From: an uncultured Pelagibacteraceae bacterium
GTDB taxonomy: Bacteria > Pseudomonadota > Alphaproteobacteria > Pelagibacterales > Pelagibacteraceae
Length of the DNA: 34,384 bases
Assembly: GCA_902544345.1 (NCBI GenBank)
Contig: CACCBT010000006.1
Span: forward strand, 1-34,384
Direction: 5' to 3'
A program made the position numbers and the translations under genes. The notes beneath the pieces were generated by a model, which worked only from the letters and a program-made list of their open reading frames with translations, was not told where the DNA came from and made no database searches. Each line of letters opens with the position of its first letter. The first letter of the stretch is position 1. Below are positions 1 to 34,384 of this stretch, in pieces.

Positions 1-969
1 ATTGCTAAACAGAAACCGTGGGAGCCCATAATTGTCTCTGATAATATAACTTGGTCAGAATTTTCAAGATTAAATTTATTTTTACACGAATTGGAGGGAG
101 TTAAGCCAGTTGTGTCAGTTGCTAGAACGTATCCAGATAACTCTTCGGCGCACATCTTAGGTTATGTTTCACAAGTAAGCGCAAAAGACCTTGAAACGAA
201 AAAATACTTAAAAGATTTACATGTGCCCGGTATGAGCATTGGAAAAACTGGACTAGAAAGAAAACTTGATGAAAAGATCATTGGCAAAATAGGATTTCAA
301 AGATATGAAGTAAATGCTTTTGGAAAAAGAGTAAAACAAATTCAAATTAACGAAGGTCAAGCAGGAGAAAGTTACAAAACTACATTAGATTTTGAAGTTC
401 AAAAGTACACAAATGAGCTTTTAAAAGATAAGGCTGCAGCAGTATGTGTTATGGATGTATATAATGGAGATATAGTATCCATGGTATCTTCTCCTAGTTT
501 TGAGCCAAATGAATTTGTTCATGGTTTAGAAAAAAAATACTGGAATAGTCTTATTAAAAATGAATTAAGACCATTAACAAACAAAACTATTTCAGGATTA
601 TACCCTCCGGGTTCTACTATCAAAACATTGGTTGCACTGAGTGCTCTAGAAAACGGAGTTATTAAACCTTTAGATACTTTTAAATGTAAAGGTAAAATTG
701 AACTTTATGGAGAAAAATTTCACTGCTGGGAGAAGGATGGTCATGGAATAGTAAATTTGAGGAAGGGAATACAAAGATCATGTGACGTTTATTTTTATGA
801 AGTTGCTAGAAAATTAGGAGTTGATCGTCTATCCGAAACAGCAAAAAAATTTGGATTAGGAAAAAAGGTACTTGATGGCTTCATTGAGGAAAGAGCAGGC
901 GTTGTTCCCAATACAAAATGGAAGAAAAAGTTTATTGGTCAAAATTGGTACCTTGGAGAGACTATTTAA
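1..969 (+). pseudogene. mrdA: Penicillin-binding protein 2 (MrdA), broken at both ends
   Basis: This is a fragment of the peptidoglycan transpeptidase PBP2, which works with RodA and the MreBCD complex in cell elongation. The reading frame is open from base 1, so the 5' end lies outside the window; the TTG at 91 is internal. Visible are the pedestal-domain signature around ARTYP and the transpeptidase SxxK motif (PPGSTIK, about bases 604-624) with the active-site serine. The second motif reads SCD (about bases 778-786). The reading then stops right after the GETI residues, where PBP2 normally continues into an NAGIGQG-type segment and the KTG motif. The C-terminal third, including KTG, is absent. 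The loss coincides with an inverted junction to mreC rather than a simple nonsense mutation. As drawn, the product would be inactive; an intact copy probably exists in the real genome. Confidence 0.9.
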
Positions 970-1542
970 ATCATTCAATAAAAGAACTCTTGAAGATAAA
1001 TAATTTGTTTCAACTATTCTTCCAACTAAGTAGTTATTATGAGTTACCGGCATACCCTTCATTATGCCTCTACTGGTGCCTTTATTAATTATAATTGATT
1101 TTAAAAAAGGACTATTTTTATCAACTAAAACTTTGGCCAAGACAACATTACTAAGATTTTTATTAAAATATTCTGTTTCCAAAATTTTTTGTAAATTTTT
1201 GTTTTCATCTGACAAAAATTCTACATTAAGTTCAAGTAATTTATATTTTTCTATTTCTAATTTTAATCTTTCATTTTCTGCTTTAATATTTAAATAATTA
1301 GAGAGATCTTTGCTTGCTTGAGGAAAAAATCTAGTTGGCGTAGAAGCTAGAAAAGTTATTCTATAAACTACATCATTTAAAAAACCTCTTATAGGTTTAG
1401 TAAACTTTGCTCCATAAACATCTAGAAAAAAAATAATTAAAGCTAGAAATATTAATGATAGTACAGAAAATTTTTGTGCTCCACCTCTTTTAAGAAGAGC
1501 CGAACGAAAAGCAATACTAAAATCATCTCTACTAACTGACAT
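856..1542 (-). pseudogene. mreC: Rod-shape protein MreC, C-terminus replaced across a junction
   Basis: MreC is the periplasmic scaffold linking MreB to PBP2 in the elongasome. The N-terminal part is normal: a cytoplasmic start, one membrane segment (about residues 28-45, LIFLALIIFFLDVYG), a coiled coil (about residues 85-125, ENERLKLEIEKYKLL) and the start of the beta-barrel core (VGRIVETNYLSSRVLLLNDLNS). After that point (base 961 and below) the codons are the reverse complement of the neighbouring mrdA gene, so the last roughly 35 residues are not MreC-derived. MreC proteins are normally about 250-300 residues with a second beta domain, which is missing here. It follows mreB by 19 bases on the same strand, the usual mreB-mreC order; mreD and mrdA would be expected next on this strand. 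Confidence 0.88.
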
Positions 1543-1561
1543 CTATTCATCTGTAGATAAA

Positions 1562-4169
<2,608 letters not shown>

Positions 4170-4262
4170 AACTTTATAAAAATTTAATACCCTATATTAC
4201 AATCAAAGCTAGAATTTGCAAATAATTATGTAGTTCAATTAGTGTTTTGGACTCAGATTGGG

Positions 4263-5832
<1,570 letters not shown>

Positions 5833-5833
<1 letters not shown>

Positions 5834-7599
5834 TAAACTAAAATTTTCCCTTCATCAGAAATTTCTTCTTCTTCTTCAGGTCCTAAAATCATTTGATTAT
5901 GGGGCTTGCCTGAAGGTATCATTGGAAAACAGTTTTCTGCTTTATCGACTACACAGTCAAATATCACTGGCCTATCAATACTAATCATTTCCTTTATCTT
6001 TTCATCTAACTCACCAGGTGTTTTCGCTCTAATACCAACACAACCATAAGATTCTGCAAGTTTAACAAAGTCTGGTAAAGCGGCCGTGTAGCTTTCAGAA
6101 TAATTCTTTTCATGTAAAAGCTCTTGCCATTGTCTCACCATTCCCATGTACTCATTATTTAAAATAAATATTTTAATAGGTAATCTATATTGCACAGCAG
6201 TAGACATTTCTTGCATTGTCATCAAAACAGATGCTTCTCCTGCTATGTCAACGACTAATTTTCCAGGATTTGCAATTTGAACACCGATTGCAGCTGGAAG
6301 CCCATAACCCATTGTTCCAAGACCTCCAGATGTCATCCATCTATTAGGCTTATTAAACTTATAATGTTGGGCTGCCCACATTTGATGCTGGCCTACCTCA
6401 GTAGTTATAAAGGTATCTTGATTTTTTGTTAATTCATATAATCTTTGTACAGCATGTTGAGGTTTTATAATTTTATTACTATTTATGAAGTTGAGGGATT
6501 TTTTTTCTCTCCACTTCCCAATTTGTTCCCACCATTTTGAGGTTTTTTGTTTATTAGAATTCAAAAAGTTTTTATTTTTCTCTTTAAATCTTTTAATTAA
6601 AGATTTTAATAGTTCTGTTACATCGCTGATGATTGCAAGATCAACTTTAATATTTTTTCCGATTGAGGATGGATCAATATCTACATGAATTTTTTTTGAA
6701 CCTGGTGAAAATTCATCAACCTTACCTGTAATTCTATCATCGAACCTCGCTCCAATATTTATCATTAAGTCACAATCATGCATCGCATTATTTGCTTCAT
6801 AAGTTCCGTGCATACCGAGCATACCTAAAAATTGTGGATCGTCTCCAGGATACGCTCCAAGTCCTTGTAATGTAGAGGTTATAGGGAAACCAGTTAATGA
6901 AACTAGTTCTCTTAAATATTTGCTAGCTTCAGGTCCAGAATTTATAACTCCACCACCTGTATAAAAAATAGGCTTGGTAGATTTTTTAATTAGATCTATA
7001 AATTTATCTAATTCGGAATTAGATATTTTATGAGTTGATTTTCCATTAAGTTTTTTTTTAAGAGTATTTTTGAAAAATTTATATTTACCTTTTTTAAATT
7101 GTATATCTTTTGGAATATCAACTAAGACTGGACCAGGTCTACCAGTAGTAGCGACTTCAAAAGCTAAGTGTAAAGTTTTAGAAAGATCGTTTACATCTTT
7201 TACTAACCAATTATGTTTTGTACATGGTCTTGTAATTCCAGTTGTGTCACATTCTTGAAATGCATCAGTGCCAATTAAGTGTGTTGGTACCTGCCCAGAA
7301 ATACAAACAAGCGGTATTGAGTCCATGTAAGCATCTGTTAAAGCTGTTACTGCATTTGTAGCGCCAGGTCCTGATGTAACCAATAAAACTCCTGGCTTGC
7401 CACTTGATCTCGCGTACCCTTCTGCTGAGTGTCCTGCACCTTGCTCGTGCCTTGCTAAAATATGTTTTATTGATTTATGATTTTTTAATTCATCATAAAT
7501 TGGTAGAACCGCACCGCCGGGATAACCAAAAATATATTCCACTTTTTGATCTTCTAGTGATTTAAATACAATTTCTGCTCCACTCAATAATTTTGGCAT
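5833..7599 (-). CDS. ilvB: Acetolactate synthase large (catalytic) subunit
   Basis: The ThDP-dependent catalytic subunit, joining two pyruvates or pyruvate and 2-oxobutyrate. At 588 residues it shows the three expected domains. The N-terminal pyrimidine-binding domain has the catalytic glutamate in the RHEQGAGHSAEGYAR segment (about residue 51). A central FAD-type domain follows. The C-terminal ThDP domain includes LNNEYMGMVRQWQELLHEK. The ThDP/Mg motif reads GEAS (around bases 6236-6247) where GDG or GDAS is usual, so a Glu replaces the Mg-ligand Asp. It is the first gene of the ilvB-ilvN-ilvC-leuA block. Confidence 0.96.
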
Positions 7600-7636
7600 A
7601 TATACAATCTAGCCTAGAAATGAGTTGCGTCAAGTT

Positions 7637-8554
7637 TTAGCTTACGACTTTTAATGATTTTTTTAAAAGATTTGAGAAATTTTTCGAATATAGCTTATTC
7701 CAATTCTTCATATGGCCTCTAGCCCAAGTATTTTGTCTTTTAGCATATTGTCTGGTCTTTATATTAATAAGATCTTTGCACTGCGCTAAAGAGATAGATT
7801 TTCTCAAATAATCATTAATTTCCTTCACACCTATAATTTTATTTGCTGATAAAGTTTCATTTATTTTTAATGCATTAAATCTTTTGACTTCATTAATACA
7901 TTTTTTCTTAAACATTTCTTCTGTTCTAAGTGAGATTTTTTTAAGTAATACCTCTCTAGGCATATCGATAAAAATTTTTTTTATTTCAAAATCTGAAAAA
8001 TCAGATCTTGTATTTTTAAACCAATCATACAATGATTTTTTTGTCTTAAGCTTTACTTCATACGCCCTTTGTAATCTTTGAGAGTCTGTTCGAAGTATTC
8101 TTCCTTTAATTTTTGGATCAAGTTTGAGCAATTGATAATAAAATTTTTTATTACCAAGTTTTTTAAATAAGTTTCTTGCTTTATTTCTTGTTTTGATATC
8201 TATGTCAGGTATTTTACTTATGCCCTTTGTAATTATATTAAAGTAAAGCCCTGTCCCTCCAACAATTATTGGCACTTTCTTTTTTTTTTTACAAATATTA
8301 ATCTTTTTTTTTACTTGTTTGAGCCAATCGCCAGCTGAAAAATGTTTTTTTACAGTAATAATTCCATAAAGATGGTGTTTAATTTTTCTAGTTTGAGCTA
8401 AAGTTGGTCTTGAAGATAAAACAGAAAATTCTTTAAAAATTTGCATACTATCTGCATTAATAATCTCACCATTAATTTTTTCTGCTAATTTAATTGCTAA
8501 ATTTGATTTTCCTGAAGCTGTTGGTCCTGCTAAGAGTATTAACTTTTTGAGCAA
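7637..8554 (-). CDS. miaA: tRNA dimethylallyltransferase
   Basis: Adds a dimethylallyl group to N6 of A37 in tRNAs that read UNN codons, a modification that stabilises codon-anticodon pairing. The 305-residue protein has the P-loop AGPTASGKS (residues 8-16), the NADSMQ motif (about residues 34-39) and the GGTGLY motif (about residues 98-103), all typical of MiaA. The C-terminus is short and lysine-rich, as is common in AT-rich genomes. It is followed by ilvB on the same strand after a 37-base gap and starts 2 bases after the upstream protease gene ends. Confidence 0.95.
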   Translation of the reverse strand: MLKKLILLAGPTASGKSNLAIKLAEKINGEIINADSMQIFKEFSVLSSRPTLAQTRKIKHHLYGIITVKKHFSAGDWLKQVKKKINICKKKKKVPIIVGGTGLYFNIITKGISKIPDIDIKTRNKARNLFKKLGNKKFYYQLLKLDPKIKGRILRTDSQRLQRAYEVKLKTKKSLYDWFKNTRSDFSDFEIKKIFIDMPREVLLKKISLRTEEMFKKKCINEVKRFNALKINETLSANKIIGVKEINDYLRKSISLAQCKDLINIKTRQYAKRQNTWARGHMKNWNKLYSKNFSNLLKKSLKVVS

Positions 8555-8556
8555 AA

Positions 8557-9960
8557 CTAATTTATTTTAACGCCTAGGTAACGTCTTTGATTGTTTTTAT
8601 TTATAACTGTTAATAGTAACGTTTTCTCACCTTTTTTAAAAAAACTATCAACTAACTTTTTTAAATCTGAGGTCGATTTTATTGGAGACTTTTGAACTTC
8701 AATAATTATATCATTTACGCTCAAAAGATTTATTAGCGGGCTTCTGCTAGAAATTTCTGTAATTACAACACCAGAAGTTTTTTTATTTAAATTCCTAGAG
8801 GCAATGTCCTCGCTATTTATATCTCTTACAGCTATTTTTAATTTATCAATATCTACAACTTTTTTTACTGTTTTTGTTTTCTTATCTTTAAATTCTTCAG
8901 AGGACTCAAGTCTTCCAAGAACCAATCTTTTAGATATAAGTTTTTTGTTTCTCCAAATTTTTAGCTCTACACTTTTTCCAACCTCTGTAGAGGCAACGAC
9001 TTTTGGTAGAGTTCTCATCGTATCAATTTTTTTTCCATCAAAATTTAAAATTATATCGCCTGCTTTTATTCCTGCTTTATCTGCAGGACTATTTTCACCA
9101 ACACTAGCAACCAAAGCACCTTGCGGTTTTTTGAGCTTTTCCACCTCAGCTATTTCTTTTGTAACCTCTTGAATTCTTACTCCTAACCAACCTCTTTTAG
9201 TTTCTCCAAATTTAATCAATTGGTTAATTATGTTTGAAGCTGCATTAGCTGGTATAGCAAATCCTATTCCGATTGAGCCAGATTGGCCTGGAGCAATAAT
9301 TGCAGTGTTGATACCAATTACTTTTCCTTCAAGATTAAATAAAGGCCCACCTGAGTTACCTTGATTTATAGAAGCATCAGTTTGAATGAAATCGTCATAT
9401 CTCGTAAGATTAATATCTCTGTTTCTTGCAGATATAATTCCAGCAGTCACTGTTCCTCCAAGACCAAAAGGATTTCCAATAGCAACAGCCCAATCTCCAA
9501 CCCTTGCTTTATCAGAGTCACCAAAGCTTACTGGTTTAAATTGATCTTTTGTTTCCATTTTTAAAACAGCTATATCCATATAAGGATCTGCACCAATTAC
9601 TTTTGCTTTATATTCTTTGTCTCCTACTCTTACTAAAATATCATCAGCTCCAGAGATTACATGGTTATTAGTTACAACTGTTCCTTTAGTATCAATAATA
9701 AATCCTGAACCTAGGGAAGAAGCTTTTCTCTCTGTAGGTCTCTCAAAATCTTTAAACATTTCACCAAATGGTGAACCTGGAGGAAATTGAAAAGGAAATT
9801 GGTTTGTAGTTGTTCTAACCGTTTGAGTTGTAGAAATATTCACAACGGATGGCATCAGTTTATCTGCTAAATCAGCGAATGAATCTGGAACAGGTTTTGA
9901 ATGTGCAAAAGAAAAATTAATTACAATTAAAAAAAATATTATTTTACTTACTAATTTCAT
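8557..9960 (-). CDS. Periplasmic Do/DegP-type serine protease
   Basis: An HtrA-family periplasmic quality-control protease or chaperone. An N-terminal signal peptide (MKLVSKIIFFLIVINFSFAHS) is followed by a trypsin-like domain and two PDZ domains. The catalytic triad is visible: His in VVTNNHV, Asp in YMDIAVLKM, Ser in GNSGGPLF. PDZ1 begins around GWLGVRIQEVT and PDZ2 occupies roughly the last 90 residues. The total of 467 residues matches DegP/DegQ/MucD. DegP and DegQ cannot be told apart from sequence alone. It sits between the HflKC block and miaA on the same strand, as in several alphaproteobacteria where hflK-hflC-degP are adjacent. Confidence 0.95.
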   Translation of the reverse strand: MKLVSKIIFFLIVINFSFAHSKPVPDSFADLADKLMPSVVNISTTQTVRTTTNQFPFQFPPGSPFGEMFKDFERPTERKASSLGSGFIIDTKGTVVTNNHVISGADDILVRVGDKEYKAKVIGADPYMDIAVLKMETKDQFKPVSFGDSDKARVGDWAVAIGNPFGLGGTVTAGIISARNRDINLTRYDDFIQTDASINQGNSGGPLFNLEGKVIGINTAIIAPGQSGSIGIGFAIPANAASNIINQLIKFGETKRGWLGVRIQEVTKEIAEVEKLKKPQGALVASVGENSPADKAGIKAGDIILNFDGKKIDTMRTLPKVVASTEVGKSVELKIWRNKKLISKRLVLGRLESSEEFKDKKTKTVKKVVDIDKLKIAVRDINSEDIASRNLNKKTSGVVITEISSRSPLINLLSVNDIIIEVQKSPIKSTSDLKKLVDSFFKKGEKTLLLTVINKNNQRRYLGVKIN

Positions 9961-10146
9961 CTAACTTTTTATATACCAAATTATTAAAAAACCGATAATT
10001 AAAAAAGCAATTCCTAGACTTCTTAATTTATTCTCTGGAGTATTTTTAATTAATTCTAATATGCTTTTAATTCTTGACGGGAAAATGGCTAAAAACAGAC
10101 CTTCCACAAAAAAAATTAATCCGATTGCGATAATAAATTCATTCAC
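9961..10146 (-). CDS. DUF2065 (YjeT-like) small membrane protein
   Basis: A 61-residue protein with two predicted membrane helices (about residues 3-20 and 44-59). It has the pattern of the DUF2065/YjeT family, with FFVEGLFLAIFPSRIK near the start and RSLGIAFLIIGFLIIWYI at the end. The family often lies next to hflK-hflC, as it does here: it begins 15 bases after the hflC stop and abuts the protease start. Its biochemical role is unknown. Confidence 0.85.
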   Translation of the reverse strand: MNEFIIAIGLIFFVEGLFLAIFPSRIKSILELIKNTPENKLRSLGIAFLIIGFLIIWYIKS

Positions 10147-10161
10147 AAATATGTTAAATAT

Positions 10162-11037
10162 CTACCTTTTTACAGCAGGCTTTACAGACTTACCAAAAAA
10201 CTTAAAGAATTCACTATCAGGCGATAAAACGAGTGATGTCTCGCCTCCTATAAGAGCTTTTTCATACGCTTGCATTGCTCTATAAAAAGCAAAAAACTGT
10301 GGATCTCTTCCGAAGGCATTAGCAAAAATTTTGTTTCTTTGACCATCGCCTTCACCTTTCATAATTTCTGATTTCTTATTCGCTTCAGCTAAGATCACAG
10401 TTACATCTTTATCTGCAGTCGATCTAATTTTTTGAGCTATTTCTGCACCTTGTGCTCTAAATTCTTTTGCCTCTCTTTCTCTTTCAGTTTGCATTCTTTT
10501 ATAAATTGCTTCACTATTTGCTGGAGGTAAATCCGCTCTTTTTATTCGAACATCAACTATGTTAATTCCGAAATTTTTTGCTTCCTCGTTCACTTGCGAT
10601 TGAATTATTTGCATTTGTCTTGCTCTATCTGTAGATAATAATGTTGCTAGTTCTTGCGTACCTAATACACCCCTGATTCTAGAGTTGATGATTGTAGACA
10701 ATCTAGATCTTGCTACTCTTTCATTTCCAACCGAAATATAAAACTTTAAAGGATCTACAATTTTAAATCTTGCAAAAGCGTCAACAATCAATCTTTTTTG
10801 GTCAGCAGCAATAACCTCTTCCGGATCGTTGTCTAGATTTAAAATTCTTTTATCTAAATAGACAACGTTTTGAATGAAAGGTAGTTTAAAATTTAAACCA
10901 GCTTTAGTTACAATCTTTTTAGGATCACCAAATTGAAGAACAATTGCCTGACTAATTTCTTGAACGATAAATAAAGATTGGAAAATTACTACACCAATTA
11001 AAATTATTGCTGGAACTATAAATTTAACACCTTTCAC
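10162..11037 (-). CDS. hflC: HflC, SPFH-domain membrane protease modulator
   Basis: Partner of HflK in the large membrane complex that encloses and modulates FtsH. The 291-residue protein has an N-terminal membrane anchor (VPAIILIGVVIFQSLFIVQ). An SPFH/band 7 domain follows (about residues 25-190), then an alpha-helical segment rich in Glu, Ala and Arg (about 195-235). It starts with GTG at 11037, overlapping the hflK stop (TAGTG), so the two are translationally coupled, consistent with a 1:1 complex. Confidence 0.96.
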   Translation of the reverse strand: MKGVKFIVPAIILIGVVIFQSLFIVQEISQAIVLQFGDPKKIVTKAGLNFKLPFIQNVVYLDKRILNLDNDPEEVIAADQKRLIVDAFARFKIVDPLKFYISVGNERVARSRLSTIINSRIRGVLGTQELATLLSTDRARQMQIIQSQVNEEAKNFGINIVDVRIKRADLPPANSEAIYKRMQTEREREAKEFRAQGAEIAQKIRSTADKDVTVILAEANKKSEIMKGEGDGQRNKIFANAFGRDPQFFAFYRAMQAYEKALIGGETSLVLSPDSEFFKFFGKSVKPAVKR

Positions 11038-12152
11038 TAATTATTGCTCCCTTTTTTTAATTCAGGTAATGGTAGATAAGGAACTACTCCTGAACCGGAT
11101 TCTTTATCTATGATTACTTTATCTATATCTGCTAAAACCTTTTCCATTGTTTCTAAATACATTCTCTCTTGAGTAACTTGTTTTGCATCTTTATATTCAT
11201 TATAAATAGCTAAAAATCTGCTAGCCTCACCCTCAGCTTTTGCAACGACTTCTTTCTTATATGCTTCTGCTTGTTGTAAAACTTGCTCGGCTTCCCCTCG
11301 CGCTCTTGGTATAACATCATTAGCATATGCTTCGGCTTCATTTTTTGATCTTTCTCTATCTGCTCTAGCGGCCTGGACATCCCTAAATGCATCGATAACT
11401 TGTTCAGGTGGGTCAGCTTGTTGTGTTTGTACTTGAGTTAACTGTATACCTGAACCATACTCATCTAAAATTAGCTGAGCTATTTCTTGCACCTCAACTT
11501 CTATTTTAGATCTTCCCTCTGTCAGAATATTTTGAATTTTATTTTTTGCTATTACTTCCCTCATTGCTGTCTCGGATGCAGCTTTAACTGTTTCAACTGG
11601 ACTTTGAATATTAAATAAAAATTTTTGTGCGTCTTTGATTACCCAAAAAACAGAGTAATTAATGTCTACTATATTTTCGTCACCTGTTAACATTAAGCTT
11701 TCTTCTGGAACGTTTCCAACTCCGGATGACCTGCCAGAGTCACTTGCTGGCCTGAAACCAACATCCACTCTATTAACTTTGGTTACCTTAGGAGTTAATA
11801 CTCTCTCAAAAGGTGTAGGGAAATGATAATGTAATCCAGGTTGAGTAGTATTTACATATTTACCAAATCTTAAAACTACCCCTTGTTCATCTGGTAAAAC
11901 TCTGTAAAGACCGCTCGCAACGTAAAGTAATGCAATAATAATTAAACCTATAATTATCGGTCGAGTACCTCCTGATTTTCCGCCAGAAAATTTATTAATG
12001 GTTTTTTGAAAATTTTTTATAACATCATCAATGCTAGGTGGGTCTTGTCTAGATCCTGATCCATTTCCACTAGGCGAACCTCTTCCACCGTCTCCACCTG
12101 GAGGTGCTCCCCATGGAGATTGGTTATTTAAAATCTTATCTTTGAAACTCAT
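11037..12152 (-). CDS. hflK: HflK, SPFH-domain membrane protease modulator
   Basis: Membrane-anchored partner of HflC in control of FtsH. The 371-residue protein has the Gly/Pro/Ser-rich cytoplasmic N-terminus typical of HflK (residues 11-45). One membrane helix (about residues 66-83) precedes the SPFH domain (YRVLPDEQGVVLRFGKYV onward) and a long helical region with RDVQAARADRERSKNEAEAYAN. It is the promoter-proximal gene of the hflK-hflC-DUF2065-protease set. The 84-base gap to the divergent mrp gene (12153-12236) probably holds both promoters. Confidence 0.96.
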   Translation of the reverse strand: MSFKDKILNNQSPWGAPPGGDGGRGSPSGNGSGSRQDPPSIDDVIKNFQKTINKFSGGKSGGTRPIIIGLIIIALLYVASGLYRVLPDEQGVVLRFGKYVNTTQPGLHYHFPTPFERVLTPKVTKVNRVDVGFRPASDSGRSSGVGNVPEESLMLTGDENIVDINYSVFWVIKDAQKFLFNIQSPVETVKAASETAMREVIAKNKIQNILTEGRSKIEVEVQEIAQLILDEYGSGIQLTQVQTQQADPPEQVIDAFRDVQAARADRERSKNEAEAYANDVIPRARGEAEQVLQQAEAYKKEVVAKAEGEASRFLAIYNEYKDAKQVTQERMYLETMEKVLADIDKVIIDKESGSGVVPYLPLPELKKGSNN

Positions 12153-12236
12153 GACACTTTATATAGTGACTTTTATCCCAAAAACAAGTTAAGAAGGAGC
12201 GCTAAAATGTCTAAAACATTTGATAAAAATTGAATC

Positions 12237-13031
12237 ATGAGCCAAAAACCACCTCCAAAGCAATTTGTTAAGACTCCAATTAATGGAACAAAATATACTA
12301 TTCTTGTTTCAAGCGCCAAAGGAGGTGTGGGGAAATCTACTGTGGCTGTTAACCTAGCTTTTGCTTTACAAAGTTTGGGTTTAAAGATTGGTATACTTGA
12401 TGCTGATGTTTATGGTCCATCTTTGCCTAAACTATTGAATTTAAAAGATAAGCCAAAAAGCGAGGATAATAAATCAATTACACCTCTTGAAAAATTTGGA
12501 GCTCAATGTATGTCAATGGGCTTACTGATTGATGAACAGACTCCAATGATGTGGAGAGGTCCGATGGTAATAAGTGCTATAAAAACAATGACGCAAAAAG
12601 TTCTTTGGAAAGACAGAGATGTAATAATAATAGATATGCCGCCTGGCACAGGTGATACTCAGTTAACGTTTGTTCAAGAGGTGAAAATTGATGGGGTTAT
12701 AATTGTATCAACACCACAAGACCTTGCTCTATTAGACGTGAAAAGAGGAATTCAAATGTTCGAAAAAACCGGAGTAAAGATTTTAGGACTTATAGACAAT
12801 ATGAGTGTTTTTGAAGGTGATGATGGAAAAAAGTATAAGATATTCGGAGATGGAGGAGTTGAAAAAACTGCTAAAGAATTTAATAAAGAATTTCTAGGTC
12901 ATTTGCCTTTACATCAAGATTTAAGAAGTTCATCCGATAAAGGTGATCCCTTAACTCGTGTAGATCCTAATCACGAAGTCTCATTACTGTTTAAAAATAT
13001 AGCCGAAAAAATAAAGTCATCCCTTAATTAG
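12237..13031 (+). CDS. mrp: Mrp/NBP35-family P-loop ATPase, short form
   Basis: An ATP-binding protein of the iron-sulfur cluster carrier family (Mrp/ApbC). The deviant Walker A motif SSAKGGVGKST (residues 25-35), the DADVYGPSLP switch motif (about residues 56-65) and IIDMPPGTGDTQL (about residues 137-149) are clear. It lacks the N-terminal DUF59 domain of longer Mrp proteins. The region after DNMS, where a CxxC cluster-binding motif is usual, reads VFEGDDGKKYKIFGDGG and contains no cysteine. ATPase function looks intact, but cluster binding in the canonical way is doubtful. It is transcribed away from hflK and converges on the autotransporter-like gene. Confidence 0.9.
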   Translation: MSQKPPPKQFVKTPINGTKYTILVSSAKGGVGKSTVAVNLAFALQSLGLKIGILDADVYGPSLPKLLNLKDKPKSEDNKSITPLEKFGAQCMSMGLLIDEQTPMMWRGPMVISAIKTMTQKVLWKDRDVIIIDMPPGTGDTQLTFVQEVKIDGVIIVSTPQDLALLDVKRGIQMFEKTGVKILGLIDNMSVFEGDDGKKYKIFGDGGVEKTAKEFNKEFLGHLPLHQDLRSSSDKGDPLTRVDPNHEVSLLFKNIAEKIKSSLN

Positions 13032-13071
13032 TATTGAATATATTTTGAACGTTTATTAATTTTTTTCAAGA

Positions 13072-15192
13072 CTAATTAATTTTTGAAATTTTTAAATAAA
13101 GTCCATAATCAGGTTCTTCATTAAATAAATCATAGTGACTATCTATATTAATTTTGAAACCAGTTAATTCTTTATTATGTGAAAGTTTAGCCGAAGTATC
13201 CTCAATCGACATAGCATAGGAAGATCTGTGAGATCCTCTATAATCTAAGGCAATAATATAGTTATCATTTTTATTATTTTTGGACTGATCTCTAGTATAT
13301 TTAGTCATTAAGGTTAAACCATTATCAGATATAAAATCAAAACCAATACTGCCCATTAAATTATGAGTAGAGTTATTAATGTTTTTTAATGTATAACTTT
13401 GACCATTAGAAGTATAAGAAAATCTTTGCTGTGATGATGGGCTCATATCAGCATAATATTCAAAATCAAAATATGGAATAAAAGAGCCAACTTCAAAATC
13501 GTATGTGTTATCCAAACTTGTTCCTACAGACGAAGTAAAATTTCCAATATATTGATCATCGAATTGTAGGTTTAGTCCTGTCGCTCCAGTCTCGGTGTAA
13601 GCTCCTAAGTGAGTTACTCCGTAGTTGATCTTTAGTTTAGGAGTAAAATTTAATTGATTTTTTGAAAATGTATCTCTTAAACTTAAAGATCCATATAATT
13701 GCTCACCGTATCTATCCCCATCTGTTGAAGTAGAGCCACTATTATTAATTAAATCAGAATTTAAAAAACTTAAACCAATTAAATGATCTGTAAATCTTTG
13801 CTCTCCTTTTGGTTTGCTTTTATAAAAGGTCAAACTAAAAGAACTCATATCTAAAGCACTTCCAAGGTCACCAACATCAATATCATCAGTTCCAAGTCTT
13901 AAAGCAATTCCTCTCATAATATCATCTTCACCCTTTTTATCTGCGCCAAGAGTAATTGCTGACGTACTAATACTTTTTGATGATGATTGGCTTGTATCAC
14001 CTACACTTCCAATACTGATCGTTCCTTCGCTCCAAAAAGACCAGTTTGAATTTTGAAAATTCGTTTCATTATCACCCTCATTTGAAAAATAAATAGGAAT
14101 TAATTGATCTTTTAAGGTATTTAAAATTTCATTATTAAATTGAAACTTTATATTTTGATTTGTTAAATTTGTCCTTCCACTGTTTCGTCTTAACCATTCC
14201 ATTCGATTGAGTACTGGATAAGTTGTATGCTGTATAAGTTTTTTTGTAGTTTCAGACTGTGCTTCTATGGATGCAACATCATCTTTGTCATTAGTCGGAT
14301 CTGTACAAGTTTTAACACCAAATCCACAAGATAAAGTATATTCATAAACATTATCATTCGTAAAATCAGTATGAAACATTTTCGAACCATCATTATTAAA
14401 TGTTAAACCGGTAATTCTAATATCTGTTGTGTAATTAGGTTGAAAGTCACCATTTTTAGTAGCATTTGAAATATTAAAAGGTGAGCTTAAAGAAAATTCT
14501 CTTATATAATTTCTTTCTGCCAGAGGGTTTTCTACAGCTGTTGCAGAATTTGAGATGAATAATTTGTAACCATCTGAACTTAAACTTATACCTTGACGTC
14601 TTCCTCCACCGGAAAAAGTTGATGTTAAAGTATTTGTTTGACTTAATGTGTCAAGATCATAAGCAACCGATAAAGTATATTCGGTAACTGTTCCTACAGT
14701 GGATGAAGTTTGAGTTATTGTGAATAATTTTTTTCCATCATTAGAAAATTTAAATCCTCTTAAATCTCCACTCAATGAAGTACGTTTTCTGTCTGTGTCA
14801 GTAAGACCACCTATGTCATAAGGTGCACTTAAGTCCCATTGATCTATTCCTCTATTTCCAACTTCTCTTCCTATAAGAAACAAAACTGTTCCATCTGAAT
14901 TAAATTCTATATCTTGAGGTGCATCTTGAATTGATCCTATATCGAAAGTCTTTACTGCAACTGGTGGAGATGATAAATCAAATGCAGTGCTAAGGGAATA
15001 TTGTCTTATAGTATCAGTGTTAACACCTAAAATAAACATTGTCTTACCATCTCGACTAAATTTTACTGTAGTCGAAATTGTTTCATCACTGATATCAAAA
15101 TCATCGACATTATTGGGATCTGTAAATGCAAAAGCGTTAACATTAAAAAAAAGAAAAATGATTATGAAAAATATTTTCTTTATAAGTTTCAT
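13072..15192 (-). CDS. Autotransporter-like outer membrane protein with beta-propeller passenger
   Basis: A 706-residue secreted protein. An N-terminal signal peptide ends near NAFA (residue 23). The first 290 residues contain about five repeats of a pattern like F-DGKKLF---Y-LS--FD, as in propeller-type surface proteins. A linker follows with LNRMEWLRRNSGRTN (about residue 330). From about residue 420 the sequence alternates polar and hydrophobic residues rich in Tyr, Phe, Ser and Asn, as in an autotransporter-type beta barrel. The last residues (YLKISKIN) do not end in the usual terminal Phe. Ligand and function are unknown; surface adhesion or binding is a guess. It stands alone between convergent mrp and the methyltransferase gene. 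Confidence 0.75.
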   Translation of the reverse strand: MKLIKKIFFIIIFLFFNVNAFAFTDPNNVDDFDISDETISTTVKFSRDGKTMFILGVNTDTIRQYSLSTAFDLSSPPVAVKTFDIGSIQDAPQDIEFNSDGTVLFLIGREVGNRGIDQWDLSAPYDIGGLTDTDRKRTSLSGDLRGFKFSNDGKKLFTITQTSSTVGTVTEYTLSVAYDLDTLSQTNTLTSTFSGGGRRQGISLSSDGYKLFISNSATAVENPLAERNYIREFSLSSPFNISNATKNGDFQPNYTTDIRITGLTFNNDGSKMFHTDFTNDNVYEYTLSCGFGVKTCTDPTNDKDDVASIEAQSETTKKLIQHTTYPVLNRMEWLRRNSGRTNLTNQNIKFQFNNEILNTLKDQLIPIYFSNEGDNETNFQNSNWSFWSEGTISIGSVGDTSQSSSKSISTSAITLGADKKGEDDIMRGIALRLGTDDIDVGDLGSALDMSSFSLTFYKSKPKGEQRFTDHLIGLSFLNSDLINNSGSTSTDGDRYGEQLYGSLSLRDTFSKNQLNFTPKLKINYGVTHLGAYTETGATGLNLQFDDQYIGNFTSSVGTSLDNTYDFEVGSFIPYFDFEYYADMSPSSQQRFSYTSNGQSYTLKNINNSTHNLMGSIGFDFISDNGLTLMTKYTRDQSKNNKNDNYIIALDYRGSHRSSYAMSIEDTSAKLSHNKELTGFKINIDSHYDLFNEEPDYGLYLKISKIN

Positions 15193-15297
15193 AGGTAGTA
15201 TAATTTTTTTGAAAACTATATCAATTTATCTTTAAGGTCAAAAGATTTATCAAATCGGTTTTCCAGTACCGCTGCGAATAAGAATACAAATTTAAAT

Positions 15298-16476
15298 TCA
15301 TTTATATTTTTTTTCATAAATGTAAAAAAAAATATTATTTTCAAAATCTAATTTATTTCTTTCATAAGTTAAATGTCCTAAGTCTGGATATCTTATTAAT
15401 TCTATAAATTTTTTGTCAATATTATACTCTTTATTGATTAAAGATTTTTCACCATCATTAAAATTATTTCTAAAATACTCGTGATTCATTGAAAAAAAAT
15501 ATTTTGATGTTCTGTGAATATGATTGATGTAATTTCTTGCTGTTTCAGGACTCATCTCACCTAAACTGTTCTTATTTAAAGCTAAATTTATAGAATTATC
15601 TTGAATATTTTCAATTTCCCATGGAGGTAGAAAAATTAAATCATATTCATTTATAATATTACTATTAAACTTCCTTTCACCATAAAATAAATTTTTTTTA
15701 TTTGGGAAGCTTTTTGATAAAAAGTATGAGGCGAGCGTTAGCGTTTCAGGAATATCGAGATCAATATAAGTATAGTTACTAATATTTTTCAATAAATAAT
15801 AAGCTAATTTTCCATATCCGCCACCAATTTCTAATATTTTATTACTCTCGCCCTTTTGGTTCAAGTAGTTAGACAAAATTTTAGAATAAATATGATTTAA
15901 AAAACTACCAATAACCATAAATTTATTATCAATTACTGCTCCAATTTGATTTCCATGTTTAGGGATATCGAGATCGTCCAAGTCTTCGTTCTTATTAAAA
16001 AATTTCCACAATTTTAATTGACCACCAAAAATTTCATTTGATAAAAATTTTTTTAGAAATATATTTTTATTATATTTATTTACTAAATCTTGATTTTCTA
16101 CTCCAAGATATTTTTCCCAATTTCCAAAATTTTGTAGAAAAAATAAAAATTTTTCAACATCATCATTTTTATATGCCTCAACTAAGAAACTAAAATCATT
16201 ATCTATTTGAGACTGCCAAAGTGATGAGGGTTTATAAACTATAGACTTAGCATCCTGTTCACTTTTAATTAATTTGTAAGATTTAAATATTCTATTGGCT
16301 AACGGTAGATCTTTTGTATCAATCTTTTTTAATTTTGAAGTGTATATTCTAATATTAGTCTTATTAAATTTAAATAATAGTAAAAAACCTATTAGATAAG
16401 GATAAAATTTTTTTTTTAAAGTTTTAATTAATCTTTTTTCTAAAACAACTTTTTTTAATTTTATAAATAAGTTCAT
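15298..16476 (-). CDS. Putative sugar O-methyltransferase (NanM-type)
   Basis: A 392-residue SAM-dependent methyltransferase. The SAM-binding motif I is KILEIGGGYGKLAYYLL (about residues 221-237), followed by YTYIDLDIPETLTLASYFL. The arrangement, including a long N-terminal region and a C-terminal segment with SMNHEYFRNNF, matches the family annotated as putative sugar O-methyltransferase, found in polysaccharide loci. Substrate is unknown. Its start abuts the thyX stop (16476/16477). A role in decorating surface glycans is inferred only from family membership. Confidence 0.72.
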   Translation of the reverse strand: MNLFIKLKKVVLEKRLIKTLKKKFYPYLIGFLLLFKFNKTNIRIYTSKLKKIDTKDLPLANRIFKSYKLIKSEQDAKSIVYKPSSLWQSQIDNDFSFLVEAYKNDDVEKFLFFLQNFGNWEKYLGVENQDLVNKYNKNIFLKKFLSNEIFGGQLKLWKFFNKNEDLDDLDIPKHGNQIGAVIDNKFMVIGSFLNHIYSKILSNYLNQKGESNKILEIGGGYGKLAYYLLKNISNYTYIDLDIPETLTLASYFLSKSFPNKKNLFYGERKFNSNIINEYDLIFLPPWEIENIQDNSINLALNKNSLGEMSPETARNYINHIHRTSKYFFSMNHEYFRNNFNDGEKSLINKEYNIDKKFIELIRYPDLGHLTYERNKLDFENNIFFYIYEKKYK

Positions 16477-17424
16477 TTATACGATTTTATCTTCAAAAGA
16501 AAATGAGGTCATTAATTCATTCCATTCTCGCTTAGAAAGCCCTGAATTTTCAAAACTTACTTTTTCACCTTTGACCATTTGTTGTATAATTTTCTTACCT
16601 TTGGCTGAAACATGAACAGCTCCTACTCTATAATCTAAAAATGCAGAATGGGTAATGGGCACCCATTTTTTTACAGTCTCTAACATTACTTCAGCATAAA
16701 CTCTTATCTCATACTGAGCGTGGCTATCAGCTCTTAAAAACAAAAAATTGAGTAAATTTAATAAATCTGTTTTCCAATACCATTGTGTGTAAGAATTCAA
16801 AGTAAGGTTCATTCTAGCGAGTTCTCTTGCGAGGCCGGCTTTGCCTTCGTCTATTGTAGTACCATCAAATTTTTCGTTGAGCATTTTTTCGTAATTTTCG
16901 TACGTTCTTGTAGCATCGTCTTTTAAAATTTTTAAAACTTCATCAGCTTGATCTCCTGTAATTAAATCTCCTCTTCCTTGCCGATTGGAAGTAGACTGGG
17001 CAGATAACTGTTCTTTTGCAGGAATATAAAATTCTTTATCTAATATAGAATACCTCGCTGAATATTCATTCACGTTTGCAGTTCTGTGTCTTATCCATTG
17101 TCTAGCAATAAAAATCGGAAGTTTGACATGATATTTTATTTCGCACATTTCAAAAGGAGTAGAATGCCAATGTCTCATTAAGTATTTTATTAAGCCTTCA
17201 TCTGTTGAAACTTTTTTTGTTCCTTTGCCGTATGAAACCCTTGCTGATTGTACAATAGAACTATCATCACCCATGTAGTCTATTACTCTTACAAAACCAT
17301 GATCTAAAACAGGCAATGCTTCATAAAGAATTTGTTCTAATTGAGAAGAAGTAACTCTTTTAGTAGTGTTTTTTTGTGATTGTTGGTCTGCAATTTCTTG
17401 CTTTTGTTCTTTTGTAAGTTTCAT
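16477..17424 (-). CDS. thyX: FAD-dependent thymidylate synthase ThyX
   Basis: Makes dTMP from dUMP using methylenetetrahydrofolate, with FAD and NADPH as reductant. The ThyX signature [14 protein letters not shown] (RHRxxxxNExSxRY) is intact in the middle of the protein. I place the start at the ATG at 17422-17424 (MKLTKEQKQ), giving 315 residues, somewhat longer than average ThyX. The frame stays open upstream to 17553, but that stretch is the antisense of the tmRNA acceptor piece, so the longer reading is not credible. No thyA is seen nearby. Confidence 0.95.
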
Positions 17425-17464
17425 TTTTGAATTAATTATTGAATCTATCCAAAAGAGTTTTATA

Positions 17465-17552
17465 TTAATAGTGTTGGTTTTCCAACTATGACGATAAACG
17501 AATTTCGTAATAAACATCACGGACGTGGGGGCAGTACCCACCACCTCCACCA
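17465..17552 (+). ncRNA. ssrA: tmRNA, acceptor piece of a permuted two-piece ssrA
   Basis: The 3' half of tmRNA precedes the 5' half, as in alphaproteobacterial permuted genes. The T stem-loop is GTGGG, loop GGCAGTA, then CCCAC (about 17525-17541). The acceptor 3' strand CACCTCC and an encoded ACCA end at 17552. CACCTCC pairs with GGGGGTG at the start of the coding piece. The 5' boundary is uncertain; a GTTGG-TTTT-CCAAC hairpin at 17473-17486 lies near it. The piece is charged with alanine and tags proteins on stalled ribosomes. Confidence 0.85.
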
Positions 17553-17564
17553 TTTACAACTTAC

Positions 17565-17733
17565 GGGGGTGAATTAGGATCGACGGGTGTCTAAAAGCTG
17601 TTCTTTCGTACGAGATGGTTCCGACGTAACGGGCTAATTTATAAATGCAAATCAAAAATTTGCACTTGCAGCTTAATTAACTTAGTTAATTAAGTTACGG
17701 GGTCTTGGGGCACCTGGCAACAGAACGCCCCTG
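17565..17733 (+). ncRNA. ssrA: tmRNA, coding piece of a permuted two-piece ssrA
   Basis: The piece begins GGGGGTG (acceptor 5' strand), followed by GAATTAGGATCGACGGG, the D-loop-like tmRNA signature. The tag frame is at 17647-17676: resume codon GCA after TAAAT, reading ANQKFALAA then TAA. A perfect 9-bp inverted repeat (CTTAATTAA/TTAATTAAG) follows the tag. The 3' end is a GGGGC/GCCCC stem (17707-17711 and 17727-17731) around the loop ACCTGGCAACAGAAC, which I recognise as the conserved end of alphaproteobacterial tmRNA coding pieces. The 12-nt spacer to the acceptor piece (17553-17564) would be excised. This 3' end is the parent of all the dispersed core repeats downstream. Confidence 0.85.
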
Positions 17734-17826
17734 CGTATTGGCGTTAACACTTATTAATTCACAACTTTTTTTATTTAGGACTCACATAGGACTCAGTGAA
17801 GAAAGACAAACTTAGTGAGCGGGGGA
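17701..17826 (+). repeat. Core copy R0 with type-B left end (within and after ssrA)
   Basis: Core AACAGAACGCCCC at 17719-17731 is part of the functional tmRNA. The roughly 95 bases beyond it, starting CTGCGTATTGGCG, are nearly the same as those after copy R4 (26801-26896). They contain GGACTCA twice, 11 bp apart (17778-17784 and 17789-17795), then GTGAAGAAAGACAA and GCGGGGGAA. They are interpreted as the left end of the first element. Confidence 0.85.
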
Positions 17827-17828
17827 AC

Positions 17829-18242
17829 TTAATCTAAAACAGGTCCAACTCTATTTTGTTCAAAATAATCTATTAAAAAAAAAGCCATCTTTTGTCCTTT
17901 TATTTTATGTTTTTTATCGAAAACAAAACTCAGTGTTTGAGGATAGACTAATGCACTTGCAGCTACCCAATGATTTTTAACTACTTGGCCAGCTCCGTTA
18001 ACAGATAGATCGTGATACTTTTTCTTCATAAGCTTTTTAGTTATTTTGTATTTTTTAATAATCGGTTGATTATTTTTATCTTCAAAAGCTAATTCTATTA
18101 AATCATCTATTGCTTTTTCTTTTTCTCTAGATTTCTTAAACATTGAATTCATATCAAAATCCATTGATACATCAGATAGAACTCGACTAATCTTAACTAA
18201 CTTAGTTGATTTTTTTATACTTCTAAATATTCCGAAAACCAT
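17829..18242 (-). CDS. Hypothetical protein in the SRA-HNH operon
   Basis: About 137 residues, starting MVFGIFRSIKKSTKLVKI at the ATG at 18242, which overlaps the upstream stop by one base (TAATG). A longer reading from 18299 would overlap the neighbouring gene and is less likely. The protein is lysine-rich and has no signal peptide; I recognise no domain. The C-terminus is FLIDYFEQNRVGPVLD. It is the last of three tightly coupled minus-strand genes, and its stop lies directly at the inner edge of the element's left end. Confidence 0.65.
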   Translation of the reverse strand: MVFGIFRSIKKSTKLVKISRVLSDVSMDFDMNSMFKKSREKEKAIDDLIELAFEDKNNQPIIKKYKITKKLMKKKYHDLSVNGAGQVVKNHWVAASALVYPQTLSFVFDKKHKIKGQKMAFFLIDYFEQNRVGPVLD

Positions 18243-18526
18243 TATTTGCTTGGCCCCCAAATTTTTCCACCCCAAAGATAACTTAAATGAACATAGCACA
18301 TTTTAAAAGAAATTAATCCGCCAATGAACAACAAATAATAGACCCAAGTACTTTCAGCCCAACTAATTGCGAGCCAAATCAAACCTACTCCAAGCGTAAG
18401 ATCAATTAACGCCCAAGCAATCATCGTCCACTTAGGGAATGATTTTCTTAAATCTTTTTTATCTCCAGACCAATAAACCTTTTTAGTATAATCTCTTGTT
18501 GAGTATTGGCTCTTTCTTTTTTTCAT
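18242..18526 (-). CDS. Small two-helix membrane protein
   Basis: A 94-residue protein with two hydrophobic segments (about residues 33-53, IAWALIDLTLGVGLIWLAISW, and 60-78). A basic N-terminus contains YWSGDKKDLRKSFPKW. It overlaps the upstream SRA-HNH-like gene by 4 bases (ATGA) and the downstream gene by one base, so all three are probably one operon. Function is unknown. A membrane partner next to a DNA-targeting nuclease could be an effector or anchor, but this is speculation. Confidence 0.65.
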   Translation of the reverse strand: MKKRKSQYSTRDYTKKVYWSGDKKDLRKSFPKWTMIAWALIDLTLGVGLIWLAISWAESTWVYYLLFIGGLISFKMCYVHLSYLWGGKIWGPSK

Positions 18527-19221
18527 TTTCCGATCTTATCACTCTTTTCTAAATTATGTCTTCTGCAATAAAGTCTAATATTTTTTGCATCTTTAGATGT
18601 TCCACCTTTGCTAAAAGGGATGATGTGATCGTAGTGTAGATGATCAGTTGATCCGCATTTAACACATTTGCCTTTATCTCTATTAAAGACTTCAATTTGA
18701 ACTTCACCAGGTATAATCCGATTATCTTCTTTTAAGTTATCTTTATTAATTTGATATCCATCTACTTTTTCATCTGTTAATAATAATTTAAATTTAAATA
18801 CCATTCTTCCACCTGATTTTTCCTCCCAACCATCAACAAGTTTGAAAACGCCGTTGAAAGTCCACATTCCAGGTTTAATTTTTTGATAAACTCTTATTTT
18901 TTCTGGATCTTTTAACCCATCTTTAAAAAAATGAGATGCTTTCATGAATTTTCCGTTCTCTGTTAATTTGCCATTCGGCGATGCAATTGGCTGATCGAAT
19001 GTATTTGGATCTTTATTTTTGCAATATCTTTTATTTAAATTATGGCCTTCATAAATAATCTCTTTTCCATCTTCACTTATTTTATCTTTGTATGGAGCGT
19101 TTTTAGCAACAGACATTAAAACAATGCTATAATTTTTATCTTTTATTTTGAAATTCATTCCTCGTTCTGGTCTGAAACCCTCAATCTCTTCTATTTTGCG
19201 ATATGGAATAATTTCGTTCAC
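18523..19221 (-). CDS. SRA-like domain fused to HNH endonuclease (type IV restriction-like)
   Basis: About 232 residues. The C-terminal 47 residues form a clear HNH nuclease with zinc-binding cysteines: CVKC, then HYDHIIPFSKGGT, then LYCRRHN. The N-terminal part (GMNFKIKDKNY to KFKLLL) resembles an SRA/YDG modified-base-binding domain, in particular MWTFNGVFKLVDGWEEKSGG and VFKFKLLL near its end. SRA-HNH proteins cut DNA containing modified cytosine. The SRA call is by eye and moderate; HNH is strong. I place the start at the GTG near 19221 (VNEIIPYRK). The frame continues to a GTG at 19254, but that extension lies inside the element-end repeats. It heads a three-gene operon. Confidence 0.65.
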   Translation of the reverse strand: MNEIIPYRKIEEIEGFRPERGMNFKIKDKNYSIVLMSVAKNAPYKDKISEDGKEIIYEGHNLNKRYCKNKDPNTFDQPIASPNGKLTENGKFMKASHFFKDGLKDPEKIRVYQKIKPGMWTFNGVFKLVDGWEEKSGGRMVFKFKLLLTDEKVDGYQINKDNLKEDNRIIPGEVQIEVFNRDKGKCVKCGSTDHLHYDHIIPFSKGGTSKDAKNIRLYCRRHNLEKSDKIGK

Positions 19222-19352
19222 GGACTCATCATAACTGGACTCACTGGTGGGCACAATACGGACTCACCTAGCAAAGAAATAGCCGTTTTTAATGATCTAG
19301 AATTGTTGTATAACGTTAAAAGGTTAAGGGCACCTGGCAACAGAACGCCCCT
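19222..19352 (+). repeat. Type-B right end and core copy R1
   Basis: Four heptamers lie at 19222, 19237, 19249 and 19260 (GGACTCA, GGACTCA, GGGCACA, GGACTCA), spaced 15, 12 and 11 bp. A conserved tract follows (AAATAGCCGTTTTT to AATTGTTGTATAA), then GGTTAAGGGCACCTGGC and the core at 19339-19351. The same layout with identical spacings occurs before R5. The GGACTCA repeats match those at the left end of this interval (17778-17795). Confidence 0.85.
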
Positions 19353-19356
19353 TAAC

Positions 19357-19371
19357 CAACGGAAACCGTTG
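19357..19371. repeat. Perfect 6-bp inverted repeat next to R1
   Basis: CAACGG-AAA-CCGTTG is a short perfect hairpin just beyond core R1, in the left end of the restriction-modification-like element. It may be a recombinase or terminator structure; nothing further can be said from sequence. Confidence 0.4.
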
Positions 19372-19399
19372 ATCCGATTAAAATATCAAATTTAGAACA

Positions 19400-19433
19400 A
19401 CACGAAGTTTTACACGAAGTTTACACGAAGTTT
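19400..19433 (+). repeat. ACACGAAG direct repeats, left end of the RM-like element
   Basis: ACACGAAG occurs at 19400, 19412 and 19423, each followed by TTT, with spacings of 12 and 11 bp. The same octamer occurs three times at the other end of this interval (24607-24671) and was not noticed elsewhere in the window. It is interpreted as arm-type recombinase-binding sites specific to this element. Confidence 0.8.
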
Positions 19434-19453
19434 TAAATCAAAAATTTACGAAC

Positions 19454-19627
19454 TTATTTTTTATTTTTTATTTTAAAACCTTGAGATTCAAGTACTTTGA
19501 TCAAATTTTTTAACTTTTGCTCTCGAGATGTATTTGAGTCCCCTATTTTTTCAAAAAATATTGGTTTTAAACCTCTATCTTTTTTTGATTTAAAATAGTT
19601 TTTTAGTGATTGTATTTTTAGTTTCAT
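19454..19627 (-). CDS. Small basic protein, 57 residues
   Basis: The frame runs from an ATG at 19627 with an AGGAGA ribosome-binding site just upstream (19631-19636), one of the clearest in this region. The product (MKLKIQSLKNYFKSKKDRG ... KIKNKK) is very lysine-rich with a possible helix near SREQKLKNLIKVLESQ. I recognise no family. It is divergent from the gene at 19783 and lies at the edge of the RM-like cluster. A regulatory role is possible from position and size alone. Confidence 0.5.
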   Translation of the reverse strand: MKLKIQSLKNYFKSKKDRGLKPIFFEKIGDSNTSREQKLKNLIKVLESQGFKIKNKK

Positions 19628-19651
19628 TTTTCTCCTTTAGCGTTTTGTTTA

Positions 19652-19688
19652 TAGTCCTAGCAAGTAAAGTTTTTTTAAATCAGGACTA
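19652..19688. promoter_or_regulatory. Inverted repeat in divergent promoter region
   Basis: TAGTCCT (19652-19658) and AGGACTA (19682-19688) form a perfect 7-bp inverted repeat, 23 bases apart, between the divergent 57-residue and 110-residue genes. The gap (19628-19782) must hold the promoters of both. An operator for a cluster regulator is plausible but not shown. Confidence 0.3.
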
Positions 19689-19782
19689 AATCAATACTAA
19701 CAAATCTACAAATTTTTGCCACTATTATTCAATAATATATAAATTGTTAAAGTTGACATCAAAACTTTAATAACTCCAAAAT

Positions 19783-20115
19783 ATGCAACAACTAGAACTG
19801 TTTGATTTCAGAAGAGATATTCTTTTTGAAAGAGATAATCAAATCGCTCGTTTTTATGATGTCCTTAGCGAAACTAATGACGGAATAAGTTATGCTGAAC
19901 ATATAGATCCCAAAAAAAAATTCTCTATATGTGGTATGGATTATGAAGAGTATGTAGACGTTAAAAAGAAATTCTTAAAGGGTTTGACTTATGACCAAAT
20001 ACTCAATTACTTAAAGAAATTTAAGAAGGAAGAAAGATTAGAAAAATATAAAATCTTACTTAAATTTAGAAACATACCTTTTGATGCTGATTTATTTACT
20101 TGGAATAGCGATTAA
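19783..20115 (+). CDS. Hypothetical protein at start of RM-like cluster
   Basis: A 110-residue protein beginning MQQLELFDFRRDILFERDNQ, charged, with no signal peptide or membrane segment. The MQQLELFDF opening resembles beta-clamp-binding (QLxLF) peptides seen in DNA-processing proteins, but this is only a short-motif match. It lies 90 bases upstream of the DNA methyltransferase on the same strand. An upstream TTGACA-like hexamer near 19755 could be part of its promoter. Function is unknown. Confidence 0.6.
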   Translation: MQQLELFDFRRDILFERDNQIARFYDVLSETNDGISYAEHIDPKKKFSICGMDYEEYVDVKKKFLKGLTYDQILNYLKKFKKEERLEKYKILLKFRNIPFDADLFTWNSD

Positions 20116-20204
20116 TTAAATTAAGACCGTTATACTTGCATCTGCGCGTATAACACAACTTGAGACTACATCTAAAAAATATTTCTGATATAAGTTTCTA
20201 ATAT

Positions 20205-21005
20205 ATGGCAGAAAAAATGAATAATCTCTCAGGTAGTGAATGGTTACAGGAGTCATTTTCTATTTGGAGAGGGATCAAGAAAACTAAAGAAGAATTACTA
20301 ACAAAACACCCTGCTTTATTCCCTCAAAAATTACCTCAAAAATTAATAAATCTTTACACAAAAAAAAATGGTGAGTTAATACTAGATCCCTTCATGGGAA
20401 TCGGTTCTACTTTATTGGGATCCATGAACTCAGGTGTAAAATCTATTGGTTTAGATTTAAATAAATCATATGTCTCACTAGCAAAAAAGAGAATTAAAAA
20501 ATATCAAAAAGATTTGTTTAATGAAAAAAAAGTCTTTGAACCTAAAGTTATATGTGATGATGCAAATAATCTTTTAAAATATGTAAAAAAAGAAAGTGTA
20601 GATCTAGCAATAACATCTCCACCATACTGGAACATTTTAAATCAAAAAAGAACTGCTGATCATAAAGAAATTAGAACTTACTCTAAATCAAAAAAAGATT
20701 TAGGAAATATTGAAGATTACGAAAAATTTTTAAATTCTCTAAAAGAAGTGTTTTCAAAAGTATATGATGCACTTAAATTCAACAAAAGATGTATCTCTGT
20801 AGTTATGGATATCAGGAAAAAAGACAAGTTTTTCCCCTTACATGAAGATCAAACAAGAATAATGAAAGAAATAGGTTTTGAGTTAGAGGAATATGTAATT
20901 TGGGATAGACAAATAGATTATAATAATATGAAAACCTTGGGGTACCCATATGTTTTTAGATTTAACAAAGTGCATGAATTTATATGCATATATTGGAAAA
21001 GATAA
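20205..21005 (+). CDS. DNA methyltransferase with TSPPYW motif (N4-cytosine or N6-adenine)
   Basis: A 266-residue amino-methyltransferase. The SAM-binding motif DPFMGIGSTLLG (residues 61-72) precedes the catalytic TSPPYW (residues 137-142), the motif order of gamma-type enzymes. S/TSPPYW is common in N4-cytosine enzymes but also occurs in adenine enzymes, so the modified base is uncertain. No separate target-recognition domain is obvious beyond the C-terminal 100 residues. The gene converges with the nuclease-like gene at 21006 (the two are adjacent with no gap), and a second methyltransferase lies 0.75 kb away. It is the modification component of a probable restriction-modification locus. 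Confidence 0.88.
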   Translation: MAEKMNNLSGSEWLQESFSIWRGIKKTKEELLTKHPALFPQKLPQKLINLYTKKNGELILDPFMGIGSTLLGSMNSGVKSIGLDLNKSYVSLAKKRIKKYQKDLFNEKKVFEPKVICDDANNLLKYVKKESVDLAITSPPYWNILNQKRTADHKEIRTYSKSKKDLGNIEDYEKFLNSLKEVFSKVYDALKFNKRCISVVMDIRKKDKFFPLHEDQTRIMKEIGFELEEYVIWDRQIDYNNMKTLGYPYVFRFNKVHEFICIYWKR

Positions 21006-21758
21006 TTAAAATAAATTCTTAAAAATTAATTTTTTATTACATTTTTTTTCTATATAAACTTTAACTTCATTTGCAGTTTCTGACCTTATAGTTCTTGGAA
21101 GTCCTATAAAATTAAATTCTTTTTCTAAATCTTTATAAAGTTCATGAAATTTATTAAAATTATTTAATTTTAATTCTTTTGATAAAAAATCTTTAAATGA
21201 GGACATTTCTCTAAAATCGATATTAACTCTTGGTGTTGTGGAACCTGATGAAAAATAGTTTCGATTTTGTTTTTCTGTGAATAATGTTTTGATTTTTTCT
21301 ATATAATCACAAAAAATTAATTCAGGGTTATATGTACATAATGCAAGTACTGCTACTTTAATTCCTGCTTTTTGATAAAGCATGTAAGTTGTATATGCTT
21401 CTCTTTCAATTAAACCTAAATTGTCTAAAGTAATATTTTCATTCAAAGTTTTATTAATTAAATCTGGTAAAGTTTTTAAATAAACAGGAGTAAACATTAC
21501 CTTTGTGTCTAAAAAAAAACTTTCGATTTTATTACTTTTATCTAGAACAATTAAATCTGGTAAATATCTTAGCATCAAGATGGTCTTGTTTTTCTTCAAA
21601 AAATCTGATTGCCAAACATTTGGTTGTTCTTTTGTTAAAGATTGTTTGAATTTTTCTGTGGGTAATACAATTAGATCTAAATCCTGAAAAAATTTAGTTA
21701 TTTTATTTTCTAAGACTTTTCCTATGGGTAATCTCAAATCTGTAAAATTATTACTCAT
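21006..21758 (-). CDS. Putative PD-(D/E)XK nuclease
   Basis: A 250-residue protein without an obvious close family. A PD-(D/E)XK-type active site can be read: LRYLPDLIVL (Pro-Asp at residues 67-68) followed by SFFLDTKVMF (Asp-Thr-Lys at 84-86), the usual spacing for a core beta hairpin. It is encoded 1 base after the stop of the MT-A70-type methyltransferase, all on the minus strand. The position between two methyltransferases makes it a candidate restriction endonuclease. The fold call is by motif only. Confidence 0.55.
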   Translation of the reverse strand: MSNNFTDLRLPIGKVLENKITKFFQDLDLIVLPTEKFKQSLTKEQPNVWQSDFLKKNKTILMLRYLPDLIVLDKSNKIESFFLDTKVMFTPVYLKTLPDLINKTLNENITLDNLGLIEREAYTTYMLYQKAGIKVAVLALCTYNPELIFCDYIEKIKTLFTEKQNRNYFSSGSTTPRVNIDFREMSSFKDFLSKELKLNNFNKFHELYKDLEKEFNFIGLPRTIRSETANEVKVYIEKKCNKKLIFKNLF

Positions 21759-21759
21759 T

Positions 21760-22431
21760 TTACATTTTAAAATTTAATTGATTTGAATTTTTATTTTTAG
21801 TTGGTTTTTTTTTAACATTTACCTCTAATTTACCATACTCATTTCCCCAACCTTTAAATCCAATTCTTTTCTGTCTTGCAAAAACATCGAGTTTTTTTCC
21901 TTTAAAATATTTATGAATTAGTTGATAAAATTCATCGGGTTTAACAGAATGTGCAGATGAACTTGCGGCAAAACATGTTTTCATTTTTCCTAAACATTTT
22001 TTTTCAAATTTTGCTGTCCCTTTATAACCAAATAACAAATGTTCTGTTGTAATTTGATAAGGACCAAATGGACAAGGTCCAGTTTTCTTATCCCATGTAA
22101 TCATAGTATAGAAATTAAATCCCCATTCATTCAGTAAATCAAAACCAGTTTTTATTATTGGTTCTTTTGTTTTTTTATCTTTACTATTTGTTACCCATAA
22201 CCAAATAAAACAATTATTTTTTGACCATTCATTAATTGGAAGTTTTATAATTTCTTCTTTGCTTAAAGTTGGATAATCTAATTTTTTTGTTTGATTAGGT
22301 CTTACTCCCCTATAACCTGTTTTACCTTGATTCCATGGTGGGTCGACTACCAAAACATCGAACTTTTCAGTGTTCTTAATTTTGCATTTTCTGCTAATTT
22401 TATCAAAATATTGTTTAATATTTTTATTCAT
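21760..22431 (-). CDS. MT-A70-family adenine methyltransferase
   Basis: A 223-residue protein. The catalytic DPPW motif is at residues 30-33 (VLVVDPPWNQGKTGYRGVRP), followed by WLWVTNSKDKKT and TEHLLFGYKGTAKF, the pattern of MT-A70 N6-adenine methyltransferases used in prokaryotic DNA modification. The C-terminus (FARQKRIGFKGWGNEYG) is also typical. Its ATG overlaps the stop of the upstream 163-residue gene by 8 bases, so they are coupled. With the TSPPYW enzyme it gives the locus two methyltransferases, as expected for an asymmetric recognition site. Confidence 0.88.
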   Translation of the reverse strand: MNKNIKQYFDKISRKCKIKNTEKFDVLVVDPPWNQGKTGYRGVRPNQTKKLDYPTLSKEEIIKLPINEWSKNNCFIWLWVTNSKDKKTKEPIIKTGFDLLNEWGFNFYTMITWDKKTGPCPFGPYQITTEHLLFGYKGTAKFEKKCLGKMKTCFAASSSAHSVKPDEFYQLIHKYFKGKKLDVFARQKRIGFKGWGNEYGKLEVNVKKKPTKNKNSNQLNFKM

Positions 22432-22915
22432 CTAGTAACCTTCTGCATGCTAATGGTATAATTGATTCTTTTCTAATATTTTCATTATCATCATTAAAGG
22501 CAAAAATAATTAAATTCTTATCATTATAATTTACTAGTTTTTTATTAAAATTATCATCGATCATGAAGAAACTAATTTCTTCAGAGTGACCTTTGCGAGA
22601 AATCAAGAAAGAGAATGTTGGGTTTATTATTTTATTAAAGCACATAATCTCCCCTATCTCTCTCAAACCTACTGACTTGTGTGTTCTATTTATTAGCATA
22701 ATCTCAAATTTTTCATTCGATGTGTTTTGAATAATAACAGTGAAATCTGGAGTAAAGCACCAACTTGAATAACTTTTAAAATTTTTAATATATTCATTAT
22801 TAATTTTTGATAAATCTTCTGATTTAATAATGTCTACTAATTTATAATTTTTTTGTTTTGATATGAATTTTTTAATCCAAATTTCAATTTTATTTTCTAA
22901 AATACTATCAGACAT
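22424..22915 (-). CDS. Degenerate nuclease-like paralogue of the neighbouring C-terminal domain
   Basis: A 163-residue protein whose segment SVGLREIGEIMCFNKIINPTF (about residues 81-100) aligns with SLGVKELGQIWSYSVLANPFQ in the C-terminal domain of the adjacent 553-residue protein. The catalytic proline-aspartate is kept (TPDFTV, 56-57), but the position of the partner's ESK reads INR (75-77), so the active site looks lost. It overlaps both neighbours by 8 bases. It is probably a non-catalytic or DNA-binding partner of the larger nuclease; that role is inferred. Confidence 0.6.
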   Translation of the reverse strand: MSDSILENKIEIWIKKFISKQKNYKLVDIIKSEDLSKINNEYIKNFKSYSSWCFTPDFTVIIQNTSNEKFEIMLINRTHKSVGLREIGEIMCFNKIINPTFSFLISRKGHSEEISFFMIDDNFNKKLVNYNDKNLIIFAFNDDNENIRKESIIPLACRRLLDE

Positions 22916-24569
22916 TAAATAGTTTTACTCCTTTTTTGATATTAAATTGACCAAAAATAATTTCTTTATTTTCGTTAAAATTTAAAAACTTTTTATCTTT
23001 ATTTTGTGCATAAACATTTAACAGAGATTTTGATATTTCTTTAGTAGAGATCAAAAAACTTTGGAAAGGATTTGCTAGAACTGAATACGACCAAATTTGT
23101 CCTAATTCTTTTACACCTAAGGAAACAATTTTACTTTCTATAAAGAAAATTTTATTCGATTTTTTTGATATACCAATTATGTCTGGTCGAATATTTAGAT
23201 CGTCTAAATTCTTGATTTTTTGTCTATATTTATCTGATGCCTTAAAATTCATTGAAAAATAATTTGCTAGAGTTTGAGATGATGTATCAAAAACATCACT
23301 ATCTTCATTAAATTTTTGTTTTATATAAGATTTCAACCAAATTATTAGGGGTTTATAAGTATCAATTTCAGAGATATTTTTATTTCTTTTTTTAATTTTA
23401 GTTTTAACTTTTTTTGGATGAGTTTTAATTATCTCCTCAAATTTTTTTTTTGCAGTTTGATTAAATATTTCATTAATCTTTTTAAAATCAGTTTTTTCTT
23501 TACTTCCATTAATTTGATAGATACTTTTGTTTTTAGAACTTAGCATTTCCTTTTCTAAATTTTTACAACCCATAAATAAATTTATTTGCCAGGAAGCATT
23601 TATATGTTTTCCTCTCAATCTTTCAGAGATTCTTATGTCATTATTCATAGGATGATATGGTTTTATATCTTTTTGCTCTATCTTTCGATTTGCTACTAAC
23701 CAATCTTCCACTTTATTATTAAAATCAACTTTTTGATTATGATTTAACAATTCTTTAAATAAAGTTTTTTTAGGTTCTAATCTTATTTTAAAGTTTTGAA
23801 GAGTTTCAGGCAGTAGTTTTATTTGATGTTCTTTGAAAGCACCATTTGGAGACTGCTGATGATGAAAATAATCTAAGGATGGATCAACAATATTTGGATG
23901 CCCCCACCTTATAGTTTGTGTTGGAATTTTAAAATTATCCCTTAAAAAGTTGTCAATTTGAATTGGTAAATTCCAATTTCTTACAATTTGCAAGTATACT
24001 CTCATCCTGGTATTTCCATTTTTTCCAGTTCTTGGATACCAGTTTCCTTGATTGAAAAAACCACATGTATCTAACAATCCATTAACAAACTCTGTTTTAA
24101 ATTCATTGCTCTCTTTGTTTAAACCGTCATCTATCTCAAAATTATCAAAACCAGTTTTTCCATGAAAAAAAATTGTTATAAATTCAATAATTTTTTTACT
24201 CTTAATATCTAAAATCAATATAGTTGTTGAATCTGTTGATAAAATTTGATGTTCAAAAGATAAGTTTTTTTTTAAAAAAGGTATAATATTTTCATCAATT
24301 GATTTTCGTGCATTTTCTTTTTGATTAAATATTTTTCTTACATTTCTATCAATGCAATTACTTCTTGAATTATTACAATTTGAGTTTTTACATTTTAAAA
24401 GATCAGAAAAACCAGTTGCTAACCATCCACATTTGGGACAATGAGCAATACCTTCAAGATATTTGTCTTTATGATTAAAATTTATTGCTAAGTTATTATT
24501 ACTTAAAATATTTCCTTTTCCACAAATCAAACCTAATAAATAAAATAAACCTGTATTTTTCATTATCAC
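22908..24569 (-). CDS. Large putative restriction enzyme: LAGLIDADG-like motifs plus PD-(D/E)XK domain
   Basis: A 553-residue protein. Near the N-terminus, FYLLGLICGKGNI (9-21) resembles a LAGLIDADG helix. Four cysteines at 44, 47, 60 and 65 form a probable zinc finger. A second LAGLIDADG-like stretch, FVNGLLDTCGFF (161-172), follows. The middle is lysine-rich. The C-terminal 95 residues hold a PD-(D/E)XK site: NIRPDIIGISKKSNKIFFIESK (Pro-Asp 462-463, Glu-Ser-Lys 478-480). It would be a DNA-recognition module joined to a nuclease. It is the first gene of the four-gene minus-strand part of the locus. A homing-endonuclease reading is possible, but the methyltransferase neighbours favour restriction. 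Confidence 0.6.
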   Translation of the reverse strand: MIMKNTGLFYLLGLICGKGNILSNNNLAINFNHKDKYLEGIAHCPKCGWLATGFSDLLKCKNSNCNNSRSNCIDRNVRKIFNQKENARKSIDENIIPFLKKNLSFEHQILSTDSTTILILDIKSKKIIEFITIFFHGKTGFDNFEIDDGLNKESNEFKTEFVNGLLDTCGFFNQGNWYPRTGKNGNTRMRVYLQIVRNWNLPIQIDNFLRDNFKIPTQTIRWGHPNIVDPSLDYFHHQQSPNGAFKEHQIKLLPETLQNFKIRLEPKKTLFKELLNHNQKVDFNNKVEDWLVANRKIEQKDIKPYHPMNNDIRISERLRGKHINASWQINLFMGCKNLEKEMLSSKNKSIYQINGSKEKTDFKKINEIFNQTAKKKFEEIIKTHPKKVKTKIKKRNKNISEIDTYKPLIIWLKSYIKQKFNEDSDVFDTSSQTLANYFSMNFKASDKYRQKIKNLDDLNIRPDIIGISKKSNKIFFIESKIVSLGVKELGQIWSYSVLANPFQSFLISTKEISKSLLNVYAQNKDKKFLNFNENKEIIFGQFNIKKGVKLFNV

Positions 24570-24606
24570 AAGTTTAGCGTTATTATTTTAATTATTCCAT
24601 ATCTCT

Positions 24607-24731
24607 ACACGAAGTTGAAAGTCAAGAAATCGGCAAAATGAGCAAAACACTACACGAAGTTTTACACGAAGTTTTTGAAAAAGTGTTATATTCTGTATTA
24701 TTAATCAAGGGACGAGAAACAGAACGCCCCT
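24607..24731 (+). repeat. Type-C right end and core copy R2
   Basis: ACACGAAG occurs at 24607, 24652 and 24664 (spacing 45 then 12), followed by TTTTTGAAAAAGTGTTATATTCTG and the core AACAGAACGCCCC (24718-24730). The left half of the tmRNA-like repeat (GGCACCTGGC) is absent here. The layout parallels the R3 flank, but with a different repeated word. Confidence 0.82.
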
Positions 24732-25757
24732 TTAATTTAAATATTTATCCAAAGTTTTTTTATCTGAGACGATAATAAAATCATCAAAATGAATAGATTG
24801 ATTGGGGTATTTAATTCCAATTTGTTTTCCCGAGTCTCTATAAACACCTATTCTTACATTAGTACCAGTGGATTCTCCTTTCCAATCAGATGTTATACCT
24901 TTGTAATCAAATATTAATTTATTATCTTTGAAGATTTCTACAAAACCAGTTTCTTGTCTAGTATTATAAATGCCAATTTTGTAAGTGGTCCATTTTCCTA
25001 ATTTAGTAATTTTTAATGATTTATTTTGTGTAAGTTTAAAATTATTTTTTATTTTTTTTTCACCTCTAGTTTTTTCTTGAAACACTAACCAATTTGAATC
25101 ATTTTTTTTATATTTTATATCAATACGATGCTTAATATTATCTTCTTTATTCCTTCTATTGAAACCAGTACCCGCAGTATTGCCGACTATTTTTAATGTT
25201 TTCCCAGTATCATCAAAACTTATTCTTACAAGAGGATGCGTTCTCATAGATGCATCTCGATTTTTAAATTCAAAAAACGTTACTCTGCCATCTATATGTT
25301 TAAAATCTTCAGGAAGTCTTGTTTTAAAACCAATCCATATTTCTTTATTTAAAGTGCTTCTTTGCTTTGTCTCAAATATTGCTCTTTCTGTCTCTTTTCC
25401 TGACCCTTCTTTAAGAGGATCATTATTCCATCCGTGTTTCAATGTAACTTCAAGATACTTATTGCCATCAAGATCTTTTTTAACTTTAAATGGTTTTAAA
25501 CCTGCTCCCTTATCATAGATTCGAAATATTTGGTTGAATGATTTTTCTGTACCCCCACCAGTAGCAGGATTTGAAGATGAAGGGTTAAGGTTGGCAACTT
25601 TTAGTTTTCCTTCTTCTTGATTTTCAAAGTCCTCAAAGAAATTCCATGGCGACTTTACCTTTTTATTTACATAATCTGGAACAGGTACCTTTTCCCAACT
25701 AAATGTAGTAATTGGAAATGATAAAATAAAAATAATTATAAATAAAATTATCCTCAT
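24732..25757 (-). CDS. Secreted polysaccharide-lyase-like protein
   Basis: About 341 residues from the ATG at 25757 (MRIILFIIIFILSFPITTFS, a clear signal peptide). A start 14 codons further upstream at 25799 would put a second hydrophobic stretch before it. The mature part is a beta-rich, concanavalin-like domain. Its features (IFETKQRSTLNKEIWIGFK, WTTYKIGIYNTRQETGFVEIFKDNKLI, and VRIGVYRDSG with SIHFDDFII at the end) match the heparin-lyase-type polysaccharide lyase family. It probably acts in the periplasm or outside on an acidic glycan; the substrate is unknown. It fills its whole element: the stop lies at the end of core R2. Confidence 0.65.
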   Translation of the reverse strand: MRIILFIIIFILSFPITTFSWEKVPVPDYVNKKVKSPWNFFEDFENQEEGKLKVANLNPSSSNPATGGGTEKSFNQIFRIYDKGAGLKPFKVKKDLDGNKYLEVTLKHGWNNDPLKEGSGKETERAIFETKQRSTLNKEIWIGFKTRLPEDFKHIDGRVTFFEFKNRDASMRTHPLVRISFDDTGKTLKIVGNTAGTGFNRRNKEDNIKHRIDIKYKKNDSNWLVFQEKTRGEKKIKNNFKLTQNKSLKITKLGKWTTYKIGIYNTRQETGFVEIFKDNKLIFDYKGITSDWKGESTGTNVRIGVYRDSGKQIGIKYPNQSIHFDDFIIVSDKKTLDKYLN

Positions 25758-25882
25758 TATGAAAGAATATAAGAATATTATTAAAACAAATAAATACATT
25801 TATTTGTTTTAATAAATTGAAATATAAATTTTAGTGCAATTTCAGGTTCTAGGGTACGATAAGAGAGTACTTGCCCCCAATT

Positions 25883-26009
25883 TCAATGAAGTTTCAAAAC
25901 AAGGTTTGGGGCAAAAGTTAAAAATTTCAATGAAGTCCTCAATGAAGTCTTTCAAAAAAGTGTTATTTTCTGTTATAAATTGGTTTAAAGGGTAAAACAG
26001 AACGCCCCT
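25883..26009 (+). repeat. Type-C right end and core copy R3
   Basis: TCAATGAAG occurs at 25883, 25927 and 25939 (spacing 44 then 12), nearly the same geometry as the ACACGAAG set before R2. AAAAAAGTGTTATTTTCTG follows, then the core at 25996-26008. GGCACCTGGC is again absent. The parallel layout with a different word is strong evidence for element-specific binding sites. Confidence 0.82.
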
Positions 26010-26091
26010 TACAACTTTCCACTTTTCCTAAATTAATATCGCCAATTTAAATAATACAACCTGGCTTGCCGAAGATGTGACGGAATTAATC
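26009..26091 (+). repeat. Type-A left end after R3
   Basis: The sequence TTACAACTTTCCACTTTTCC and the AT-rich tract after it resemble those after R5 and R8. GCCGAA (26068) and GACGGA (26079) form a degenerate direct repeat 11 bp apart, matching the GCCGA pair at the other end of this interval (26690 and 26701). Confidence 0.65.
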
Positions 26092-26664
26092 TTATAAATC
26101 TTTTTTAAATAATTCAGCATCTTGTTTCTTGTTTTGCTTATACCATGCTGTAGGTAAAATTGTTATCGTTCCTAATTCTTTGTTATCTTTATACCTTATA
26201 GTAGAAATAGAGACGCCATCGCCATTATGATACACGCATTCTCTATTAACAAATTTTGCTCCCATTTTATTCATAAGATCTGTTTCTGTGCATTTAAACC
26301 CAGGGAATTTATTTTTTATTGCCTCAACAACTCTAACAAAATTAGATGCTGGTTGAATAACATTGGGACAAGTTGCTAATTCAGTACATAAAAGTGTGGC
26401 AGACATATTATAGTAGATTTTAAATTGAATAGCTTCAATCGTTGCAGGTTTTTTAGTCCACCATACAGTTGGTTTGTCCACATTAACTCCTGCTAATGTA
26501 GTCACATAATGGAAGGTATCGTATAATTTTCTTTGAGATTTCCAAGTTTGCTTAAACTCTTTTTTGTTTAAACCTAATTTAAATCCTTTCAACTCTACTT
26601 CTTTAGCTTGAACATTAATAAGCCAAAACATTGTGAGAAACGCTATACCTAAAAATTTTTTCAT
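26092..26664 (-). CDS. Secreted protein of unknown function
   Basis: A 190-residue protein with a signal peptide (MKKFLGIAFLTMFWLINVQA). The mature part contains an opening KGFKLGLNKKEFKQ, five cysteines and an SISTIRYKDNKELGTITIL strand-like segment. I recognise no family. It is the single gene of its interval. Upstream of its start the tract TATGCTAGATTCTTAAAGT is shared with the gene at 28390 and may be a promoter -10 region. Confidence 0.65.
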   Translation of the reverse strand: MKKFLGIAFLTMFWLINVQAKEVELKGFKLGLNKKEFKQTWKSQRKLYDTFHYVTTLAGVNVDKPTVWWTKKPATIEAIQFKIYYNMSATLLCTELATCPNVIQPASNFVRVVEAIKNKFPGFKCTETDLMNKMGAKFVNRECVYHNGDGVSISTIRYKDNKELGTITILPTAWYKQNKKQDAELFKKDL

Positions 26665-26668
26665 ACTT

Positions 26669-26690
26669 TAAGAATCTAGCATAAAAATTG
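26669..26690 (-). promoter_or_regulatory. Conserved TATGCTAG-type promoter-like tract
   Basis: On the minus strand, TATGCTAGATTCTTAAAGT lies just before the ATG at 26664. The gene at 29289 has TATGCTAGGATCGTAAAGC in the same position. TATGCT resembles a -10 hexamer placed about 15 bases before the start. This is based on two copies within one element type. Confidence 0.4.
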
Positions 26691-26896
26691 CCGATCCTCT
26701 GCCGAAATTTCCTTCAAAGTTTTAGATTTTTAACAGTTGAAAATGGCTAATAATAAGGAATAACGTTAAAAGGTTAAGGGCACCTGGCAACAGGACGCCC
26801 CTGCGTATTGGCGTTAACACTTATTAATTCACAACTTTTTTTAAATAGATCACAATAGGATCACACTGAAGAAAGACAAGTACCATCGGCGGGGGA
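26690..26896 (+). repeat. Type-A right end, core copy R4 and type-B left end
   Basis: GCCGA occurs at 26690 and 26701 (11 bp apart), followed by TTTTAGATTTTT, AATAAGGAATAACG and GGTTAAGGGCACCTGGC, then the core (26789-26801, one change: AACAGGACGCCCC). Beyond it the sequence nearly equals that after ssrA (17731-17826). However, the GGACTCA pair is replaced by GATCACA at 26848 and 26859, at the same 11-bp spacing. Confidence 0.82.
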
Positions 26897-26915
26897 ATTA
26901 GAAAGCTTTTTCTTT

Positions 26916-27344
26916 TTATAAATTTTTAATTAAAAAACTTAGTTTAGATAAATTTTCGTTTAAGGAGCTACTATTTTTTTCAGTCTCATTCATCAGTTGA
27001 TTTAATTTAAATTTATCAATCTTTTTAGAAATCTCAATGAAACTGCTTTTATATTCACTGCTAACCATGATTTCTCTCAGGTTCATAATACCCTTGAGCC
27101 TATTGAAAGCTTTTTCACACATTTCTCCTTTAGTTTCTTTCCACATCTTAATATAGCTAACGCATGAAGAGATAACATCGTTTTCAAACTCTAAAGCAAA
27201 ACTAATCTCTTTAATTATCGCAAATTTCTGATCTGTTGAGGCGGATGATAATTTAGATTTATAATCATTATACCTATTATCATCAATAAAAGCATTTCCA
27301 CTCCACAAAAAACCCAGAACCACGATCGCTAAAAGTTTTTTCAT
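26916..27344 (-). CDS. Small secreted protein of unknown function
   Basis: A 142-residue protein with a signal peptide (MKKLLAIVVLGFLWSGNAF) almost identical to that of the gene upstream. The mature part is helical and charged, with two cysteines (VISSCVSYIKMWKETKGEMC). No family is recognised. Its ATG overlaps the upstream stop (TAATG), so it is coupled to the alpha/beta hydrolase and may be its partner. Confidence 0.65.
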   Translation of the reverse strand: MKKLLAIVVLGFLWSGNAFIDDNRYNDYKSKLSSASTDQKFAIIKEISFALEFENDVISSCVSYIKMWKETKGEMCEKAFNRLKGIMNLREIMVSSEYKSSFIEISKKIDKFKLNQLMNETEKNSSSLNENLSKLSFLIKNL

Positions 27345-28183
27345 TAGTTTATATATTCTTTAATGATAGATCCAACTGTTGCCATAGACCTTAATCCGTG
27401 ACCTCCATCAATAATATGTAACTTAACTTGTAGTTTTTTCTTTTTAAGTAAATCATAATAATATTTTGAAACTCCTGGAGCTGTATTTTTATCATCTTTT
27501 CCAACAATTAATATGTTGAGAGATTTTAAATCTATATCTTTATAATTGAAACTTGGTGAGTTTTTTTTTAATTCTTTCAATTGAGATTTGGTTTCCCATT
27601 TTTTACCGTTGCTTAGTTTTTTTCTAGTTTCCCAGTCACACGGGCAAGAGATCAAAATATTTATATCAACTAATCCTGGTACTTTTCCATGAATAGTACC
27701 TCCCTGATAAGCTCCTCCAGAATGACCAATTAAAATTAGTTTTTTTGGTTTATAATATTTTTTAAGATTTTGTAATGCAGGTGCTAGTATTTGAAAATTT
27801 TTCCAATCATAATTTACCACTGTACTCTTTATAGCGTTACGAGGTCCTGATGAATATCTATCCTCTTCACTACTGCCTCTTTCTCTAATAAAGTAACCAG
27901 GTCTTGCAAAAAGAAAAATATTGTTATTATCGTTTATTAATTCTTTTGCAAATCTAATTTGACTTTTTTTGGGTATTCCTGGTCTTGGAGAATTAGGACT
28001 ACCATCACCATGAAGAAATACTATTAAGTTTTTTTTACCCTTTTCAATCTTTCCTAAATTTAAAATTGCTATACATTTGTTTTTACTTGCTGATATATAT
28101 TTTATGAAATCCTCTTTTTCACAAGCATTAGAGTTTCCACTCAACAGCAAACCTAGAACCACGATCCCTAAAAGTTTTTTCAT
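27344..28183 (-). CDS. Secreted alpha/beta hydrolase
   Basis: About 279 residues from the ATG at 28183, with signal peptide MKKLLGIVVLGLLLSGNSNA. The hydrolase features are the oxyanion region LIVFLHGDGSPNSPRPGIP, the nucleophile elbow LILIGHSGGAYQGG (Ser) and the C-terminal His in IIDGGHGLRS, in family order. The frame extends 11 codons further to a GTG inside the element-end repeats, which I do not accept as the start. Substrate is unknown; a periplasmic esterase is likely. It is co-transcribed with the 142-residue gene. Confidence 0.75.
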   Translation of the reverse strand: MKKLLGIVVLGLLLSGNSNACEKEDFIKYISASKNKCIAILNLGKIEKGKKNLIVFLHGDGSPNSPRPGIPKKSQIRFAKELINDNNNIFLFARPGYFIRERGSSEEDRYSSGPRNAIKSTVVNYDWKNFQILAPALQNLKKYYKPKKLILIGHSGGAYQGGTIHGKVPGLVDINILISCPCDWETRKKLSNGKKWETKSQLKELKKNSPSFNYKDIDLKSLNILIVGKDDKNTAPGVSKYYYDLLKKKKLQVKLHIIDGGHGLRSMATVGSIIKEYIN

Positions 28184-28311
28184 AGACTCATCATATCCGG
28201 ACTCACTGGCGATCACAATACGGACTCACCCAGCAAAGAAATAGCCGTTTTTTATGATCTAGAATTGTTGTATAAAGTTAAAGGTTAAGGGCACCTGGCA
28301 TAACGCCCCTT
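28184..28311 (+). repeat. Type-B right end and core copy R5
   Basis: Heptamers lie at 28184, 28199, 28211 and 28222 (AGACTCA, GGACTCA, GATCACA, GGACTCA), with the same 15, 12, 11 spacing as before R1. The tract CAGCAAAGAAATAGCCG and GGTTAAGGGCACCTGGC follow. The core is shortened by a small deletion (GGCATAACGCCCC, ending 28309). One heptamer is GATCACA, the word found at this interval's left end. Confidence 0.8.
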
Positions 28312-28400
28312 ATAACTGTAAAATTTTCTCTCATTAATATTAATTATTAAATTTGTGAATCCTAGCAGGGCGGAGCTTTGGCGGAATTTTCACTGAAGTT
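28312..28400 (+). repeat. Type-A left end after R5
   Basis: An AT-rich tract resembling that after R3 and R8 is followed by ATCCTAGCA, then GGGCGGA (28368) and TGGCGGA (28379) 11 bp apart, and GAAGTTTTAG. The same words (TCCTAGCA, GGGCGGA/GGGTGGA, GGTTTTAG) recur at the right end of this interval (29298-29350). The tract overlaps the last codons of the gene at 28390. Confidence 0.8.
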
Positions 28401-29289
28401 TTAGTTTTTTTTCAAAGAACTCTATCATTTTAATTTCTGAGTCTTTATCTGCTTCTTGATTATATTGACTGGCTCTACCAACATAGTCATGGTTTTTTTC
28501 CGTAGATCTAACAAGTTTTTTATGCATCTCTCTATTAAAACCGTGATGTGCATTTTTATAAATAAAAATTTGCAACATTCCTGATGATATTTGTTCTGGG
28601 TCTCTGTTTTTCCACATTTTACAATTTGTAGATGAAACCCATTCATCTAGCTCCCCTATAAAAACAACTACTGGCATTAAAAGTTTTTGTTTTCCGCACG
28701 ATGGATAAAAAGCAACACCTGCATCAAACCAGTGTTTAACATTTTTATACAGATAGTTTTCTCTTATAAGTTCTCCTGCTAGAGATAAAACAGTCATACC
28801 TCCTCTGCTACCACCAACGATACCAAACTTATTATTTGTAAGATTGGGAAATTCAGATTTTAAGTACTCTATTGAACTTAAAGCTCCCATGCTTGAAGCT
28901 GGACCCCTCGTAATCGTACCCTTTGTTATACCGGTGTTATAAAATATGTCTAAAATAATTACGCCAAATCCCCTTTGAAGTAATTTTTTTGCATATCTTT
29001 CTTTTGTGACGGCAGCAGCCTCGCCAATACCTCCGCTCGTTGGTATGATAACTACATAAGGAGACGGTTTTTTATGTAATGGTTTAAAATGAAAAATATA
29101 ATAATCATCTCCCGTTGGTTTTTCACCCTTTTGTTTTTGAACCATAGTTAAAGGATATTTTATACCTTGTATTTTTGTAACTTTTGGAAAATTTTTACAT
29201 TTAGGATTATCTTTGCAAGAGAGCTCCCTGGATAAAGCTTGAGAACTAAAATTTAAAAAAAGAAATAGGATCATTAAAAGTTTTTTCAT
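28390..29289 (-). CDS. Secreted dienelactone-hydrolase-like protein
   Basis: A 299-residue protein with signal peptide MKKLLMILFLFLNFSSQALS. The alpha/beta hydrolase fold is indicated by VVIIPTSGGIGEA (oxyanion region), nucleophile elbow FGIVGGSRGGMTVLS (Ser) and a C-terminal YKNAHHGFNRE carrying the His. The overall pattern is of the dienelactone hydrolase group. Substrate is unknown. It is the single gene of its interval; its final codons are made from the element's left-end sequence. Confidence 0.75.
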   Translation of the reverse strand: MKKLLMILFLFLNFSSQALSRELSCKDNPKCKNFPKVTKIQGIKYPLTMVQKQKGEKPTGDDYYIFHFKPLHKKPSPYVVIIPTSGGIGEAAAVTKERYAKKLLQRGFGVIILDIFYNTGITKGTITRGPASSMGALSSIEYLKSEFPNLTNNKFGIVGGSRGGMTVLSLAGELIRENYLYKNVKHWFDAGVAFYPSCGKQKLLMPVVVFIGELDEWVSSTNCKMWKNRDPEQISSGMLQIFIYKNAHHGFNREMHKKLVRSTEKNHDYVGRASQYNQEADKDSEIKMIEFFEKKLKLQ

Positions 29290-29296
29290 GCTTTAC

Positions 29297-29427
29297 GATC
29301 CTAGCATAAGTTTGGGCGGAGTTGGGGTGGAATTTCAATTGAGGTTTTAGATTTGATTCAATTACAAATGTTGTTTAATAAGGAATAATGTTACAAGGTT
29401 AATGGCACCTGGCAACAGAACGCTCCT
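29297..29427 (+). repeat. Type-A right end and core copy R6
   Basis: GATCCTAGCATAAG is followed by GGGCGGA (29314) and GGGTGGA (29325) 11 bp apart, GAGGTTTTAGATTT, AATAAGGAATAATG and GGTTAATGGCACCTGGC, then the core (29414-29426, AACAGAACGCTCC). It matches the R4 flank in layout and this interval's own left end in repeat word. Confidence 0.8.
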
Positions 29428-30097
29428 AAAATTTGTAAATTTCTTTTAATAATTGTTTTAATTCGATTTCATCTGTCCTGGCGTACAAATCAAAAAGTAT
29501 TGAATTAAGAATATCTTTATAATGTCTATAATTTTTATCATTTCCGAAAGAGGTAAATTTCATCTCTGAAAGTTTTATCTTTGATGGCTTCGAGATTTGA
29601 GGAACCTTAATATAACCTAGGCTGCCATATAAATTTGATTTTTTTATCAAAAAATTAATGTCTTTGTTTTTTTTTGGCCAAATTTTATCTGGTATCTTTT
29701 CATTTATTTTTTTTGCAAGACCAATGTTATCTACATAAATTTTTTTATTATCAGTATTTTGATAATCTTTTTTTAAATTTATATCTAAAAAAAATTTTGG
29801 GTCATATATATTTAAACTTTTAATTATTATCAAATTAGAAAAAATCGAGTTCATGTCAAAATTAATTTCTATTTTTTTAGCTTTAAATATATTTTTGAAA
29901 TAATTTTTATTGTTATTTGAAATCGCAATATCCTCTATTTTAACATAACCAGAATAATTAAATTCAAGTTTTTTAATTTTAACTGGTCTTTCAACCCAAT
30001 TGGATAATTTATTTATATAGTAGTAGGAAACAATTTTTTTGTTAAAAAAAATTAAAATACATATAATGATGAGAACGATCACAGTTATTTTCGGCAT
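29426..30097 (-). CDS. AsmA-like single-pass membrane protein
   Basis: About 223 residues from the ATG at 30097 (MPKITVIVLIIICILIFF), a single N-terminal membrane anchor. The rest is beta-rich with the pattern VKIKKLEFNYSGYVKIEDIAI and KAKKIEINFDMNSIFSNLIIIKSLNIYDP, which resembles the opening repeats of AsmA-type envelope proteins. It is much shorter than full AsmA proteins. The stop codon (TAG) shares a base with the end of core R6, so the gene runs right to the attachment core. Family placement is by eye. Confidence 0.55.
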   Translation of the reverse strand: MPKITVIVLIIICILIFFNKKIVSYYYINKLSNWVERPVKIKKLEFNYSGYVKIEDIAISNNNKNYFKNIFKAKKIEINFDMNSIFSNLIIIKSLNIYDPKFFLDINLKKDYQNTDNKKIYVDNIGLAKKINEKIPDKIWPKKNKDINFLIKKSNLYGSLGYIKVPQISKPSKIKLSEMKFTSFGNDKNYRHYKDILNSILFDLYARTDEIELKQLLKEIYKF

Positions 30098-30112
30098 GAA
30101 AATATCATATCT

Positions 30113-30228
30113 GGTCTCACTGGCAGGCACAATACAGACTCACTACGCAAAAGAAATAGCCATTTTTTATGATCAGGAATTTTTGCAAAACTTTTAAAGG
30201 TTAAGGGCACCTGGCAACAGAACGCCTA
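30113..30228 (+). repeat. Type-B right end and core copy R7
   Basis: Heptamers lie at 30113, 30125 and 30136 (GGTCTCA, AGGCACA, AGACTCA), with spacing 12 and 11 as in the other type-B ends. AAAGAAATAGCCATTTTTTATGATC and GGTTAAGGGCACCTGGC follow, then the core from 30216 (AACAGAACGCC). The fourth heptamer of R1 and R5 is not recognisable. Confidence 0.75.
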
Positions 30229-30230
30229 GC

Positions 30231-30593
30231 TCATTGTTTATTCAATTTATTATAAATTAATCCGTATATGAAAATATTAAAAACTATTAGTGATATGCCA
30301 AAATATATTTGAATTTCACTAGTTAAGCCCTCAGGATAAATTATTGGAAAAAGATAGTTGCTGATAAAATCATTAGAATAAGTTGTCAACTCACCTTTGT
30401 TCAAAAACCAATTCTCTAAATAGGTCAATGGGCAAACGGAATTGGTTATTTCTATATAAACTCCCCATAATAGTGCTGGTGGATGAATATAGATGATTTT
30501 TGAAAAAATAAAAAAAAGTAGACCACCAAAAATAACAAATAAGATAAAAATTAAATGTGCAATTAAAGTAAGATTTGCAAACAATTCATACAT
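30231..30593 (-). CDS. DUF2784 membrane protein
   Basis: A 120-residue protein matching the DUF2784 family: LTLIAHLIFILFVIFGGLLFF near the start, PPALLWGVYIEITNSVCPLTYLENWFLNKGE in the middle, IIYPEGLTSEIQIYFGISL towards the end. About three membrane helices. The family has no assigned function. It fills the shortest interval of the array (about 0.4 kb), with its stop 3-4 bases from core R7. Confidence 0.85.
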   Translation of the reverse strand: MYELFANLTLIAHLIFILFVIFGGLLFFIFSKIIYIHPPALLWGVYIEITNSVCPLTYLENWFLNKGELTTYSNDFISNYLFPIIYPEGLTSEIQIYFGISLIVFNIFIYGLIYNKLNKQ

Positions 30594-30611
30594 TCAATAT
30601 AGTAACTAAAA

Positions 30612-30640
30612 TTATAGGCCCCTGGCAATAGAACGCCCCT
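30612..30640 (+). repeat. Core copy R8
   Basis: The sequence ATAGGCCCCTGGC is followed by core AATAGAACGCCCC (30627-30639). The left half is altered (CCCCTGGC for CACCTGGC). No recognisable arm repeats precede it. The sequence after it (TTACAACTTTACAGTTTTC) resembles that after R3 and R5, a type-A left end. Confidence 0.75.
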
Positions 30641-30759
30641 TACAACTTTACAGTTTTCTTTGATTAATAATTCTAATTTAAATTATGCAAATTATTAGGT
30701 CGTAATTTCAATCAAATTATAGGTTTATTCACTTGGAACAGCTATTTATTAATTTTTAA

Positions 30760-32190
30760 TTACGTTTTTTTAATTAAATTAGATATTGTGTTGGCAAGTC
30801 TAATAGCTAGTTGCACTATTGAAAAAGTTGGATTGGTATAGCCGCCTGTAACAAAATTCGAACTTCCGTTAACATAAAGATTATTAACGTCATGTACCCT
30901 TAAATCAGAGTTAACAACTGAATTTTTTTTATCATTTCCCATTCTAGTACCACCCATATGGTGACCTCCATCTCCAACTAGCTTTAAATATTCTAAATTA
31001 AAAATATTTTCTTCTATAGCTATTCTACCTAAGTCATTTTCTATACAAAAGTTTGCAAACTCTTCTAAAAAAACTTTAGCTGTCCTAAGAGGTTTTGGTG
31101 ACCTTTTATAAAATAATTTTACTTTTGGTATTCCATATTTGTCTTTTTTATTTTGATTTAATACGATTTTATTATCTTCGGATGGTTCTTGTTCTAAGAG
31201 TAAATTAATATTTACACAGCGAAAACTTTCTTTGTGAAAAGTTTGAATTAATTTTTCACCATATTTAGGTGCTACACACATTATGTCTTTCACAAATTCT
31301 TTATCTATAACTTTCTCATTTCTAAAAACATCCTGTGTTAACATATACATATATGCACTTAAAATTTTATGTTCATTAACAAACTTTTTAGTTGTTGCAA
31401 AAAATGTCAAATCAGTAAAACCTAAAAAATTATCTCTCATTTTATTTTCAAATTTTTTTCGACTCAATACGCCTCTACCTCCTAGGACATGGGGGTGATT
31501 CATCCAATATTTTCCTATGGGTAATTTTTCATTTAATAAACCTGGAGTTTTGTTTTTTGTCCATAGTAAAAGTCTAGAGTTCTCAATACCGCCGCATGAT
31601 AAGATAAAATATTTACCTTTTATTTTTTTTTCTTGAGCATTAGAATGGCATATAGCATGATTTATATTGTTATTTTTTCCGACAAGATAGGAAAGCTGAG
31701 TATTTAAAACTAAGGCTATTTTATCGGAGTCCTTTATATGGTTTTTGTACTTCTCAGCAAATTTAACTCTTGAAGTTTGAAACTCAATTTGGCTAAAGGA
31801 TTTATCTATTAAAGTTTTTCTAAACTGATTTTTAATATCTAATATTTCACAAGCTCTATCTAAATAAGGTTTCAAATCATTATTATTAATTGGCCATAAA
31901 TCAAAAGTGTAATCTTCAAGTGGTTTGCATGTCCCTCCCCAAAGCCCCGAGGTCCCTCCAAATTGCCTTAATCTGCTTTCTGATAAAGGCATAATCTGAT
32001 CTCCAATAATTTTTCCTTTATAAAAACCTTGAGATATTTCACTATAGTTTTCATTTCCTGCTTCAATTATTATTGAGTTAATATTTTTTTTCTCTAATTC
32101 TAATGCTGTTGAAATTCCGGCTGGGCCGCTGCCAAATATAATAACTGGAAATTTATCTAATTGAAGACTATCTAAATTGTATGAAATCAT
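30760..32190 (-). CDS. GMC-family FAD-dependent oxidoreductase
   Basis: A 476-residue flavoprotein. The N-terminal FAD-binding motif is VIIFGSGPAGISTALELEKK with the acidic IIEAGNE end. The GMC C-terminal domain carries GDGGHHMGGTRMG and the terminal NLYVNGSSNFVTGGYTNPTF. It would oxidise an alcohol or sugar; substrate and acceptor are not predictable. There is no signal peptide on this chain. The small upstream protein has a twin-arginine-like start and is translationally coupled (TAATG at 32188-32192), suggesting a two-subunit exported enzyme. Confidence 0.88.
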   Translation of the reverse strand: MISYNLDSLQLDKFPVIIFGSGPAGISTALELEKKNINSIIIEAGNENYSEISQGFYKGKIIGDQIMPLSESRLRQFGGTSGLWGGTCKPLEDYTFDLWPINNNDLKPYLDRACEILDIKNQFRKTLIDKSFSQIEFQTSRVKFAEKYKNHIKDSDKIALVLNTQLSYLVGKNNNINHAICHSNAQEKKIKGKYFILSCGGIENSRLLLWTKNKTPGLLNEKLPIGKYWMNHPHVLGGRGVLSRKKFENKMRDNFLGFTDLTFFATTKKFVNEHKILSAYMYMLTQDVFRNEKVIDKEFVKDIMCVAPKYGEKLIQTFHKESFRCVNINLLLEQEPSEDNKIVLNQNKKDKYGIPKVKLFYKRSPKPLRTAKVFLEEFANFCIENDLGRIAIEENIFNLEYLKLVGDGGHHMGGTRMGNDKKNSVVNSDLRVHDVNNLYVNGSSNFVTGGYTNPTFSIVQLAIRLANTISNLIKKT

Positions 32191-32336
32191 TAATCATCGG
32201 CGCTCAAATGCCAGACAAAATTATTACTTTTTTTAATTTTTTTCTTTTTTTTATATAAAAAAAAAGAATTCATAAAAAAAATCGTAGGTAAAAAAAATAA
32301 AAATGATTTTAATAAATTTCTCCTATTTAATTTCAT
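32190..32336 (-). CDS. Small twin-arginine-like partner of the GMC oxidoreductase
   Basis: A 48-residue frame from an ATG at 32336 to a TAA overlapping the oxidoreductase ATG. It starts MKLNRRNLLKSFLFFLPTIF, with paired arginines before a hydrophobic stretch, and ends NNFVWHLSADD. It resembles a twin-arginine signal with a very short mature part, as in the small subunits that co-export flavoprotein dehydrogenases. No good ribosome-binding site precedes the ATG. The assignment rests on the motif and coupling. Confidence 0.5.
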   Translation of the reverse strand: MKLNRRNLLKSFLFFLPTIFFMNSFFLYKKKKKIKKSNNFVWHLSADD

Positions 32337-32390
32337 TTAAAAAAGATAATCAATATTTTTAAAGAAGTCGAGAAACAAGGTGCCTTTAAA

Positions 32391-32475
32391 AAGTGTAACA
32401 ATACAATGAATAAAGGCCTAAAGCTGGAACTGTTACACTCACAAAAATTGTAAAATCAGCTAGCAAGCCAAAATA
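32391..32475 (-). pseudogene. Remnant related to the membrane protein at the right edge
   Basis: On the minus strand this reads FGLLADFTIFVSVTVPALGL then YSLYCYTF before a stop. It matches the segment ending FYPLYCYIF in the partial gene at 34153-34383, and the DNA is visibly similar (for example TAACAATACAATG in both). It has no start and stops early, so it is a relic. It lies directly against core R9. Confidence 0.55.
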
Positions 32476-32500
32476 AGGGCACCTGACAACAGAACGCTTT
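32474..32500 (+). repeat. Core copy R9
   Basis: The sequence AAGGGCACCTGAC is followed by core AACAGAACGCTTT (32488-32500). The last bases have decayed, so the GGGGC/GCCCC stem can no longer form well. It is followed by the plus-strand FkbM gene. Confidence 0.7.
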
Positions 32501-32555
32501 TAAAAAATATGCTAACATCTAACCACTTTGTAGTTTAATTTACTGTTTAAAAACA

Positions 32556-33251
32556 ATGATTTTATATAATTTTATAGATAAGTTTTTGATGAATGATTTT
32601 AATTCTGAAATTAAAAATCGATTAAATCATAAAAATCCGATTATTTTTGATGTAGGATGTTTTAATGGTAATTTTTCAAGAAAATTAATCAAAGATTTGA
32701 AATTAAAAAAGGTAAATTTCTATCTTTTTGATGCAAACCCAAATTTGAAAATAAAAGAATTTAAATATTTTAATGAAGTATTTAGTAATAAGGTAAGTTA
32801 TAGAAATTTTAATTTAAATACTTTTTTTCCATCCTCTGGATCATCCTTAAAAAAAACCATCAAAGATGACAAATTATGGAATTTTTCAAGAAGGTTAATT
32901 ACCATGAAGTTTAATCAACCATTTGCGATAATTAAAGTTAAAACTAATACTTTAGATAATTTTTGTAAAATAAAGAAGATTAAAAGAGTTGATTTATTAA
33001 AAATTGACGTTGAGGGTTCTGAATTAGATGTTTTGAGGGGTGCTAAAAAATTGTTAAATTCAGTTAGTATTATTCAATTAGAAATTTTGCAAAGAAAAAA
33101 CAAATTTTTACGTGAAAAAAATAAAATATTAGTTTTTCTTAAAAAACACAATTTCAGGCTGATAAAAGAAAAAAAAATTCCATCGGTCGGGATATTAAGT
33201 AGTTCAATTTCTGAAGACTTATTATTTATTAAAGATCGAGTGATTTCTTAA
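32556..33251 (+). CDS. FkbM-family methyltransferase
   Basis: A 231-residue SAM-dependent methyltransferase. Motif I is PIIFDVGCFNGNFSRKLI (about residues 28-45), and the FkbM signature VDLLKIDVEGSELDVLRGAKKLL follows in the second half. Such enzymes usually O-methylate sugars or lipid-linked glycans; the substrate is unknown. It is on the plus strand, unlike most cargo nearer ssrA, and occupies the whole interval between cores R9 and R10. Confidence 0.88.
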   Translation: MILYNFIDKFLMNDFNSEIKNRLNHKNPIIFDVGCFNGNFSRKLIKDLKLKKVNFYLFDANPNLKIKEFKYFNEVFSNKVSYRNFNLNTFFPSSGSSLKKTIKDDKLWNFSRRLITMKFNQPFAIIKVKTNTLDNFCKIKKIKRVDLLKIDVEGSELDVLRGAKKLLNSVSIIQLEILQRKNKFLREKNKILVFLKKHNFRLIKEKKIPSVGILSSSISEDLLFIKDRVIS

Positions 33252-33255
33252 AACA

Positions 33256-33280
33256 AGACACCAGGCAATAGAACGCGCCT
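33256..33280 (+). repeat. Core copy R10
   Basis: The sequence AGACACCAGGC is followed by core AATAGAACGCGCC (33267-33279). It is the most diverged copy and the last one visible. Like R8 it has T at the third core position. Confidence 0.62.
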
Positions 33281-33325
33281 ACTTAATTACATTAAATCCA
33301 CGATTGACATAATCTTTGTTTTTAT

Positions 33326-34114
33326 ATGTATAATACGTCAATGTTTATTTTAAAAAATCTTTTTTTTGCTTTAAGGAAGAGCGTTGTGAAAAACTTTATT
33401 TCAAAGTTTTTATACTTACTTAAATATAAAAAAATTTCTAAAACAAATATAAAAATTTTTCCTTTTTTTTTTAAATTTTGGATCTCAGAGATTATAGTAA
33501 AGAAAAATATTTCTCTTATTAATAAAAAAAGAAAATTTTATCAGGAGAAGTATTTTTTTCAAGATGGTGATTGGTTTTCACATAATATTCCAGTATGGGA
33601 GGAGATCTTAAATAAAGAAGTAGATCATGAAAAAAAAACTAAATATTTAGAAATAGGAAGTTGGGAAGGAAGGTCTGTTGTTCATATTTGTGAAAAATTT
33701 AAAAATTTCCAAGTAACAGTAGTTGATCCATATATGGAATATAAAGAGATCGATAAGTTTATCAAAAAACAGAATATGGATGACACATACAATACACTGA
33801 AGAAAAATTTAAAGAATTTTAAAGAAAGAGTTGAAATTTATAGAACAACATCGAAAAATTTTTTTAAAAATAATCAAAAAAGATTTAATATAATTTATAT
33901 AGATGGATCACATAAATCAGAGGATGTAGAAGATGATTTTTTAAATAGTTTAGAAATATTAGAAGACGGTGGATTAATAATTTTAGATGATTTTACTTGG
34001 AATCACTATGAAAATATTTGCGACAATCCGATAGGTGGTATTTTACCTGTTTTGAAAAAGAATGAACACTTAAGAATTATTTCAGCATCTAACCAGCTTA
34101 TTATTAAAAATTGA
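33326..34114 (+). CDS. Class I SAM-dependent methyltransferase (Methyltransf_24-like)
   Basis: A 262-residue protein. The SAM motif KYLEIGSWEGRSVVHICEKF is followed by VTVVDPYMEY, and later FNIIYIDGSHKSEDVEDDFLN and LEDGGLIILDDFTWN, the order seen in the Methyltransf_24 group often found in glycan loci. The first 60 residues are basic and hydrophobic. The exact start is uncertain: MYNTSM gives two possible ATGs. With the FkbM gene it may modify surface glycans; this is inferred. Confidence 0.82.
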   Translation: MYNTSMFILKNLFFALRKSVVKNFISKFLYLLKYKKISKTNIKIFPFFFKFWISEIIVKKNISLINKKRKFYQEKYFFQDGDWFSHNIPVWEEILNKEVDHEKKTKYLEIGSWEGRSVVHICEKFKNFQVTVVDPYMEYKEIDKFIKKQNMDDTYNTLKKNLKNFKERVEIYRTTSKNFFKNNQKRFNIIYIDGSHKSEDVEDDFLNSLEILEDGGLIILDDFTWNHYENICDNPIGGILPVLKKNEHLRIISASNQLIIKN

Positions 34115-34152
34115 TTATTAAATATTAGGTATTCTATATATCTGCGTAGTTT

Positions 34153-34383
34153 TTAACTTACATAAAGATTTACCAAGCCGATTAAGTAAATAGATGCTAG
34201 CCCAGTATTCAAAGCTACTAAAGATTTTTCATTCCATAACCAGGAAACTATTGCCAATCCGCTGTTTCCTATTAGAAAAATATAACAATACAATGGATAA
34301 AAACCTAGAGCTGCAGTTACAGCACCCGCTAAAATTGTTAAAGTTGAGCACCAAGCCCAAAACTGGTGGGGTTTTGGTTTTAA
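34153..34383 (-). CDS. Membrane protein, 5' end beyond the window
   Basis: An open frame of 76 codons enters from the right edge and ends with TAA at 34153. It reads LKPKPHQFWAWCSTLTILAG, then two further hydrophobic stretches, ending LASIYLIGLVNLYVS. Three membrane helices are likely in the visible part. No family is recognised. A relic of a related gene lies at 32391-32475. Confidence 0.6.
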   Translation of the reverse strand, partial: LKPKPHQFWAWCSTLTILAGAVTAALGFYPLYCYIFLIGNSGLAIVSWLWNEKSLVALNTGLASIYLIGLVNLYVS

Positions 34384-34384
34384 T

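What the first reader, a model, noticed from the sequence alone, without database searches (positions are those of the whole stretch)
24607..26008. Same geometry, different word: the R2 and R3 right ends
Before R2 the word ACACGAAG sits at intervals of 45 and 12 bp; before R3 the word TCAATGAAG sits at 44 and 12 bp. Both are followed by an AAAGTGTTAT-TTCTG tract and the core. All three copies changed together in sequence while layout and flanking tract stayed, which is typical of protein-binding sites that follow a switch in specificity.
Basis: seen in the sequence. Interest (0 to 1): 0.8.

Follow-up and report, generated by a model that had tools for sequence, protein, structure and literature searches.

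The report
Integrase address words at tmRNA island
The two repeated words mark the ends of mobile DNA elements in an ocean SAR11 bacterium; they are very probably docking sites for the enzymes (integrases) that insert these elements, and relatives show that each element swaps its word in every copy at once while the layout stays fixed.

Summary
ACACGAAG lies at 24607, 24652 and 24664, and TCAATGAAG at 25883, 25927 and 25939. Each triplet precedes the same tract and a core that repeats the 3' end of the tmRNA gene (ssrA, 17435-17735). The window is a SAR11 contig carrying a tandem array of elements inserted at ssrA.

All six copies in 34 kb sit at its two ends.

In related genomes I found three full-length integrase-bearing elements at ssrA with the same geometry, each with its own word: CTACGAAG (6 copies), CAACGAAG (6) or TATGTACC (5). 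Each has a divergent tyrosine recombinase gene abutting the right-end words. In one end family word copies lie inside the integrase codons, and they switch there too (STKSTK versus TMKTMK).

R2 and R3 are therefore best read as attR arms of lambda-type integrase elements that lost the integrase, and the words as arm-type integrase sites. Binding is untested, as is why words diversify (insulation of tandem neighbours is a guess). R3 has no matching left arm. Among 28 type-C ends the three-copy layout holds for all six C2 and 14 of 15 ordinary C1 ends; C3 right ends carry two copies.

The parts
17435..17735 (+). Permuted tmRNA gene ssrA; its 3' end is the attachment site (attB) that the array repeats
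   Evidence: Rfam alpha_tmRNA 214.8 bits, E 2.5e-61; ARAGORN tmRNA
19339..24730 (.). Element E2, whose right end is R2: no integrase gene; DNA methyltransferase cargo (possible restriction-modification) between matching left and right arms
   Evidence: cores at 19339 and 24718; word present only at its two ends
19400..19430 (+). Left-arm words of E2: ACACGAAG at 19400, 19412, 19423 (60, 72 and 83 bp after the start of ACAGAACG)
24607..24614 (+). R2 word copy 1 (ACACGAAG)
24615..24651 (+). R2 spacer: probable fossil of an integrase 3' end (reads TKLKVKKSAK-stop; compare TKNQNKKSDK-stop in the G519 integrase)
   Evidence: 22/37 identity at the homologous position, 130 of 200000 shuffles reach it; moderate evidence
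24652..24671 (+). R2 word copies 2 and 3 (24652, 24664)
24680..24695 (+). R2 conserved tract AAAGTGTTATATTCTG, also present in the integrase-bearing C3 element of G047
24718..24730 (+). Core AACAGAACGCCCC: right core of E2 and left core of the next element
24718..26008 (.). Element E3, whose right end is R3: one gene, no left-arm words
24732..25799 (-). E3 cargo gene, polysaccharide-lyase-like
   Evidence: PF14099 E 1e-13
25828..25995 (+). Open frame of 55 codons running through the R3 words to a stop at the core; probable vestigial integrase C-terminus
   Evidence: frame kept in seven C2-type ends; resembles the integrase-remnant tail of G447, E 6e-5 in a single comparison
25883..25891 (+). 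R3 word copy 1 (TCAATGAAG)
25927..25947 (+). R3 word copies 2 and 3 (25927, 25939)
25957..25972 (+). R3 conserved tract AAAGTGTTATTTTCTG
25996..26008 (+). Core AACAGAACGCCCC: right core of E3
20205..21005 (+). E2 cargo: DNA methyltransferase
   Evidence: PF01555 E 1.2e-29; PADLOC MTase_II E 5.4e-46
21760..22431 (-). E2 cargo: MT-A70 methyltransferase
   Evidence: PF05063 E 1.1e-25

Best explanation
R2 and R3 are the right-hand attachment ends (attR) of elements that a lambda-type (heterobivalent) tyrosine integrase inserts at the 3' end of ssrA. The words are arm-type sites: the small N-terminal domain of the integrase grips them, while the catalytic part acts at the ssrA core. Each integrase lineage has its own word, so all arm copies at both ends change together while spacing, tract and core, set by the shared architecture and attB, stay. 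E2 and E3 lost the integrase gene; R2 and R3 keep what look like the last codons of it, in which word copy 1 (and in R3 all three) lies. Shown: geometry, same word at both ends in four elements including E2, integrase gene abutting the words in three, recombinase fold of a family member. Inferred: that the N-terminal domain binds the words, that integrase-less elements can be moved in trans, and that word change tracks that domain.
For: Word positions from the left core are 62/74/85 in E2 (ACACGAAG), 63/75/86 in G519 (CTACGAAG), 62/74/85 in G364 (CAACGAAG) and 64/75/87 in G047 (TATGTACC). Right-arm gaps are 45/12, 45/11, 45/12 and 12. The own word occurs only at the ends in all four; other words were absent apart from one stray ACACGAAG in G519. 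Integrase genes of 409-434 codons (open frame) end 8-11 bp before word copy 2. The family keeps R, K, R and Y of the recombinase active site. The AlphaFold model of the G047 protein (pLDDT 83) matches Cre, Tn1549 Int and XerH (best E 4e-5, probability 1.00), and its N-terminus is strands followed by a helix. Word copies inside the codons switch too: TCAACGAAATCAACGAAG (STKSTK) in G364 versus ACAATGAAGACAATGAAG (TMKTMK) in G550 at the same place. R2's tract AAAAAGTGTTATATTCTG is identical in G047. In 11 of 11 C1 elements of ordinary length whose left core is in hand the left arm carries the same word. Over all upstream flanks of cores, exact 8-mer pairs cluster at offsets 11 and 12 (8 and 16 of 103, shuffles 0.0 and 0.2).
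Against: No binding data. No intact integrase with the word ACACGAAG or TCAATGAAG was found; the integrase family is rare (one of 169 same-genus genomes). None of five C2 elements, R3's included, has left-arm words. C3 right ends have two copies. Some ends mix words (L052, L066) and one stretch has a left and right arm of different words (L268/L096). With three complete integrases carrying known words, word change cannot yet be tied to residues of the N-terminal domain. The fossil-codon reading of R2 rests on 22/37 bases.
Confidence: 0.88

Rival explanations
1. The words bind a separate accessory protein (excisionase or host DNA-bending factor), not the integrase itself.
For: Directly repeated sites near att cores are also used by Xis-type proteins, and no binding was measured. 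The elements carry other conserved small proteins that could serve.
Against: The words lie on both arms at fixed distances; excisionase sites lie on one arm in lambda (general knowledge; layout of the lambda sites in PMC4880445). A host factor would not change specificity from element to element within one genus. The integrase family has an N-terminal strand-helix domain suited to arm binding.
Confidence: 0.08
2. The words are alike within an end because of recent local duplication or gene conversion, with no binding function.
For: Left and right arms of C1 share about 22 bp, and recombination between arms has made mini-elements of about 130-140 bp (L106, L107, L108, L110).
Against: Copies 5 to 10 kb apart share the word but not the surrounding sequence; spacing is kept across words; the word also switches inside integrase codons, and in R3 copy 1 lies in a different codon phase from copies 2 and 3.
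Confidence: 0.02
3. The R3 repeats are kept as a protein-coding repeat, because an open frame runs through them to the core.
For: Frame of 49-59 codons conserved in seven ends, reading ...SMKSSMKSFKKV....
Against: Copy 1 reads NFNEV, a different phase from SMK in copies 2 and 3; no consistent start codon; the non-coding words of R2 and C3 follow the same layout.
Confidence: 0.02

Closest known systems
Lambda integrase attP arms (P1, P2, P'1-P'3)
   Same: Short direct repeats on both sides of a core, bound by the N-terminal domain of a tyrosine integrase while the C-terminal part acts at the core (PMC4880445)
   Different: Here the core stays the same (ssrA) and the arm word changes between elements; to my recollection lambda and HK022 differ in the reverse way, mainly in core recognition. 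Three words on each arm, spacing 11-12 and 45
ssrA-specific tandem genomic islands of Dehalococcoides (vcr-GEI and neighbours)
   Same: Tandem modules delimited by about 20-bp repeats of the ssrA 3' end, with an integrase in the first modules (PMC2764846)
   Different: Other phylum; arm words not mentioned in the passages read; here the integrase is divergent and mostly missing
Additive flexible genomic islands and tycheposons of streamlined marine bacteria
   Same: Cargo arrays at an RNA gene marked by recurring repeats of its 3' end (tRNA-Lys in Methylopumilus, PMC10872708)
   Different: Target is tmRNA, not tRNA; end structure with switching arm words not mentioned in the passages read
Phage satellites (PICI, PLE, PICMI) and VEIMEs
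   Same: Integrase-bearing elements of 7.6-10.4 kb at one chromosomal site; two carry T4-type sliding clamp or clamp-loader genes
   Different: No evidence of packaging; no relative found in phage or viral collections
Integron cassette arrays
   Same: Tandem, mostly one-gene cassettes separated by a short core, little shared between genomes
   Different: Site is the 3' end of ssrA; no Pfam phage-integrase match in the fetched islands

Membership tests
Lambda-type (heterobivalent) tyrosine integrase att site | Direct-repeat arm sites on both sides of the core within one element | tested here: met
   E2 and elements of G519, G364 and G047; NOT met for R3's element, which has right-arm words only
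Lambda-type (heterobivalent) tyrosine integrase att site | Integrase gene next to the att site in the element | tested here: met
   met in G519, G364, G047 and as remnants in G356, G447, G471, G550; absent from the window elements
Lambda-type (heterobivalent) tyrosine integrase att site | Tyrosine-recombinase fold and catalytic R, K, R, Y | tested here: met
   invariant columns; AlphaFold model and Foldseek to Cre, Tn1549 Int, XerH; Pfam phage-integrase weak, E 0.0009 at best
Lambda-type (heterobivalent) tyrosine integrase att site | N-terminal domain binds the arm sites | not testable with these tools
   an N-terminal domain of strands and a helix is predicted; binding needs an experiment
Lambda-type (heterobivalent) tyrosine integrase att site | Accessory bending-protein sites (IHF, Xis) between arm and core | not tested
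   the conserved tract is a candidate; no site model was applied
Integron | IntI integrase in or near the array | tested here: not met
   no PF00589 match placed within the fetched islands; the only integrases found there belong to the new family
Integron | attC sites recombined as folded single strands | not tested
   core is the ssrA 3' end; no folding test was made
Tycheposon | tRNA target with tyrosine recombinase | tested here: not met
   target is tmRNA
Phage satellite | Packaging in virions of a helper phage | not testable with these tools
   no viral contig or phage record matched the ends or the integrase

The most novel reading that the evidence does not exclude
The arm word works as an address code. 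Many elements share one attachment core in one tandem array, and each integrase lineage recognises only its own word, so it moves its own element, and integrase-less cargo elements bearing the same word, without excising its neighbours. Selection for insulation would then drive the concerted word switches.
Probability: 0.35. Interest if true: 0.85.

Novelty: new variant of a known kind. Interest (0 to 1): 0.68.

Why it matters
Arm-type sites are known from a few model phages. Here is a natural series of elements in one of the most abundant bacterial groups of the ocean that share core and geometry but differ in the arm word, with three complete integrases as partners. This makes it directly testable how the arm-binding domain of an integrase changes specificity and whether different words insulate elements that share one attachment site. 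It also shows what feeds the tmRNA-anchored island found throughout this SAR11 genus (core in 134 of 169 genomes): integrase-bearing elements of a type that the sequence-family libraries used here (Pfam, PHROGs) hardly recognise.

Tried and rejected
Phage origin of the ends: scans of viral contigs with the R2/R3 pattern, the C1 word pair, a family-A end and two core patterns gave no matching end; core hits were chance or other tmRNA genes. BLAST of the ends against phage records found nothing of note. Known integrases as partners: Pfam phage-integrase matches in the genus are mostly Xer-like, and the others examined lie mostly next to tRNA genes, with no ssrA core nearby; resolvase-type recombinases occur in 2 of 169 genomes. 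I first read R3's spacer as an integrase tail SMKFQNKVWGKS-stop; this frame is broken in other C2 ends, and the frame ending at the core is the conserved one. The permutation of word copies 2 and 3 is biased because the ends were picked for an exact pair; I rest on copy 1, the left arms and the integrase elements instead. A single-sequence structure model was too poor to use. In one search an automatic word choice was out of register for L262 and L066, so their poor scores there are not counter-evidence; the exact positions are.

Full report
What the window is. The window is the whole of contig C6 of an unnamed SAR11-type genome of 737 kb, about 60% complete; related records are titled uncultured Pelagibacteraceae. 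At 17435-17735 lies the permuted tmRNA gene ssrA. Its 3' end, GGCACCTGGCAACAGAACGCCCC, recurs downstream in 11 junctions in all, at spacings of 0.4 to 5.4 kb. The core AACAGAACGCCCC occurs in 134 of 169 genomes of the genus, up to seven times per genome. This is a tandem array of elements at ssrA; 110 cassettes from 37 arrays fall into 98 sequence clusters.

ACACGAAG lies at 24607, 24652 and 24664 and TCAATGAAG at 25883, 25927 and 25939, followed by the shared tract and the core. They flank the other end of the same element (E2, 19339-24730). The word occurs nowhere else in 34 kb.

More type-C ends. A scan of bacterial genomes for the tract and core gave 27 ends on 25 contigs, all but one from records titled Pelagibacteraceae. 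With the window's two ends, and L105, L107, L115, L116 and L098 being the same places as loci seen before, they fall into three classes. C1, ACACGAAG: 14 of 15 ordinary ends with three copies at 45 and 12 bp, counting two with a one-base variant; one (L112) has lost a copy. Four further C1 ends are mini-elements of 129-140 bp with the left end fused to the right. C2, TCAATGAAG: six of six with 44 and 12 bp. C3, TATGTACC: three ends with two copies at 12 bp. Where the left core is in hand, 11 of 11 C1 elements of ordinary length have the word at about 60, 72 and 83 bp from it (one has two copies), both C3 elements have left-arm words, and none of five C2 elements has.

The integrase. The C3 element of genome G047 carries a gene of 409 codons that ends 8 bp before the second word copy. 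Pfam and PHROGs do not recognise it. A search of the order found relatives. Two sit in complete ssrA elements: G519, 10.4 kb, word CTACGAAG, and G364, 9.4 kb, word CAACGAAG. Remnants lie beside right ends in G356, G447, G471 and G550. Six full-length members share R235, K269, R345 and Y377 (G047 numbering). An AlphaFold model from their alignment (mean pLDDT 83, pTM 0.54) matches Cre, Tn1549 integrase and XerH. Pfam phage-integrase reaches E 0.0009 in members scanned singly. The N-terminus is predicted as strands followed by a helix, as in arm-binding domains (general knowledge of the family).

Same geometry, different word, at both ends. Counting from the left core, words lie at 62/74/85 in E2, 63/75/86 in G519, 62/74/85 in G364 and 64/75/87 in G047. 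In the right arm the gaps are 45/12, 45/11, 45/12 and 12. Each element holds its own word only in these places, and apart from one stray ACACGAAG in G519 the words of the other three are absent. In an unselected set of 103 upstream flanks, exact 8-mer pairs occur at offsets 12 (16) and 11 (8), against 0.2 and 0.0 in shuffles, and hardly at other offsets.

Words inside codons. In G519 word copy 1 lies in the last codons of the integrase. In G364 the tail reads TCAACGAAATCAACGAAG (STKSTK); in the G550 remnant the same place reads ACAATGAAGACAATGAAG (TMKTMK), while the words after the stop differ in the same way. In C2 ends a frame runs through the words to the core and resembles the tail of the G447 remnant (E 6e-5). 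There copy 1 is read in another phase than copies 2 and 3, so what is kept is the DNA word. The 45-bp spacer of R2 resembles the last codons and stop of the G519 integrase (22 of 37 bases, 130 of 200000 shuffles); this is moderate evidence.

Mechanism. The best-supported reading is that of a lambda-type integrase: N-terminal domain on arm words, catalytic domain at the core (lambda layout: PMC4880445). Anatomy and integrase linkage are shown. Binding, movement of integrase-less elements in trans, and the reason for word change are inferred. R2 (C1) and G364 share the core half GGGACGAGAA but not the word, so arm and core recognition are separable.

Limits. The permutation test of copies 2 and 3 was made on ends chosen for an exact pair and is not independent. 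Integrases with known words are too few to relate words to residues. Mixed ends (L052, L066) and one left/right mismatch (L268/L096) show that the rule is not absolute. The literature search covered only open papers in the library, and not finding this system there does not prove it undescribed.

Noticed in passing
window 17780-17800, 19240-19290, 26840-26870, 28180-28240; L052, L055, L062, L063: Another end family (GGACTCA, GATCACA, GGGCACA and similar words) shows word exchange on a conserved background, e.g. window 17708-17809 against 26778-26879 (86% identical, words differ); within one end the words are often mixed.
   Followed up: partly
window 26690-26790, 28370-28400, 29310-29414; L058, L060: A further end family with paired words of the form CGnAAT (TGCCGAAAT, GGCGGAAT, GGTCGTAAT, CACGTAAT, GACGCAAT) before a shared tract AAGGAATAATGTTACAAAG.
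   Followed up: no
L015, L051, L053: A possible further family with words TCTTCTAGT, TTCCAGT and CACCTAGT at 11 bp before a shared tract.
   Followed up: no
L262:9137-9877, L261:8876-9505: Integrase-bearing ssrA elements carry a T4-type gp45 sliding clamp and a clamp-loader gene (PHROG E 1.5e-41 and 3.2e-53), hinting at a link to T4-like phages of SAR11; they may be phage satellites.
   Followed up: partly
L261, L262, L220: The three integrase elements share a 128-codon protein (71-82% identical), a resolvase-type recombinase and small secreted proteins, so they look like one element family.
   Followed up: partly
L106, L107, L108, L110: Mini-elements of 129-140 bp in which a C1 left end runs straight into a C1 right end, probably by recombination between word repeats.
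   Followed up: partly
L137, L141, L145, L147, L157, L162, L171, L185: Low-GC IMG/VR contigs contain a permuted-type tmRNA 3' end with the same core sequence but no arm words.
   Followed up: no
L050:6588, L054:1346, L059:4371; L056, L057, L239: Single-gene cassettes of about 360 bp without arms recur in different genomes with different neighbours, i.e. they are shuffled between arrays.
   Followed up: partly
same-genus genomes: Most genomes show only one Xer-type recombinase match (309 or 325 codons) in the Pfam phage-integrase search, even those about 98% complete.
   Followed up: no
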